Source of the DNA: Terrisporobacter othiniensis
Lineage (GTDB): Bacteria > Bacillota > Clostridia > Peptostreptococcales > Peptostreptococcaceae
Reading direction: 5' to 3'
NCBI RefSeq assembly: GCF_000808015.1
Contig: NZ_JWHR01000032.1
Coordinates: 1 to 58,876, forward strand
Length of the DNA: 58,876 nucleotides
Part shown: piece by piece, positions 1-58,876 of the stretch
Layout of the letters: every line of letters starts with the position of its first letter
Numbering within the stretch: the first letter of the stretch is position 1
Program-made: the position numbers and the translations under genes
Notes under the pieces: generated by a model
Database searches by the model: none
What the model saw: the letters and a program-made list of their open reading frames with translations, nothing else
What the model was told of the DNA's origin: nothing

Positions 1-35
1 AAAATATAGATTATAAGTAAAATAGAGTAAAATAA

Positions 36-170
36 ATGGGAGTATCAAAGTACTACGTATTTGGTGTACAGTATGGTGACGCTATGAGTGGTTGTAATTA
101 TCTAGTAGATAAACAAATATTTGAAGTTTATTTGTATTATCTAGGTGATGAATTACAAAAAGTTAATTAG
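36..170 (+). CDS. Possible small ORF, 44 aa, unknown
   Basis: An ATG-to-TAG open frame of 44 codons ends 24 bases before the PucR regulator gene. The peptide is rich in tyrosine and valine, with one cysteine, and is not clearly hydrophobic. No good ribosome binding site lies upstream and I recognise no family. It could be a real small protein, a leader ORF of the regulator, or the tail of a decayed gene beginning outside the window. Confidence 0.25.
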   Translation: MGVSKYYVFGVQYGDAMSGCNYLVDKQIFEVYLYYLGDELQKVN

Positions 171-193
171 TAATAAATAGGGGGGGATAAAGC

Positions 194-1384
194 ATGAATA
201 TAACAGTAAACGACTGCTTACAACTACCTATAATGTCAGCGGCAACTGTAGTAGCAGGCAGCGGTGGACTAAACAAAAATGTATTAGGAATATCAGTTTT
301 AGAAACAAGTAAAACAATTTTAAATAGTGATAGCTATAAAGGATTTGGGGGAGAGTTAGTAGTTACAGGATTTATATCATGCTATGATGATATAGAAAGT
401 ATGTTGAGATGTGTAGAGCTATTTGCAAAAGGAGGAGATTCTGGCCTGATAATATTTTATGTTGGCATTTATCTAAAAGAAATACCCAAAGAAGTATGCG
501 AACTAGCTGATAAATTAGATTTTCCAATAATAATGATGCCTAAAAATACAGATGCTATTCCGTATTCTTATGTGATTTATGAAGTAATGCAGCTTATTTT
601 TCAGAAGAAACTAGAGGCAAATGCATGGAGAAAAAATAGTCATGAAATAGATGCAGAATTTGTACAATCCATTTTAGATGAAGATCGAATGTCACTTCAC
701 AGATTATCTTTTTATATAGATGATTATCCAGAAGATATTAGATATATGAGATATGTTTATATAGAAGAGTCATTTTTGAAAAAAGGTGAATTACTAGATA
801 AAATCAGAAGGTTTTATAAAGATAATAATATTAAGGCTTATATAGGAATATATAAAAACTCAATTGTTATTTTAATATCAAAGAAAAGTAGTTTAATAAG
901 CGATGAAATAGACAAATTATATGAATATATAGATGATATTTATGAGAGACCAATTATATCACACCTAGATAAATTAAATTCTCTAGAAGATATAATAAGT
1001 GCATATAAATTATGTGCATTTACAATGAAAGAAATAAAATTTATATTTAAAACTAAAAAATATTTTAATAGACATGAGTTATTATTTACAGAACAATGTA
1101 TTAATTTAATAAAAGACGGAGAAAGTGACATACAATATTATTTATCAATAGTAAATAAAGTTGAAAAAAGCGATAAAAATTTATATGAAACATTAGAGTC
1201 TTATTTAATAGATTACAATACTAATATTATAGAAACCTCAGAAAATATGTTTCTACATAAAAATACAGTTCAATATAGATTGAATAAAATTAAAGAAGCT
1301 ATAGGAAGTGATATATTTGAATTTCCAGCAATAAATCAATTGACTATAGCAATAGCAATAAAAAGAATTCGAAATAATAGATAG
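194..1384 (+). CDS. PucR family transcriptional regulator
   Basis: A cytoplasmic DNA-binding regulator of the PucR/CdaR type, 396 aa. Residues 1 to about 125 match the PucR N-terminal domain (start MNITVNDCLQLP, then a GGELVVTGF-like strand). The middle is a degenerate nucleotide-cyclase-like region. The C-terminus (about 340-390) holds the HTH_30 helix-turn-helix, with a segment reading FLHKNTVQYRLNKIKEAIG. A GGGGGG ribosome binding site sits just before the ATG. PucR proteins usually control purine or other nitrogen-ring catabolism. The next genes on this strand are a nucleobase-type permease, DUF917 and a hydantoinase, so control of that operon is the natural inference. A strong terminator separates the two transcripts. 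Confidence 0.85.
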   Translation: MNITVNDCLQLPIMSAATVVAGSGGLNKNVLGISVLETSKTILNSDSYKGFGGELVVTGFISCYDDIESMLRCVELFAKGGDSGLIIFYVGIYLKEIPKEVCELADKLDFPIIMMPKNTDAIPYSYVIYEVMQLIFQKKLEANAWRKNSHEIDAEFVQSILDEDRMSLHRLSFYIDDYPEDIRYMRYVYIEESFLKKGELLDKIRRFYKDNNIKAYIGIYKNSIVILISKKSSLISDEIDKLYEYIDDIYERPIISHLDKLNSLEDIISAYKLCAFTMKEIKFIFKTKKYFNRHELLFTEQCINLIKDGESDIQYYLSIVNKVEKSDKNLYETLESYLIDYNTNIIETSENMFLHKNTVQYRLNKIKEAIGSDIFEFPAINQLTIAIAIKRIRNNR

Positions 1385-1422
1385 AAAATAATAGCTAGAA
1401 AAATATATAGGTTCAATGAAAT

Positions 1423-1474
1423 AAAAATAATCTTGTTTTTTTATACAAAAAAACAAGATTATTTTTATTTTTTG
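1423..1474 (+). terminator. Rho-independent terminator after pucR-like gene
   Basis: A long, A/T-rich stem (AATAATCTTGTTTTTTT paired with its complement) with a tiny ATA loop is followed by a T-rich run. It ends the regulator transcript before the permease promoter. Confidence 0.8.
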
Positions 1475-1498
1475 CACAAAAGAATTTTCAAAAATTTC

Positions 1499-1507
1499 TG
1501 TTATAAT
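1499..1507 (+). promoter_or_regulatory. Extended -10 promoter of the permease operon
   Basis: TGTTATAAT is a perfect extended -10 (TGnTATAAT) about 40 bases ahead of the permease start. No good -35 is visible, which fits an extended -10 promoter or one needing an activator such as the upstream PucR protein. Confidence 0.55.
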
Positions 1508-1548
1508 TGATACTATTAAATTAAAATTCACAAAAGGGGATGTTTATT

Positions 1549-2805
1549 ATGGAAAATCAAGCAGTAGAAAATTACGCATTAGAGCAAGTTCCTGATGATA
1601 TGAAACGTGGATGGAAATCCATATTTTGTGTATTAGTTGCAATAGGTGTGGATTTATCATCTGTAATTTTAGGAGCGGAACTTGCAAATAGTATGCCGCT
1701 GGACAAAGCAATACTTTCAGTAGTGGTTGGTTCTTTTTTGTCAGCAATTTTGTATACATTATGCTCATTAGTAGGTTCGTCTACTAGCTTATCCACATCA
1801 ATGATAACAAAATATGTATTTGGAGATATAGGCGCAAAAATATTTTCTCTTGCCATAGGTATATCTTTACTTGGATGGTTTGGTGTACAAGTTGGATTTT
1901 TCTCAGAAAATGCTAGTTTGTTATTCAATAATTTTAATATAAATATTGATGTTAGAATTCTTAGTCTAGTTGGTGGGTTATTAATGATGAGTACAGTTAT
2001 TTATGGATATAGAGCAATGGAAAAGTTAAGTGTTTATTCAGTACCATTATTATTAGCACTTATGTTTTTAACAATACTCTTAGGATTTAAAGCAAATGGC
2101 ATTCCAACTATAGAAGCTAATATGGAACAAACTATGACTTTTGCGCAAGGTGTTTCTTTAGCTGTAAGTATAATAATTGTTGGAGCAATAATATCACCAG
2201 ATATAAGCCGTTGGGCAAAAAGTAGAAAAGATTGTACATTAGCAAGTTTCTTTGGAATTCTATTTGGAAATAGTTTTATGATTATAGTTTCCATAATTCT
2301 TGTAAAATGTATGGGAACATCAGAAATAATGAATATATTCTTAGCACTAGGATTGGCTATACCAGGAATGATAGTTTTAACATTAGCTCAATGGACAACA
2401 AATACAAGTAATATTTATTCATCAGCATTGAGTATTGCTTTAGTAGTTAAAAATATATCTCAGAAAAAATTAACAATAATCTTAGGCTTAATAGCAACAT
2501 TATTAGCTGTTTTAGGAATATATGAAGGGTTTATAAATTTTTTAAATATATTAGGAATAGTGGTGGCACCTGTTGGTGGGGTATACATAGCAGAGTACTA
2601 TATAGTTAAAAAGGCTTTTAAAAATATAGAAGATGAATCAAGTGTAAATCCTATAGTTACACGATCTATAGTAGCATGGGTAATAGGTATAGTAATAACA
2701 ACACTTTCAACTTACGGGTTTATTACATTAAGTACAATATCACCTCTAGATGGTTTTATTACAGGATTTATAGCACAAGCAATAATAGGTAAATTATCAA
2801 AATAA
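1549..2805 (+). CDS. NCS1 family cytosine/purine-type permease
   Basis: An integral membrane symporter of 418 aa with about 12 hydrophobic segments, resembling CodB-type members of the nucleobase:cation symporter-1 family. The N-terminal stretch (YALEQVPDDMKRGW) and the following GVDLSSVILGAEL segment are typical. An upstream in-frame ATG exists at 1540, but it overlaps the AAAGGGGA ribosome binding site. The ATG at 1549 has correct spacing and is preferred. It is the first gene of an operon with DUF917 and hydantoinase/oxoprolinase genes. The substrate is therefore probably a small ring compound (hydantoin, cytosine, creatinine or allantoin-like). The exact ligand cannot be read from sequence. 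Confidence 0.8.
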   Translation: MENQAVENYALEQVPDDMKRGWKSIFCVLVAIGVDLSSVILGAELANSMPLDKAILSVVVGSFLSAILYTLCSLVGSSTSLSTSMITKYVFGDIGAKIFSLAIGISLLGWFGVQVGFFSENASLLFNNFNINIDVRILSLVGGLLMMSTVIYGYRAMEKLSVYSVPLLLALMFLTILLGFKANGIPTIEANMEQTMTFAQGVSLAVSIIIVGAIISPDISRWAKSRKDCTLASFFGILFGNSFMIIVSIILVKCMGTSEIMNIFLALGLAIPGMIVLTLAQWTTNTSNIYSSALSIALVVKNISQKKLTIILGLIATLLAVLGIYEGFINFLNILGIVVAPVGGVYIAEYYIVKKAFKNIEDESSVNPIVTRSIVAWVIGIVITTLSTYGFITLSTISPLDGFITGFIAQAIIGKLSK

Positions 2806-2816
2806 GGAGTGAAATA

Positions 2817-3896
2817 ATGAGACTATTAACAGAAGAAAGTATAGAGAAGATTGCAATAGGAGCAGCTGTATTAGGAACAGGGGGTGGAGGTGACCCATAT
2901 GTAGGAAAGTTGTTAGCCAAACAAGCTATAAAAAAATATGGACCAGTTAAACTTATATCTATTGAAGAATTAGAAGATGATGCCCTTGTAGTTCCTGTTT
3001 CGGGAATGGGGGCACCAACTATTACTATAGAAAAGCTTCTTTCTGAAGTTGAATTAACTGCTCCACTGGAAAAGATGGAAGAATTATTAAATAAAAAAGT
3101 TGATGTTATTATCCCTATAGAAATAGGGGGGATAAACTCATTAATGCCAATTGCAGTGGCAGCTCAAAAAGGATTGCCAATATTAGATGCAGATGCTATG
3201 GGAAGAGCCTTCCCAGAAGCACAAATGGTTACATTTTATTTGGCAGGATATAAAAGTTCACCAGTAACCATGGCAGACGAAAAAGGTAATACAGTAGTAA
3301 TTTATCCTAAGGATGGAATTTGGGCTGAAAGATTGGCTAGAACATTAACTATAGAAATGGGAGGAAGTTCTTCTGTGTCTGACTATGCCTTAAGTGGAAA
3401 GCAAGTAAAAAGTGCTGTCGTAGAAAATACCTTAACCATAGCAGAAAATATAGGCAAAACTTTAATGGAAAATAGATCTAATGCTCAAGTAGGCATTAAT
3501 AAAATGTTAGAAGACTTAAAAGGATATAAATTATTTGAAGGAAAAATAGTTGATATAAAAAGAGAATTAAAAGGTGGATTTACAAGAGGTCATGCTTATT
3601 TTAAAGGCATAAATGAATACACAGGAGATTATACAATACTTTTCCAAAATGAGCATTTAATTGCAAAGAAAGATGATGAAATCTTATGTACTACGCCAGA
3701 TTTAATAGCAGTATTAGATTTAGAGACAGGTATTCCAATAACTACAGAAAGAATGAAATATGGTTCAAGAGTAGTTGTGGTAGCTTTTCCTTGTAATTAT
3801 CAATGGAGAAGTGAAAAAGGATTAGAAGTAGCAGGACCTAAATATTTTGGATATGAAGTAGATTATGTACCAGTAGAAAAAATTCAAGGAAAATAA
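2817..3896 (+). CDS. DUF917 family protein (S-methyl thiohydantoin desulfurase-like)
   Basis: A soluble 359 aa protein of the DUF917 family. It shows the glycine-rich start GAAVLGTGGGGDPYVGK and the conserved PVSGMGAPT segment. DUF917 members are almost always encoded next to hydantoinase/oxoprolinase proteins, as here (4 bases upstream of the next ORF frame). A related domain has been described as a thiohydantoin desulfurase. The gene lies 11 bases after the permease with a GGAG ribosome binding site, so it is cotranscribed. The actual substrate is unknown. Confidence 0.85.
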   Translation: MRLLTEESIEKIAIGAAVLGTGGGGDPYVGKLLAKQAIKKYGPVKLISIEELEDDALVVPVSGMGAPTITIEKLLSEVELTAPLEKMEELLNKKVDVIIPIEIGGINSLMPIAVAAQKGLPILDADAMGRAFPEAQMVTFYLAGYKSSPVTMADEKGNTVVIYPKDGIWAERLARTLTIEMGGSSSVSDYALSGKQVKSAVVENTLTIAENIGKTLMENRSNAQVGINKMLEDLKGYKLFEGKIVDIKRELKGGFTRGHAYFKGINEYTGDYTILFQNEHLIAKKDDEILCTTPDLIAVLDLETGIPITTERMKYGSRVVVVAFPCNYQWRSEKGLEVAGPKYFGYEVDYVPVEKIQGK

Positions 3897-3917
3897 TTTG
3901 TGGGAGGAATATTTGGA

Positions 3918-5465
3918 ATGTATCGTATAGGAATTGACGTTGGAGGAACAAACACAGATGCGTGTATATTAGATAAAGATTTAAATGTAGTTAATTCTGT
4001 AAAAATGCCAACTACAGATGATGTGGAAAGTGGAATATACAACTCATTAAAAAAAGTTTTAGAAGAAAGTAAAATAGATTCTTCTTTAATAAAATATGTT
4101 ATGCTCGGAACAACTCATTGTACAAATGCAATAGTAGAAAGAAAAAGATTAAATAACGTAGCTATGATAAGGATAGCAAAACCAGCAACAGTTGCAATAA
4201 ATCCGTTTATTGATTGGCCAGAAGATTTAAGACAAAAAGTTGAATTAGACTCCATAATAGTATCAGGCGGATATGAATTTGATGGAAGAATAATCTCTGA
4301 ATTATGTAAAGATGAAGTAGTAGAATTTTGTGAAAAAGTAAAAGGAAAAGCAGAAAGTGTTGCTATAAGTGGTGTATTTTCACCAGTAAATAATGAGCAA
4401 GAAAAACAAGTAGCCAAATGGGTTAGAGAGGTTTTAGGAGAGGATATTCCAATATCTCTATCTAATGAAATTGGAAATGTGGGAATTTTAGAAAGAGAAA
4501 ATGCAGCTATTTTAAACTCGGCACTATCAAAAGTAGGAAAAGATGTTTCCCTTGGATTAAAAAAATCTTTACATCAATTAAATATAGATGCACAAATTTA
4601 TTTTAGTCAAAATGATGGAACTTTGATGAATTTAGAATACACAGTTAAATACCCTATATTTACTATAGGATGTGGTGTTACAAACTCCATAAGAGGAGCA
4701 TCATTTTTATCTAAAGTAAAAAATGCCGTAGTGTTAGATGTGGGTGGTACAACTAGTGATTTAGGTATTTTACAAAATGGATTTCCAAGAGAATCAGCCA
4801 TAGCAGTAGAAGTTGGTGGAGTACATACAAACTTTAGAATGCCTGATATTATATCCATAGGTCTGGCAGGAGGAACTTGTGTAAAAGGTGATATAAATTC
4901 TTTTAAAATAGGGCCAGAAAGTGTGGGTTATAAGATAACAGAAGAAGCCTTAGTATTTGGAGGAAATACACTAACTCTATCAGATGTAGCTACAAAATTA
5001 GGAAGAGCTTTTGGTGATAAAATAAATAATGTATCTGATTTAGATATAAAATATTGTGAATTGATACAAGAAAAAGTTAAAACTACACTTGAAGACTTAA
5101 TAGATCAAATGAAAACTAATCAAGATGATGTGGACTTAGTATTAACTGGTGGAGGAAGCATAATTGTACCAGAGAAACTACAAGGAGTTAAAAATATAAT
5201 TATACCACCACATTATAATGCAGCCAATGCCATAGGTGCAGCTCTTGGTCAAGTAAGTGGTGATGTTGAAAAAGTATATAGTTTAGATAAAATATCAAGA
5301 GAAGATGCTATAAACGAGGTAAAAGAAGAAGCAATAAAAAAAGCTCAAATGGCAGGGGCCAAGCTTGATAGTATATCTGTATTATTTATTGAAGATGTGC
5401 CTTTAGCTTATCTTCCTGGAAATGCCATAAGAATAAAAATAAAAGTTGTAGGAGATTTAGTATAA
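3918..5465 (+). CDS. Hydantoinase/oxoprolinase family protein
   Basis: A 515 aa ATP-dependent ring-opening enzyme of the HyuA/OplA type. The N-terminal Hydant_A_N domain begins YRIGIDVGGTNTDACILD, a sugar-kinase-like phosphate-binding motif. The central hydantoinase_A domain carries VLDVGGTTSDLGIL around residue 275. A GTG at 3900 extends the frame, but GGGAGGAA at 3902-3909 is the ribosome binding site, so the ATG at 3918 is preferred. The usual HyuB partner is absent. Stand-alone HyuA-like proteins paired with DUF917 are common in anaerobes. It ends the operon at a bidirectional terminator. Confidence 0.87.
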   Translation: MYRIGIDVGGTNTDACILDKDLNVVNSVKMPTTDDVESGIYNSLKKVLEESKIDSSLIKYVMLGTTHCTNAIVERKRLNNVAMIRIAKPATVAINPFIDWPEDLRQKVELDSIIVSGGYEFDGRIISELCKDEVVEFCEKVKGKAESVAISGVFSPVNNEQEKQVAKWVREVLGEDIPISLSNEIGNVGILERENAAILNSALSKVGKDVSLGLKKSLHQLNIDAQIYFSQNDGTLMNLEYTVKYPIFTIGCGVTNSIRGASFLSKVKNAVVLDVGGTTSDLGILQNGFPRESAIAVEVGGVHTNFRMPDIISIGLAGGTCVKGDINSFKIGPESVGYKITEEALVFGGNTLTLSDVATKLGRAFGDKINNVSDLDIKYCELIQEKVKTTLEDLIDQMKTNQDDVDLVLTGGGSIIVPEKLQGVKNIIIPPHYNAANAIGAALGQVSGDVEKVYSLDKISREDAINEVKEEAIKKAQMAGAKLDSISVLFIEDVPLAYLPGNAIRIKIKVVGDLV

Positions 5466-5467
5466 AT

Positions 5468-5508
5468 AAAAAACTCTATTTTAGCTATATAGTTAGAATA
5501 GAGTTTTT
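5468..5508. terminator. Bidirectional terminator between hydantoinase and Crp genes
   Basis: AAAAAACTCTATT pairs with AATAGAGTTTTT around a 16-base loop. A/T tails on both sides serve the two convergent genes. Confidence 0.85.
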
Positions 5509-5601
5509 CTAGTGACTAAATATTTAATTTATTTATAGCAACAGGAATATACAATTAATTATTATATTACAATGAATTACTCATAGATAGACACTACAAT
5601 T

Positions 5602-6276
5602 TTATAAAATTGTAAAGGTTTTATTGTTTAGCTCAATAATACCTTCATTTTTCATATTAGATAATTCTCTCATTAGAGAAGATCTGTTTACACCTAAATA
5701 TTCAGCAAATTTTGATTTACTAAAAGGTATTTTAACTTTATTAGAACTATATTTTTCAGATTCATAAGCTAAAAATGTCATTATTTTTTCACGAATATTT
5801 TTCTTTGATAAAATTTCTAGTTTATTTATTAATAGCATATTGTTTTCAACAATCTCATTAAGAAGATTTTCTCTAAATAATAACCTACAAGCGCAAGTAT
5901 TCTTACAATTATCAGTGCTATATTTTTTATGAAAAGGGAGGCATAGAATTTTACAGTCACTAGAACATCTATAAGTGTATGGACTTATGGATGGTTTATC
6001 TAAAACTATTTGTTCACCGAAGAAATTTCCTTCATAAATATCTAACATATATGTATTATTTCCTAAAATATCTATTTTTTCTATGGAGACACTTCCTGAA
6101 ATTATTATGCATAGAGAGTCTACTTTATTTCCTTGTAAAAAAACAATTTGATTTTTATCATAGAATTTATAATATGCCCCACAGCACTTTAAAAGATGCT
6201 CCAAATGTTCTAAAGGGAATTTTGAAAAAATATTAAGTTTAGTAAGTGTATTCATGTCTTTATATACATCAATCAT
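5602..6276 (-). CDS. Crp/Fnr family transcriptional regulator, cysteine-rich
   Basis: A cyclic-nucleotide-binding-fold regulator of about 224 aa with a C-terminal winged helix (AEYLGVNRSSLMRELSNMKNEG). A GTG at 6288 extends the frame by four codons, but it overlaps the AAGGTGGG ribosome binding site. The ATG at 6276 is therefore chosen. The sensor domain has cysteines around residues 108, 112 and 116 and a C-N-K-N-T-C-A-C cluster near 128-134 (numbering from the GTG). This suggests a metal, iron-sulfur or heme ligand rather than cAMP. It diverges from the methyltransferase/FmdE/ABC operon. A palindrome between them (6375-6390) is the likely binding site. The inducer is unknown. Confidence 0.85.
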   Translation of the reverse strand: MIDVYKDMNTLTKLNIFSKFPLEHLEHLLKCCGAYYKFYDKNQIVFLQGNKVDSLCIIISGSVSIEKIDILGNNTYMLDIYEGNFFGEQIVLDKPSISPYTYRCSSDCKILCLPFHKKYSTDNCKNTCACRLLFRENLLNEIVENNMLLINKLEILSKKNIREKIMTFLAYESEKYSSNKVKIPFSKSKFAEYLGVNRSSLMRELSNMKNEGIIELNNKTFTIL

Positions 6277-6374
6277 TATATTACCCACCTTATTTATTTT
6301 AATATCTTATTAATTTAAATATTATCTTAAATTTCTTAAAAAAACATCAAATTTCTCAAAATAATTTATAAAAG

Positions 6375-6390
6375 TGTTGCATTTGCAACA
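6375..6390. promoter_or_regulatory. Palindromic operator candidate for the Crp/Fnr regulator
   Basis: TGTTGCA-TT-TGCAACA is a perfect 7-bp inverted repeat with a 2-base spacer, lying in the divergent intergenic region. Its centre (6382.5) is 41.5 bases before a start point expected from a TACTAT -10 element at 6412-6417. That is the classic class II activation geometry of Crp/Fnr proteins. Confidence 0.6.
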
Positions 6391-6411
6391 TATAAGCTAA
6401 GATAATTGGAT

Positions 6412-6417
6412 TACTAT
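6412..6417 (+). promoter_or_regulatory. Candidate -10 element of the methyltransferase/FmdE/ABC operon
   Basis: TACTAT matches four of six consensus -10 bases. No good -35 is present; the position is instead occupied by the palindrome at 6375-6390. This is as expected for an activator-dependent promoter. Confidence 0.4.
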
Positions 6418-6478
6418 TAATATTAAGTAAGATTACTTTGAAAAGTTAATTTTAAAATTTAATAAGAAAATAATATCT

Positions 6479-6534
6479 AGCCCGAAGGCTGAATAAATTT
6501 GTTATGAAGACGCTAATTTGAAAGCGTCTTTTTT
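6479..6534 (+). promoter_or_regulatory. Leader hairpin plus intrinsic terminator (attenuator candidate)
   Basis: A small AGCC-CGAA-GGCT hairpin (6479-6490) is followed by an AAGACGC/GCGTCTT stem (6507-6530) with a T run. This lies directly before the ribosome binding site of the methyltransferase gene. No gene ends upstream on this strand, so the terminator lies inside a 5' leader. It does not match a riboswitch class that I recognise. Confidence 0.5.
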
Positions 6535-6552
6535 GTTGTGAGGAGGGGTTAA

Positions 6553-7365
6553 ATGCAGTTAGATAATATTCGTAATTTATGGAAAAATGATAGTGTTAAC
6601 AAAAAAGCAAGTGTTGACTTATGGAATTCTATGGCAGGAAGCTTCAACAAATTTGTAGTTCCCACAGTAGAAAGTAGTAAGTTTTTAAAACTGGTATCAG
6701 ATAACAATATGATAAAATCTAATTTTAAAGTGTTAGACGTGGGGTGTGGAGTTGGAAAATATTCTATTGCTTTATCAAATTTATGTGAAAAAATTATAGG
6801 AATAGATTTATCACCAAAGATGATTGAAAATGCAAAGAGCAATAAAGAAGAATATAAGATAAATAATATAGAATTTTACTGTGAAGACTGGGCAGATATG
6901 GATTTAGATGAGAGAGGATTTGAAAATAATTTTGATTTAGTTTTTGCTCACATGACTCCAGCAGTAAATAGTGCAGAAACATTTGAAAAACTATCAAAAG
7001 CTAGTAAAAAATACTGCGTATTATGTAAACCGACTAGAAGGAGCGATCCTGTATCTGAAAAAGTAAAAGAGCTAGTAGGTATAAATAATAATAAAGAAAG
7101 TTGTGATATGGATATAGCCTATGCATTTGAAATGCTATGGTTACAAGGGTATGAACCAAAGGTAGAATATGAGAAACAAGTTTGGAATATGGAAAAAACA
7201 CTTGAAGAAGCTTTTGAATTATATATAAATAGAGTCAAATCATATAAAGATATTACCCTAGAGGAAGAAGAAATTATAAAAAAATATTTAGAGTCAATAA
7301 GCAAAGATGGAGTAGTTAGTGAAGATGTAAACACAACTATAGCAACTTTATATTGGCAAGTATAG
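6553..7365 (+). CDS. Class I SAM-dependent methyltransferase
   Basis: A 270 aa Rossmann-fold methyltransferase. Motif I reads VLDVGCGVGKYSIAL (about residues 61-75), followed by an acidic strand end IIGIDLSPKM. The ribosome binding site GAGGAGGGG precedes the ATG. It is the first gene of an operon with an FmdE protein 12 bases later and then a FecCD-type ABC importer. The target is unknown. Given its neighbours, a small molecule such as a metallophore, corrinoid or tetrapyrrole is more likely than DNA or RNA, but this is inference. Confidence 0.8.
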   Translation: MQLDNIRNLWKNDSVNKKASVDLWNSMAGSFNKFVVPTVESSKFLKLVSDNNMIKSNFKVLDVGCGVGKYSIALSNLCEKIIGIDLSPKMIENAKSNKEEYKINNIEFYCEDWADMDLDERGFENNFDLVFAHMTPAVNSAETFEKLSKASKKYCVLCKPTRRSDPVSEKVKELVGINNNKESCDMDIAYAFEMLWLQGYEPKVEYEKQVWNMEKTLEEAFELYINRVKSYKDITLEEEEIIKKYLESISKDGVVSEDVNTTIATLYWQV

Positions 7366-7377
7366 GAGGAAAATAAA

Positions 7378-7902
7378 ATGGATAAAAAATTATGGGAAAA
7401 AGCAGTGGAGTTTCATGGACATGAGTGTCCAGGTCTTGCAATAGGAGTAAGAGCTTGTGAGGCGATAATGGAGAAAATGGGTATTACATGTGCAAAAGAT
7501 GAAGAAATAGTTTGTATTACAGAAAATGATGCTTGTGGAGTAGATGCAATTCAATCATTACTTGGATGCTCCATAGGAAAAGGAAATTTAATTTATAGAG
7601 GAACAGGAAAACAAGCATTTTCATTCTTCAACAGAAAAAATGGTGAAAAATTACGTCTTTATTTTAAAGGAGTAAGTAATGTAGAGGATAGAGATGCTAA
7701 ACAAAAGTTTATTTTAGAAGGACCAATAGATGAAATATTTGACTTTTCAGTGCCAAAGTTTGATTTACCAGAGGAAGCTCGTATTTTTACAAGTATAGAA
7801 TGCGACTGTTGTAAAGAAAAAGCGCCAGAGCATAAGATGCATTTACAAGGTGGCAAAACAGTTTGTGAAGATTGCTTCAATCCATATAACAGAGGCTGGT
7901 AG
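7378..7902 (+). CDS. FmdE family protein with C-terminal zinc ribbon
   Basis: A 174 aa protein of the FmdE family, named for a subunit of molybdenum formylmethanofuran dehydrogenase but also found alone in bacteria. The N-terminal domain has the signature FHGHECPGLAIGVRAC and a second cluster ENDACGVDAIQSLLGC, both probable metal ligands. The C-terminal 40 residues form a treble-clef or zinc-ribbon finger (C-D-C-C, then C-E-D-C). Formylmethanofuran dehydrogenase is not expected in this organism. The link to an ABC metal/cofactor importer suggests metal or cofactor handling after uptake. The exact role is unknown. Confidence 0.85.
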   Translation: MDKKLWEKAVEFHGHECPGLAIGVRACEAIMEKMGITCAKDEEIVCITENDACGVDAIQSLLGCSIGKGNLIYRGTGKQAFSFFNRKNGEKLRLYFKGVSNVEDRDAKQKFILEGPIDEIFDFSVPKFDLPEEARIFTSIECDCCKEKAPEHKMHLQGGKTVCEDCFNPYNRGW

Positions 7903-8006
7903 TTTGAAATAATAAGAGAAGTTGGTAGCTTTAATAAATAACAAAATAATAGCAGATAATTATAGTTTTATTAAGCAATAAAATAAAAATGTGAGGGGGA
8001 ATTAAT

Positions 8007-9104
8007 ATGAAATTTATAAAACGTTTTTTACCAATAATGCTTATATTTATGTTGGTACTTACAGGATGTAGTCAAACATCTGACGAAGGAAAAAAAGAGG
8101 AGGCAACAACTAAAACTGTAACAGATATTTTAGGGAGAGAAGTAGAAATACCAAGTGAATCAGATTCTATTATAGCTTTAGGTGCTGGAGCTTTGAGAAT
8201 GGTGTGCTATATGCAGGGAACAGATAAAGTTGTAGGTGTAGAAAATTTAGAAAGTGAAACAGATATAGCAAGACCTTACAGCTATGTTTATCCAGAACTT
8301 TCTAAGTTGCCAGTAGTTGGTGAAGGTGGAAGTAATGGTAGTGTTGCATATCAGGAAGAAATAATAAAAGCAGAACCAGATGTTATAATAGCTGCTTATG
8401 ATAAAGATATGGCAGAAGATTTAACTAAAAAGACTGGAATACCAGTAGTTACAGTTTCTTATGATGGAATATTTGATGAGAATATGGATAAATCTCTAAA
8501 ATTAATAGGAGAAGTTATTGGAAAACAAGATAGAGCAGATGAATTAGTTACATATATGGATGAATTAGAAAAAGATTTAAATGATAGAACTAAGGATATA
8601 GCTGATGAAGATAAACCAACAGTATATACTGGAGCAGTAAGTTTTAGAGGAGAACATGGATTTGAAGGAACATATGCTAAATATCCTCCTTTTGATGCAA
8701 TAAATGCTAAAAATGTAGTAGATGAAACTAAAAAAAGTGGAGCTTTATTAATAGATTTAGAAAAAGTATCTACTTGGGATCCAGATATAATTTTCTTAAA
8801 CCCTACAAATATGAAATTAGTAAATGAAGATTATAAGAAAAATCCTGATTTTTATAATTCACTAAGTGCTGTAGAAAACAAAAAAGTTTATTCTCAACCA
8901 TCATATAACTGGTATACAACAAATGTGGAAATTGCAATAGCAGATGCTTACTATGCAGGAACTATAATATATCCAGAGCAATTTAAAGATGTAAAAGTGG
9001 AAGAAAAAGCAGATGAAATATACGAAAAATTCTTAGGTAAAAAGTTATATAGTGATTTTGTAAAAGAAGGATTAGGGTTTGGACCTATTACTATTGGGGA
9101 GTGA
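8007..9104 (+). CDS. ABC transporter substrate-binding lipoprotein (FepB/BtuF type)
   Basis: A 365 aa periplasmic-binding-like lipoprotein anchored to the outer face of the membrane. The signal peptide ends in a lipobox LTGC with Cys21, followed by a charged linker. The TroA/BtuF fold is shown by VTDILGREVEIP and GVENLESETDIA. The segment SFRGEHGFEGTYAKYPPF near residue 215 could form part of the ligand pocket. Family members bind ferric siderophores, heme, cobalamin or molybdate. It is the first of three importer genes, with a GTGAGGGGG ribosome binding site. Confidence 0.85.
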   Translation: MKFIKRFLPIMLIFMLVLTGCSQTSDEGKKEEATTKTVTDILGREVEIPSESDSIIALGAGALRMVCYMQGTDKVVGVENLESETDIARPYSYVYPELSKLPVVGEGGSNGSVAYQEEIIKAEPDVIIAAYDKDMAEDLTKKTGIPVVTVSYDGIFDENMDKSLKLIGEVIGKQDRADELVTYMDELEKDLNDRTKDIADEDKPTVYTGAVSFRGEHGFEGTYAKYPPFDAINAKNVVDETKKSGALLIDLEKVSTWDPDIIFLNPTNMKLVNEDYKKNPDFYNSLSAVENKKVYSQPSYNWYTTNVEIAIADAYYAGTIIYPEQFKDVKVEEKADEIYEKFLGKKLYSDFVKEGLGFGPITIGE

Positions 9105-9108
9105 TTAG

Positions 9109-10179
9109 ATGTTAGCAATGAAACAGCATAAAGTACTAAGTGATTATAATCAGTATGTTTATAAAAAAAGGTTCATATTACTTATTACACTTTTACTTAC
9201 AATAGGAATGGGGCTTTATGCAATTAGTGTAGGATCATCAAATTTACCTGTAATAGAAGTTATCAAAACTCTTTTGGGACAAGGTAGCAAGCAAAGTAAT
9301 ATGCTTTTGTATAATATAAGACTACCTAGAGTTGCTATGGCAGTAGTATCTGGAGTAGGTTTAGCTATTACAGGATGTGTTATGCAAAGTATATTAAAAA
9401 ATCCTTTGGCATCTTCATCAACTTTAGGAGTATCTCAAGGGGCTGCATTTGGAGCTGCACTAGCTATAGTATATTTTGGAGCAGGAGCTATACAAAGTAA
9501 TACAGCAGATGCAGTGGCAATTAGTAATCCATATATGACAAGTATTTGTGCTTTTTTAGGATCCATGGGAGCAACAATAGTTATTTTAATACTTTCTAGA
9601 TTTAAAAAAGTAACACCTGAAACTATGGTGCTTGCAGGAGTTGCCATAAGTTCATTGTTTTCTGGAGCAACGGCTCTAATTCAGTATTTTGCCAATGATG
9701 TTCAAGTTGCAGCTATAGTATTTTGGACCTTTGGAGATTTAGGTAGAGCATCTTGGACAGAAATATTAATAGTTACAGTTATATCGTCAGTAGCTCTTTT
9801 GTATTTCTTTTATAATCGATGGAATTATAATGCATTGGAAAGTGGTGAACAAACGGCAAAAGGTTTAGGAGTAAATGTATCTGCCATGAGGATTGTAGGT
9901 ATGATAATATGCTCTTTGACTGCATCAGTTATTGTATCTTTTGTTGGAATAATCAACTTTATAGGATTAATAGCACCTCATATTATGAGAAGGTTTATAG
10001 GAAATGACTATAGATATTTAATACCTGCATCAGCAATATTAGGAGCTTTCTTATTATTATTTAGTGATACTATAGCAAGAATGGTAATATCTCCAATAAT
10101 TTTGCCAATAGGAACTATAACATCTTTTATGGGTGCTCCTCTGTTTTTATATATTTTATTTAAAGGAGTTGAAAAATAA
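9109..10179 (+). CDS. FecCD/BtuC family ABC transporter permease
   Basis: A membrane permease of 356 aa with about ten transmembrane helices. Family hallmarks are RLPRVAMAVVSGVGLAITG near residue 68, NPLASSSTLGVSQGA, and the C-terminal coupling helix region FIGLIAPHIMRRFIG. It starts 4 bases after the binding protein and overlaps the ATPase gene by one base (TAATG), indicating translational coupling. It forms a dimer that passes the substrate delivered by the lipoprotein. Confidence 0.9.
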   Translation: MLAMKQHKVLSDYNQYVYKKRFILLITLLLTIGMGLYAISVGSSNLPVIEVIKTLLGQGSKQSNMLLYNIRLPRVAMAVVSGVGLAITGCVMQSILKNPLASSSTLGVSQGAAFGAALAIVYFGAGAIQSNTADAVAISNPYMTSICAFLGSMGATIVILILSRFKKVTPETMVLAGVAISSLFSGATALIQYFANDVQVAAIVFWTFGDLGRASWTEILIVTVISSVALLYFFYNRWNYNALESGEQTAKGLGVNVSAMRIVGMIICSLTASVIVSFVGIINFIGLIAPHIMRRFIGNDYRYLIPASAILGAFLLLFSDTIARMVISPIILPIGTITSFMGAPLFLYILFKGVEK

Positions 10180-10934
10180 TGTTAAAAATTGATTCCTTAA
10201 AATTTTCATATAAGCACAATGCTAAAATTCTAGATGATATAAAATTTGATGTGGAAAGTGGAGAGTGTATAGCAGTACTTGGCAACAATGGAGCTGGAAA
10301 AAGTACAATGTTAAAATGCTTAAACAGAATTATTTCACCTCAATATGGTAGCGTTTATGTGGAAGAAGAAGATATACTAAAGCTTAGACAAGGTGATATT
10401 GCAAAGAAGATAGCCTATGTAGCGCAAAAAAATGAAGCAACTAAATTTACAGTATTTGATGCAGTACTTCTTGGAAGAAAGCCTTATATAAAAGTTAGTG
10501 AAACTAGAAAAGATATAGAAATAGTTGAAGATATAATAAAAAGAATGGGATTAGAAGATTTTTCATTGAGATATTTAGATGAGCTTAGTGGAGGAGAATT
10601 ACAAAAAGTAATGCTGGCTAGAGCATTAGCACAACAACCTAAAGTTTTATTATTAGATGAACCTACAAGTAATTTAGATTTAAAAAATCAATTGGATGTA
10701 TTAAAAACAGTTCACGAAATTGCCCATGAAAATAATATATCTGTAATTATTGTAATACATGACTTAAATTTAGCTTTAAGGTATTGTGATAAATTTATGT
10801 TTTTAAAAGATAGAAAAATATACGGTTATGGAGGTATGGAGATAATGTCTCCTGAAAATATTGAGGAGGTATATAAGGTACCTGTAGAAGTAAAGTCTTA
10901 TAATAATAGAAGTATAGTTATACCTTTAACCTAA
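10179..10934 (+). CDS. FepC/BtuD-type ABC transporter ATP-binding protein
   Basis: A cytoplasmic ATPase of 251 aa that powers the FecCD-type importer. It shows Walker A (GNNGAGKST), the signature LSGGELQKV, Walker B (VLLLDEPTS) and the H-loop (VIVIHDLNLA). The gene overlaps the permease stop by one base. It ends the operon before a strong terminator. The operon has no second permease, consistent with a permease homodimer. Confidence 0.92.
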   Translation: MLKIDSLKFSYKHNAKILDDIKFDVESGECIAVLGNNGAGKSTMLKCLNRIISPQYGSVYVEEEDILKLRQGDIAKKIAYVAQKNEATKFTVFDAVLLGRKPYIKVSETRKDIEIVEDIIKRMGLEDFSLRYLDELSGGELQKVMLARALAQQPKVLLLDEPTSNLDLKNQLDVLKTVHEIAHENNISVIIVIHDLNLALRYCDKFMFLKDRKIYGYGGMEIMSPENIEEVYKVPVEVKSYNNRSIVIPLT

Positions 10935-10940
10935 AATAGG

Positions 10941-10982
10941 AAAGCTGTGATTTGATAATTTTATTAAATCACAGCTTTTCTT
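10941..10982 (+). terminator. Terminator of the ABC importer operon
   Basis: AAAGCTGTGATTT pairs with AAATCACAGCTTT and runs into a T-rich tail, 7 bases after the ATPase stop. Confidence 0.85.
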
Positions 10983-11075
10983 TATATAAACATATTTAAT
11001 TTATGGAAGATAAAAATATGAAAAAGTATATTATTGTACTAAAGAACCTTAAATAAGAAGAAAGTTTTAGACAAT

Positions 11076-11101
11076 AAAAAAGATGGCAAAGCCATCTTTT
11101 T
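11076..11101. terminator. Second hairpin terminator in the 510-base gap
   Basis: AAAAGATGGC-AAA-GCCATCTTTT is a near-perfect, symmetrical terminator with A and T tails. It lies in a gene-free gap (10935-11444) and could end an unannotated short transcript. Confidence 0.7.
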
Positions 11102-11192
11102 AACTACATAATTCATACTCGGGGAAAGTAGAATATTATGTAAAAAAACTAGTGTGATAAAACTAAGCTAACTTCATCTAAGGGTTAAAAAC

Positions 11193-11230
11193 AAAAAAAG
11201 TCAGAAGGTTTAAGCCTTCTGACTTTTTTT
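11193..11230 (+). terminator. Third hairpin terminator in the same gap
   Basis: AAGTCAGAAGG pairs with CCTTCTGACTT and is followed by seven T. About 90 bases separate it from the previous hairpin, a size that would suit a small RNA, but I see no clear promoter. Confidence 0.7.
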
Positions 11231-11444
11231 ATATTTTCATAATATAATTATTATGTATAACTATATAATAAAACATTTTCCAATATTTGTAAAGTGTTTT
11301 TGAGAAAATTAACTTATAAAAATTATAATATATTATAGATAAAATGTATTAAAATTACTTGATATAAAAAGTATATTATTTGACTGGTATAAATTTAAAT
11401 TATATACTTAAATTCAGAAAGTTTATAACTAAGGGAGGCATAAT

Positions 11445-11639
11445 ATGTGTGAATCATCAGCGTTTATAATGGGAAAAAATAATGAGTTAATAAAAATAAT
11501 GGACTATATAGTAAATATAAATCCAGATGGAGACAAGGTTTATTTAACTGATTTATTTGGAAATCAAAAAATTATAGACGGGGCGATTAAAGAGATGAGA
11601 TTAATTGACCACAAAATAATTTTAGAGGAAAATAAATAA
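11445..11639 (+). CDS. cooT: CooT family nickel-binding protein
   Basis: A 64 aa protein starting MCESSAF, with the conserved Cys2 that is the nickel ligand in characterised CooT. The rest of the chain (VNINPDGDKVYLTDLFGNQ) matches this small beta-rich family. In CO-oxidising bacteria CooT helps deliver nickel to carbon monoxide dehydrogenase. It binds nickel at a dimer interface. Ribosome binding site AAGGGAGG. The downstream DUF3842 gene follows after 33 bases and is probably cotranscribed. Confidence 0.8.
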   Translation: MCESSAFIMGKNNELIKIMDYIVNINPDGDKVYLTDLFGNQKIIDGAIKEMRLIDHKIILEENK

Positions 11640-11672
11640 TTTAAAAACAATAAAATTAGGGAGAGAGTAAGT

Positions 11673-12089
11673 ATGGTAGTTGCAGTGATCGATGGAATGG
11701 CTGGGGGAATAGGTGCGCAAGTGATTAAAGCTATTAGAGAAGAGTTACCTTCATATATAGAAATATATGCATTGGGGACAAACTCCATAGCTACAAGTGC
11801 TATGATGAAATCTCATGCTAACAAAGGTGCTACGGGTGAAAATGCCATAGTAGTATCTTCTAAAAAGGCTAATGTAATTGTTTCACCCATATCTATAGTT
11901 ATGCCAAACTCTATGATGGGAGAGGTTACAAGTAGAATGAGTGAGGCAGTGTGTGATAGTGAAGCATTTAAGATATTATTACCACTCGTACCAGAAAATT
12001 TAGAAATAGTAGGGATAGAAGGTAAACCTTTATCATTACTAATAAAAGATGCAGTAAAATTAATCAAAAAAGAATTTAACATAAAATAA
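11673..12089 (+). CDS. DUF3842 family protein
   Basis: A 138 aa protein recognised as DUF3842. It has a Rossmann-like glycine-rich start (VVAVIDGMAGGIGAQVI) and the internal segment IVSPISIVMPNSMMGE. Function is not established. Its pairing with the nickel protein CooT suggests a role in metal or cofactor handling in anaerobes. Ribosome binding site GGGAGAGAG. Confidence 0.8.
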   Translation: MVVAVIDGMAGGIGAQVIKAIREELPSYIEIYALGTNSIATSAMMKSHANKGATGENAIVVSSKKANVIVSPISIVMPNSMMGEVTSRMSEAVCDSEAFKILLPLVPENLEIVGIEGKPLSLLIKDAVKLIKKEFNIK

Positions 12090-12243
12090 ATCACTTTGAA
12101 CGTATTAGTTTAAGTTCAAGCATTAAATATTTTATTTAATTAATACCATAGTTCAATGGATAAAAGATATATTTAAATTTTAGTTAAGTATACTTACAAC
12201 CTAAATCCTAAAATTTAAGGAGTATATTTACGAAAATTTGAAG

Positions 12244-12340
12244 TTTTCGCCTCACCTTACAATAGAATATACAAACAATATATTCTTTACAGATATATTG
12301 AAAAGGTGAGGCGAAAAAAATGAAATATTGTAAAAAATAA
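12244..12340 (+). repeat. Hairpin leader copy with a 6-codon stub ORF
   Basis: A perfect 15-bp inverted repeat (12244-12258 with 12303-12317) encloses a ribosome binding site GGTGAGG and a nested CAATATAT/ATATATTG stem. It is followed by ATG and only five more codons before TAA. The right arm and first codons closely match the leader and start of the small exported-protein gene at 32541. This looks like a truncated duplicate of that gene start, or a short mobile hairpin element. Confidence 0.55.
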
Positions 12341-12348
12341 CTTTAATC

Positions 12349-13113
12349 TTACTTTTTAGCTTTTAACAAGGCATCTTTCACAGCATCAATAACACCTTTT
12401 GAAGAATAAGTTGAACCACTTACTGCATCAACATCATATGTTTGATTTTCTATTATCTTTTCGGGAATAGAATCAAAAGCTGGTTCATAAAATCTTTCGC
12501 CAACTTCATTGTGGCTAACTATGGAAATCTCATCAATGATACCATCTTTTATAGTCACTAAAACTTTAAGGTCTGGACCATATCCATAGCCAGTACCTTC
12601 ATACACACCATCTTTGTAATCACTGTTTGAACTGCCTTCATTTGTACTTATGTTAGGACTGAAGTCTGATTTAATACTATTAATAACTCTATCAAATCCC
12701 ACAAATCCTCCAACTTCAAATATATGTAATACCGTAATAATAATAAGCAAGGCAGTTAACTCTCTATGTCTTTGTATCCACACTTTTCCCATATTTTTCT
12801 TATCAACAAATGTGTGCCATAAAAGTAAACCTATTATAAGAGCAATTGTTCCATAATTAAAGCTTATGATTGAATATGAGGAAAGCATTCCATGAATAAA
12901 TGATGATAATAAAAATAAATATCCTAAGTTAATGTGATTTTTCCTCAAAAACTTATTTATTGTTCTTAAAAACTTATCTATTTTTATTAATAATTCATTA
13001 TTGCGATCTTTTTGTATTTTCTTTTGTACAATTCTCAATAGCCATATGATGCTTAGAAGTATTCCTGATATTAGAGCTATCCATGCAAATAAAATATTAA
13101 AAAATAAAGTCAT
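12349..13113 (-). CDS. Membrane FMN-binding domain protein
   Basis: A 254 aa protein. Four hydrophobic helices occupy the N-terminal 150 residues (histidines within or near them in SSFIHGML, LLWHTF and TVLHIF). A C-terminal extracytoplasmic FMN_bind domain carries SGSTYSS at 232-238, the flavinylation-type motif in which Thr235 would be linked to FMN by ApbE. The membrane histidines could bind heme as in ferric reductase-like proteins. A role in electron transfer across the membrane is inferred. Ribosome binding site GGAGGT. Neighbours give no further clue. Confidence 0.75.
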   Translation of the reverse strand: MTLFFNILFAWIALISGILLSIIWLLRIVQKKIQKDRNNELLIKIDKFLRTINKFLRKNHINLGYLFLLSSFIHGMLSSYSIISFNYGTIALIIGLLLWHTFVDKKNMGKVWIQRHRELTALLIIITVLHIFEVGGFVGFDRVINSIKSDFSPNISTNEGSSNSDYKDGVYEGTGYGYGPDLKVLVTIKDGIIDEISIVSHNEVGERFYEPAFDSIPEKIIENQTYDVDAVSGSTYSSKGVIDAVKDALLKAKK

Positions 13114-13256
13114 AATACCTCCAGTTGTTTTTTAATTAATATTATATTACTGTTTTTTTACTTAGTTTTATATTTTTTTCAACTATTTATAGATTATTAT
13201 ACATAAGTTTTATAAAAATTTAAAATAAAAAAGAAAGAACTTTTAAGCAGACAAAG

Positions 13257-13292
13257 AAGCAGCTAGGGATATATCCAACCTAGCTGCTTTTT
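13257..13292 (-). terminator. Terminator after the zinc-ribbon gene
   Basis: AAGCAGCTAGG pairs with CCTAGCTGCTT around an 11-base loop. It lies between the zinc-ribbon gene stop and the FMN-binding gene. The T tail is best on the plus strand, but only minus-strand genes flank it. Confidence 0.6.
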
Positions 13293-13317
13293 ATAGAAAA
13301 ATAGCAATTCAACATTT

Positions 13318-13983
13318 TTACCTGTACATTATTAACGTACGATAATAATCATAATATGATCGTCCATCTGAGTCTTTTCTTATGTCATATTTCACATCAA
13401 TTATTTCGTACCCTTCATCTTGCATAGAACTTAATACACGATCTATTTCATTTGTATACTTACTAGAACACTCAAATTCTTCACGTGAAAAATCAATTTG
13501 GCTATTTATCATAACAATATGAACCTTACCGTCCTTTTCTTTTAAATGTTTCCTAATTTTTTCATAAATGTTACTTTCATCAATCTTAATAGTAGTATCT
13601 TTGTTTACTTCTATGTTTTGGCTATTTTCTTTAGAGTAAATAATTTGTTCATTTAAGAATTTTACTAATTCATCCATTCTATCTTGCACTGACAAGGTTT
13701 CATATTTACCATCAATAGTTTTTAAGTCAATGCTTCCAAAACTTTTTTTTACTGTTTTTAAATTACAGTAGTACATTTTTTCTATTCCATTTTTACATAT
13801 AAACTCTAGTCTATTTCTATAAATGTGTAATTCTCCTTTGTTGAATCCCATTCTAGCGTTACAAAATCCAAGAGCTTTATCATTTTCTTTAACATTATTT
13901 TGATCCAATTTAGCTCCACAATTACAGCAAAATATAAAATCCTCACTAATAGGTGCTTTACAATTTGTACAAATAATACTCAT
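13318..13983 (-). CDS. Zinc-ribbon protein of unknown function
   Basis: A 221 aa soluble protein. An N-terminal zinc ribbon (CTNCKAPISEDFIFCCNCGAK) is followed by a PH-like region (NRLEFICKNGIEKMYYCNLKTV) and a C-terminal domain rich in charged residues ending RSYYDYYRTLIMYR. Such zinc-ribbon plus PH-like proteins are common in Clostridia and uncharacterised. Ribosome binding site AAGGAGAG. It is transcribed alone, toward the FMN-binding gene but separated from it by a hairpin. Confidence 0.65.
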   Translation of the reverse strand: MSIICTNCKAPISEDFIFCCNCGAKLDQNNVKENDKALGFCNARMGFNKGELHIYRNRLEFICKNGIEKMYYCNLKTVKKSFGSIDLKTIDGKYETLSVQDRMDELVKFLNEQIIYSKENSQNIEVNKDTTIKIDESNIYEKIRKHLKEKDGKVHIVMINSQIDFSREEFECSSKYTNEIDRVLSSMQDEGYEIIDVKYDIRKDSDGRSYYDYYRTLIMYR

Positions 13984-14243
13984 ACATTACTCTCCTTATG
14001 TCATCTTTATACTATAGTAGCCAACTTCATGATATATTAGTATTATATAATAATTATACTTAAATAAGAATAATCAAGTTTATAAATTCTCAATTAACCT
14101 TAAAATAAAACAAGAAAATAAAAATTTAACAAATTATAGAGGGATTTTATAAAAAATATGTAATTAATACAATATATCGATAAAAAAATACGGCAAAAGC
14201 CAAAAATCAATATAAAATGCTGATTTTGAGAGGATTGATGTTT

Positions 14244-15551
14244 ATGAAAGTTGCACTATTAGCACCTGATTCTATTGCAAGTAAAGTTGAACCTATTGTT
14301 AAAACTCAAATGGATTCTATAGAATTAAAAATATATATCTATAATGATTATATAGAAGTGTTAGATATTTTAAACAAAATACAAAGTAAATACGATGGAA
14401 TTATGTTTGCAGGTATAATAAGCTATTATTTAGCAAAACAAAATATAAAAGAAGAAGTAATGTGGGAGTATTTTCAATTGCATGAAAGTTCTCTTTTGAA
14501 TGCTCTATTTCAAGCGCAATATTTTAATGAAAATATAAAAGATTTAAGTATTGATACATATTCAAAATCAAACCTAAAGCAAATCTTTGATATGGTTGGA
14601 GTAAATCTAAATGATACAAATATAAAGTTATATGAACTGAATTTAGAAAATTATAGAAATTTAAATGAAGAAGCACTTGAATTTCATAAAAAAAATTTAA
14701 AGGAAAATAAAAATGTATGTATTGTTACAGCCTTAAGTAAAGTTAATAATGAATTAAAAAATATGAATATAAAAAATTACATGGCAATACCTACAGAAAG
14801 TGTAATAATGGATTCATTTGAAAGGCTGTATTTAAAATATACAGCTAAAGTTAATAAAAATAGTCAACTTGTTTCAATGTTTATAGAAATAGATTTGCCT
14901 AGTGAATATTCTCTGATAAGTAAAAATGAGTATTATTATATAAGAGAGAAGAACAAGGTAAGTGATATAGTTTATGAATTTGGAAGAGATATTGAGGCTA
15001 CAATTGTTGAAGTAAGTTTTAATACATACTTGCTTTTTACTACAAAAGAAATTATTGAAAGAAAAACAAATAACTTTAAAGAAATAAGCATATTAGATTG
15101 GATTTCGCAAAAATCACTACATATTGTATCAATAGGTATAGGTTATGGTAAAACAGCAATTGAAGCTAAATACAATTCTAATATAGCAATGATTAAAGCA
15201 AAAAAATATGATGAAAATACTGCATATGTAGTATATGAAGATGGTATTAGTGTAGGACCTATTAATAATGTTAAAAGAAAAAAGAAAGAGAAGATAGACG
15301 AAAAAATATTAGAAATAGCAACAAAAACTAATTTAAATATAAATAAAATATTAAAAATTTATAATGTGGTAGACAAATATAAAATAGACTGTTTTACAAC
15401 AAGTGAATTATCTAAATACTGTGGTATTTCTATTAGATCAACGAATAGAATGTTGAACAGATTGGAAGAATGTAATTATATTGATATAGTTGGTAAACAA
15501 TTTCCAGACGGTGCTGGTAGACCTAAAAGAATCATGAAATTTAAATTTTAA
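14244..15551 (+). CDS. Transcriptional regulator with cyclase-like domain and winged helix
   Basis: About 435 aa. The ATG at 14244 is best spaced from GAGAGGA; ATGs at 14217 and 14238 are alternatives. The N-terminal 120 residues look like a periplasmic-binding or PrpR-like sensor (KVALLAPDSIASK). The middle resembles a degenerate GGDEF/GTP-cyclohydrolase III fold (HIVSIGIGYGKTAIEAKYN). The last 70 residues are a winged helix (ELSKYCGISIRSTNRMLNRLEE). It has its own terminator and precedes an operon of amidohydrolase and transporter genes, which it probably controls. I cannot name the ligand or family with certainty. Confidence 0.6.
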   Translation: MKVALLAPDSIASKVEPIVKTQMDSIELKIYIYNDYIEVLDILNKIQSKYDGIMFAGIISYYLAKQNIKEEVMWEYFQLHESSLLNALFQAQYFNENIKDLSIDTYSKSNLKQIFDMVGVNLNDTNIKLYELNLENYRNLNEEALEFHKKNLKENKNVCIVTALSKVNNELKNMNIKNYMAIPTESVIMDSFERLYLKYTAKVNKNSQLVSMFIEIDLPSEYSLISKNEYYYIREKNKVSDIVYEFGRDIEATIVEVSFNTYLLFTTKEIIERKTNNFKEISILDWISQKSLHIVSIGIGYGKTAIEAKYNSNIAMIKAKKYDENTAYVVYEDGISVGPINNVKRKKKEKIDEKILEIATKTNLNINKILKIYNVVDKYKIDCFTTSELSKYCGISIRSTNRMLNRLEECNYIDIVGKQFPDGAGRPKRIMKFKF

Positions 15552-15604
15552 AAAAGATATATATTCAGATAATTTTTTAGTTATTTGAATATATATCTTT
15601 TTTT
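15550..15604 (+). terminator. Terminator after the regulator
   Basis: AAAAAAGATATATATTCA pairs with TGAATATATATCTTTTTT. The stem is perfect and ends in a T run. Confidence 0.85.
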
Positions 15605-15791
15605 GCATGTTAAGGTATTATAAACATATTTTGATTTAATTGAAAATTTTGATAATTAAAGTCATTTTAATGTACTATTATGGCTATTATATATTATCTA
15701 TAATTAAATTAGATATAGAAATATATTTATATAAGATTTATTTAAATATAAAAAATGAAACAAGATTTGAAATCTTAGAAGGAGGAATTTT

Positions 15792-16979
15792 ATGCTGGAT
15801 GTGATGGATTTTTCTCAAAGATATAAAGATAAGCTTTTAGAATTTTTTAAGGATTTGCATATGAATCCTGAATTAAGTTTTAAAGAATTTAGAACAACAA
15901 GTAAAATTAAGGATTTATTAAAATCACTTGATATTGAAATTTTAGACATGGGAATGGAAACAGGTGTAGTTGGTTTATTAAAAGGAAAATATAGTGGACC
16001 AACAGTAGCTCTAAGAGGAGATATCGATGCACTTCCCATAGTAGAAGAAACTGACTTAGATTATAAGTCAAAAGTAGATGGAGTAATGCATGCTTGTGGT
16101 CATGATGTTCATACAACATGTTTAGCTGGTGCAGCCATGATTCTATCAGAGCTAAAAGACCAACTACATGGAAATATAAAATTTATATTTCAAATTGCTG
16201 AAGAAAAAAATGAAGGAGCAAAAATGCTTGTCAAAGCAGGTGTGATGGATGATGTAGATGTAATATTTGGGCTTCATAATCATCCAGACGTACCAGTAGG
16301 AAAAGTAGGTGTAAAACTAGGTGGTCTTATGGCAGCTGTAGACACAATTTGGATAGATATTTATGGCAAAGGTGGTCATGGAGGTATTCCTCAAAGAACT
16401 ATCGACCCTATTGTTGCAACAAGTGGAGTAATTCAAGGGATACAAAGTATTGTTAGTAGAAACATAAGCCCTATAGATTCTGTAGTAGTTTCTATTGGAA
16501 CTATAAATGGTGGAACAGCAAATAATGTAATAAGTGAACATATTCATATGAGTGGTACTGTAAGAACTTTTGATAAAGAAATAAGAAAAAATATGCCAGA
16601 AATATTAAGTAAAAAAGTAGAAGGCATAGCTGCAGGATATGGTGCAACAGGTAAAGTTACTTATAGATATGATTTACCTGCAGTAATAAATGAAAAAGAT
16701 ATGTATGATTTAGCATGTGAAACAGTAGAACAAACTTATGGTAAAGATGCTATATTTGACCCAGTGCCAACAACTGGTGGAGAGGATTTTTCCATATTTA
16801 CTGAAAATAAACCAGGATTTTTCTATTGGCTAGGTGTTGGAAATAAGGAAAAAGGATATGTTAATCAATGGCATAACTCAAGATTTGTGGCAGACACAGA
16901 CTCTTTGCTAGTAGGATCAAATGTGTTAGCCCAAAGTGCTATTAATTATATGTTAAAAAATAAAAGTTCCCAAATATAA
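15792..16979 (+). CDS. M20 family metallopeptidase/amidohydrolase
   Basis: A 395 aa dinuclear-metal hydrolase of the M20D (HipO/IlvE-like aminoacylase) group. Metal ligands are visible in HACGHDVHTT (H100, H104), in EEKNEGAK and in GLHNHPDVPVG. The dimerisation lid contains GKGGHGGIPQ. Such enzymes release amino acids from N-acyl or amide-linked substrates. AGAAGGAGGAA gives a strong ribosome binding site. It is the first gene of an operon with two membrane proteins, an alanine/glycine symporter, an alpha/beta hydrolase and an SHMT-like enzyme. This points to an imported amino-acid conjugate as substrate. Confidence 0.88.
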   Translation: MLDVMDFSQRYKDKLLEFFKDLHMNPELSFKEFRTTSKIKDLLKSLDIEILDMGMETGVVGLLKGKYSGPTVALRGDIDALPIVEETDLDYKSKVDGVMHACGHDVHTTCLAGAAMILSELKDQLHGNIKFIFQIAEEKNEGAKMLVKAGVMDDVDVIFGLHNHPDVPVGKVGVKLGGLMAAVDTIWIDIYGKGGHGGIPQRTIDPIVATSGVIQGIQSIVSRNISPIDSVVVSIGTINGGTANNVISEHIHMSGTVRTFDKEIRKNMPEILSKKVEGIAAGYGATGKVTYRYDLPAVINEKDMYDLACETVEQTYGKDAIFDPVPTTGGEDFSIFTENKPGFFYWLGVGNKEKGYVNQWHNSRFVADTDSLLVGSNVLAQSAINYMLKNKSSQI

Positions 16980-16996
16980 AAGAAAAGGGTGATGAA

Positions 16997-17848
16997 ATGA
17001 GTGAAAGTAATATTAAAAATATAATTAGATGTTGGAAGATGATATTAGTAGTCTTTATAATAACACTAATTAGTGAAAAAATAGGTGTTATAAAAATACC
17101 AATAGCATCTGGAAGTATTATGTTTTTACCTTTATTGTATTGCATGATTATTTGTCTAATATTAGCTTTATTAAAACCCATCAAAATAATAGGTTCAAAG
17201 GAAGACTGTGATATATCAGATAAGATTGTTGTTATAGGAATAGCTGTATTTTGTGCAAAAGTAGGAGTTAACAGCGGAGCAGCAATAGAAAGTGTTATAT
17301 TAGCAGGGCCAGCACTTATATTACAAGAACTTGGTAACTTAGGAACTATATTTTTAGCATTACCAATAGCATTATTATTTGGATTTAAAAGAGAAGCTGT
17401 TGGTATGACACATTCCATAGGACGTGAGCCGAATATTGCATATATAGCAGAAAAATGTGGAATGAACTCTCCAGAAGGACGCGGAATAATGATTACATAT
17501 GTTGTAGGAACATTGGTAGGGTCAATTTTCTTAGGAGCATTAGCTAGTTTTCTTGCTACTGCTACACCATTCCATCCTCTATCTTTAGCAATGGCGTGTG
17601 GCGTAGGAAGTGGAAGTATGATGGCTGCATCAGTTGCTCCTTTAATGGAAACCTTCCCTCAAATGGCTACAGAGATTTCTGCATATGCAGGTATGAGTAA
17701 TACTCTGTCTACTGCAGATGGAATATTTGTAACTATATTTATTGCTTATCCATTATGTAACTTTTTGTATAAAAAATTGGAACCTATTATAGGAAGAAAA
17801 AGTAAAGCTGAAATTAAGCTAGTTGAGGAGGTCCAAGAAAATGAATAA
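16997..17848 (+). CDS. DUF3100-type membrane protein
   Basis: A 283 aa polytopic membrane protein with about eight hydrophobic segments, matching what I recall of the DUF3100 family (recognition from sequence pattern, not a search). The segment GREPNIAYIAEKCGMNSPEGRG is a conserved-looking polar loop. It starts 17 bases after the amidohydrolase and overlaps the next small membrane gene by 8 bases, so the two probably form one transporter. The likely role is uptake of the amidohydrolase substrate; this is inference. Confidence 0.65.
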   Translation: MSESNIKNIIRCWKMILVVFIITLISEKIGVIKIPIASGSIMFLPLLYCMIICLILALLKPIKIIGSKEDCDISDKIVVIGIAVFCAKVGVNSGAAIESVILAGPALILQELGNLGTIFLALPIALLFGFKREAVGMTHSIGREPNIAYIAEKCGMNSPEGRGIMITYVVGTLVGSIFLGALASFLATATPFHPLSLAMACGVGSGSMMAASVAPLMETFPQMATEISAYAGMSNTLSTADGIFVTIFIAYPLCNFLYKKLEPIIGRKSKAEIKLVEEVQENE

Positions 17849-18308
17849 GAAGTTAAATATAAGTATATTTATAGAATTAGTATCAATTATGTTGTTAGTA
17901 TCAGTTATTAGTATTTTTGGAAACAGCATAGGATACAAAATTTCAATTATGGAATCAATACCAGGTATGTTGATTTTATTTGCAATAGCTCTATCTGGTA
18001 GTCTTTTGACATATATAATTCCTATAAATTGTCCAGCTGTTGTATGGATTAGTATTATAGGTGTTATAGTTGCCTGTCCTATATCTCCTGTTTCTCAATT
18101 TGTAAATATGCACGTTGAAAAAATAAATATGTTAGCTCTTGCTACTTGTATCTTAGGTTTTGCAGGTGTATCCATGTCTAAAAACTGGGTGGATCTTAAA
18201 CGTATTGGCTGGAGAGGAATAGTTGTGGCATGTTTCGTAATGTTAGGAACATTTGTAGGTTCAGCATTTGTTGCTCAGATTGTTCTATCATCTAGTGGAA
18301 TAATATAA
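17841..18308 (+). CDS. Small membrane protein, partner of the DUF3100 protein
   Basis: A 155 aa protein with four or five hydrophobic helices and almost no soluble part. The frame extends to a TTG at 17823, but that region is the ribosome binding site (GAGGAGGT). The ATG at 17841 is therefore used, giving an 8-base overlap with the upstream gene. The tight coupling suggests a two-subunit membrane complex. I know no function for it. Confidence 0.7.
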   Translation: MNKKLNISIFIELVSIMLLVSVISIFGNSIGYKISIMESIPGMLILFAIALSGSLLTYIIPINCPAVVWISIIGVIVACPISPVSQFVNMHVEKINMLALATCILGFAGVSMSKNWVDLKRIGWRGIVVACFVMLGTFVGSAFVAQIVLSSSGII

Positions 18309-18364
18309 TAATTAATTTTATATTTTAAAGATTAAGATAGCATTAACAAGAGGAGGGGAGTAAC

Positions 18365-19726
18365 ATGACAGATTTCTTAAATTGGCTAAGTGGTATTCTT
18401 TGGGGACCATATATGATTACATTATTAGTTGGGACAGGTATTTTTCTAACATTTAAATTGGGATTTGTTCAATTTAGATATTTTACAACTGCTTTTAAAG
18501 AATTGGTAGGCAAAATATTTACACCATCACAAGGAAAAGGAGAAGGAGAAATAAAATCTTTTCAAGCTTTAGCAACAGCTTTATCTTCTTGTATAGGTGT
18601 AGGAAATATTGTTGGTATAGCATCTGCTATTGGAGTAGGTGGACCAGGAGCAATCTTTTGGATGTGGGTTTCAGCAATATTTGGTATGGCTACAAAATTT
18701 AGTGAGATAACACTTTCTATGAAATATAGAGAAAAAGATGAAAATGGTGTTTGGCGTGGTGGACCAATGTATGTTTTAAAAAATGGGTTAAATTGCAAAT
18801 GGGCGGGAGTTTTCTTTGCATTAATAACAGCATTTGTAGGTCTTATAAGTTGTAATATGGTTCAATCAAACTCCGTTGCAAGTGCACTTAGTGTTTATGG
18901 TGTTAAGCCTGTTGTTACAGGTGCAATTCTTGCAGTATTAACATTTATAGTTATATTTGGTGGTGTAAAAAGGTTATCAAAAGTTACTAGTATTATTACT
19001 CCTATCATGGGATTAATTTATATAATGGGTGCATTAGTAGTTATATGTTGTAATTATCAACAAATTATACCTACATTTAAATTAATTTTTACTAGTGCAT
19101 TTTCAGGTCAAGCAGCATTTGGAGGATTTGTAGGAGCAACCTTAAAAGAAGCATTAAGATTTGGAGTTGCTAGGGGGATATTCTCAAATGAAGCTGGTAT
19201 AGGTAGTTCACCAATGATACATGCCACAGCTACAGTAGATCATCCTTGTAGACAAGGTTTATATGGAATTATGGAAGTATTTATAGATACTATAGTTGTA
19301 TGTACCATAACTGCTTTAGTAATTTTGATGTCAGGTGCATGGACAAGTGGAGCAGAAGGTGCAGCTATGACAAATCAAGCATTTGCATCAGGTTTAGGTA
19401 ACTTAGGTGGAGTAGTCGTAAGTATATGCGTAACATTATTTGCATTTTCTACATTACTTGGGTGGTCTTGGTATGGAGAAACAGCCATAGAATTTATTTT
19501 CGGAACAAAAGCTATAATACCTTATAGAATACTTTGGGTAGTATGTGCATTTGTAGGAGCTTTATTCCAATTTAACTCATTAATGCTACTTGCAGATACA
19601 GTAAATGGATTAATGGCAATACCAAACTTAATAAGTTTATTGGTGCTTAGTGGTTCAATAGCTACATTATGCAAAGAGTTTTTTAATAAAGAAGAATATG
19701 GTTTTGGTAAAAAAAAACAACTTTAA
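18365..19726 (+). CDS. Alanine/glycine:cation symporter (AgcS family)
   Basis: A 453 aa secondary transporter with about eleven helices. Family features include LVGTGIFLTFKLGFVQFR, SFQALATALSSCIGVGNIVG, and FSNEAGIGSSPMIHATA, the conserved SNEAGxGS motif. It imports alanine or glycine with sodium or protons. The operon position after the amidohydrolase and DUF3100 genes suggests it moves a free amino acid product or counter-substrate. AGGAGGGGAG is the ribosome binding site. Confidence 0.92.
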   Translation: MTDFLNWLSGILWGPYMITLLVGTGIFLTFKLGFVQFRYFTTAFKELVGKIFTPSQGKGEGEIKSFQALATALSSCIGVGNIVGIASAIGVGGPGAIFWMWVSAIFGMATKFSEITLSMKYREKDENGVWRGGPMYVLKNGLNCKWAGVFFALITAFVGLISCNMVQSNSVASALSVYGVKPVVTGAILAVLTFIVIFGGVKRLSKVTSIITPIMGLIYIMGALVVICCNYQQIIPTFKLIFTSAFSGQAAFGGFVGATLKEALRFGVARGIFSNEAGIGSSPMIHATATVDHPCRQGLYGIMEVFIDTIVVCTITALVILMSGAWTSGAEGAAMTNQAFASGLGNLGGVVVSICVTLFAFSTLLGWSWYGETAIEFIFGTKAIIPYRILWVVCAFVGALFQFNSLMLLADTVNGLMAIPNLISLLVLSGSIATLCKEFFNKEEYGFGKKKQL

Positions 19727-19745
19727 ATAAATAGAGGTGGTTTAT

Positions 19746-20585
19746 GTGAGTATAAATTTGAAATATCTATTGGAAGATAGGGAAGAAGTAGAAGAATTTT
19801 TGCCAGATTTATTTAGCATAAAAATAGTAAGTAAAGGTTGTAACTTACTTGGAACCATGTTTACAGCACAAGGAAGAGAGAAACATCCTACAGCAATATT
19901 ATTACATGGATTTCCAGGTTATGAAGAAAACTTAGACTTAGCACAGGGGCTTAGAAGAATAGGATTAAATGTTTTAACTTTTCATTATAGAGGATGTTGG
20001 TCAAGTCAGGGAAGCTATTCTTTTACTAATTGTTTAGAAGATGTTACCTCAGCCATAGACTTTATTACTGATAAAAAGAATATAGAACAGTTTAATATTG
20101 ATATAGATAACTTGATATTAATTGGACATAGTGTAGGTGGATTTTTAGCATTAAGTAATTGCATGGATAATAGAATAAAAATGTCAGTTGCCATAAGTCC
20201 TTTTGATCTTGGCCTTGCAGGTGAAAATATAAAAAATAATAATCAAGAAGAAGTTCAAAAAATAATTGAATTGTTTATAGGAGGGCAAGATCCTTTAAGT
20301 GGAACATGTTCCAATAAATTGATTTATGAAATAATGGAAAATTATTCAGAGTGGAAATTAGCAAACAAAAGCGAAGAGTTAGCTAATGAAAAATTATTAA
20401 TAATTGGAGCAAAAAAAGATACTATAGGATTATATAAACTTTATCATGAGCCTTTAATAAAAGAAATATTAAAACACAATAAAAATAATCTTACTGAGAT
20501 GTTAATAAATACAGATCATTGTTATAGCAATAAGAGAATTTGTTTACTTAAAAATATTGCATATTGGATTGAGAAAAATATTTAG
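19746..20585 (+). CDS. Alpha/beta hydrolase
   Basis: A 279 aa serine hydrolase. HGFPGYEENLDLA supplies the oxyanion region, GHSVGG holds the nucleophilic serine, and the late NTDHCYSNKR carries the catalytic histidine. The preferred start is GTG at 19746, since a GTG at 19737 falls inside the AGAGGTGG ribosome binding site. An ATG two bases earlier is out of frame. The gene lies 19 bases after the symporter. An esterase, amidase or acyl-peptidase role in the operon substrate pathway is likely but not proven. Confidence 0.8.
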   Translation: MSINLKYLLEDREEVEEFLPDLFSIKIVSKGCNLLGTMFTAQGREKHPTAILLHGFPGYEENLDLAQGLRRIGLNVLTFHYRGCWSSQGSYSFTNCLEDVTSAIDFITDKKNIEQFNIDIDNLILIGHSVGGFLALSNCMDNRIKMSVAISPFDLGLAGENIKNNNQEEVQKIIELFIGGQDPLSGTCSNKLIYEIMENYSEWKLANKSEELANEKLLIIGAKKDTIGLYKLYHEPLIKEILKHNKNNLTEMLINTDHCYSNKRICLLKNIAYWIEKNI

Positions 20586-20648
20586 TTGAAAAATACTAAA
20601 AGTACAATAAAATTAGGATAAATTAGAAATTTAAGGGGGGAAAGAATT

Positions 20649-21905
20649 ATGTTAAAAACTACAAAAATAACAGATCCAAAATTATACTCAATAGTAGAGA
20701 AAGAATTAGAAAGACAAAAATATAATATAGAAATGATAGCATCAGAAAGTTCTGCACCAACAGAAATCCTAGAACTTATGGGAAGTGTATTTGTAAATAA
20801 AACAGAAGAAGGTCTTCCAGGAAAAAGATATCAAGCAGGTTCAGAGTTTGCAGATGAAGTTGAAAACTTATGTATTGAAAGAGCAAAAGAAGCTTTTGGT
20901 TGTGAATATGTAAATGTTCAAGCTTACTCAGGAGCAACTGCAAACTATACAGTATTTAACGCTGTTCTTGAACCAGGGGACAAAATACTTGCCATGAGAT
21001 TAGATCATGGAGGACATTTAACACATGGTTCACCAGCAAACTTTGTAAGTAAAATATATAAATATGAACACTATGGTGTAGATATAGAAACTGAAAGAAT
21101 AAATTATGATGAAGTGGAAGCTAAGGCATTAGAATTTAAACCTAAAATGATAATAGCAGGAGCAAGTGCATACCCTAGACTTATAGATTATGAAAGAATG
21201 AGAGAAATTGCTGATAAAGTAGGAGCATATTTAATGGTAGATATGGCTCATATATCAGGACTTATTGGAGCGGGAGTTATTCCCTCACCTATACCTTACG
21301 CAGATTTTGCCACATCTTCTTGCTCAAAAACAATTTGTGGTCCTAGAGGTGGGTTTGTAATGTGTAAAGAAAAATATGCAAAAGCATTAAATAAAGCAAC
21401 TTTCCCAGGAACACTAGGCTCTATACAAATAAACGGTATTGCAGCTAAAGCTAATATGTTTAAAAGAGTAAGAGAACCGGAATTTATTGCAACAATGCAA
21501 AGAGTTTTAGACAATGCTAAATACTTAGCAAAAGAATTAGAACAAAGAGGATTTAGAATAATAAGTGGTGGTACAGACAATCATATAGTACTTGTTGATT
21601 TAAGACCTAAAAAAATAACTGGTAAACAGTTTGATCAAGCTCTTGAGTCTATAGGTATAACAGTTAATAAAAACACTATTCCAGATGATCCAGAAAGTCC
21701 ATTTGTAACAAGTGGTGTTCGTATAGGACTTACAGCAGTTTCAGAGAGAGGATTTGGTAATGCTGAAATAGCTGAGATAGCTGACATTATGGAAAAAGTT
21801 GCAGATAACATAGATAATGAAGAAGTTTTAAACGAATGTAGAGTTCAAGCAAGAAATTTAATCTCAAGATTCCCACTATATCCAAAAGGATATTTTGAAG
21901 ATTAA
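20649..21905 (+). CDS. SHMT-like PLP enzyme with remodelled active site
   Basis: 418 aa, fold type I, clearly homologous end to end to serine hydroxymethyltransferase. It retains GGHLTHGSP, VDMAH (Asp198 for PLP), the Schiff-base Lys227, SGGTDNH and the substrate-binding arginine in SGVRIG. By alignment from memory with E. coli GlyA, Tyr55 becomes Thr52, Tyr65 becomes Gln62, and the His before the PLP lysine becomes Ser226 (CSKTICGPRGG). The FPGxQGGP loop becomes FPGTLGS. Those residues handle folate and retro-aldol chemistry, so this is probably not the housekeeping enzyme. A folate-independent aldolase or alpha-methylserine-type activity is possible. It ends the operon. Confidence 0.85.
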   Translation: MLKTTKITDPKLYSIVEKELERQKYNIEMIASESSAPTEILELMGSVFVNKTEEGLPGKRYQAGSEFADEVENLCIERAKEAFGCEYVNVQAYSGATANYTVFNAVLEPGDKILAMRLDHGGHLTHGSPANFVSKIYKYEHYGVDIETERINYDEVEAKALEFKPKMIIAGASAYPRLIDYERMREIADKVGAYLMVDMAHISGLIGAGVIPSPIPYADFATSSCSKTICGPRGGFVMCKEKYAKALNKATFPGTLGSIQINGIAAKANMFKRVREPEFIATMQRVLDNAKYLAKELEQRGFRIISGGTDNHIVLVDLRPKKITGKQFDQALESIGITVNKNTIPDDPESPFVTSGVRIGLTAVSERGFGNAEIAEIADIMEKVADNIDNEEVLNECRVQARNLISRFPLYPKGYFED

Positions 21906-21920
21906 TCCTATATAACAGCA

Positions 21921-21974
21921 AAAACTCAAAAGGCTTAGACCCTAAAAGAAGGGGTCTAAGTCTTTTGAGTTTTC
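21921..21974 (+). terminator. Strong terminator of the M20-SHMT-like operon
   Basis: A 22-base arm from AAAACTCAAAAGGCTTAGA pairs with its complement around a short A-rich loop and ends in TTTT. Confidence 0.9.
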
Positions 21975-22186
21975 AATTTATACACTACTTGTATTCAAGA
22001 CTAAACAAGATTTTATTGATTATTGTACTAAAAATAGCAATTAAAAATGGCTTCAAAAGTATTTTTAAGTTAGCGGTTACAATTAGCTAAATTATAATAT
22101 ATAATAAAATTAAAATATTATCATAAGGTTATAGTATATATCTAGATTTATGTTAATAATAAGAAAAATAATCTGGAGGCAACATA

Positions 22187-23326
22187 ATGAATAAAAAGGA
22201 TTTTTCTAATTTAGAAGATCAAATCATGTCTACAGTTAGCAATGCACTTAAAGCAATAGATATTGCTAATTTGAAAAGAGATATTAACGATAAAACTGAA
22301 GAAACCATAAATCAATTTAGATCAAAGTTTGATGAATATAGTGAAAAATATATTGGTTTAAATAAAAAATCTAAAAATGATATATCTAAATACATTAGTA
22401 AAAGACCAGCTGGAAGTATATCGGGAATACTTTGTATAGTATTTGGAGCCAGCGGAAGTATAATTTATGGTTCTTCAGTAGCACTATTTCTAATAGCAAA
22501 TTCACTATTTAGTGGTTTTATTGTAGGTAGCCAAGTTGTTTTGGGAGTTTTAGTTTTATTTTTTGTAGGAAGTGTAGCTTTATTATTAAAAGGAATAAAT
22601 TTAAGAAAAAGAGTAAAGCGCTTTAAGAAGTATGTAAGATTTATTGATGATAATAGTTATTTCTTAATTGAGGATTTAGCGAGATTTGCTAAAGAAAAAA
22701 AGAGTTTTGTACTTAAAGACCTACGTAAAATGATTGATTTAGGTATGTTTTTAGAAGGACATATAGATGAAGAAAAAACTTATTTCATGTTAAATGATGA
22801 AGTATATGGTGATTATTTAAATTTAAAAAAAGAACAAATAGCTAAAGAAAGTAATAAGGAAAAATTAAAAGAAGAAATAGATAATTCAGGAAAAGAAGAG
22901 ATAGAATCTACTATAAAAATAGGAAGAAATTATATTGAACAAATAAAAACTGTAAGAAATGAGCTTTATAGAGAAGAAATATCTATAAAGTTAGATAAAT
23001 TAGTAAACATTGGGGATCAAATCCTTAATTATGTTGAAAAAAATCCTAAAAAAACACAAGAAGTTAATAAATTTGTAAATCATTATCTTCCGATTACTAT
23101 AAAATTAATTAATTCATATAAAGAGTTAAATAATCAAGTAGTTCAAGGTGATAATATAAAAAATGCTAAAATTGAAATTGAAAAGAGTGTTGATCTTATT
23201 AATAATGCTTTTGAAAATTTATTAGATGATTTATATGAAGATGTTGTTTTAGATATTTCTACAGATATTTCTGTTCTTAAAACATTATTTAAACAAGAAG
23301 GATTATCAGAAGAAGATTTTAAGTAA
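22187..23326 (+). CDS. xpaC: XpaC family protein (5-bromo-4-chloroindolyl phosphate hydrolysis protein)
   Basis: A 379 aa protein. Two or three central hydrophobic helices (about residues 75-145, SGILCIVFGASGSIIYG onward) are flanked by charged, coiled-coil-rich segments. The arrangement and its position directly before a TelA gene match XpaC (halogen-hydrol family). Despite the name, enzymatic function is not established. XpaC/TelA pairs are linked to envelope stress and toxic anion or antimicrobial tolerance. Ribosome binding site CTGGAGG. Confidence 0.78.
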   Translation: MNKKDFSNLEDQIMSTVSNALKAIDIANLKRDINDKTEETINQFRSKFDEYSEKYIGLNKKSKNDISKYISKRPAGSISGILCIVFGASGSIIYGSSVALFLIANSLFSGFIVGSQVVLGVLVLFFVGSVALLLKGINLRKRVKRFKKYVRFIDDNSYFLIEDLARFAKEKKSFVLKDLRKMIDLGMFLEGHIDEEKTYFMLNDEVYGDYLNLKKEQIAKESNKEKLKEEIDNSGKEEIESTIKIGRNYIEQIKTVRNELYREEISIKLDKLVNIGDQILNYVEKNPKKTQEVNKFVNHYLPITIKLINSYKELNNQVVQGDNIKNAKIEIEKSVDLINNAFENLLDDLYEDVVLDISTDISVLKTLFKQEGLSEEDFK

Positions 23327-23348
23327 CGGATTTATCCGAAATTGCATA

Positions 23349-23450
23349 GCGCCCACACAGTGGTTTAAAGTGGTAACTAGGATATATCGTTGACTATATG
23401 AAGTGGGGCGCCCACGCAGTAGCTTAAGCAAAGCGAATTTTAAAAAGTAA
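23349..23450 (+). repeat. Intergenic repeat-rich element between xpaC and telA
   Basis: GCGCCCACACAGTGG (23349-23363) and GCGCCCACGCAGTAG (23408-23422) are near-identical direct repeats. The stretch TAAAGTGGTAA ... ATCGTTG ... AGCAAAG-GAATTTTA also recurs at about 49565-49645. It is locally GC-richer than its surroundings and looks like a dispersed short element rather than coding sequence. Confidence 0.5.
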
Positions 23451-23478
23451 GTTTTGAACAAAAAGGGAGGCATTAAAG

Positions 23479-24630
23479 ATGAGTGATGAATTCAAAGAAA
23501 AGTATGTTGATATAAAACCAGAATTAACTTTCCAACCATTTGGGGAGGAAGTTCCTGATTTAAAAGTGGTAAAAGAAGAAAAGGTAGAAGAAAAAATAAT
23601 TGATGAAATCCAACTGACAGAAGAAGAAAAGAAAATGGTAGATCAATTTGTAGATAAAATAGAGATAAGCAATTCAAATTCTATTTTACAATATGGTGTA
23701 GGTGCTCAAAAGAAAATTTCTGATTTTTCACAGTCAGCATTAAATGATGTGAAAACTAAAGATTTAGGTGAGATTGGAGAAATACTGTCTAGCGTAGTTC
23801 TTGAGTTAAAGAACTTTGAAGATTGTGAAGAAAAAAAAGGAATTTTCGGTTTCTTTAAAAAAGGTAAAGATAAGATTTCTCAAATGAAAGTAAATTATGA
23901 AAATGTAGAGAGTAATATAAATAAAATGTGCAATGTTCTTGAAAATCATCAAATAAAACTTTTAAAAGATATTGCTATGCTAGATAAAATGTATGAAATA
24001 AATAAAGTATATTTTAAAGAGCTTTATATGTATATCTTAGCTGGGAAAAAGAAACTTCAAAAATTAGAAAAAGAAGAACTTCCTAAATTACAAGAAAAAG
24101 CAAAAAAAAGTGGTAATCCTCAGGATGCTCAAGAATTAAATGATTTTATTGCTCTTTGTAATCGCTTTGAAAAGAAAATTCACGATTTAGAATTAACTAA
24201 AATGATTTCTTTGCAAATGGCTCCTCAAATTCGTTTAATTCAAAATAATGATACATTAATGTCTGAAAAAATACAATCTACAATTATAAATACTATTCCA
24301 CTTTGGAAAAGTCAAATAGTGTTATCACTTGGAGTTGCTCATGCTGCTGATGCTGCCAAAGTTCAAAGAGAAGTAACAGATATGACAAATGAACTTTTAC
24401 GAAAAAATGCAGAAATATTAAAAACTTCAACTATAGAAACTGCAAAAGAATCTGAAAGAGGAATTGTTGATATTGAAACACTTAGAGCTACTAATGAATC
24501 ATTGATTTCAACTCTTGATGAAATACTTAATATACAAACAGAAGGACGTGAAAAACGTAGGGAAGCTGAAATAGAATTAAGAAATATTGAAGATCAATTA
24601 AAAAATAAGCTTTTAGATTTTAAATATTAG
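23479..24630 (+). CDS. telA: Toxic anion resistance protein, TelA family
   Basis: A 383 aa soluble, highly alpha-helical protein of the TelA/KlaA family. The conserved C-terminal region contains QMAPQIRLIQNNDTLMSEKIQ and IPLWKSQIVLSLG. TelA proteins are associated with tellurite and cell-envelope antimicrobial tolerance; the mechanism is unresolved. AAAGGGAGG is the ribosome binding site. It forms a unit with xpaC 150 bases upstream, although a repeat element intervenes. Confidence 0.9.
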   Translation: MSDEFKEKYVDIKPELTFQPFGEEVPDLKVVKEEKVEEKIIDEIQLTEEEKKMVDQFVDKIEISNSNSILQYGVGAQKKISDFSQSALNDVKTKDLGEIGEILSSVVLELKNFEDCEEKKGIFGFFKKGKDKISQMKVNYENVESNINKMCNVLENHQIKLLKDIAMLDKMYEINKVYFKELYMYILAGKKKLQKLEKEELPKLQEKAKKSGNPQDAQELNDFIALCNRFEKKIHDLELTKMISLQMAPQIRLIQNNDTLMSEKIQSTIINTIPLWKSQIVLSLGVAHAADAAKVQREVTDMTNELLRKNAEILKTSTIETAKESERGIVDIETLRATNESLISTLDEILNIQTEGREKRREAEIELRNIEDQLKNKLLDFKY

Positions 24631-24745
24631 TAATGCAGGCTTAGTATCAAATAATATAGAATTTATTTTATTAGGTATAGAATAAATGTGAAAAATGAGT
24701 AATTAATAGCACAACCATATCCACAGTCCAAATGAACTAAAAAGT

Positions 24746-24790
24746 AAACCATAGTCAATCCAATAATATATTGATTATGGTTTATTTTTT
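24746..24790. terminator. Bidirectional terminator between telA and nitroreductase
   Basis: AAACCATAGTCAAT pairs with ATTGATTATGGTTT. T-rich tails on both strands serve the convergent genes. Confidence 0.8.
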
Positions 24791-24814
24791 ACATATAATT
24801 AAAAAAATTTAAAA

Positions 24815-25639
24815 TTACAATCTTGTTATATTTACATCTTTTCTTGGAACTGTTCTTTTATAATGTACTTTTGGGTAACCAATTACCATACATGCAACTA
24901 GCTCTTCGTTATCTCCTATCTGAAGAAACTTACCTATTTCAGGATTAAATTTTACAGCTCTTGATAAGAAGCCACTAAAATATGTTCCAAGCCCTAGAGC
25001 ATTTATCATAAGTTCCATTTTTGATGCTGCTAAAGCTCCATTTACAATGTTATTTGATTTTATTACTATTAATAGCGGAGCTTTGGAGAACAGCTTATCT
25101 TCTCCATCAGGATTTTCTACAAAATTTTTATGCATATCCTTCCACATATTAGCATACATCCTAATTTGAGTTGGAGTATTTTCATCAGATAATAAATTAT
25201 AAGCTTGACTATTTAAAGTTTGTAGGACCATTTTTCTAAGCTCTTGTATTTTGTCTTTTACAATAACATATGAAACATCTTGCAGATTTCCGCTAGTTTG
25301 AGTGAACTTTCCTGCTTCAATTATTTTATCTATCTTTGCTTCTTCAACATCTTTTTTTGAAAATAACCTAACGCTTCTTCTAAATTTCATGAAGTTCATT
25401 AACACATCTGAATTTACTAAAAATTCTTTATCATTGTATTCTTTTACTTCACTCATTGAGTATTCTTTTTCATCATCAGAAGATATAGCCTTTACAGGGC
25501 AAATTGCAATACAATGTCCACATTTTACACAAGTTTCATTTTTTATATGAGACTTTCCGTTAATCATCACTATATCATTTACTATACAGTCTTGTTTACA
25601 TAAAGTACACCCTATACATTTATTGGTATTTACTAACAC
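24815..25639 (-). CDS. Ferredoxin-nitroreductase fusion protein
   Basis: A 274 aa flavoprotein. The N-terminal 55 residues carry two [4Fe-4S] clusters (CIGCTLCKQDC and CVKCGHCIAICP). The rest is a nitroreductase-family FMN domain beginning FRRSVRLFSKKDVEE. The fusion lets ferredoxin-type clusters pass electrons directly to FMN. Substrates may be nitro compounds or other electron acceptors. GGAGGCATTT-type ribosome binding site. The MerR gene just upstream on the same strand is the probable regulator. Confidence 0.9.
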   Translation of the reverse strand: MLVNTNKCIGCTLCKQDCIVNDIVMINGKSHIKNETCVKCGHCIAICPVKAISSDDEKEYSMSEVKEYNDKEFLVNSDVLMNFMKFRRSVRLFSKKDVEEAKIDKIIEAGKFTQTSGNLQDVSYVIVKDKIQELRKMVLQTLNSQAYNLLSDENTPTQIRMYANMWKDMHKNFVENPDGEDKLFSKAPLLIVIKSNNIVNGALAASKMELMINALGLGTYFSGFLSRAVKFNPEIGKFLQIGDNEELVACMVIGYPKVHYKRTVPRKDVNITRL

Positions 25640-25730
25640 TATAAAATGCCTCCTTCCTATATAGTGGTATTTATAATTATATTTATTAAACTAGAGTTTA
25701 AGTCAAGCTTTTTTATAAAGAAAATATATA

Positions 25731-26081
25731 CTAACTATTTTGTCTGCTTTCAAGGTTTAAATTTATTTTATCAATATGCTTTTTTAGCATTTTTCTTTGT
25801 TCTTCTAATTTATTTCGATGTTCGATTAAAAGAGTTATTGCTAATTGATTATTGTTGCTGTCTGCTAGAATATCTAAATTAGTGCGGATTTCTTTGACTG
25901 ACATTCCTATGTTTCTTAAACATCTAATTAAATTTAGTAATTCTATATCTTTTTCTGAAAATACTCTTATATTGTTTTTATCTCGTTTAAATTCAGGTAA
26001 TAATCCTTCTTTTTCATAATATCTTATTTTTGATTGAGATATATTAGTTATTTCAGAAACTTCTTTTATTTTATATTCCAT
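25731..26081 (-). CDS. MerR family transcriptional regulator
   Basis: A 116 aa regulator. The N-terminal winged helix reads YKIKEVSEITNISQSKIRYY and EKEGLLPEFKRDKNNIRVFS, and a C-terminal dimerisation coiled coil follows. No cysteine cluster typical of metal sensors is present, so it probably senses an organic compound or redox-linked signal. It lies about 90 bases upstream of the nitroreductase gene on the same strand, and control of that gene is likely. Ribosome binding site AAGGAGT. Confidence 0.88.
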   Translation of the reverse strand: MEYKIKEVSEITNISQSKIRYYEKEGLLPEFKRDKNNIRVFSEKDIELLNLIRCLRNIGMSVKEIRTNLDILADSNNNQLAITLLIEHRNKLEEQRKMLKKHIDKINLNLESRQNS

Positions 26082-26238
26082 ATAATTTACTCCTTATAGT
26101 TAATATTGATTTTAATTATTATAACTTATATTATAGAGTTTATAAATTTATTTAGTAATAAACTAAAAATAAGTATATTTTAAATTAATAACAGTATTAT
26201 GAAATGAGAAAAATATTTGTTTTAAAAATAAGCTCTTT

Positions 26239-26272
26239 AAAACCGTATCACAAGTAAGTAATACGGTTTTTA
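26239..26272. terminator. Terminator hairpin, ACCGTAT repeat copy 1
   Basis: AAAACCGTAT pairs with ATACGGTTTT around a 12-base loop CACAAGTAAGTA. The same stem and nearly the same loop recur at 44814 and 45901. Here it lies just downstream of panS (minus strand). Confidence 0.75.
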
Positions 26273-26281
26273 TATTAAAAA

Positions 26282-27250
26282 TTATTCAAATTCAGGTATA
26301 TAATTTATATTATTATCCTCACTTCTTTTTTTCATAATAGAAGCAAGTATTCCACCAGATATATTATGCCAAATACTAAAGATTGCACCAGGAACTGCAC
26401 AAAGAGGTTGAGTTGCAAAATTTGACAATGCAAGAGAAACAGCTAGTCCACTATTTTGCATTCCAACTTCCACACATACAGCAGTTGATTTAGGTAAATC
26501 CATTTTAAATAATTTTGCAATTGTAAATCCAAGAATCATACCTATTACATTATGCAGTATAATTATAATAAAAACCGTTGATCCACAAATTAGCAGTTGT
26601 TCTTTATTAGTAGCAACTATTCCTGCAATTAAAAGTAATACTGAAACTACAGAAATAAGAGGCATAACTGATGATAAATATTCTTTTTTATTTTTCATTT
26701 TATAATTAATAATTATGCCTAAAATTATAGGCACAAGAACTACTTTTACAACAGATGTAATCATGGATAAAATTGAAACATCCACCCATTGTCCAGCCAA
26801 CAGATAAATCCATAAAGGGGTTAAGATTGGGCAAAGTAATGTGGAAACCACAGTCATACTAACAGAAAGAGTAGTATCACCACCTGCTATATGAGTAATT
26901 ATATTACTTGCTGTTCCTCCAGGACAACAACCTACCAAAATAACTCCAATAGCAATTGGTGTAGGCAAGTTAAATGTTACTGCCAATAAATATGAAATTA
27001 GTGGCATAACTAAAAATTGAGCTAAGCAACCTATAAATACATCTTTAGGATGTCTTAAAATATTTTTAAAATCATTGGCATTAATAGTCATCCCCATACC
27101 AAACATGGCAAAACCAAGCAACAATGATGTATAAGTAGTTGCCCACTCAAACATTGATGGAGATAAAAATGCAAATAAAGATATTAATATTACTAAGACA
27201 CCAATATATTTAGAGGCATATTGACTAAGTGATAAAATTAATTTACTCAT
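26282..27250 (-). CDS. panS: PanS-like ketopantoate/pantoate importer (BASS family)
   Basis: A 322 aa membrane protein of the bile acid:sodium symporter family with about ten helices. Landmarks are GFAMFGMGMTI, GCCPGGTASNIIT and VEVGMQNSGLAVSLAL, the BASS sodium-site motifs. BASS members imported with panC-type context include PanS, which takes up ketopantoate. Here it overlaps the panC stop by one base, so the import step is translationally coupled to the ligase. The name rests on this context plus family. A different organic anion is possible. Confidence 0.75.
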   Translation of the reverse strand: MSKLILSLSQYASKYIGVLVILISLFAFLSPSMFEWATTYTSLLLGFAMFGMGMTINANDFKNILRHPKDVFIGCLAQFLVMPLISYLLAVTFNLPTPIAIGVILVGCCPGGTASNIITHIAGGDTTLSVSMTVVSTLLCPILTPLWIYLLAGQWVDVSILSMITSVVKVVLVPIILGIIINYKMKNKKEYLSSVMPLISVVSVLLLIAGIVATNKEQLLICGSTVFIIIILHNVIGMILGFTIAKLFKMDLPKSTAVCVEVGMQNSGLAVSLALSNFATQPLCAVPGAIFSIWHNISGGILASIMKKRSEDNNINYIPEFE

Positions 27251-28095
27251 TAGTTTTTACCCTCCTTAATAAAATTATCAAGAAGGCGAGCTTTGCCAAT
27301 GTAAACTGCCATGGCAGCTAATGTATTATCTTTAATTTCTGAAACAGGTTGCATAGTTTCATTATCAACAATTTCTACATAATCTATTTTTGCTAGAGGT
27401 TCAGCCTCTATAATTTTTATCATTTCATTTTTTACTTTATCTGCATCAGTTTCACTATTTGCAAGGAGTTTTCCTGCAGTAATAGCTTTTGAAAGACACA
27501 GTGCAGCTTTACGTTCTTTTGCATTTAAATATACATTTCTCGAAGATTTTGCTAAGCCATCTTCTTCTCTAACGATAGGACATCCTACAATATTCACATC
27601 GAAATTTAAGTCTTTAACCATTTTCTTTATGATTGCCAATTGTTGAGCATCTTTTTGCCCAAAATAAGCATTATCAGGCTTTGTAATTATAAATAATTTG
27701 CTAACTACTGTACATACACCTCTAAAATGAATTGGTCTTGATTTTCCACATAGATAATCTGACAATCCATCAATATTTACATATGTACGCGGGTTTGAAT
27801 ACATTTCAGATGTATCAGGATTAAAAATTAAATCTGCGCCAGCTTTTTCACATAAAGCCTTATCTTTTTCAAAATCCTTTGGATAAGCATCTAAATCTTC
27901 GTTTTCTCCAAATTGAGCTGGGTTTACAAAAATTGAAACAATTACTTTATCGTTTTCTTTTCTACATCTTTCAATTAGGCTCATATGACCTTCATGAAGA
28001 TAACCCATAGTTGGTACTAAACCAACTGTTTTTCCTTCTTTTTTCCATTGATTTGATAGTTTTTTTACTTCGTCTACTGTTTTTAATACTTTCAT
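27250..28095 (-). CDS. panC: Pantoate--beta-alanine ligase
   Basis: A 281 aa cytoplasmic enzyme that joins pantoate and beta-alanine, using ATP, to make pantothenate for coenzyme A. The HIGH-type nucleotide motif is PTMGYLHEGHMSLI (residues 29-42). Pantoate and ATP site segments FVNPAQFG, HFRGVCTVV, FGQKDAQQ and KSSRNVYL are intact, and length is normal. No panB or panD is nearby. With panS adjacent, the cell probably imports pantoate or ketopantoate. The leader carries a pan-motif-like hairpin and a terminator. Confidence 0.95.
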   Translation of the reverse strand: MKVLKTVDEVKKLSNQWKKEGKTVGLVPTMGYLHEGHMSLIERCRKENDKVIVSIFVNPAQFGENEDLDAYPKDFEKDKALCEKAGADLIFNPDTSEMYSNPRTYVNIDGLSDYLCGKSRPIHFRGVCTVVSKLFIITKPDNAYFGQKDAQQLAIIKKMVKDLNFDVNIVGCPIVREEDGLAKSSRNVYLNAKERKAALCLSKAITAGKLLANSETDADKVKNEMIKIIEAEPLAKIDYVEIVDNETMQPVSEIKDNTLAAMAVYIGKARLLDNFIKEGKN

Positions 28096-28180
28096 TTAAA
28101 GCTCTCCCTCTATTGTTTTTTAGCATTCTTTTTCAGATAGAAGTCTTTAATGAGTAAGAAATTATTTTATTTTTGCAATA

Positions 28181-28211
28181 AAAAAACACGAACTAAATTC
28201 GTGGTTTTACT
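28181..28211 (-). terminator. Leader terminator upstream of panC
   Basis: On the minus strand CACGAA-TTTAG-TTCGTG is followed by at least six T, about 85 bases before the panC start and after the bulged hairpin. Its place inside the leader suggests attenuation. Confidence 0.7.
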
Positions 28212-28274
28212 TATCACATTTTTTATACAAAAAATAGAACTATGAAAATAATGTATTTATAGTAATCTAAAAGG

Positions 28275-28303
28275 TCCTATCCTCTATCATTTAGTAGGAT
28301 GGA
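28275..28303 (-). ncRNA. pan-motif-like leader hairpin of panC-panS
   Basis: On the minus strand the RNA can fold TCC-ATCCT-(A)-CTA-AATGA-TAG-AGGAT-(A)-GGA, a stem with exactly two single bulged adenosines, one on each side. The pan RNA motif described upstream of panB/panC/panD genes is a stem-loop with two conserved bulged adenosines. The fit is by reading alone. Confidence 0.5.
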
Positions 28304-28376
28304 AAAATAAATATAAAATTATCCATATAGTTTTTTATTTGTATAGTTTCTTGTGAAAAAGAATACCATCAAAATT

Positions 28377-28404
28377 ATTCTAACATATTCTGTCAATATT
28401 TCAA
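28377..28404 (-). promoter_or_regulatory. Promoter of the panC-panS operon
   Basis: On the minus strand TTGAAA and TAGAAT are separated by 16 bases. The predicted transcript starts near 28370 and gives a leader of about 275 bases before panC. Confidence 0.5.
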
Positions 28405-28580
28405 CTTTTTAATTTAAGTATATCAGCATTTCGATTTTTTCGTTTGAAATGTAATTTATCATATTAATATATACAGTACAAAATTACTGAAAATAATTAG
28501 ACTTAAAGTACAATGACTATAAAAATTAATCATGTTACTATTTACATAAAATATATTTACTTAGTAATAGGAGAGATATA

Positions 28581-29852
28581 ATGAAAAGAAAACTTTTTTT
28601 AAATGCTAAATTAAAAGGCAAATATAATACAGTAGATATTTTAGTAGTTGATGGGATAATTAAAGAAATTGAAAATGATTTAGTTAATAAGTACAATAAA
28701 GAAGATAACTTAGAAATCATTGATTTAAAGGGAAATTTAACAATTCCTCCATATGTTGAGCCACACATTCATTTAGACTATGTGTATACAGCTCACACAC
28801 CTGGAGCTAAAAATTCAACAGGAACATTATTTGAAGGAATTCAAAGATGGTCAGACTCCAAATCCAATTTAACAATAGATGATGTGAAATCTAGAGCTAA
28901 ATTAGCCTTAAAAAAGCAAGTCCTAAGTGGTATACAACATATAAGAACTCATGTTGACGTAACTGACCCAAATCTTACATCTTTAAAGGCCATGTTAGAA
29001 TTAAAAGAAGAAATGAAAAATATGGTAGATATGCAGATAATAGCATTTCCTCAAGAAGGAATGTATGCATATAAAGGTGGAGATGAACTAGTAGAAGAAG
29101 CTTTAAAAATGGGAGCTGATGTAGTTGGAGCTATACCACATTTTGAATATACTAGAGAGTTTGGGGAAAAATCAGTTAAAAAAACTATAGAACTTGCATT
29201 AAAATACAACAGATTAATTGATGTGCACTGTGATGAAACTGATGATGAGCAGTCAAGATTTTTAGAAGTTTTGGCAGCTCATGCATATATGGAAGGTATA
29301 GGGGAAAAAGTAACTGCCAGCCACACATGTGCAATGCATTCATATAACAATGCTTACACTTATAAATTATTTAAACTGTTAAAAGAATCAAAATTAAATT
29401 TTATAGCATGCCCAACAGAGAATATCCATTTGCAAGGAAGATTTGATACTTATCCAAAAAGACGTGGAGTTACTAGAGTAAAAGAGATGGTTGAAGAAGG
29501 TATAAATGTTTGCTTTGCACAAGATTCAATGTCAGATCCTTGGTATCCATTGGGATCTGGAAATCTAATGAATATATTAGATGCAGGAATACATATATGC
29601 CAGATGATGAGTTTTGAAGAAATAAACAATGCCCTTGATTTAATAACTGTAAATGGAGCTAAAACTTTAAATATAACTGATAATTACGGAATAGAAGTTG
29701 GGAAAAAAGCTAACTTTATAGTATTAAATGCACAAACTGAATTTGACGCTATTTGTGATAGAGTTTCTGTTTTATATTCAGTAAGAGATGGAGAATTTTT
29801 ATTTAAAAGAATACCAGAACAAATTGAAACAAATAATAAATTTTTAATATAA
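28581..29852 (+). CDS. codA: Cytosine deaminase-like amidohydrolase
   Basis: A 423 aa metal-dependent hydrolase of the amidohydrolase superfamily, closest in pattern to CodA. The HxH metal motif is EPHIHLDYVYTAH near residue 59. Further ligands are DVHCDETDD (about 216), SHTCAM (about 248) and the catalytic aspartate AQDSMSDPW (about 313). It would deaminate cytosine or a related ring compound. Ribosome binding site AGGAGAG. No purine or pyrimidine riboswitch is visible upstream. The NCS1 permease at 1549 is far away. A neighbouring ring substrate such as isoguanine or creatinine cannot be excluded. Confidence 0.85.
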   Translation: MKRKLFLNAKLKGKYNTVDILVVDGIIKEIENDLVNKYNKEDNLEIIDLKGNLTIPPYVEPHIHLDYVYTAHTPGAKNSTGTLFEGIQRWSDSKSNLTIDDVKSRAKLALKKQVLSGIQHIRTHVDVTDPNLTSLKAMLELKEEMKNMVDMQIIAFPQEGMYAYKGGDELVEEALKMGADVVGAIPHFEYTREFGEKSVKKTIELALKYNRLIDVHCDETDDEQSRFLEVLAAHAYMEGIGEKVTASHTCAMHSYNNAYTYKLFKLLKESKLNFIACPTENIHLQGRFDTYPKRRGVTRVKEMVEEGINVCFAQDSMSDPWYPLGSGNLMNILDAGIHICQMMSFEEINNALDLITVNGAKTLNITDNYGIEVGKKANFIVLNAQTEFDAICDRVSVLYSVRDGEFLFKRIPEQIETNNKFLI

Positions 29853-29985
29853 TTGTATAAAAAATATAAATTATGTCCATAATTTAAATGTACTATCAAT
29901 ATTTCCTTAATAGAAACAGCATGTTCATATACATCATATACTACAAAATAGCTTGGATAACCGATTATCCAGGCTATTTTTGTGT
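29851..29985 (+). repeat. Terminator-ended dispersed repeat, copy A
   Basis: About 130 bases: a TATAAA-rich start, GTCCATAATTTAAATGTAC, a GTTCATA segment, then the hairpin AGCTTGGATAA-CCGA-TTATCCAGGCTATTTTT. The same order of blocks recurs at 35006 and 44350. It also acts as the likely terminator of the deaminase gene. Confidence 0.6.
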
Positions 29986-30092
29986 ATGAAATTTTTATTT
30001 TTCATAATCATCTTAACCACACATATGAATATATAGTAGAAATAAATATCTACTTAAAAATACCACATATATGAATTAAGGGTGGAGATAGT

Positions 30093-31355
30093 ATGAAAAA
30101 AATATCAGTTGCTGTAATAGGAGCAGGAACAAGAGGAATGAATGCCTACGCACCATATCTATTAGAAAATCCTGATTTAGGTGAAATAGTAGCAGTAGCA
30201 GAGCCAAAGGAAGAAAAAAGAAATAACTTTAAAAATAGATACAATACAAAAGAAGAAAACACATTCACATCATGGGAAAAACTCCTATCAAAAGACAAAT
30301 TAGCAGATGCTATAATCATAGCCAACAGTGATGAATGTCACTACCAGCCAACAAAAATCGCGTTGGAAAAAGGATATCATGTTTTATTAGAAAAGCCTAT
30401 GTCAAACAAACTAGATGAAGTTATTAAACTTGGAGAACTGGCCCTAAAGCACAAAGACCAAGTATTTATGATATGCCATGTACTAAGATACACACCGTTT
30501 TTTAGTGAACTAAAAAGAATAGTAGACAGCAAAGAATTAGGCAACCTTGTAAGCATACAACATAATGAAAATATAGGGTATTATCATTTTGCACATAGTT
30601 ATACACGTGGGAACTGGAGAAATAGCAATGAAACAAGTCCACTTATATTAGCCAAAAGTTGTCATGATATAGACATCTTATTATGGTTAACAGGAAAAAG
30701 TTGCAAATATATATCTTCCTTTGGAAGTCTAAGCCATATGAAAGAAGAAAACTTCACAGAAAATATGGCACCTAGATGTATGGACTGTGAAGTGGAGAGA
30801 TTTTGCCCATATAGTGCTAAGAAAATATATTTGGAAGATGGTGTACTAAAAGCATCTTTATATGCAGTTGACCCAAATCCGACTAAGAAAAATTTAGAAA
30901 AAGCTATAACTACTGGTCCTTATGGTAGATGTGTATACAAATGTGATAATAATGTAGTAGATCATATGGTAAGTATACTAGAGTTTGAAGACAACATAAC
31001 AGCCACTTTCAATTTATCTGCATTCACAAAAGATTGTACAAGAACTATAAAGCTTATGTTTACCCATGGAGAAGTGGGAGGAAATCTGCAAAAGAATATA
31101 ATAGATGTACACAAATTTGGAGATGAACATCATACAGTAATTCATCCTAAAATAGTAAAAAGTGGCCATGGTGGAGGGGATTTCAAACTAATGGAGGATT
31201 TTGTGCAAGCAGTAAGTTCAAATAAAAGGGAAGTCAAAACAAGTGCAATTAATTCTGTGGAAAGTCATATAATATCCTTTGCAGCTGAATACTCTAGATT
31301 AAATCATAAAGTAGTTAATGTGGAAAAGTTTTGGAATAATCAAAGAAATTTTTAA
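30093..31355 (+). CDS. Gfo/Idh/MocA family oxidoreductase
   Basis: A 420 aa NAD(P)-dependent dehydrogenase. The Rossmann motif is VIGAGTRGMNAYAP. The sugar-dehydrogenase Lys-Pro motif EKPMSNKLDEVI follows near residue 99, and CHDIDILLWLTG supplies the catalytic His/Asp region. An extra cysteine group (APRCMDCEVERFCPYS and GRCVYKCDNN) may bind zinc. Such proteins oxidise or reduce sugars or sugar alcohols. No sugar pathway genes flank it. Ribosome binding site GGGTGGAG. Confidence 0.88.
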   Translation: MKKISVAVIGAGTRGMNAYAPYLLENPDLGEIVAVAEPKEEKRNNFKNRYNTKEENTFTSWEKLLSKDKLADAIIIANSDECHYQPTKIALEKGYHVLLEKPMSNKLDEVIKLGELALKHKDQVFMICHVLRYTPFFSELKRIVDSKELGNLVSIQHNENIGYYHFAHSYTRGNWRNSNETSPLILAKSCHDIDILLWLTGKSCKYISSFGSLSHMKEENFTENMAPRCMDCEVERFCPYSAKKIYLEDGVLKASLYAVDPNPTKKNLEKAITTGPYGRCVYKCDNNVVDHMVSILEFEDNITATFNLSAFTKDCTRTIKLMFTHGEVGGNLQKNIIDVHKFGDEHHTVIHPKIVKSGHGGGDFKLMEDFVQAVSSNKREVKTSAINSVESHIISFAAEYSRLNHKVVNVEKFWNNQRNF

Positions 31356-31470
31356 TCATTTTTTATATTAATTTTCTATGTTTTTAACCTAAATAAGATT
31401 ATTAATGATACACTAAAGTTAAATGTTTAATAAATTTAAAATGAAATAAAATATAGCAAAGGAGATAAAT

Positions 31471-31896
31471 ATGTTTAATCTAGAGGATTGTATAGCATTT
31501 ATAACTAACAAATACAACAAAGAGATTACGGAATTATTTAACCAAAGGCTTCAAGAACATAATATTACAAGAGTTCAATGGATTGCACTATTTTATATAG
31601 GCAATAATGAAGGAATTACTCAAAGAGATTTGGCTCAAATACTAGATTCTAACGAATCGTCCATTGTTAGGTTAATAGATCGTATGGAAAAAGAAAATAT
31701 AGTAAAAAGAGAAAAAGATCCAACGGACAGAAGAGTTACAAAGCTATTTCTTACAGAAGAAGGAATGAAAAAAAGAGATGAAATACTGCCTATAGGAGAA
31801 AAGTTCTCAAAAGATTGTATTAAAGGAATAAGTGACGAAGATTTGGAAACTTTCAAAGAAGTTTTAAATAAAATGGTAAAAAATCTAAATAAATAG
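31471..31896 (+). CDS. MarR family transcriptional regulator
   Basis: A 141 aa winged-helix regulator. The recognition region reads NNEGITQRDLAQILDSNES followed by SIVRLIDRMEKENIV, and the wing contains DPTDRRVTKLFLTEEG. It is a dimeric repressor that usually responds to phenolic compounds or oxidants. It lies in the same direction as an AhpD-like gene 98 bases downstream. Two palindromes in the gap are possible operators. Ribosome binding site AAGGAGAT. Confidence 0.9.
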   Translation: MFNLEDCIAFITNKYNKEITELFNQRLQEHNITRVQWIALFYIGNNEGITQRDLAQILDSNESSIVRLIDRMEKENIVKREKDPTDRRVTKLFLTEEGMKKRDEILPIGEKFSKDCIKGISDEDLETFKEVLNKMVKNLNK

Positions 31897-31915
31897 CAGT
31901 AAATACTTTACAACA

Positions 31916-31973
31916 GTAGCACTCAGTGCTACAATTCTCTTAAATACTTGCTATAGCAATTATTGCTACAGCA
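31916..31973. promoter_or_regulatory. Two palindromes between MarR and AhpD-like genes
   Basis: GTAGCACT-C-AGTGCTAC (31916-31932) has perfect 8-bp arms. TAGCAAT-T-ATTGCTA (31954-31968) has perfect 7-bp arms, extended by outer TGCT/AGCA. Both share a TAGCA half-site, suggesting repeated binding by the MarR protein, although RNA hairpins are an alternative. Confidence 0.45.
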
Positions 31974-31993
31974 TTTAAATCAAGGGGGATACT

Positions 31994-32347
31994 ATGAAAA
32001 AAGATGTTAGAGAAATATTAAATTCATTTACTCAGGGGTTAGAGGAACTTGCAGAAACTAATAAGTCAAATGTTAATGCATTTATGAGACTTTTAAATAC
32101 TGGGTACAAAGAAGGAGCTTTAAGTACAAAAACTAAAGAGCTTATGAGTGTTGCTATTGCAGTGTATAACCGCTGTGAATATTGTATAGTTTATCATGTT
32201 TATAAATCATTGGAGCTTGGAGCTACAAGAGAAGAAATAATAGAGGCAGCTATGGTTGCTGTAGGATTTGGTGGTGGACCATCTATGGCTTATAGTGTAA
32301 CTTTATTAAAAGATGCTATAGATGAATTTGAAAGTGATTTTAAATAA
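31994..32347 (+). CDS. Carboxymuconolactone decarboxylase / AhpD-like protein
   Basis: A 117 aa all-alpha protein of the CMD/AhpD family. It has the redox motif CEYCIVYHVYKSLELGATREE near residue 57, where the CxxC pair and the nearby histidine form the peroxidase-like active site. Members without the decarboxylase context usually act as alkylhydroperoxidase-like thiol proteins. Control by the upstream MarR regulator would fit an oxidant response. Ribosome binding site AAGGGGG. Confidence 0.9.
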   Translation: MKKDVREILNSFTQGLEELAETNKSNVNAFMRLLNTGYKEGALSTKTKELMSVAIAVYNRCEYCIVYHVYKSLELGATREEIIEAAMVAVGFGGGPSMAYSVTLLKDAIDEFESDFK

Positions 32348-32462
32348 AAATTTTAGATTGTATTATTAACAAGATTTGCACTTAGACTTTATTTGGAGAG
32401 CTTATAATGACACTTTGTGTAACATATATAAGGTTATGTAATATATTTATAAAAAGTTGAAA

Positions 32463-32540
32463 TTTTTTATGCCTGCGACAATATAATATATAAAGAATAT
32501 ATTTTTCAAAGATATATTCATAAAAAGTGAGGCGAAAAAA
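32463..32540 (+). promoter_or_regulatory. Structured leader of the small exported-protein gene
   Basis: The region contains GTGAGGCGAAAAAA as ribosome binding site and a left arm TTTATGCCTGCG that can only partly pair with it. It matches the copy at 12244-12340, where the pairing is perfect. Translation may be controlled by sequestration of the ribosome binding site. Confidence 0.4.
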
Positions 32541-32756
32541 ATGAAATATTGCAAAAGTTTAATCTTCATCTTAGTTATTAGTTTTCTAATGATAATGGGA
32601 ACGAATACTATAGTGGTTCATGCAGCAGAGTCTAAACCAGGTGGCAATAGTTTTATTTTTTATTTCCCTTTATTAATTGTAGGTTCAATGGTTTTAGGAA
32701 GTATAATTAGTTTAGCAGAAAGAAAAATGAGCAAAATTAAATCTAAGACAAAGTAA
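32541..32756 (+). CDS. Small exported or membrane protein, 71 aa
   Basis: A 71 aa protein with an N-terminal hydrophobic segment (KSLIFILVISFLMIMG) and a possible signal cleavage after VVHA. A second hydrophobic stretch (FYFPLLIVGSMVLGSII) and a basic C-terminus follow. I recognise no family. The start is supported by GTGAGG eight bases upstream. The leader and first codons are duplicated at 12.3 kb. Confidence 0.55.
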   Translation: MKYCKSLIFILVISFLMIMGTNTIVVHAAESKPGGNSFIFYFPLLIVGSMVLGSIISLAERKMSKIKSKTK

Positions 32757-32831
32757 AGTATAAAAAACAATATCATAATAAGTTTATGAATTTATAAAAT
32801 TGATAAATAAAAGGTCATATGAAAATTAAAA

Positions 32832-32886
32832 TGTACCCTATAAAGTAGATAGTTAATAAAAAATCTACTCTATAGGGTATTTTTGT
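32832..32886 (+). terminator. Terminator after the small exported-protein gene
   Basis: TACCCTATAAAGTAGAT pairs with ATCTACTCTATAGGGTA, with one mismatch, followed by a T run. Confidence 0.85.
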
Positions 32887-33045
32887 ATGTGATAAATAGC
32901 AATTTATGGAGTTATAATTAGAAGTAGATGACAGTTGTATGAAATATAAATAAAAATACAAATAAAAGGTATAATAAAAAAATTTTATGGTATTAAATTT
33001 GATATAATATGATTAAAATAAATAAAAAAATAGTAATAAAAAACG

Positions 33046-33073
33046 CTCCTATTTAAATAATAAAATATAGGAG
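33046..33073 (+). promoter_or_regulatory. Ribosome-binding-site hairpin before the SGNH hydrolase
   Basis: CTCCTAT (33046-33052) is perfectly complementary to ATAGGAG (33067-33073), which is the Shine-Dalgarno of the next gene. Folding would hide the ribosome binding site. Confidence 0.4.
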
Positions 33074-33082
33074 GTTTTACTT

Positions 33083-33817
33083 ATGATAAATAAAAAAAAT
33101 ACTAAAATATTATTTTTCACATTTATAATTTGCTTTGTTTTTTACATAACAATTATAAGTGCACAAGGTAAAAAAGTAGATTGTGAAAATGGATATTTAG
33201 ATAAATGGAACGAAAAAGTATGGTTAACCCTAGGTGATAGTATCACTAAAGCCAATGGATATCAGCCAATAGTTAAAGAAAAATTAGGTTTTTCAAGGGT
33301 AGAAAATAAAGGTATCAATGGACAGACTATGGCTTACCAAAAAACAAATGAATCCACTTATTCAATGGGGAAAAATATTAATTACAAAGAATATGACTTA
33401 GTAACAATATTTATTGGGACTAATGACTATAGATATAATAAAAAACTAGGTAAAATTGAAGAAAAGAGTAAAAATATCTATGATGAAAGTACTTTTATTG
33501 GATCTTATCAGATGTTGATTGAAAAAATACTATCATCAAATCCATATATTGAACTGGTATTAATTACACCTTTGCAAAGAACAAAAGATGGATATGACAT
33601 GAACCATACAAATGAAGTAGGGAGTAAACTTATTGATTATGTAAATGCTACAAAAGCTTTAGGTGAAAAATACTCATTACCTGTTTTAGATTTATATTCA
33701 ACTAGTGGATTTACAGATCAAACTATGAAAATATATACAAGAGATAATTTGCATCCAAATAAAAATGGATATGAAAGAATATCAGAAAAAATGTATAGAT
33801 TTTTATTAAATATATAG
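33083..33817 (+). CDS. SGNH/GDSL hydrolase, membrane-anchored
   Basis: A 244 aa protein with one N-terminal transmembrane helix (residues 8-27) and an extracellular SGNH esterase domain. Blocks are visible: WLTLGDSITKA (Ser), NKGINGQTM (Gly), FIGTNDYR (Asn) and the C-terminal DNLHPNKNGY (Asp/His). It would remove or transfer O-acyl groups on cell-surface polymers or sugars. The next gene is a membrane acyltransferase, so the two may work together in modifying an envelope polysaccharide. Confidence 0.85.
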   Translation: MINKKNTKILFFTFIICFVFYITIISAQGKKVDCENGYLDKWNEKVWLTLGDSITKANGYQPIVKEKLGFSRVENKGINGQTMAYQKTNESTYSMGKNINYKEYDLVTIFIGTNDYRYNKKLGKIEEKSKNIYDESTFIGSYQMLIEKILSSNPYIELVLITPLQRTKDGYDMNHTNEVGSKLIDYVNATKALGEKYSLPVLDLYSTSGFTDQTMKIYTRDNLHPNKNGYERISEKMYRFLLNI

Positions 33818-33893
33818 ATGTAAAATAGAGAAGAGTTACAAATTCTTCTATGTTTATATGTATGATATAAATATATATGGGGAGAAACTACAA

Positions 33894-34934
33894 ATGGAAC
33901 AAAGTGAAACAATTGAATCAACTATAAAACTAGATTTAGAATATGCACTATCATATAGAGAGATTGGTGTAGATGTTGTTAAATCAATAGCTATACTATC
34001 CGTTGTTGGAGTACATTTTTTTTTAAACACTAGATATTATAGAGTTGATTTAAACAATGCTAATTTATTTATACAAACAGTAATCCAGCAAATATGTCTA
34101 ATATGTATTCCATTATTTGTAATGGCTACAGGCTATTTAAATAATAATACAAAAATAAATAAGGATTATTATAAAAAGATATTACCAATTATATATCTAT
34201 ATCTTTTATATTCAATACCAGCACTTATATATAGAAGTCATATAGGGGAAATACCTTTTAATATACCATTATGGATAGACCAAATATTACATTTTAAAGG
34301 ACATAGATATTCTTGGTATATAAACCTATACTTTGGACTATTTTTGCTAATACCTTTTTTAAATAAAATGTACAACTCATTAGAAAATAAAAAAGAAAAA
34401 ACTATACTAATAGGAATACTAGCACTGCTCACTTGTGCTACAACCATAAGAGAGTTACATATACCAAGTTATTGGGAGAGCATATATCCGTTAACTTATT
34501 ATTTTGTAGGTAAGTATATAAAAGAATTTAAACCAGAAATTAGTGTTCCAAAAAATATTGGATTTATAATAGTGATAGTATTAATCCAAGCTATCATAGA
34601 ATATACTGCAGCAGGTAATGGAGAGTATAAGCACATACTGACGGATTATTCTTCAATTTTTAGATTAGTAGAAGGATACTTGATTTTTATTTTACTTTAT
34701 AAACTTGAAATAAAGAATAATTCATTTAGGAAAATTATAATAAGTATATCTAAATTAACACTAGATATCTATCTAGCATCATTTATAACAGATAGATTGA
34801 CTTATAGAGTATTGAAGCCGTATAACATTCCACAAGAAAAATATATATATTTAATGATACCTTTGGTACTTATTTCTTTTGTCTTTGCATATATGGTTGC
34901 AAAACTAAGAGTCAGGTATATTAAATTAAGATAA
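33894..34934 (+). CDS. Acyltransferase family 3 (OafA-like) membrane protein
   Basis: A 346 aa integral membrane O-acyltransferase with about ten helices. The family start reads GVDVVKSIAILSVVGVHFFL, with the catalytic His near residue 36. The frame extends to 33858, but the ATG at 33894 has the GGGGAGA ribosome binding site. It would move acetyl or other acyl groups from the cytoplasm onto envelope glycans. The adjacent SGNH hydrolase may be its separated partner domain, since the two are fused in many OafA proteins. Confidence 0.82.
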   Translation: MEQSETIESTIKLDLEYALSYREIGVDVVKSIAILSVVGVHFFLNTRYYRVDLNNANLFIQTVIQQICLICIPLFVMATGYLNNNTKINKDYYKKILPIIYLYLLYSIPALIYRSHIGEIPFNIPLWIDQILHFKGHRYSWYINLYFGLFLLIPFLNKMYNSLENKKEKTILIGILALLTCATTIRELHIPSYWESIYPLTYYFVGKYIKEFKPEISVPKNIGFIIVIVLIQAIIEYTAAGNGEYKHILTDYSSIFRLVEGYLIFILLYKLEIKNNSFRKIIISISKLTLDIYLASFITDRLTYRVLKPYNIPQEKYIYLMIPLVLISFVFAYMVAKLRVRYIKLR

Positions 34935-35005
34935 ATAATATACAGTGGAAAAAATAGAAGACGAACTGAAATTAGTAATATATGTAAAAAATGAAAAATA
35001 TTAAA

Positions 35006-35138
35006 ATATATGTATATAAATTTAAAAGAATGTACATAATTTAAATGTACTAATAAGAAATTCTTTGTTCATAGATACAAACATATTCATATGTCCCGAA
35101 AAAAGCCTGGAGAACGGATTATCCAGGCTTTTTTGTTG
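35006..35138 (+). repeat. Terminator-ended dispersed repeat, copy B
   Basis: Blocks in order: ATATGTATATAAATTTAAAAG, cut here to the shared core TGTATATAAATTTAAAAG; GTACATAATTTAAATGTAC, a perfect palindrome; TTGTTCATAGAT; and the hairpin AAGCCTGGA...ATCCAGGCTTTTTT. It is highly similar to copy C at 44350 and weaker to copy A at 29851. It lies in a gap of nearly 400 bases. Confidence 0.65.
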
Positions 35139-35330
35139 CAAAAATCTATCAATGAGATAGAAGTATATTTTAGTAAATGTGAGGAATACTCTCAAATTAT
35201 ATTAAGCAGGTAAACTGTATTATTGTAGGATAAATACAGGAGAATTAACTTTTATTGAGAATTATATACTTAAGTACTCAAAATTTATGTTTAATTGTTA
35301 TCCGTGTTGTACTAGGAGGTTAGAGGAAAT

Positions 35331-35867
35331 ATGAGAATAGAAAGTAATAGAATAGTAATCAGAGATTTTGAAAGAAAGGATTCTGAAAACCTTTATAGAA
35401 TTGTTAGAGAAAAGGATATCTTAAGATTCATGCCTGATTGGTCAGAAAATGGAGATTCGCCACAGTCTTACTTTCCATATATTGACTGGCGTCAAACTTA
35501 AAAACATTCAACTGATATTTATGAAAACAAAAGATATGTAATTGCATCAAGTGATACAGATGAAATGATTGGTATGGTTGGTGTTGGACTTGAAGACACA
35601 TCAAATGAAGTTGAAATAGCATACTTTATGTAAGAAAAATACCAAAGAAAAGGATATACAGTATAGGCAGTAAATGAATTAGTAAATTGGTGTTTTAATG
35701 TATCAAACATAAAATATCTTATTTTGACTATTGACTGTGCTAATTTGGCATCGTGTAATCTTGCTAAAAAATGTGGTTTTGAATTATTTGAAAAAAGAAC
35801 TCCAATAAGTAATAAGCAACCTAACATGGAGAGTGATAGCTATTTTTACTATCGTAAGTATCGATAA
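35331..35867 (+). pseudogene. GNAT acetyltransferase pseudogene with three in-frame stops
   Basis: One continuous 178-codon frame starts at an ATG after AGGAGGTTAGAGG. It is interrupted by TAA at 35499, TAA at 35631 and TAG at 35664, with no frameshift. The encoded protein is a RimJ/RimL-like N-acetyltransferase. MRIESNRIVIRDFERKDSEN opens it, the acetyl-CoA loop region reads EKYQRKGYTV before the third stop, and KCGFELFEKR lies near the end. The full length is normal for the family, so the gene was lost recently by point mutation only. Confidence 0.85.
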
Positions 35868-35953
35868 ACTATATTAATTAGACATTATATAAAAACATAT
35901 TTTAGAAGATTTAAGATCTATTAAAAGTATAATTATATTAGGGGGTATTAACT

Positions 35954-36490
35954 TTGAATAAAAAAGTGAAAAGTGAACTAATAGAATGGGCTAAAAGCAT
36001 ATCTGTTTCCATAGTTCTTGCAATGGTGATAACAATAGTAGTGCAACCAACCACAGTTAGTGGAGAATCTATGTATCCAACATTAAAGGATAATGATTAT
36101 TTATTCATAAACAAGTTAACATATGAGGTTGAAGGTCCTAAAAGAGGAGATATAATAGTTTTTAAAACAGAGTTAATAGATGATAAAAGCAGTAAGAAAA
36201 AAAGCTTAGTTAAAAGGGTAATTGCTTTGCCTGGTGAGCATATAGTTATAAAAAACAGTGAAGTTTATATAGATGATGAACTTTTAAATGAAAGCTACAT
36301 AAAAGGAGTATATACATCTGGGGATATAGATATTATAGTTCCTGAAAATAATATTTTTATTATGGGTGATAATAGAGAAAATAGTTTAGACAGTAGAGAT
36401 GATCGAATAGGGACAATATCTTTAGATGATGTGGTTGGCAAAGTTTCTATGAGGGTGTATCCCTTTGATAAGATAGGAAGCATTAACTAA
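35954..36490 (+). CDS. lepB: Signal peptidase I
   Basis: A 178 aa membrane-bound serine protease that cuts signal peptides from exported proteins. It has one N-terminal helix (residues 15-31), the catalytic serine in SGESMYPTL (Ser39) and the catalytic lysine in VKRVIALPGE (Lys87). Box E is MGDNRENSLDSR. Start is TTG at 35954 with AGGGGG upstream. Single-helix, Gram-positive type. No obvious substrate gene is adjacent. Confidence 0.93.
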   Translation: MNKKVKSELIEWAKSISVSIVLAMVITIVVQPTTVSGESMYPTLKDNDYLFINKLTYEVEGPKRGDIIVFKTELIDDKSSKKKSLVKRVIALPGEHIVIKNSEVYIDDELLNESYIKGVYTSGDIDIIVPENNIFIMGDNRENSLDSRDDRIGTISLDDVVGKVSMRVYPFDKIGSIN

Positions 36491-36596
36491 ATATATAAAA
36501 TGTGAATTTATGTTAATATAATAGTAAATTAACAAATCGTAATAGTTATTTTAGATCCTAAAAATCTATTAAGATACAGGGTAAGGAGAATAGTAT

Positions 36597-36941
36597 ATGA
36601 GTGATAGAATTTGCAAAGAATGTGGTTTTGATAATGATAGTGTATCTAAATATTGCCAAAAATGTGGAAGTTTTTTAACACAAAAAAAGAGTTTAAAAAA
36701 ATTTGTAGAAAGTCTTAACTTTGGAAGTATTGCAGGAGCAGGAGCAAAGGGAACTTCAATGGCACCTTTAGCTGGTATTGAACTAGATAAGAATAATAGA
36801 GAAAATGAATGTTCAACAAATGAAAGAGTGAGAAAAAGTTATTATTTAGAAGATGGTTCATGGTATTGTCCTTATTGTGGCAAGAAAAATAATAAACAAG
36901 CTGAATTTTTCTGTGGTGATTGTTTAAGAGAAAAACCATGA
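36597..36941 (+). CDS. Double zinc-ribbon small protein
   Basis: A 114 aa protein with an N-terminal zinc ribbon (CKECGFDNDSVSKYCQKCG) and a C-terminal one (CPYCGKKNNKQAEFFCGDC). They are joined by a glycine/alanine-containing linker of about 60 residues. No enzymatic domain. Such proteins probably mediate protein or nucleic acid contacts. Ribosome binding site AAGGAGA. Function unknown. Confidence 0.7.
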   Translation: MSDRICKECGFDNDSVSKYCQKCGSFLTQKKSLKKFVESLNFGSIAGAGAKGTSMAPLAGIELDKNNRENECSTNERVRKSYYLEDGSWYCPYCGKKNNKQAEFFCGDCLREKP

Positions 36942-37290
36942 TAAGAAAAAAGTAAAAAAAATAAATATTGTGAAATATACAAAGAGTTTTTAAGTAATTT
37001 TATTAGGAAGACCTATGAAGAATTACTAATGCAAAAATTTAAAAAGAAAAAGAGTACCAAGTAGTGAAATAAATACTTAAAGAAGTATAGTTGGAACCCA
37101 AAAGGCTTAGATCTTTATAAGGTGTATTCTATAGGATACATTTTATATAACAAAAGATATAAGTCTTTTTTTATTCATATTCAATATATCCGAAGATTTA
37201 TTTTGATATTGGGTGATTATATTATATAATGGACAATGTTAATAAATTTAGGCGATAAATAAAAGTAAATTTAATATTTCATAGATTAAT
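36942..37290. other. Gene-free stretch with a degenerate hairpin
   Basis: No convincing gene. A degenerate hairpin near 37096-37170 (CAAAAGGCTTAGAT ... ATATAAGTCTTTTTTT) resembles the terminator at 21921 and encloses a small TGTATTCTATAGGATACA palindrome. It may end the zinc-ribbon transcript. Confidence 0.4.
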
Positions 37291-37293
37291 ATT

Positions 37294-37440
37294 ATGCTTA
37301 ATATTATTTTAATTATTTTACTATTAATAACCGTTGGAATTGCAGTGGTTTTATCAATAAATAATCTTAAAGAAATATTTTATGAAATGAAATCTCAAAC
37401 AAATGTGAGCAAAGTATGGAAAAAAATTATATGTTACTAG
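37294..37440 (+). CDS. Possible 48 aa membrane peptide
   Basis: An ATG-to-TAG frame of 48 codons encodes one hydrophobic helix (ILIILLLITVGIAVVLS), then a charged tail. The composition is protein-like, but no clear ribosome binding site precedes it. It fills part of a 760-base gap. Function unknown. Confidence 0.35.
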   Translation: MLNIILIILLLITVGIAVVLSINNLKEIFYEMKSQTNVSKVWKKIICY

Positions 37441-37509
37441 GAATGTCCTTAGGAATGTCAATTAAGAAAAGTAATGTTTAATTGATTACAATATAACAAA
37501 AATACTTTT

Positions 37510-37564
37510 GAAGAGGAGACAATATAGAGTTATTATTTGATAAATCTATATTGTCTTCTTTTTT
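37510..37564 (+). terminator. Terminator before the blaI promoter
   Basis: GAGACAATATAGA pairs with TCTATATTGTCTTC, with small asymmetry, and ends in six T. It may end a transcript from the small membrane peptide. Confidence 0.7.
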
Positions 37565-37676
37565 AATTGTACAAAAAACATATATAAAATTAAAGTAATC
37601 ATAGTAAATACTATAATTATTCAGAGAAAAAGTATAAGAGTTTTATTAGTAGAAATATGGTAAATTTCTTTTTATA

Positions 37677-37723
37677 TTGACGTATTAATAAAATTAATGT
37701 AGTATTGACTTACAAATGTAGTC
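37677..37723 (+). promoter_or_regulatory. BlaI-type promoter and operator
   Basis: TTGACG (37677) and TAGTAT (37700) are 17 bases apart. ACTTACAAATGTAGTC (37708-37723) contains TACA-AA-TGTA, the BlaI/MecI operator core, placed over the expected transcription start. This supports autorepression of the downstream pair. Confidence 0.65.
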
Positions 37724-37740
37724 CAAAAGGAGGGAGTATA

Positions 37741-38106
37741 GTGAGTAAAAAAATAAAAATTTCAGACTCAGAGTTAGAAGTAATGCAAGCCTTGTGGAAG
37801 ATTAAAAAAGGTACCAGTTCAGAAATAATTGCAGAAATAAGTAATACTTGGTCTAAAAAAACTATCCAAACATTAATATCAAGACTAGTATCAAAAGATG
37901 TAATAGGGGTGGATAAATCTAACCAGTATGTTTTTACATATTATCCATTAATAAGTGAAAATGATTATAAAAGTTTAGAAAATAGCTCTTTCTTAGAGAA
38001 GCTTTATGATGGATCTTTGGCTATGATGGTTTCAACTATTATAAAAAATAAAAATGCATCTGATGACGATATTGAAGAACTAAAAAAAATACTTAACGAG
38101 GAATAA
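37741..38106 (+). CDS. blaI: BlaI/MecI/CopY family repressor
   Basis: A 121 aa winged-helix repressor. ISDSELEVMQALWKIKKGTSS and WSKKTIQTLISRLVSKDVIG are the family DNA-binding segments. The frame extends upstream, but GTG at 37741 with AAGGAGGGAG is the start. It is coupled to an M56 metallopeptidase gene 4 bases later, as in the classic BlaI-BlaR1 sensor pair. No beta-lactamase is in the neighbourhood, so the controlled gene lies elsewhere or the pair serves another envelope signal. Confidence 0.9.
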   Translation: MSKKIKISDSELEVMQALWKIKKGTSSEIIAEISNTWSKKTIQTLISRLVSKDVIGVDKSNQYVFTYYPLISENDYKSLENSSFLEKLYDGSLAMMVSTIIKNKNASDDDIEELKKILNEE

Positions 38107-38110
38107 GTTT

Positions 38111-39832
38111 ATGATAGAAAATTTGTTTATTAAAGTAATAGAAGCATCTTTTTTAGGAAGTATAGCAGGTTTAATAATCCTTCTTATAAGATGTATTTTA
38201 AAAAATAAGATTAATAGCAAATGGATTTATTTGCTATGGATGATAGTGATAATAAAATTAATGGTACCATTTGGACCTGAAAGTAACTTGAGCATTTTTA
38301 ACAAGATTAACAGTATTAAATTTTCAACTAGTATAAATAATAATTATGATAAAAATATAGCTGAGACAACTGACAACAATATCAACATTATTAAAGGTGA
38401 CTATGAAAATACAGCAACAAACTATGATAGTAGTAAGAATTTAGTAAATAACATATCTTATATATGGTTAACAATTTGTATAAGTTTAAGTTTAGTATTT
38501 ACATCTAGTTATTTCATTATGAAAAACAAAATAAAAGAAAAATCATTTTATTATGATGGAAGTCTAGATGAAGTATTAACACAGTGTAAAGCTAAATTAA
38601 AAATCAAAAGAAATATAAAAATTGTTATTAATGATTATATAAAAACTCCTGCAATAATTGGAATTTTTCAACCTACCATATTAATACCAATAAATACTCT
38701 AGAATTTAAACAAAATGAGATAGAATATATATTCATACATGAGTTATCTCATTTAAAAAGGAATGACAATATAATAAACCTTTTATTGACTATGAATCAA
38801 AGTATACACTGGTTTAACCCATTTATATGGTATATGTCAAAAATAATTCGTCAAGATATGGAACTTGCAACAGATGAGCTAGTACTAAGCAGAATAAATA
38901 ATAATGAATATAAAAATTATGGATTTACAATTTTGAACATCTCATCGAGTTTAAATAAATACAAAACAAGCACAAGGGTAATAGGAATGAGTAATGATAA
39001 AAAATCTTTAGAGGATAGAATTAGGAATATAAAGCTTATGGATAAAATAAATAAAAGAAAAAAAATATATACAGTGATGGGGGCCATTCTAGTTTTAACA
39101 ATGGGAATATTTATAATAACTAGTCCAAAAGAAAATGGTAAATTAATGAATTCACAACTATCAAAAACACAAAATTTATATTTTGAGTTAGTTAATAATA
39201 TTGAAGAGAAAAATATAGATTTAAATGAAGCAAAAAGTATAATTAATAATCTAAAATTTGAAAATGTTGTGCAAGAAAAAGAAAGTATTGTTATAAAAGA
39301 GGATAATGAAAATATAGAAATAACATTAAGTAATAATAATATTTCTATATTAGAATACAAAAATGATAAAAATATAGTACTATCATTTATGAATGCTAAT
39401 GAAGCAAAAGAGATAGGTAGTGAAGAAAAATACAGTATGAGATTGGAAAATTTATCAGCAGAGAATCTAGGTGAAGTAATGAAAAATATAAATCCTGATA
39501 TAGCAAAAAATAAACTTTTTAAATCATACTTAGATGTTTTGCAATTAGCAGGTAATAATAAAATAACAAAAGAAGAAGTTCTTAAAATAGATTCCACTTT
39601 GAGTCAACCAGAAGGTAAAAATCAGTTACAAAATACACTGTCAAGTAAAGATGATGACTATAATTTATCATCTGTTTATAATAGTGAAGGGAATCTTTTA
39701 AATATGTCTTTTGCAAATAATAGTTATAATATAGTATTTGATATAAATATAAAAAATAATTATTCTAATCAAGCCAACTTTAATTTACAAGATGAAAAAT
39801 CTCAGAAAAATTTGATAGAAATAATGAATTAG
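38111..39832 (+). CDS. M56 family (BlaR1-like) sensor metallopeptidase
   Basis: A 573 aa protein. N-terminal membrane helices and a cytoplasmic zinc protease domain carry HELSH at residue 210 and a downstream acidic ligand in DMELATDELVL. A further helix (YTVMGAILVLTMGIFIIT) leads to an extracellular C-terminal domain of about 240 residues. That domain lacks the STYK-type penicillin-binding motifs of BlaR1. It probably senses a different extracellular signal, then inactivates the adjacent BlaI-like repressor by proteolysis. Confidence 0.87.
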   Translation: MIENLFIKVIEASFLGSIAGLIILLIRCILKNKINSKWIYLLWMIVIIKLMVPFGPESNLSIFNKINSIKFSTSINNNYDKNIAETTDNNINIIKGDYENTATNYDSSKNLVNNISYIWLTICISLSLVFTSSYFIMKNKIKEKSFYYDGSLDEVLTQCKAKLKIKRNIKIVINDYIKTPAIIGIFQPTILIPINTLEFKQNEIEYIFIHELSHLKRNDNIINLLLTMNQSIHWFNPFIWYMSKIIRQDMELATDELVLSRINNNEYKNYGFTILNISSSLNKYKTSTRVIGMSNDKKSLEDRIRNIKLMDKINKRKKIYTVMGAILVLTMGIFIITSPKENGKLMNSQLSKTQNLYFELVNNIEEKNIDLNEAKSIINNLKFENVVQEKESIVIKEDNENIEITLSNNNISILEYKNDKNIVLSFMNANEAKEIGSEEKYSMRLENLSAENLGEVMKNINPDIAKNKLFKSYLDVLQLAGNNKITKEEVLKIDSTLSQPEGKNQLQNTLSSKDDDYNLSSVYNSEGNLLNMSFANNSYNIVFDINIKNNYSNQANFNLQDEKSQKNLIEIMN

Positions 39833-39870
39833 AGTTATAAATCTCAATACTAAACTAAAAAGGAGTTGTC

Positions 39871-40399
39871 ATGGCTAAAATACGAAAAATGATTGGAAAA
39901 GTAGATGCACCATATATCATATCTCTTATGAGATTGATAGAAACGCAAAGTAAAAAAAACAATTGTAAAATGGTGTAATGAATATGCAAGGGAGCATATC
40001 CTACCTATATATGAAAAAGATTATCCAAAAGATCTTCGTTTAAAAAATGCATTAGATGCAGTTAATGAATGGTTAGAAGGAAATATAAAATTAACAGAAG
40101 CAAAGAAAATTATTAAAGAAGTTCAAGTAGCAGCAAGAGAAGCAGAAAACAATCATGCAGCACAAGCTGCAGCAAGGGCAATTGGAGCAACAACAGGAAC
40201 TATTAATACAGTAACAAGTTCTTTAGGACTTGCATTTTATGGCAGTGCATCCGTAGCATATTCAACTGCTGGTGTTAATGAATCACTTGAAGTTTATGAT
40301 GAGATTGCTCAAAGAGAGTGCAAGAAAATGGAGGATGCTTTACGCAAAGTTGCTATAACAGATGAGCTTAATCCAGCAAAAATAAACTGGCATTGCTAA
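39871..40399 (+). pseudogene. Immunity-protein-like gene, frameshifted at an A8 run
   Basis: The gene starts at ATG after AAGGAG and reads MAKIRKMIGKVDAPYIISLM. It breaks at a run of eight A (39952-39959), beyond which the frame continues intact to TAA at 40399 (IVKWCNEYAREHILP onward). Removing one A restores an open frame of about 175 codons. The sequence resembles the putative-immunity-protein family of Clostridia. It may be a true frameshift, slippage-based phase variation, or a sequencing error in the homopolymer. It follows the M56 gene by 38 bases. Confidence 0.75.
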
Positions 40400-40485
40400 A
40401 ATGTGCAAAGTAGTATAACTTAATAAGTATATATGTGTTTAATTAAAGAGAATATGTTAATAAAAAGAATTAAATCGGAGGAAAA

Positions 40486-42159
40486 ATGGGGGAGAGTACA
40501 AAAATAATTTTAGCTGTTATATTGATGATATTAATATGTTTATTAATAGACTATTTATCCAATATAAGAAAGTTAAAAAGAAATAAAAGAAGAATAGTTA
40601 ATGAATATGGAGAAGAAATAGATATAGAAGACGTAAGTTACAAAATGGAAGCTGTATCTAGCTATTTTAGAAACAAGAACAAAGATGATGTAATTGATGA
40701 TATTACATGGAGTGATTTATCCATGGATAATATTTTCAAAAAAATAAATAACACTCAAAGTACAGTGGGAAATGAAGTACTATATGACATATTACGAAAC
40801 CCACTAAAAGATAAGTTGGAGTTAATGAAAAGAGATAATATAATAGAATATTTTGCTGAAAATGAAAAGGAAAGAATAGACTTTCAGCTACTTTTTTCTA
40901 GGCTGGGTTATAATTACGACTTAAATACAACATTGTCTCTATTTACAGAAATAGATAACAGTAAAAATAAATTAACTCTGTATAGGGTACTGAGAGCACT
41001 ACCAGTTATAAGTATCTTATTGATAGGAGTAAATAAGTCATTTTTATTCCTAACATTGTTATCAATATGTTTAAATATTTTCATAAGTTTTAATAACAAG
41101 AAAAGTAAAGTAGATGTGAGTGGTTTTTTTAACATAATCAAAGTTGTTAACGTGGCTTTTAAAATTCATTCAAAAAACTTAAGTATTATAAATGAAAATA
41201 TGAATGATATTAGCAGTGATTTAAAACAAGTTAAAAAGATAAAGAAAAAAATAGTTTCAACAAATCCAAACTCTATGTTATCTGATTTAAATGTTTTAGC
41301 TGAATATACAAATATGATTTTTTTATCAGAGTTAATTACTTATGAAAAAGTTAAAGAAACAGTTATAAAAAATAAAGAATACCTAAAAAGCATCTATGAA
41401 TTCGTGGGAACTTTAGATTCTTTAATAGCTGTTTCATCTTTCAGACAGTCTTTGGATTATTATTCAAAACCAAAATTATTTATATCAAGCAATAAGTCAG
41501 AAAATATAATAGATTTTGAACAGTTGTATCATCCATTAGTAGAAAATCCAGTATCAAGCTCTTTGCACACAGAAAATGGAATCTTAGTAACAGGTTCTAA
41601 CGCCTCTGGTAAATCAACATTTATCAAAAGTGTGGCAATAAATCAAATCTTAGGGCAAAGCATATTTACAACTTGTGCAAAATCTTACAAAGCATCATTT
41701 TTTAATATTTATACTTCAATGGCTTTAAAAGATGACGTGCTTAAAAATGAAAGTTACTATATAGTAGAAATAAAATCTTTAAAAAGAATTATAGATAAAT
41801 CTAAAGCTAAAATACCTACCTTATGCTTTGTGGACGAAATACTAAGGGGGACAAACACTATTGAAAGAATAGCATCGTCCAGTGAAGTTCTTAGTTATTT
41901 TAATGATTCAAACTGTATTTGTTTTGCATCAACACATGATATTGAACTGACTTATTTGTTGGAAAACAAGTTTGAAAATTATCACTTTGAAGAAGAAATA
42001 ACAGACAACGATATAGTTTTTGATTATAAGTTAAGAAGTGGTCGTGCCAAATCAAGAAATGCCATTAAGCTGTTAGGGCTTATGGGATATGATGAGAAGA
42101 TTATCGAGGATGCTAACGAGAGGGCAGCGATATTTGTTCGTACTGGAAAGTGGAAGTAG
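40486..42159 (+). CDS. Membrane-anchored MutS-like ATPase
   Basis: A 557 aa protein with an N-terminal transmembrane helix (residues 6-23) and probably two more near residues 165-200. A MutS family lever and ATPase domain follows. Walker A is TGSNASGKSTFIKS near residue 370, and Walker B is CFVDEILRGTNT near 448. It lacks the mismatch-recognition domain I. Such MutS-like proteins of unknown function are membrane-tethered in many Firmicutes and are not standard mismatch repair proteins. Ribosome binding site CGGAGGAA. Confidence 0.82.
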   Translation: MGESTKIILAVILMILICLLIDYLSNIRKLKRNKRRIVNEYGEEIDIEDVSYKMEAVSSYFRNKNKDDVIDDITWSDLSMDNIFKKINNTQSTVGNEVLYDILRNPLKDKLELMKRDNIIEYFAENEKERIDFQLLFSRLGYNYDLNTTLSLFTEIDNSKNKLTLYRVLRALPVISILLIGVNKSFLFLTLLSICLNIFISFNNKKSKVDVSGFFNIIKVVNVAFKIHSKNLSIINENMNDISSDLKQVKKIKKKIVSTNPNSMLSDLNVLAEYTNMIFLSELITYEKVKETVIKNKEYLKSIYEFVGTLDSLIAVSSFRQSLDYYSKPKLFISSNKSENIIDFEQLYHPLVENPVSSSLHTENGILVTGSNASGKSTFIKSVAINQILGQSIFTTCAKSYKASFFNIYTSMALKDDVLKNESYYIVEIKSLKRIIDKSKAKIPTLCFVDEILRGTNTIERIASSSEVLSYFNDSNCICFASTHDIELTYLLENKFENYHFEEEITDNDIVFDYKLRSGRAKSRNAIKLLGLMGYDEKIIEDANERAAIFVRTGKWK

Positions 42160-42345
42160 TATGGAGTAAACAATGAAAAGTGTGATATTAAAAATATGAA
42201 AAAAGAATTAATTATTTGTTTCTTTATGATCTTATCGACTGTAATCTATCTAGGATTTCTACTTATTATTTAATATTAAAGAAAAAGTACTATAATTCTG
42301 AAGAAAAGCAAATTGGAATTATAGAATAAAAATAGGGGGATGACA

Positions 42346-42729
42346 ATGTCACAAAATAAAGTACCAAAGGGGTATTATGTAGTTTCTATTATACTTATAT
42401 TAATTACTTTGAAAAATTTTTCTTATGTTGGTGGAGATGGAGAAATATTAGTTAATTTGGGATTTTTCGAAATTTATGTATCATGTGTTGGAGTGGCTTT
42501 GTGTAAAGCTTGTGTATATACCATATCCATATATGGTCTTATAAATAACACTGCATGGGGTCTTGGAAGTACTACTTTGATAGCATTTTGGATAGGAATT
42601 ATTAGATTGAGAGATTTAATAGCATATGGTGATACCATGTTAGCAGTTGAAACAGTAATCTTTTTAGGTGTATTCGCTTATCTTGTGTCTATTATTTCAA
42701 AGAAGATTGAAGAAATAATGGGTGAATAA
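42346..42729 (+). CDS. Conserved hypothetical membrane protein
   Basis: A 127 aa protein with three or four hydrophobic helices and one cysteine-containing segment (CVGVALCKACVYTIS). I recognise no family. ATG at 42340 lies too close to the AGGGGGGA ribosome binding site, so ATG at 42346 is used. It stands alone between the MutS-like gene and a sigma-factor fragment. Confidence 0.6.
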   Translation: MSQNKVPKGYYVVSIILILITLKNFSYVGGDGEILVNLGFFEIYVSCVGVALCKACVYTISIYGLINNTAWGLGSTTLIAFWIGIIRLRDLIAYGDTMLAVETVIFLGVFAYLVSIISKKIEEIMGE

Positions 42730-42779
42730 TAAAAAACTGTACATTAGTTGTAGCCTTGAAGTATGGTTTTTTATTGTAA

Positions 42780-42914
42780 CTATCATGTAATGCTTTAAGC
42801 AAAATATTAAAATATTTTAATGGCAAGACAGAAGAAGTAACCAATGCCATGGATATATCTACAAATATTGTGAAAAGTCATTTGAGAAGAGTAGACACTA
42901 TATTTATGTTATGA
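42780..42914 (+). pseudogene. ECF sigma-factor region 4 fragment
   Basis: A 44-codon frame without a start codon encodes YFNGKTEEVTNAMDIS and TNIVKSHLRRVDTIFM, then TGA. This matches the sigma region 4 helix-turn-helix of extracytoplasmic-function sigma factors, but the upstream regions are absent. It is a C-terminal remnant. Confidence 0.6.
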
Positions 42915-43012
42915 GAGTATATATATAATTTGCCTTGTACAAATATGGCTATTGGGAAAATATGGTACAATTTATAGAGTGATTATTGTTTCTAAAAATA
43001 AGGGGGACTACT

Positions 43013-43252
43013 TTGAAAAAAATATTTTTCTACTTGATTTCACTATTAAACATAGCTTGTATGCTACTTGGATTTTTTCTGAAAAAAGTAAATCTTATGA
43101 GTTTCGGATTTTACTTGCATTTTTTTGATGCTACATATGTTTCTTTAGACGAATATAAGACATCTAAGAAGATTGTATTTAACACAATATTCCATCCATC
43201 ATGCCTTCTAGTGCTTACAGTTGTTGTAATATATCAAACGGTACTTGGTTAA
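43013..43252 (+). CDS. Small hypothetical membrane protein, 79 aa
   Basis: A 79 aa protein with two hydrophobic helices (FFYLISLLNIACMLLGFF and SCLLVLTVVVIYQTVL) separated by a polar loop. The start is TTG at 43013, supported by AAGGGGGAC. An upstream in-frame TTG at 42986 has no such site. No family recognised. It ends before a good terminator, which supports expression as a real gene. Confidence 0.55.
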   Translation: MKKIFFYLISLLNIACMLLGFFLKKVNLMSFGFYLHFFDATYVSLDEYKTSKKIVFNTIFHPSCLLVLTVVVIYQTVLG

Positions 43253-43294
43253 TTGATTTTAATATGTTGGGAAGGAAATACTAATTTTCCGGTA

Positions 43295-43350
43295 AATAAG
43301 TGTAGATAATAAGTAAAATACTACCTAATTATCTATACTTATTTTTTTTA
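43295..43350 (+). terminator. Terminator after the small membrane protein
   Basis: AATAAGTGTAGATAAT pairs with ATTATCTATACTTATT, and eight T follow. Confidence 0.85.
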
Positions 43351-43457
43351 GTATTTTTTTATTAAGTTGCTATATTTTATTCTGCAAAATATTTGAGAAA
43401 AAAATTAATTTATTATAAAATAGAGATATTATAATATAAAAAAATTGGAGGTATGAT

Positions 43458-44234
43458 ATGGGAATATTCAACAAGGTTATGGCATCAGCACTTGGTATAG
43501 GTGGTGCAAAAATAGATACAATAGTTCATACTAAAAACATAGTGCCAGGAAAAAGAATTGAAGGTATATGCAAAATAAAAGGTGGTAACATAGAACAATA
43601 TATAAATGATATATCCATAGGTGTTTATACTAGCTATAAACAAGAAGTAGATGATAATACTATAAGCAAAGTACAACGTATCCAAGAGCATATTATAAAA
43701 ATAGATAAAAATATACTTCCTGATGAAATACATGAAGTTAAATTTAGCTTTATACTATATAAGAGAGTTCCTGTTACTATTCATAAATCAAAAGTATGGT
43801 TATCAACTTATTTAGATATAAAAAGTGGTAAGGATACATCAGATAGAGATTATATAAACGTAGGATTTAATGATTATATGCAAAATGTTGTAGATGCCAT
43901 ATCAGAGCTAGGATTTTCTCTTAGAGAAGTAGAAAACGAATACTGCAAATCTAAGTTGAATGGTTTTAATTTTGTTCAGGAGTTTGAATTTGTACCAATA
44001 AGAGGCAGTTTTAGAAATAGATTGGACGAATTGGAGTTAGTTTTCATACCGACAAATACTCATGTGGACATACTTTTAGAAGTTGATAGAAAAGTTAGAG
44101 GTCTTATGAGTTTTATAAGTGAATCCATGGGCTTAGATGAATCAAAGCTAAGAATTAGATTGGAGAACTCTAGAAAATATAGCGTAGATGAAATTAAGAA
44201 TGAAATAGAAAGATTACTGAAAAAATATTCATAA
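43458..44234 (+). CDS. spo0M: Spo0M-like sporulation-control protein
   Basis: A 258 aa protein of the Spo0M family, which has an arrestin-like fold. The start FNKVMASALGIGGAKIDT and the block VPGKRIEGICKIKGGNIEQ are typical. In Bacillus, Spo0M affects entry into sporulation and the cell cycle. Its presence supports a spore-forming or formerly spore-forming lineage. Ribosome binding site TTGGAGG. Monocistronic. Confidence 0.88.
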   Translation: MGIFNKVMASALGIGGAKIDTIVHTKNIVPGKRIEGICKIKGGNIEQYINDISIGVYTSYKQEVDDNTISKVQRIQEHIIKIDKNILPDEIHEVKFSFILYKRVPVTIHKSKVWLSTYLDIKSGKDTSDRDYINVGFNDYMQNVVDAISELGFSLREVENEYCKSKLNGFNFVQEFEFVPIRGSFRNRLDELELVFIPTNTHVDILLEVDRKVRGLMSFISESMGLDESKLRIRLENSRKYSVDEIKNEIERLLKKYS

Positions 44235-44349
44235 ACATTTTAATATATCATGAAGTAATATATTATTATTTATTTTTAGAACTATATTTAATAATGAATT
44301 AACTAAAGAAAATCAGTATGCAAAGAGGAAAGCTATATAAAATTACAAA

Positions 44350-44482
44350 AATATGTATATAAATTTAAAAGTGTGTGCATAATTTAGAAGTACCGAAATT
44401 TTCTTTATTCATAGATTACACTAAGGGTTTATAAAATATTAAAAAAGCTTGGAAAGCAGATATCCAGGCTTTTTTTGTTGAA
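44350..44482 (+). repeat. Terminator-ended dispersed repeat, copy C
   Basis: Same block order as copy B: TGTATATAAATTTAAAAG, GTGCATAATTTAGAAGTAC, TTATTCATAGAT, then AAGCTTGGA...ATCCAGGCTTTTTTT and GTTG. The palindrome is partly decayed, while the terminator stem is kept. Confidence 0.65.
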
Positions 44483-44620
44483 TAAATTTTATTAAATATA
44501 AATGGGCATATATTTATTTGAACATAAATTATACAGAAGTATTTATGTACTGTTAAGATTGCAATAATTGATACAAAATAAGAATATACTGATTACTGAT
44601 AATAAGAAAGGTGATAATTT

Positions 44621-44812
44621 ATGAGAAATAATAAATAGGATGATAAAAAATTTTTTGATAAATATAGTAAAATGACAAGATCAGTATATGGTTTACAGGG
44701 AGCTGATGAATGGCAAACTTTTAAAAATATGTTTCCAGATTTAGAAGATAAAAGAGTACTAGATTTAGGTTGTGGTAAAGTTAGGTTAAATACTCAACAT
44801 GTTAACATATAG
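44621..44812 (+). pseudogene. Truncated methyltransferase remnant
   Basis: After ATG and four codons a TAG interrupts the frame. It then reads FFDKYSKMTRSVYGLQGADE and RVLDLGCGKVRL, ending soon after SAM motif I where sequence similarity stops. It has a good ribosome binding site (AGAAAGGTG). It is the N-terminal third of a class I methyltransferase gene (the YGLQGADEW start is common in that group). The break point falls just before a repeated terminator hairpin. Confidence 0.75.
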
Positions 44813-44813
44813 T

Positions 44814-44846
44814 AAAACCGTATTACTAATAAGTAATACGGTTTAT
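44814..44846. terminator. Terminator hairpin, ACCGTAT repeat copy 2
   Basis: AAAACCGTAT pairs with ATACGGTTT around the 12-base loop TACTAATAAGTA. It is placed at the broken end of the methyltransferase remnant. Confidence 0.7.
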
Positions 44847-44965
44847 TGTTATAAATTTTTATACAATATTTTAGCTAATTATTATGAAACTAGTAAATAG
44901 CCTTTTATCATTAATAAACACTGCAATGCATAGAATTTAGAAAAAAGTATTTTAAGGGGGACATT

Positions 44966-45880
44966 ATGATAAACGATCAAAGATATGCTATTCTGTCACT
45001 TGAGCTACACTTATTTTTTTCTAGGATAATGAAAGAACATTCACTTTTTTTAGAGGCTGGATTCACATCTAAAGATTCAGAATTTGCCAAGAGAGCAGAG
45101 CACTATAAAAATGAATTTGAGAAATTATTATCATATACAGTAAGTGCTAGTAATGGAATAATAAGACCGATTGTTTTAAATTCGGGTGAAATTATAACTG
45201 ATTTTACACTAGGGACAGAAGCTAAGACTCAAGCATTAACAGGTATAGGGATAAATCAAAGTATAACTGAAATGGAATCAAAATTACGTAGTGGTCAAAA
45301 TCCTCAGGTTAGCTCTAATTTAGTAAACTATGTAAATCAACTTAATACGAATGCAAAAATGCTTCTTAATGGGCTTATCAAGTTTAAGAAGAGAATATTA
45401 GACGGCGTTTTATCATGCAATTTATTTACTGTTAATTATCCCTTACTTATTGAACATATAACTCGTGAAGCTGAGTTATATTATTCATTAATAGATGACC
45501 TTCAAAATAGAGTTGATATTGATTCTAAAGATGCTAGAGAAACTAAATTATTCTGGGATAAAATTATGATGGAACATTCACTTTTTATAAGGGGACTACT
45601 TGATCCTTCAGAAGATGACTTAATTGAAACTGCAGATGAATTTGCAGATACATTTAAGGATTTACTTGAAGAGGCTCAGAATATGACTAGTATGACTATA
45701 AACAGTGTTACAAATCAAACTTTAAATCAAACTGTTCAACTTAAGAATTTTAAACAAGCAGGTACAGAAGGGATTGCTAGCTGCAAAATTAGATCTATAA
45801 TACTGCCTCTTCTTGGAGATCATGTGTTAAGAGAAGCCAATCATTATATTAGACTGCTAGAAACTTATAAACAAATGTAG
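44966..45880 (+). CDS. DUF2935 family protein
   Basis: A 304 aa all-helical protein made of two related halves. Each starts with an H-S-L-F segment (KEHSLFLEAGF near residue 23 and MEHSLFIRGLL near residue 201) and ends with a second His/Glu group (EHITREAELYYSL, DHVLREANHYIRL). The paired His and Glu residues look like a ferritin-like metal site. DUF2935 proteins are widespread in Clostridia and Bacillus and uncharacterised. Ribosome binding site AAGGGGG. Confidence 0.87.
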   Translation: MINDQRYAILSLELHLFFSRIMKEHSLFLEAGFTSKDSEFAKRAEHYKNEFEKLLSYTVSASNGIIRPIVLNSGEIITDFTLGTEAKTQALTGIGINQSITEMESKLRSGQNPQVSSNLVNYVNQLNTNAKMLLNGLIKFKKRILDGVLSCNLFTVNYPLLIEHITREAELYYSLIDDLQNRVDIDSKDARETKLFWDKIMMEHSLFIRGLLDPSEDDLIETADEFADTFKDLLEEAQNMTSMTINSVTNQTLNQTVQLKNFKQAGTEGIASCKIRSIILPLLGDHVLREANHYIRLLETYKQM

Positions 45881-45899
45881 TTGATGTGTATAATAAAGG

Positions 45900-45930
45900 G
45901 CCGTATCATAAGTAAGTGATACGGTTTTTA
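45900..45930. terminator. Terminator hairpin, ACCGTAT repeat copy 3
   Basis: CCGTATCA pairs with TGATACGG around TAAGTAAG, then TTTTTAT. Stem, loop and tail resemble copy 1 at 26239 closely. It terminates the DUF2935 gene. Confidence 0.75.
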
Positions 45931-46091
45931 TATGAAATTATTAATTAATGTATTTATATCATTCAATAACTAAGTTTTGCTCTTCATAGTTTATACAACG
46001 ATTTATCTAAAATGATACAAAATTGTAAGATTATACAAATCAATTATAATATATAATCATATCAATAGCATATCAAACAGGAGGAAATAAT

Positions 46092-46889
46092 ATGTGGGAA
46101 AGAAAACAGCTAAAAGAAAGTGCAAAAATTACTTTTAAAAGGTTCTATTGGAAAGCAGTACTTGTAAGTTTTATAGCATTTATGTTAACAGGAGGAATGA
46201 GCCAAGTAGTTAATAGTGCAAGTGACTTACAAGATACATATAACAGTTCTTATAGTGAAAACTACACAGAAGAATACGAGGATGAATATTCAGAATTAGA
46301 GGATGCAGGAACAGGGATAATTGAAGACTTATTTGCAAATGGCTTAGTCTTATTTTTTGTGAATGCAATTATATTAGTTTTAATTTTAAGTCTACTTATT
46401 AAATTATTCATAGCTTACCCTGTGGCAATAGGAAAGAACAATTACTTTATGGGAATTAGAGAAGAAGAAAAACCTATAAAAACTATATTGTCTGCGTATA
46501 AAAGCGGAAAACTTAAAAGTTCAGTATTCACAATGTTTACGATGGATATATTCATATATTTGTGGTCATTATTACTTTTAATACCTGGGATAGTGAAATC
46601 TTATGAGTATAGAATGATACCTTATATATTAAGTGAAAATCCAAATATAAGCAGAAAAAGAGCTTTTGAAATAAGTAAAAACATGATGAATGGTAATAAA
46701 TGGAGTACTTTTGAATTAGACTTATCTTTTATAGGTTGGCATATATTATCAATATGTACCTTAGGCTTACTTTCAATTTTTTATGTAAATCCATATGTGG
46801 AAAGTACAAATGCAGAACTATACGCTTATCTTAGAGAAGATGCTCTAGAAAAGGGATATGCACAAGAAAGTGAATTAATTGGATTTTAG
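46092..46889 (+). CDS. DUF975 family membrane protein
   Basis: A 265 aa membrane protein with about five helices and the DUF975 hallmarks: N-terminal ERKQLKESAKITFKRFYWKA and the later YRMIPYILSENPNISRKRA. An acidic, tyrosine-rich loop (SYSENYTEEYEDEYSELED) lies outside the first helix. DUF975 proteins are common in Firmicutes and may have an envelope or peptide-related role; function is not known. Ribosome binding site AGGAGG. Monocistronic. Confidence 0.85.
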   Translation: MWERKQLKESAKITFKRFYWKAVLVSFIAFMLTGGMSQVVNSASDLQDTYNSSYSENYTEEYEDEYSELEDAGTGIIEDLFANGLVLFFVNAIILVLILSLLIKLFIAYPVAIGKNNYFMGIREEEKPIKTILSAYKSGKLKSSVFTMFTMDIFIYLWSLLLLIPGIVKSYEYRMIPYILSENPNISRKRAFEISKNMMNGNKWSTFELDLSFIGWHILSICTLGLLSIFYVNPYVESTNAELYAYLREDALEKGYAQESELIGF

Positions 46890-46899
46890 TTGAATAAAG

Positions 46900-46935
46900 T
46901 TAAGGGTGGAGTAATACTTCACCCTTAATTTATTT
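46900..46935 (+). terminator. Terminator after DUF975 gene
   Basis: TTAAGGGTG pairs with CACCCTTAA around an 11-base loop, followed by a T-rich tail. Confidence 0.8.
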
Positions 46936-47180
46936 ATTAGGAAATTATACTAGTTTTAATATCAAATATGCAAAATGAGTATGACTTTGTGCTACAATAC
47001 TATTGGAAGTTAAAGTAGTAACAAAATAGTATAATCATCATTTGTTATTGACGTCTATCTACTTAAAACAAATATAACATATTTATATTTGTACAACTTC
47101 AAGAGGTTATTTAAATTTAGAAGATAGATTATATCAAATGATAATCATAAACATAAAAGCATCATAAAAAATCATTGATA

Positions 47181-47227
47181 CCTCCACACACAGATCACTT
47201 ATTTGTGTGCTAGCTAAACTTAGGAGG
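47181..47227 (+). promoter_or_regulatory. Anti-Shine-Dalgarno leader of folT
   Basis: CCTCC (47181-47185) is complementary to the GGAGG ribosome binding site (47223-47227). The two would enclose a CACACA/TGTGTG hairpin (47187-47209). The leader does not show the conserved blocks of the known tetrahydrofolate riboswitch, so any ligand is unknown. Confidence 0.4.
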
Positions 47228-47233
47228 AAATTT

Positions 47234-47752
47234 ATGAATAAAAGGTTTGATGTTAAAAAATTAGTACAAATAAGTTTATTGATAGCTTTACAAATTATCT
47301 TAACTAGATTCTGCTCAATACAAACGCCAATAGTAAGAATAGGATTTGGTTTTGTACCTGTTGTTGTAACTGCTATTATGTATGGTCCAATTTGTGCAGG
47401 TGTAGCCAATGGCATAGCTGATATTATAGGTACTATTTTATTCCCAACGGGAGCTTACTTCCCAGGGTTTACTCTTACTGCAATTTTATCGGGGGTAATT
47501 TATGGTGTATTTTTATATAAGAAGCCTATTACTTGGGCTAGAATAATAGGTGCATCCATAGCTATAAACATTGGATTAAACTTATGTCTTAATACATACT
47601 GGTTGTCTATCCTAATGGGAAAAGGATTTATGGCATTGTTGCCAACACGTATAATGAAGGAACTTATTATGATACCAATAAAAGTTATAATAATAGGTAT
47701 TGTTTGGAAGAAGATTATCATAAAATTACCTAAATTTTCACAAGCTATATAG
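47234..47752 (+). CDS. folT: ECF transporter folate-binding S component
   Basis: A 172 aa membrane protein with six helices, the substrate-binding subunit of an energy-coupling-factor importer for folate. Typical features are the start KKLVQISLLIALQIILTRF, the RIGFGFVP segment and the GIADIIGTILFPTGAYFPGFT loop. The shared EcfA/EcfT energising subunits are not in this window, as usual for group II ECF systems. The ATG at 47234 follows AGGAGG. An upstream in-frame codon at 47207 is ignored. Confidence 0.88.
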   Translation: MNKRFDVKKLVQISLLIALQIILTRFCSIQTPIVRIGFGFVPVVVTAIMYGPICAGVANGIADIIGTILFPTGAYFPGFTLTAILSGVIYGVFLYKKPITWARIIGASIAINIGLNLCLNTYWLSILMGKGFMALLPTRIMKELIMIPIKVIIIGIVWKKIIIKLPKFSQAI

Positions 47753-47873
47753 GTAAAATATGTAGTAGGCCAACCACTGCGAATTTAGATGAAATAAAAT
47801 GGTTGTAGTTAAAATAGCTAGGAATTGGAGCAAAGTCTATCAAATTTAATTAAATAACTTTATGTAGTACCCA

Positions 47874-47905
47874 GTGCCTATGAGATTCTTATAGGCACTT
47901 TTTTA
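47874..47905 (+). terminator. Terminator after folT
   Basis: AGTGCCTAT pairs with ATAGGCACT around an eight-base loop, then a T run. Confidence 0.85.
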
Positions 47906-47964
47906 AGTTGAAGGGATAAACTTTTATTTATAACTTGACAATAAAAATAGTAATGAGGGATTAA

Positions 47965-48044
47965 ATGCCATTAAAAAATTGTTTAAAAGAATATAGAGCT
48001 AAGATTAATGTAAAATAGACTGAAATGGGCAACTTGATTGTAGT
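47965..48044 (+). pseudogene. XRE-type regulator N-terminal remnant
   Basis: ATG begins MPLKNCLKEYRAKINVK, then TAG (48016) in place of an expected glutamine, then TEMGNLIV. This matches the first helix-turn-helix residues of short XRE-type repressors (typically KELRAKxNxTQEELG), after which homology is lost. A GAGGG site precedes it. It is a gene remnant ahead of the CPBP gene. Confidence 0.55.
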
Positions 48045-48182
48045 ATGGAAATAGATAGAATTATAATTCTTGACTCCTGGTATAAAATGGAATACAATCA
48101 TTTTAAATACATAGGAACTCGAGGTATTAAAATATGTATTATGTTGATATCTAAAAATTATATAAAATGGAGGGGATATACT

Positions 48183-49172
48183 ATGAGTAAAGATGCTAAC
48201 ACCATTAAGAAAGAAATTAAAAAATTTTTATTAATCAACTTTGGTCTTATTGCTTTCATATCTATATTCTTATTTCTTTCTTCAACAAAACAAAATGCCA
48301 GTGAGTTTGCTGTAAACTTTGCAGGACTATTTATGTACATACCAGCATTTTCAACAATTGTTGTGTTAAAAAAATTTTCTGATTATAAATTTAAACAAGA
48401 GATAGATAAATTCTTTAAGGTATTTGCCATAGCTACACTTGTAAGAATAGTTATTACCATAGGAGAAACATTTTTACTAAGTAGTATATGGATATCTTCA
48501 CTTTTAGATACTTTTGTATCTGCATATCTTTTATATTTTGTATTAGTAAATAGTCACGAAATGAGATATATAAACCTGTGTCTTGGTAAAAATTCTAAAA
48601 AAGTTGCTACTGTAATATTAATATTTGTAATACTTATTGTAGCTAGTAATATACCAGAAATTATCAAAGGACAAGTAAATGTTGACAAGCTGGCAGAAAA
48701 TCTTGTAATTGCCATGATAAGTTTAATTACTAATTTCTTAATAGGATTTAATTTATTCTTTGGAGAAGAATTTGGTTGGAGATATTTTTTACAACCTAGA
48801 TTACAAAAGCTTTATGGTAAAAGATTTGGTGTAATAATTCTAGGTTTTATATGGGGAATTTGGCATGCCCCACTTTGTTTTATACTTTATAGTCCGAAGA
48901 CACCTGTTTACTGTGTAATCGGTCATGTGGCTACTTGCATATTCTTAGGTATATTCTTAGGATATGCTTATATGAAAACAGGAAATGTGTGGGCTCCAAT
49001 GCTTATACACATGGTTAACAATGTTATCGGTATCATATTTGGTGGGGGATATACGGCAGTATACACATTGGAAACTCTTTTATATAGTATTTTAATTTAT
49101 GCAATATTCTTCATGCCATTTTTGCTTACTAAGGAATATAAAGCAAATAAATTTAAGCTAGTAAAATCTTAA
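48183..49172 (+). CDS. CPBP family intramembrane glutamic endopeptidase
   Basis: A 329 aa membrane protein with about eight helices. The catalytic signature is EEFGWRYFLQPRLQ near residue 195, followed by WGIWHAPLCF and HMVNNVIG, the EExxxR, FxxxH and HxxxN motifs of CPBP/Abi proteases. The frame extends to 48045, but TGGAGGGG places the start at ATG 48183. Family roles include prenyl-protein processing and self-immunity to bacteriocins. No bacteriocin gene is nearby. Confidence 0.85.
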   Translation: MSKDANTIKKEIKKFLLINFGLIAFISIFLFLSSTKQNASEFAVNFAGLFMYIPAFSTIVVLKKFSDYKFKQEIDKFFKVFAIATLVRIVITIGETFLLSSIWISSLLDTFVSAYLLYFVLVNSHEMRYINLCLGKNSKKVATVILIFVILIVASNIPEIIKGQVNVDKLAENLVIAMISLITNFLIGFNLFFGEEFGWRYFLQPRLQKLYGKRFGVIILGFIWGIWHAPLCFILYSPKTPVYCVIGHVATCIFLGIFLGYAYMKTGNVWAPMLIHMVNNVIGIIFGGGYTAVYTLETLLYSILIYAIFFMPFLLTKEYKANKFKLVKS

Positions 49173-49244
49173 ACAATATTTTAAATTAAGAAGTATATAA
49201 ATTATTAATAAATAAAAATTATATAAAAAAAATAAAGTTTATTA

Positions 49245-49273
49245 TTTACATGATATAAAATTTAATGTATATT
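49245..49273 (+). promoter_or_regulatory. Promoter of the lysine-riboswitch transcript
   Basis: TTTACA and TATATT are separated by exactly 17 bases, placing transcription start near 49280, about 20 bases before the riboswitch. Confidence 0.6.
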
Positions 49274-49299
49274 AATATCAAATTATACAACTGAATTAA

Positions 49300-49470
49300 A
49301 AAGGTAGAGGTTGCGATATTTAAGAGTAGATTTGTGGAGTTAAGCACGAAGAAGCAAATCAAAAGGAAATGTCGCCGAAACATATAACTAATGCTTTAAA
49401 GTTATATCGTTGGGATTATACAGAATATGTATAATACTGTCATAAATATTATTTATGGGGAGCTATCATG
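49300..49470 (+). ncRNA. Lysine riboswitch (L box)
   Basis: The conserved blocks are present in order: GGTAGAGGTTGCGA, AAGAGTA, GGAGTTAAGC, AAGGAAATGTCGCCGAA, a long hairpin arm, CGTTGGGA, and GGGGAGCTATCATGA closing the P1 stem. These match the known lysine riboswitch core closely. It is followed by a terminator and controls the YfcC transporter and M20 hydrolase genes. Confidence 0.92.
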
Positions 49471-49518
49471 ACGGATATGTTTTTGTTAAATTTCAAAATA
49501 TACTAATTTATAAAACAC

Positions 49519-49549
49519 AGTCTTGAGTGATTAGCTCAAGGCTTTTTTT
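49519..49549 (+). terminator. Riboswitch-controlled terminator
   Basis: AGTCTTGAG pairs with CTCAAGGCT around TGATTAG, then seven T. Lysine binding is expected to favour it, lowering expression of the downstream genes. Confidence 0.85.
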
Positions 49550-49554
49550 ATTGT

Positions 49555-49650
49555 AAGCTTGAGCAAAGTGAATGTTGAGCAAGGTCGTTGCCTAAAGTGG
49601 TAAGGAAGGCATCTCGTTGGCAATATGAGCAAAGTGAATTTTAGTTTGTT
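49555..49650 (+). repeat. Dispersed short repeat downstream of the lysine riboswitch
   Basis: GAGCAAAGTGAAT occurs twice (about 49560 and 49627). Between them, TAAAGTGGTAA and CTCGTTGGCAATATGA parallel the element between xpaC and telA at 23349-23450. It is not coding. Confidence 0.45.
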
Positions 49651-49692
49651 TAATTAATCAATTTTAATTTAGTATGAGGAGGAAATGAAAAC

Positions 49693-51123
49693 ATGAATGT
49701 AACAACGTCAGTAAATGAAAAAAGAAAAAAATCTACAGGTGGAAACTTTAAAGTACCACACACATTAGTAATAATATCAGCTATTATACTCCTTGTATCA
49801 ATAGCTACTTATATAGTACCAGGAGGTGCTTATGAGAAAGCAGTAAATGATTTAGGTAAAACTGTAGTTGTGGATGGATCATTTAAATATATAGAAAATG
49901 AGCCACAAGGATTATTTGCAATATTACAAGCGCCTATCCAAGGAATTGTAGATAGTGGAGAAATAATAGCATTTTTATTTATAGTAGGTGGAGCTTTTAA
50001 TATAATATCAAGAACAAAAGCAATAGATTTCGGTATTGTTAATATAGTAAATGCGTTTAAAGGGAAAGAAATTTTAATTATTCCAATAATAACTACAATC
50101 TTCTCTTTAGGTGGTGCAGTATTTGGAATGTACGAAGAATCAGTGCCATTTGTTGCGATTTTAGTACCATTAATGCTGGCTCTAGGATATGACAGTATAA
50201 TGGCGGTTGCAGTTACATATTTGGCATGTGCTCTAGGATTTTCTTCAGCAATGCTTAATCCTTTTACAGTAGGGATAGCGCAATCAATAGCAGAAATACC
50301 AATGTTTTCTGGAATAGCATATCGTACAATAATATGGGTAATAACAACTATTGTTGGATGTGCGTTTTTAATGATGTATGCTAGAAAAATTAAAAAGAAT
50401 CCTGAGTTAAGCCCAGTTTATGAAAGTGACAAAATAAAAAGAGAAAACTTACAAAACTTTGAAGAAGACCATGGAAAATTCACTTTAACTCATAAAGTAA
50501 TATTAGCTTCACTTGCAATATGTATAGGTGTAATAGTTTGGGGAGTTTTAGCTAAGGGGTTCTGGATACCTCAAATAGCAGCAGTATTTTTAATAACGGG
50601 ATTATTTAGTGGAATAATAGGAAGACTTTCAGGAGATGAAATGGCAGATGCATTTTTAGAAGGCGCAAAAGGTATGATAGGTGCAGCTGTTATGATAGGA
50701 TTTGCAAGAGCTATAGTAATAGTTGCTGAAAATGCAAGTATAATAGATACAATTTTATATAACTTATCTAATGTAATAGGACAGTTACCTTCATTATTAG
50801 CAGCTTGTATAATGTACCCTATACAAATGTTCATCAACTTCTTTGTTGGCTCAGGTTCAGGACAAGCAGCTTTAACAATGCCAATACTAGCACCACTTGG
50901 TGATTTAATAGGAGTATCTCGCCAATTAACAGTTTTAATATTCCAATTTGGAGATGGTTTCTCAAATATTATCTTCCCAACATCAGGAATATTAATAGCT
51001 TGTTTAGGAATAGCTGGAGTTCCTTTTGGAAAATGGTTCAAATGGGTACTTCCATTACAAGGAATACTATTTGTTTTAGCAATAACATTTATCACAATAG
51101 GTTCGCTTATGGGATGGTCATAA
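49693..51123 (+). CDS. yfcC: YfcC family basic amino acid transporter
   Basis: A 476 aa secondary transporter of the YfcC/ArcD-like (C4-dicarboxylate carrier-like) family with about twelve helices. Landmarks are VPGGAYEKAVND, the GGAFGMYEESVPF-like segment (here GGAVFGMYEESVPFVAI) and FINFFVGSGSGQAALTMPI. Control by a lysine riboswitch indicates that the cargo is lysine or a lysine-yielding compound. The protein is probably an importer needed when lysine is low. GAGGAGGAAA ribosome binding site. Cotranscribed with an M20 hydrolase 20 bases downstream. Confidence 0.87.
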   Translation: MNVTTSVNEKRKKSTGGNFKVPHTLVIISAIILLVSIATYIVPGGAYEKAVNDLGKTVVVDGSFKYIENEPQGLFAILQAPIQGIVDSGEIIAFLFIVGGAFNIISRTKAIDFGIVNIVNAFKGKEILIIPIITTIFSLGGAVFGMYEESVPFVAILVPLMLALGYDSIMAVAVTYLACALGFSSAMLNPFTVGIAQSIAEIPMFSGIAYRTIIWVITTIVGCAFLMMYARKIKKNPELSPVYESDKIKRENLQNFEEDHGKFTLTHKVILASLAICIGVIVWGVLAKGFWIPQIAAVFLITGLFSGIIGRLSGDEMADAFLEGAKGMIGAAVMIGFARAIVIVAENASIIDTILYNLSNVIGQLPSLLAACIMYPIQMFINFFVGSGSGQAALTMPILAPLGDLIGVSRQLTVLIFQFGDGFSNIIFPTSGILIACLGIAGVPFGKWFKWVLPLQGILFVLAITFITIGSLMGWS

Positions 51124-51142
51124 TAAGAGAGGGAGATTACAT

Positions 51143-52267
51143 ATGAAAGAATTATTAAATAAAGAAGTAGAAAATTTAAGAAATGAATTAGTTGAAATTA
51201 GTGAATATATGTATCACAATCCAGAGCTGGGAAATGAAGAGTTTAAATCTGTTCAAAAACTGACTTCACTATTAGAAGAACATAATTTTATAGTGGAAAA
51301 AGAGTTTTTAGGACTTAAAACTGCTTTTAGAGCAGTATATGACAGTAATAAACCAGGTTTAACAGTTGGTTATTTATGCGAATATGATGCTCTTCCAGAA
51401 ATAGGTCATGGGTGTGGACACAATATGATAGGTACCATGTCAGCAGGTGCCGGTGTTATTTTAAGTAAAATTTTAGATGAGGTGGGAGGGCGTATCATAG
51501 TATATGGAACTCCTGCTGAAGAAACTGATGGAGCAAAAGTAATATTTGCAGAAGAAGGAGTCTTTGAAGAGTTGGATGCAGCAATGATACTTCATCCTTC
51601 CAACGCAACTAGCAAAAGTGGAACATCTATGGCACTTTATCCACTACAATTTACATACAAAGGGAAAACTGCCCATGCGGCATCTTGCCCACAAGATGGT
51701 ATAAATGCATTAAACAGTGTTATACAATTATTCAATGGAATTGATGCTCTTCGCCAACACGTAACACCAGATGTTAGAATGCACGGAATAATAACTAATG
51801 GAGGTGTTGCTGCAAACATAGTTCCAGACGAAGCAGTGGCACAGTTCTACTTTAGAGCAGCTAAAAAAGAAACTGTTACTGAGTTGTTGGAAAAGGTTAA
51901 AGCTATAGCAGAAGGTGCAGCACTTATGACAGGTGCCACACTTGAAATGGAAAGATTCGAGTTACCCTATGATAATTTAGTAACTCATGAAAATTTATCA
52001 GATGCTTTTACTGAAAATCTTAAGGAACTTGGTATTACAGAATTTGCAACAGACAAGATTTTTGGTTCAAGTGATATAGGCAATGTAAGCCATATAGTAC
52101 CTACTATTCATCCTAATATAGGTATATGTGATCGTAGCGTGATTAGTCATAGTAGAGAAATGGCTGATGCGACTGTAACAAAACTTGGACATGAGAGATT
52201 GATTACAGGAACGTTGGCTCTTGCTTATACAGGATATGATGTTTTAACTAAAAAAGTTGAGTTATAA
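51143..52267 (+). CDS. M20 family amidohydrolase (AbgB/PM20D2-like)
   Basis: A 374 aa metallohydrolase. Metal-binding segments are EYDALPEIGHGCGHNMIG (about residue 82), GTPAEETDGAK and MILHPSN. The dimerisation domain contains FTYKGKTAHAASCPQDG. The GHGCGHN form groups it with AbgB/PM20D2-type dipeptide or aminoacyl hydrolases rather than the M20D enzyme at 15792. Under the lysine riboswitch, it probably hydrolyses an imported lysine dipeptide or N-acyl-lysine. Ribosome binding site GAGAGGGAG. Confidence 0.88.
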   Translation: MKELLNKEVENLRNELVEISEYMYHNPELGNEEFKSVQKLTSLLEEHNFIVEKEFLGLKTAFRAVYDSNKPGLTVGYLCEYDALPEIGHGCGHNMIGTMSAGAGVILSKILDEVGGRIIVYGTPAEETDGAKVIFAEEGVFEELDAAMILHPSNATSKSGTSMALYPLQFTYKGKTAHAASCPQDGINALNSVIQLFNGIDALRQHVTPDVRMHGIITNGGVAANIVPDEAVAQFYFRAAKKETVTELLEKVKAIAEGAALMTGATLEMERFELPYDNLVTHENLSDAFTENLKELGITEFATDKIFGSSDIGNVSHIVPTIHPNIGICDRSVISHSREMADATVTKLGHERLITGTLALAYTGYDVLTKKVEL

Positions 52268-52271
52268 ATAG

Positions 52272-52313
52272 AAAAAACTTCTAGTCTACAATTTAGAGGC
52301 TAGAAGTTTTTTG
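52272..52313 (+). terminator. Terminator of the YfcC-M20 operon
   Basis: AAAAAACTTCTAG pairs with CTAGAAGTTTTTT around a 15-base loop. Confidence 0.85.
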
Positions 52314-52382
52314 TTTATTGATTACCATAAGTTGAGCTATAATAGACTACAAAAAAAGTGTATATATGCTATTTTTCATTAT

Positions 52383-53387
52383 TTACATTAACAAGAAACT
52401 AAAACTGTTAAATATATATCCAGTTATAATTATACCAATAGTAACTATTCCAACAAAGATACATAATAATTTTGGCTTAATCACCTTACTAAGCATTATT
52501 ATAGATGGAAGTGATAGGGCTGTCACACTCATCATAAATGCTAAAATAGTGCCAATAGGGACACCAGCCATAAACAATGCTTCGGCTATAGGTATTGTAC
52601 CAAAAATATCTGCATACATAGGTATACCAACTATTGCAGCTATTAAAACTGAGAATGGGTTTTCGTGACCTAATATAGAAAGAATCATATCTTGTGGTAT
52701 CCAGTTATGAATTAATGCACCTATACCAACACCAATTAGAACATATATATATACATTCTTAACTATAACTTTTGTATCATCCAAAGCGTAATTTAATCTT
52801 TGTTTTTGATTAAAATTCTCAGACTCATCATATAAATCTCTAGTTTTTTCATTATAAGTTCTTATTTCATCTTCCATATTAAGTTTGCTTATTATAGTAC
52901 CACCTACAATGGCTATTACAAGTCCTAAAACTACATAAACAATAGATATTTTCATTCCAAAGAAAGATGCAAGTAATAATAATGAAGCAATATCAACCAT
53001 TGGAGAAGATATTAAAAATGAAAAAGTAACACCCAAAGGTAAGCCTGCATTACTAAATCCTATAAATATAGGAATACTAGAACAAGAACAAAATGGAGTA
53101 ACAGTACCAAGAAGGGCTGAAACTGTTGCACCATAAACTCCTTTAAACTTACTTAATATTCTCTTTGTTTTTTCTGGTGGGAAGTAACTTTGTATATAAG
53201 ATATAAGGAAAATAAGTACAGCTAAAAGTATAAATATTTTTATAGTATCATAAATAAAGAATTGTATACTTCCTCCCATTTTAGATGAAACATCTAGTTT
53301 TAAAATGTTTTCTACAAATATGGTGATTAAATCAGATAACCACTTCATACCTAGAATCTGCTCTGTAAAAAAATTAAAAGCATTCAT
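52383..53387 (-). CDS. DUF318/ArsP-type permease
   Basis: A 334 aa membrane protein of the UPF0718/ArsP permease family with about eight to ten helices. TPFCSCSSIPIFIGF, then LPLGVTFSFLISSPMVD is the conserved core, with a cysteine group suited to soft metals. Characterised ArsP members export organoarsenicals. Others in Clostridia are unassigned. Ribosome binding site AGGAGGTTT. It lies downstream of an ArsR repressor, and an ArsR-type operator occurs directly before it. Metal or metalloid export is likely. Confidence 0.85.
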   Translation of the reverse strand: MNAFNFFTEQILGMKWLSDLITIFVENILKLDVSSKMGGSIQFFIYDTIKIFILLAVLIFLISYIQSYFPPEKTKRILSKFKGVYGATVSALLGTVTPFCSCSSIPIFIGFSNAGLPLGVTFSFLISSPMVDIASLLLLASFFGMKISIVYVVLGLVIAIVGGTIISKLNMEDEIRTYNEKTRDLYDESENFNQKQRLNYALDDTKVIVKNVYIYVLIGVGIGALIHNWIPQDMILSILGHENPFSVLIAAIVGIPMYADIFGTIPIAEALFMAGVPIGTILAFMMSVTALSLPSIIMLSKVIKPKLLCIFVGIVTIGIIITGYIFNSFSFLLM

Positions 53388-53405
53388 ATAAACCTCCTAT
53401 AATGC

Positions 53406-53421
53406 ATCAAAAAAAATTGAT
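53406..53421. promoter_or_regulatory. ArsR-type operator 1, before the permease
   Basis: ATCAA-N6-TTGAT, flanked by C and G that extend the symmetry (CATCAA...TTGATG), 19 bases upstream of the permease start. Confidence 0.6.
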
Positions 53422-53478
53422 GTTAAAATGATAAATAAATGTATATCCAACTAAATTGAATATACTTATATTTATTAT

Positions 53479-53494
53479 ATCAAAAAAAGTTGAT
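53479..53494. promoter_or_regulatory. ArsR-type operator 2, between arsR stop and permease
   Basis: ATCAA-N6-TTGAT again with the same 6-base spacer, just after the end of the ArsR gene in its own direction. Confidence 0.55.
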
Positions 53495-53505
53495 TTGAGA
53501 AGCCT

Positions 53506-53778
53506 TTATAAAAATAATTTTTGGATTACTTCATAAGTTAAAACTCTAGATATACTATCCTTATTCACAGAGTAATAATTCCATTTGCCTATGGAAGTTT
53601 TACTTATTAGATTTGCTGAAAGGAGCATTTTTAGATGATAAGATAGTTTTGATTGGGATATATCAAACAGATCTACCAGCTTGCAAACACAGACGCTTTC
53701 TTCAGTATATAGCTTTTTTAATATTTGTAATCTGATTGGATCAGATAATGCTTTAAAAATTAATTCATAGTTTTCCAT
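53506..53778 (-). CDS. ArsR family metal-responsive repressor
   Basis: A 90 aa winged-helix repressor. The helix-turn-helix reads LVDLFDISQSKLSYHLKMLLSAN, and the CVC pair in ESVCVCKLVD is the ArsR/SmtB alpha3 metal-binding motif. Metal or metalloid binding would release it from DNA. It precedes the permease on the same strand and probably controls both. Ribosome binding site CGGAGGT. Confidence 0.92.
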   Translation of the reverse strand: MENYELIFKALSDPIRLQILKKLYTEESVCVCKLVDLFDISQSKLSYHLKMLLSANLISKTSIGKWNYYSVNKDSISRVLTYEVIQKLFL

Positions 53779-53907
53779 ATTAATACCTCCGATATTTTAT
53801 ATTATATCAAATTATCTAAAATAAATAAAAAAAATTGCCAATCATTTCAATATAAAATGTGAAACTAAAATTGTCTATTATTAATATAAACAAAAGATAA
53901 TTATTAA

Positions 53908-53923
53908 ATCAAAAAAAATTGAT
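53908..53923. promoter_or_regulatory. ArsR-type operator 3, upstream of arsR
   Basis: ATCAA-N6-TTGAT, the same half-sites and spacer as the two sites near the permease, about 130 bases before the ArsR start. It supports autoregulation. Confidence 0.55.
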
Positions 53924-54078
53924 TTATTTTCTTTGGAATCAGTTTACAAAACCTTTTTTATAAAATATCATAAGGATATGAGCAAGAAAATAATATAAAT
54001 TGAAAACTTTAAAGAAAAAGATAAACATTGAAGGAAATTAATAAAAATTAAAAAGATATATGATAAGGAGAATAACAA

Positions 54079-54822
54079 ATGAGAATAGCAGTCATATCAG
54101 ATATACATAGCAATATTTATGCACTAGAAGCTGTATTAGGGGATATAGAAAATAGGAATGTGGATTTAGTAGTATGTACAGGTGATTTGGTAGGGTATGG
54201 TACTAGGCCAAATGAAGTTATAAATACAATTAGAAAGAATAAAGTGCTAACAATAATGGGAAATTATGATGATGCTATAGGAAACTATAAAATTTTATGT
54301 GGGTGTGATTATCCAGACCCTAAGGATGCACAAAAAGCAGGCCTCTCAATGCAGTTTACATCAAGCAAAACTACGGATGAAAATAAAAAATATTTAAGTA
54401 ATTTACCAAAGGAATCAACTTTAACTTTTAACAATAAAACTATAAAATTAGTTCATGGAAGCACAAGGTTTATAAATGAATATTTAAAAGAGAATTCAGA
54501 AGAAGCAAAAGAAGTTATGAGTGAGTTATCTGAGGATATTTTAGTATGTGGTCATACACATATACCTTATGCTAAATATTACGGTGAAAAATTGCTTATA
54601 AATGCAGGTAGTGTGGGTAAGCCAAAAACAAATAATCCCAAAGCAAATTATGTAATTATAGAAATAAATAATGAAGATAATTTATCTAATAGTAAATCTT
54701 TAGCAGAAGTAGAAATAATAGAAGTTAATTATGATTTTGAAAAAGCAGCTAAGGAAATAGAGGAAAATAATATACTTCCAAATGATTTTGCAAGACTTAT
54801 AAGAGAAGGTAGTGCTAAGTAA
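54079..54822 (+). CDS. Metallophosphoesterase family protein
   Basis: A 247 aa calcineurin-like phosphoesterase. The five metal blocks are visible: SDIHSNIYAL, CTGDLVGYG, GNYDDA, VHGSTR and CGHTHIPYAK. It resembles YfcE/MJ0936-type phosphodiesterases or protein phosphatases. The substrate is unknown. Ribosome binding site AAGGAGAA. It is followed in the same direction by a GNAT gene, but a gap of 80 bases and separate ribosome binding sites leave cotranscription uncertain. Confidence 0.87.
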   Translation: MRIAVISDIHSNIYALEAVLGDIENRNVDLVVCTGDLVGYGTRPNEVINTIRKNKVLTIMGNYDDAIGNYKILCGCDYPDPKDAQKAGLSMQFTSSKTTDENKKYLSNLPKESTLTFNNKTIKLVHGSTRFINEYLKENSEEAKEVMSELSEDILVCGHTHIPYAKYYGEKLLINAGSVGKPKTNNPKANYVIIEINNEDNLSNSKSLAEVEIIEVNYDFEKAAKEIEENNILPNDFARLIREGSAK

Positions 54823-54902
54823 TTTTATTTTAATAATACATTTATTCTTGCAAAAAAGTAGTATTATTAAAATAAAGATAGAAATTCATAAGGGGGGTAT
54901 AT

Positions 54903-55403
54903 ATGGATGTTGTATTAAAAAAATGGACAATGAATGATAAAGACAAATTGTCTAATATATGTAATAAAGTTGAGCGACAATTTTTATCAAACAGAATACC
55001 ATTTCCATACACAGAAGATGATGCAAAATGGTGGTTAAATATGGCTGACGAACATGATGGAAAAGATGGTATTTTCAGAGCAATAATTGTTGATGGAGAA
55101 TATGTAGGAAATATATCAGTGGAAGTTAAGGATGATGTATATTGCAAAGATGCTGAAGTAGGATATCTATTGCTAACAAATAAGTGGTCAAAAGGTATAA
55201 TGACAGAAGCAGTAAAACAAATTTGCTCAATGGCATTTTCACAGTTGGATATTGTAAGAATTACTGGCTTAGTATATAAGCCTAATATAGCATCACAAAG
55301 GGTATTGGAAAAAAATGGCTTTATATTAGAGGGAATTATGAGAAGTGCTGTTTTTAAAAATAATAATATCTATGACTTGTGTGTATATGGAAAATATAGA
55401 TAA
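54903..55403 (+). CDS. GNAT family N-acetyltransferase (RimJ/RimL type)
   Basis: A 166 aa acetyltransferase. The acetyl-CoA-binding region is GYLLLTNKWSKGIMTEAVKQ (about residues 89-108). ASQRVLEKNGFILEGIMRSAV is the typical C-terminal block. Such enzymes acetylate the alpha-amino group of ribosomal proteins or small amines. Intact, unlike the GNAT pseudogene at 35331. Ribosome binding site AAGGGGGG. Confidence 0.88.
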   Translation: MDVVLKKWTMNDKDKLSNICNKVERQFLSNRIPFPYTEDDAKWWLNMADEHDGKDGIFRAIIVDGEYVGNISVEVKDDVYCKDAEVGYLLLTNKWSKGIMTEAVKQICSMAFSQLDIVRITGLVYKPNIASQRVLEKNGFILEGIMRSAVFKNNNIYDLCVYGKYR

Positions 55404-55525
55404 ATTGAAATATTATCACCTTTTTAATGAAGACAGGAAATGCTTAGAGATGGGTATGAGCAAAACGTTGATTTAGCATGAAAATTATGTTACGGTAGTA
55501 AAAACACAAGGAGATAGATTTAACA

Positions 55526-56185
55526 ATGAAAAAATACATATTATTTGATTTAGATGGAACAATAACTGATCCCAAAGAAGGAATTACTAAAAGTGTACAA
55601 TATGCACTTAGCAAGTTTGGAATTGAAGAAGATTGCGATAATTTAATTCCATTTATAGGACCACCTTTATTAGACTCATTTATGGAGTTTTATAACTTTG
55701 ATGTGGAAAAATCAGAACTTGCAATTAAGTATTATAGAGAACGTTATTCTCATATTGGATTATTTGAAAATAGCGCAATTGATGGTATGGCAGAAGTACT
55801 TAAAAAATTAAAAGAGTCTGGATATGTACTGGCCGTTGCCACTAGCAAACCTACCCATTTTGCTACTCCTATTTGTGATAAATTTGAGTTAAGTAAATAC
55901 TTTGATTTGATTATTGGAAGCGAGTTGGATGGTACAAGAACAAGAAAGTCAGAAGTAATTTGTGAAGTGCTTAAACAATTGAACGCTAATCCTACAGATG
56001 TAATTATGATTGGGGACCGTAAGCACGATATTATAGGTGCAAAAGAAGCTGGAACTGCAAGTATTGGGGTTACATTTGGTTATGCAGAAGACAATGAACT
56101 AGAAGAGGCTGGAGCTGATTTTGTAGTAAATACACCAGGTGAATTATTAGATTGTATATTAGAAGAAGCAAGTTTTAATAATTAA
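55526..56185 (+). CDS. HAD-family hydrolase (phosphoglycolate phosphatase-like)
   Basis: A 219 aa phosphatase of the haloacid dehalogenase superfamily, subfamily I with a helical cap. Motif I is LFDLDGTITDPKEG (nucleophile Asp8 with Asp10), motif II is VATSKPT, and motifs III/IV are KSEVI and MIGDRKHDIIGA. It resembles Gph/PpaX or 5'-nucleotidase-like enzymes of Firmicutes. Substrate not fixed. Ribosome binding site AAGGAGAT. Confidence 0.88.
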   Translation: MKKYILFDLDGTITDPKEGITKSVQYALSKFGIEEDCDNLIPFIGPPLLDSFMEFYNFDVEKSELAIKYYRERYSHIGLFENSAIDGMAEVLKKLKESGYVLAVATSKPTHFATPICDKFELSKYFDLIIGSELDGTRTRKSEVICEVLKQLNANPTDVIMIGDRKHDIIGAKEAGTASIGVTFGYAEDNELEEAGADFVVNTPGELLDCILEEASFNN

Positions 56186-56245
56186 AACATATAGCAAGTT
56201 TATTAATTATCAGTTAAACATAAGAATCAGAGGGGAATAAAATTA

Positions 56246-56671
56246 ATGGACAAAGTTAAAAAATATGGTTATGTGCTTTCGTTTATCATACTTATAATAA
56301 TAGCCTTACTTATAGGCTTTACAATAAAAAAAGCAGACTCAAAGTTAATGCCAGTAGAAGTCAATGATAATAGTATTAAAATTATGTATAATACTTATAC
56401 TGAAGAGGACATTGTTGAGGTGGAACTGCTAAATGAAGTAAGTCTTTCAGGTGGCTCAGGGCTTAACACTGCCAATATAAATAATGGACGATACAAAGTA
56501 AACGGAGATGATTTTAAATCGAAGGTATGTATACATAAAAATATAAGTCCGTTTATAAAACTTAAAACTAAGGATTCAACAATTGTTTTTAATGAGAATG
56601 ATTCAGATAAAACAAAAAAAATCTACAGTAAACTAAAAGAGTTATGCCAAAAGTCTGAACATAAAAATTAA
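56246..56671 (+). CDS. Hypothetical membrane-anchored protein
   Basis: A 141 aa protein with one N-terminal helix (YGYVLSFIILIIIALLIGF) and an extracellular domain of about 110 residues (NDNSIKIMYNTYTEEDIVEV onward). The domain fold is probably beta-rich. It resembles small PH-like or DUF3784-adjacent exported proteins, but I cannot assign a family. Ribosome binding site AGAGGGGAA. Ends at a strong terminator. Confidence 0.55.
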   Translation: MDKVKKYGYVLSFIILIIIALLIGFTIKKADSKLMPVEVNDNSIKIMYNTYTEEDIVEVELLNEVSLSGGSGLNTANINNGRYKVNGDDFKSKVCIHKNISPFIKLKTKDSTIVFNENDSDKTKKIYSKLKELCQKSEHKN

Positions 56672-56682
56672 AGAAATAGTGT

Positions 56683-56720
56683 GTAGCTACTAGAAATTAA
56701 AATCTAGTAGCTACTTTTTA
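56683..56720 (+). terminator. Terminator after the hypothetical exported protein
   Basis: GTAGCTACTAGA pairs with TCTAGTAGCTAC around an eight-base loop, then five T. Confidence 0.88.
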
Positions 56721-56728
56721 AGACTTAT

Positions 56729-57044
56729 TATTTTTTTAATATAGTTTCCCCTTCTTTTAGGGTTTCAATGACTTGTATATTTCTAATATCATTAGGTTCA
56801 ACTTTTAATATATTCATATTGTTGACATGCAGCATTTCCATTACAGTGAACTAGTATTTGAGCATTTTCATTTAATGCCTTTTCTAATTTTTTTCTATTT
56901 CTGAGTAAGCTTGCGTTCCATAAGCATAATGGTCTTTTTTTCTCCAAATACTTTGCTATCTCTTATTAATACTGATTCCACATATAATTCACCCTCAAGT
57001 GTTAAAATATCTTCGTTAAAATATAATTTTTCATTAAGTTGCAT
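56729..57044 (-). pseudogene. YtcJ-like amidohydrolase remnant
   Basis: Read on the minus strand, the frame starts MQLNEKLYFNEDILTLEGEL. After two frameshifts in A-runs it shows HYAYGTQAYSEIEK and ILVHCNGNAACQQYEYI, then the C-terminus NDIRNIQVIETLKEGETIL. These are blocks of the amidohydrolase-3 (YtcJ) family (YGTQAYS, VHCNGDAA-type metal site, IKDIQVLETIKEG-type end). Most of the usual 500-plus residues are deleted. This is a decayed, internally deleted gene. Confidence 0.7.
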
Positions 57045-57279
57045 TAAATTATTCCTATTATATATATTCTATGTTGATTAATAATCTTATAGTATTTTTA
57101 ATTTTTATCAAACAATATGTAAGAATATTTAATTCATTTTTTAAATTCTCATTTATTTTAGTTAGAAATAATTGCAAATTAAGATATTGTAATATTAAGT
57201 TATGCAAGTATATGTTAAACTAAAAAAGTAACTAGAATTTATAGACTAACTAGAAATCTATCATATGAGGAGGCGTAAA

Positions 57280-57942
57280 TTGAGAATCACATCAATAATT
57301 CACATGGCCAGAGAATATTTTTTACTAGGTCTATTTAGTGTGTCCATTGGAATTAGTATATTATTAATAATATACTTTTTAATATATAAGAAAATCATGA
57401 AAGGAACTAAAAAATTAAAGGCAAGTAAAATTTTATTATGGGGTATATTTTTAATTTATACTGTTATAGTACTAGGAGCCACATTTATTCATAGAACACC
57501 GGTTATGTATGAAAATATAAATTTACATATATTTAGCTCTTATATAAAAGTATGGAATAGATTTTCTTTATTAGAATTAAGAAATATAATTTTTAATATA
57601 TTGATGTTCATTCCTCTTGGGTTTGTGATGCCTTTACTTTTCAAAAAATGTGAAAAGTTCTATATTACTTATTTTTTAGGCTTATGTATGACAATTTCTA
57701 TTGAAGTACTTCAACTAATAAGTAAGAGAGGGATATTTGAAATCGATGATATTATAAATAATACTTTAGGGTGTATGATAGGTTATGGGATAGTAATGAT
57801 ATTTTTCTTATTTTCCCCCAAAAATAAGAAAAGTTTAGTAAATAAAGTGCTAACTATGGCGTGTTATCAAATACCTGTTATAATTACGATTATTTCTTTT
57901 AGTGCAATATTCAACAATATGGCACGCTTGAGTATGAAATAG
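57280..57942 (+). CDS. VanZ family membrane protein
   Basis: A 220 aa membrane protein with five helices. The VanZ signature is the central LRNIIFNILMFIPLGFVMPLL, followed by ISIEVLQLISKRGIFEIDDII and NTLGCMIGYG. An ATG at 57265 lies at the GAGGAGG ribosome binding site, so TTG at 57280 is the more likely start. VanZ proteins are linked to low-level teicoplanin and lipoglycopeptide tolerance, or more general envelope functions. No vanA-type genes are present. Confidence 0.85.
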   Translation: MRITSIIHMAREYFLLGLFSVSIGISILLIIYFLIYKKIMKGTKKLKASKILLWGIFLIYTVIVLGATFIHRTPVMYENINLHIFSSYIKVWNRFSLLELRNIIFNILMFIPLGFVMPLLFKKCEKFYITYFLGLCMTISIEVLQLISKRGIFEIDDIINNTLGCMIGYGIVMIFFLFSPKNKKSLVNKVLTMACYQIPVIITIISFSAIFNNMARLSMK

Positions 57943-58042
57943 ATTATAAATTTTTCAGTATTTAAGGGATTTTTATATTTATCTAATCAGATAAATGAAT
58001 CGTAACATTAAGTAGATTATTTAAAATGAAAGCGAGAGAATA

Positions 58043-58330
58043 ATGGACAAAGCAAAAAAGAAAGAGTTATTGAAAAAATTTAAAAATGAAGAAAAAGAGA
58101 AAATTAGAGAGTCGCTTCCTTTTAGTATAGAAGTATTTGACTAATTATTTAATTACATAGATGAAACTTTGGAAATCAATGGAGGTAATGATACTCTAAA
58201 ATATACAAAAGAATTTTTAGAAAATAATAATCTACCTTTGGAAGAATCTATAGAGTGGATAGAAGAAAATGGCGGATATTGTGACTGTGAAGTTTTAGCT
58301 AATATAGAAGATAAAATATTAGAGATATAG
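58043..58330 (+). pseudogene. DUF2695 protein gene with one nonsense codon
   Basis: A 95-codon frame starts MDKAKKKELLKKFKNEEKEK and carries TAA at 58142. It then continues in the same frame with EFLENNNLPLEESIEWI and GGYCDCEVLANIEDKILE, ending at TAG. The CDCEVL segment and C-terminal block match DUF2695. No frameshift is needed, so only a single base change inactivated it, unless the product is made by reinitiation. Confidence 0.75.
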
Positions 58331-58402
58331 AGTATTACAGGGGAAAGTAGATATGAAAACATGGATTTACAATTTATTAGAATGTTAGCAAACATAAGCT
58401 AG

Positions 58403-58438
58403 AAAAAAGTGTACAAAGAGAAATTTGTCCACTTTTTT
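58403..58438. terminator. Bidirectional terminator before the last gene
   Basis: AAAAAAGTGTACAAA pairs with TTTGTCCACTTTTTT with one mismatch. It serves the convergent DUF2695 remnant and the membrane protein gene. Confidence 0.75.
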
Positions 58439-58441
58439 CTT

Positions 58442-58843
58442 TTAGTTATTAATTTGTTTATCTTGTTCGTCAATCTTTATATGATTTTTATTAAAATATA
58501 AAAGTGTTAAATACATAATAATTGAAATTACAGTTGATATAAGGTCATATATATCGAAAGAACTATTTAAAAATAAATCATGTATTACTTCAGAGATTAT
58601 TGACAATAAAAAAATCAATACAGAGATAGCACTGGCAATTTTAAAGTTAAAATCAATATTTTTCTTATTAACAATAATTTCACCCAACCATATAAATGCC
58701 CAAGCTGCAGATAAGTTAGGCATTACCCCTAATAGAAAATTAATAGATGTATTATCTATAGATATTTCTCGTAAAAAGATAGTAATAGTCCAAGAAAGTA
58801 TTCCAATAATTCCAAATACTGATGTTATAGTATGTTTTTTCAT
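58442..58843 (-). CDS. Hypothetical four-helix membrane protein
   Basis: A 133 aa protein with four hydrophobic helices (SVFGIIGILSWTITIFL, LLGVMPNLSAAWAFIWLGE, FKIASAISVLIFLLSIISE, DLISTVISIIMYLTLLYF) and a charged C-terminus. No family recognised with certainty. GGGGGTAA precedes the ATG on the minus strand. It lies at the edge of the window. Confidence 0.6.
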   Translation of the reverse strand: MKKHTITSVFGIIGILSWTITIFLREISIDNTSINFLLGVMPNLSAAWAFIWLGEIIVNKKNIDFNFKIASAISVLIFLLSIISEVIHDLFLNSSFDIYDLISTVISIIMYLTLLYFNKNHIKIDEQDKQINN

Positions 58844-58876
58844 TAATTACCCCCATATTAAATATAAGCTTCTTTA

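Follow-up and report, generated by a model that had tools for sequence, protein, structure and literature searches.

An FmdE, methyltransferase and ABC-importer gene set beside an HcpR-like regulator in Terrisporobacter: possible uptake of chelated nickel or cobalt

When structures of the FmdE family (PF02663) appeared in 2010, no function had been assigned to it, and its genes were reported to lie beside metal-ion transporters (Axelrod et al., PMC2954224). In the Desulfitobacterium FmdE crystals, the site matching that of the protein described here held mixed Zn/Ni, which may stem from the nickel resin used in the purification (PMC2954224). The accessible portion of that paper limits the methyltransferase link to a UPF0066 fusion and gives no ACS link, regulator or cargo. 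Databases still label the family formylmethanofuran dehydrogenase subunit E. A limited literature search covering few subscription journals returned no function assigned since 2010, and no prior report of exchangeable methyltransferases, an FmdE-ACS link or the regulator described here. Among importers, the type II systems BtuFCD, FhuBCD, MolABC and those for heme combine a FecCD permease with a Peripla_BP_2 binding protein, while NikABCDE and CntABCDF import metal chelates. HcpR regulators are described, in the accessible portions of the reports, as Crp/Fnr-fold proteins with a 16-bp palindrome (PMC1274295; C. difficile hcpR, PMC12915319).

The window, a 58,876-nucleotide stretch of a Terrisporobacter-like genome, contains a Crp/Fnr gene that diverges from a compact five-gene operon at 6553-10934 (Table 1). 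Profile matches located every gene of this arrangement where the initial annotation had read it. The operon runs in the order SAM methyltransferase, FmdE with a C4 zinc finger, lipoprotein, FecCD permease and ATPase. The intergenic gaps are 12, 104 and 4 bases, followed by a 1-base overlap, so the five genes fit a single operon. The leader matched no Rfam family at gathering score and its fold has a z-score of just -1.58. The region 6289-6560 ahead of the operon yielded no riboswitch but only a chance sR30 match (12.1 vs. 38 bits), and across the whole window the Rfam scan was negative for Ni, Co and B12 riboswitches. The claim for the leader is thus restricted to a terminator-like hairpin.

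Table 1. Features of the locus and its downstream neighbour (positions in the window).
Feature	Position	Strand	Evidence
Crp/Fnr-family regulator, HcpR-like, cysteine-rich	5602..6288	-	PF00027 + PF13545; R-S in recognition helix
Candidate Crp operator, perfect palindrome TGTTGCATTTGCAACA	6375..6390	.	
Leader ahead of the first gene	6479..6534	+	Small hairpin 6479-6490; intrinsic-terminator-like hairpin with T-run 6507-6534; read from sequence
Class I SAM-dependent methyltransferase (MT270)	6553..7365	+	PF13847, 4.1e-19
FmdE-family metalloprotein	7378..7902	+	PF02663, 6.8e-35, plus zf-dskA_traR
Substrate-binding lipoprotein (SBP), Peripla_BP_2, 2etv-like	8007..9104	+	PF01497
FecCD-type permease	9109..10179	+	PF01032, 3.2e-90
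ABC-importer ATPase	10179..10934	+	PF00005
CooT-family protein (non-conserved neighbour)	11445..11639	+	PF10133, 1.6e-22

The FmdE protein scores 120.5 bits against the 22.9-bit Pfam cut-off of its family. The residues F12, H13, G14, H15 and C17 of the FHGHxC core are kept in 59 of 59 aligned FmdE sequences, and the metal-ligand residues H13, H15, C17 and C53 are likewise present in all 59, the window's included. C142, C145, C163 and C166 form the C-terminal zinc finger; the initial annotation had rightly read such a motif but called it a ribbon, whereas in published relatives the finger is described as a treble clef. The FHGHxC metal site, the zinc finger and the adjacency to metal transporters are all shared with the proteins of Axelrod et al. 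2010, as presented in the accessible part of that report (PMC2954224). No formylmethanofuran dehydrogenase subunit is encoded among the genes adjoining FmdE in the window, as had been expected in spite of the family name. A fold search with the methyltransferase returned mostly small-molecule methyltransferases with TM scores up to ~0.63, and no substrate was assigned on this basis. A Terrisporobacter paralogue of the methyltransferase (L144, L145, L148) has no recognised importer adjoining.

The importer is a complete type II (FecCD) ABC importer, and the lipobox cysteine C21 of its binding protein is found in 23 of 27 aligned sequences. The nearest solved relative of the binding protein is T. 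maritima TM0189 (2etv), which bears the title of a putative Fe(III) transporter. No plain orthology links the binding protein to an established receptor for siderophores, heme or B12, a point that supports the initial annotation. Heme profiles were matched below their cut-offs (heme ATPase NF010068, 208.5 vs. 261 bits; IsdE, 33.6 vs. 298.65). In contrast to BtuFCD, the heme importers, FhuBCD and MolABC, the window set reaches none of the listed curated cut-offs and carries FmdE and a methyltransferase in addition.

Sets related to that of the window recur in other anaerobes, above all in those making acetyl-CoA from carbon dioxide. In a sample of 245 genomes drawn evenly from the class, the window's FmdE subfamily is present in 21 genomes at 22 loci, leaving out five weaker FmdE matches (E 3e-59 to 2e-37) that are either second copies or incomplete in length. 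An importer on the FmdE strand lies no more than 6 kb away at 19 of these 22 loci (14 FecCD, 3 Nik-type, 2 ECF), and a methyltransferase is absent within 6 kb at 12. Across all loci the importers are of FecCD, Nik, Znu or ECF type and the methyltransferases belong to three families; the constancy of FmdE is partly by design, the loci having been collected through it. In sister sets a Nik-type importer replaces the FecCD importer of the window: the fused ATPase of L036 is above the NikE cut-off (351.6 vs. 332.55, two domains summed), and a sister binding protein (L055) and a sister permease (L066) are below the NikA, CntA and NikB cut-offs. No importer was found within 6 kb of FmdE in 29 of 66 loci collected with peptides of the window's FmdE, a set biased to close relatives and less clean than the class sample; contig ends explain only part of these cases. 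Among 11 loci taken from 23 genomes of the family that carry FmdE, six (L134-L139) lack an importer within 6 kb, and their FmdE copies are 49-52% identical to the window's. More distant FmdE copies are often without an importer. The survey thus bears out an uptake module related to metals, conserved and widely co-occurring, in which FmdE is joined by a methyltransferase, but not a fixed set, since both importer and methyltransferase vary.

The divergent Crp gene and the five operon genes recur together in three further Terrisporobacter genomes (L001, L002, L131), indicating that the arrangement is more than chance. Elsewhere the methyltransferase, FmdE and FecCD genes occur without the Terrisporobacter-type Crp gene; among the loci covered, a directly divergent Crp occurs only in Terrisporobacter, and the regulator as a constant part is not supported. 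The CooT gene ~500 bases downstream, offered earlier as a hint at nickel, molybdenum or a corrinoid, is real but not a conserved neighbour. As a part of the system CooT was rejected: the one copy found in T. mayombei, 67% identical, sits 6 kb from acsB. A DUF3842 gene comes after the CooT gene.

Judged from its sequence, the window regulator is HcpR-like; it has the Crp/Fnr domains, nine cysteines (counted by eye) and a recognition helix of the R-S type, which the accessible parts of PMC1274295 and PMC12915319 describe for the HcpR proteins of C. difficile and C. thermocellum. It differs from HcpR in that it is not beside hcp and diverges from a metal operon, with TGTTGCA-NN-TGCAACA as candidate operator. 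Neither hcp nor frdX lies beside the operon-linked Crp gene in the window, L001, L002 or L131, and a different Crp gene, in T. mayombei and T. petrolearius, is located 1.1 kb from an hcp-type gene. In Anaerovorax the same 16-bp site, a candidate operator, lies ahead of an R-S crp gene as well as of an hcp-type gene, while the T. petrolearius hcp-type genes (L083, L087) bear GTAACATATGTTAC instead of the window-type palindrome. With one mismatch at most, the palindrome occurs at nine places in the T. mayombei and T. petrolearius genomes. Two precede the operon in intergenic sequence and the remaining seven lie inside ORFs, so a wider Crp regulon in these genomes was rejected.

ACS (TIGR00316, E <= 1e-30, same 245 genomes) is present in 8 of 21 FmdE carriers vs. 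4 of 224 other genomes (Fisher p 3e-7), and CooS above cut-off in 12 of 21 vs. 34 of 224 (p 4e-5); the significance of these p-values, and of those below, is overstated because the sampled genomes are related. All eight genomes with ACS and FmdE have the FecCD form. In Thermohalobacter berrensis (L021) the set comes after acs genes of the same orientation (identified as AcsC and AcsB with NCBIfam), and in genome G162 (L163, L170) the set is followed by HcpR-like and ferredoxin genes and then by an acs cluster that includes CooS and AcsB. CooS genes lie 1.9 kb (L135) and 2.5 kb (L051) from FmdE, the former beside one of the importer-less copies. CooS above cut-off is missing in 9 of 21 carriers, and NiFe-hydrogenase showed no link (0 of 21 carriers vs. 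13 of 224 others). With the ACS genomes removed, neither CbiF (3/13, p 0.73) nor CooS (4/13, p 0.10) is significant; corrin synthesis was accordingly rejected as the driver. An Rfam scan of 66 of the 102 FmdE loci, giving raw proximity counts without a background rate, found cobalamin riboswitches in five (L066, L015, L030, L050, L166). Those of L030, from the laboratory acetogen A. bakii, accompany cbiJ and cbiQ after the FmdE set, and in L019 a NiCo riboswitch follows the set. A scripted cobalamin-box search was too strict, finding L066 and missing the other four, and its result was not used.

We propose, at a probability of roughly 0.45, that the module serves the high-affinity uptake and handling of organic-chelated nickel and/or cobalt for the Wood-Ljungdahl pathway. 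The importer adjacency, the ACS link, the CODH/ACS neighbours, the cobalamin and NiCo riboswitches and the conserved H/H/C/C site argue for this reading. It is weakened by the missing NiFe-hydrogenase link, the CooS-less carriers, the possible resin nickel in the crystals, the loci lacking importers or methyltransferases, a binder fold compatible with siderophores, the loss of significance for CbiF and CooS once the ACS genomes are removed, and the window's lack of a Ni, Co or B12 riboswitch. Nickel is our best guess, slightly ahead of cobalt, on evidence that does not separate the two. The lipoprotein would capture the metal complex, which would be imported through the FecCD permease and ATPase. 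The methyltransferase might then methylate the organic ligand and weaken its hold on the metal, a rather doubtful step. FmdE, with its exposed His/His/Cys/Cys site, would take the metal and pass it to CODH/ACS or corrinoid-enzyme maturation. The HcpR-like Crp protein may control the operon from the candidate operator, through predicted binding and a putative signal.

A second reading, in which the importer takes up a whole corrinoid (a cobamide or its precursor) that FmdE and the methyltransferase would remodel for the ACS corrinoid protein, is unlikely. FecCD has the fold of BtuCD, and the FmdE-ACS link would fit, as would TonB receptors upstream of FmdE (L046, L050, L051, L052) and the cobalamin riboswitches, one directly before the MT270-SBP5-NikB-NikC-ATPase operon of L066 and one ahead of genes for a TonB receptor and a Peripla_BP_2 protein in L050. 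However, permease and ATPase are below the BtuC and BtuD cut-offs (207.6 vs. 334 and 130.2 vs. 281 bits), CooS, which lies beside FmdE in L135, is no corrinoid enzyme, the link to CbiF is lost with the ACS genomes, and the Nik- and Znu-type importers that serve in sister sets are not, to our knowledge, corrinoid carriers.

Siderophore binders among the fold neighbours of the binding protein suggest another cargo, a ferric siderophore or other iron complex, whose uptake the HcpR-like regulator would link to the repair of Fe-S clusters during nitrosative stress. In 10 of 102 loci, from about seven lineages (a raw count without background rate), an Hcp-, HcpR- or FrdX-like gene does lie no more than 8 kb from FmdE, but the ACS link and the nearby cobalamin and NiCo riboswitches would be left unexplained, and we provisionally consider iron improbable. 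Uptake of molybdate or tungstate for formate dehydrogenase, as by H. influenzae MolABC, is more improbable still. The binding protein resembles 3psa by sequence and fold, but other binders score equally by fold; Nik- and Znu-type importers, which carry cations, replace FecCD in sister sets; and the link is weak among CooS-negative genomes (2/9 vs. 10/190, p 0.09). Of the cargoes named at the outset, nickel or a corrinoid metal is therefore the best-supported class, the support for molybdenum being indirect.

The nickel or cobalt reading has a further, distinctly unlikely extension, in which FmdE would be a metallochaperone for Wood-Ljungdahl enzymes around which three methyltransferase and four importer families have been recruited, and nickel or cobalt chelates would be opened by SAM-dependent ligand methylation, an undescribed class of assimilation. 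The routes that bring nickel and cobalt into acetogens and related anaerobes, and from there to CODH, ACS and corrinoid enzymes, are poorly known. The recurrent, ACS-tracking set of FmdE, methyltransferase and importer offers a direct, testable entry to nickel and cobalt assimilation, and would lend meaning to a family still named for formylmethanofuran dehydrogenase.

Of the five genes of the operon, the first four are spaced 12, 104 and 4 bases apart and the last two overlap by 1 base, with the Crp/Fnr gene divergent from them all. Among the matches listed, no operon or Crp protein reached an NCBIfam cut-off (the listing covering the best 25 of 51 matched families for the methyltransferase and the best 25 of 192 for the ATPase). 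The window FmdE is 90% identical to those of T. mayombei and T. petrolearius, which marks the source as a Terrisporobacter-like genome. Both leader hairpins are preserved in four Terrisporobacter sequences, a possible sign of attenuation. The FmdE core ligands H13, H15, C17 and C53 and the zinc-finger residues C142, C145 and C163 are present in 59 of 59 aligned sequences, and C166 in 58 of 59 (the window's counted). The core residues are the counterparts of the Zn/Ni site (His15, His17, Cys19, Cys55) of the Desulfitobacterium FmdE, as given in a 2010 paper (PMC2954224). The same paper places most PF02663 genes next to metal-ion transporter genes, so the link between FmdE and metal transporters is not new, and it names an FmdE-UPF0066 (PF01980) fusion.

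Features of the window and of loci fetched from other genomes (L-numbers); MT270 is the family of the window's methyltransferase
Feature	Position	Strand	Context	Basis
Window, operon: class I methyltransferase, FmdE with zinc finger, lipoprotein, FecCD permease, ATPase	6553-10934	+		profile matches
Window, palindrome TGTTGCATTTGCAACA, candidate operator	6375-6390		162 bases 5' of methyltransferase start	sequence
Window, leader: two hairpins, AGCC-nGAA-GGCT and a terminator-like stem	6479-6534		between promoter region and first gene	
Window, S-Me-THD gene; by sequence, its neighbours resemble a hydantoinase, a permease and a PucR-type regulator	194-5465		perhaps a hydantoin-type catabolic cluster	sequence
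Window, CooT gene, then DUF3842 (uncharacterised family)	11445-12089			
Window, lysine riboswitch (117.4 bits)	49297-49473		ahead of an ORF at 49693 reading like a transporter	
L066, cobalamin riboswitch	8716-8895		immediately 5' of MT270-SBP5-NikB-NikC-ATPase	
L135, rex, FmdE copy and CooS carbon-monoxide dehydrogenase	4715-9800		close together	
L145, second MT270-like methyltransferase of Terrisporobacter	6703-8130		adjoins Cu/Zn superoxide dismutase-like gene	
L170, very histidine-rich protein, possibly a nickel store	14937-15551		immediately 3' of acsB	

The initial annotation raised the methyltransferase-FmdE-importer operon as a possible undescribed metal or cofactor uptake system. A cleaner test of its conservation than the patterned contig scan of genomes for FmdE (66 loci) used 245 genomes sampled evenly across the class, 21 of which carry the FmdE subfamily (E <= 1e-30). 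Their 22 loci (20 fetched together plus L169 and L001, five weaker second matches being left out) include an importer in 19 cases (14 FecCD, 3 Nik, 2 ECF). Among the other three, L153 runs out at a contig edge early in a Nik-type binding protein, and L162 and L167 have no same-strand importer within 6 kb. The methyltransferase is MT270 in 8 of the 22 loci and TrmO in 2. The cluster recurs, but its importer and methyltransferase types vary. In the patterned scan, a same-strand importer lies within 6 kb of FmdE at 37 of the 66 loci (FecCD 23, Nik-type 13, ECF 3, Znu-type 1, overlaps counted), some matches being weak (e.g. 27-28% for the Nik matches of L005 and L052). Some of the 29 loci lacking an importer are short contigs (L013, L023 and L054 stop within the binding protein or permease), and many are not. 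MT270 is near FmdE at 14 scan loci, 10 with FecCD-type components, 3 with Nik-type and 1 (L047) with neither. Among 71 genomes of the bacterial family, 23 gave a match (E <= 1e-20); an importer was present in 5 of the 11 loci fetched from these and absent from 6 (L134-L139), whose FmdE copies are 49-52% identical to the window's. The constancy of FmdE is partly by design because every locus was found through it.

A UbiE-like methyltransferase accompanies FmdE together with a Znu-type importer in L015 and an ECF S component in L021 (Thermohalobacter berrensis) and L141, and a TrmO_N methyltransferase with an ECF S component does so in L155 and L156. These varied partners can be read to mean that FmdE is repeatedly paired with methylation and metal import, and that the individual parts can be exchanged. 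Mrp-type P-loop NTPases lie upstream of FmdE in L029, L035, L037 and L163, and the metagenome protein P0236, which could be an assembly artefact, fuses a ParA-like domain to MT270. The L145 locus has no recognised importer.

Co-occurrence in the 245 class genomes was compared in tests that all ignore kinship between genomes. Acetyl-CoA synthase (ACS; TIGR00316, E <= 1e-30; 12 genomes, 11 above the cut-off) occurs in 8/21 FmdE genomes vs. 4/224 others (p 3e-7), and in 8/14 genomes with FecCD-type FmdE (p 5e-9). CO dehydrogenase (CooS) above the cut-off is found in 12/21 vs. 34/224 (p 4e-5), and, in a separate set of 34 CooS-positive, ACS-negative genomes, FmdE is found in only 4. CbiF above the cut-off shows 11/21 vs. 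47/224 (p 0.003), and 3/13 vs. 45/220 after removal of the ACS genomes. Molybdopterin enzymes occur in 9/21 vs. 25/224, and NiFe hydrogenase in 0/21 vs. 13/224. Nickel, cobalt or both fit best as the cargo.

FmdE with its importer and mates lies at acs clusters in L021 and L163/L170, where NCBIfam confirmed AcsB and AcsC at both and CooS in L170; AcsD, AcsE, RACo and CooC are putative names from sequence reading. CooS adjoins FmdE in L051 and the importer-less L135, and is a fragment at the locus edge in L134. A Rex-like gene is also near FmdE in L015. Cobalamin riboswitches occur at 5 of the 66 loci scanned, a raw count uncorrected for background: besides L066, two precede cbiJ-cbiQ just 3' of the set in L030, one each lies just downstream in L050 and L166, and one lies beyond a further gene in L015. 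A NiCo riboswitch precedes a P-type ATPase gene just downstream of the set in L019. The window CooT shares just 67% identity with the single CooT detected in T. mayombei, whose gene is near acsB; the window gene may therefore be a second copy.

The divergent Crp is HcpR-like. TGTTACATTTGCAACA is found in the corresponding intergenic region of three other Terrisporobacter (L001, L002, L131), and the exact TGTTGCATTTGCAACA site occurs twice in Anaerovorax (G004), once upstream of a crp gene that diverges from a ferredoxin gene and once upstream of a member of the Prismane family read as hcp. According to PMC1274295, residue 181 of HcpR2 is Pro and its motif is GTAACnnnnGTTAC; in C. difficile and C. 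thermocellum this residue is Ser and the motifs are different. The window and Anaerovorax Crp proteins have R-S residues and the TTGCA site, and in T. petrolearius an R-P Crp lies 1.1 kb from an hcp-type gene carrying TGTAACATATGTTACA; both pairs agree with the pairing of residue 181 and motif in that paper. TACTAT/TATTAT lies ~33 bases 3' of the palindrome centre, a spacing that would suit class II activation by Crp. At 10/102 loci, a gene resembling hcp, hcpR or frdX is found no more than 8 kb from FmdE, and in Romboutsia hcp (hydroxylamine reductase) is directly 5' of the set, separated by a terminator-like stretch.

The metal-assimilation module is real and conserved and, as far as a limited literature search shows, largely undescribed in print. 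Its cargo is probably nickel and/or cobalt.
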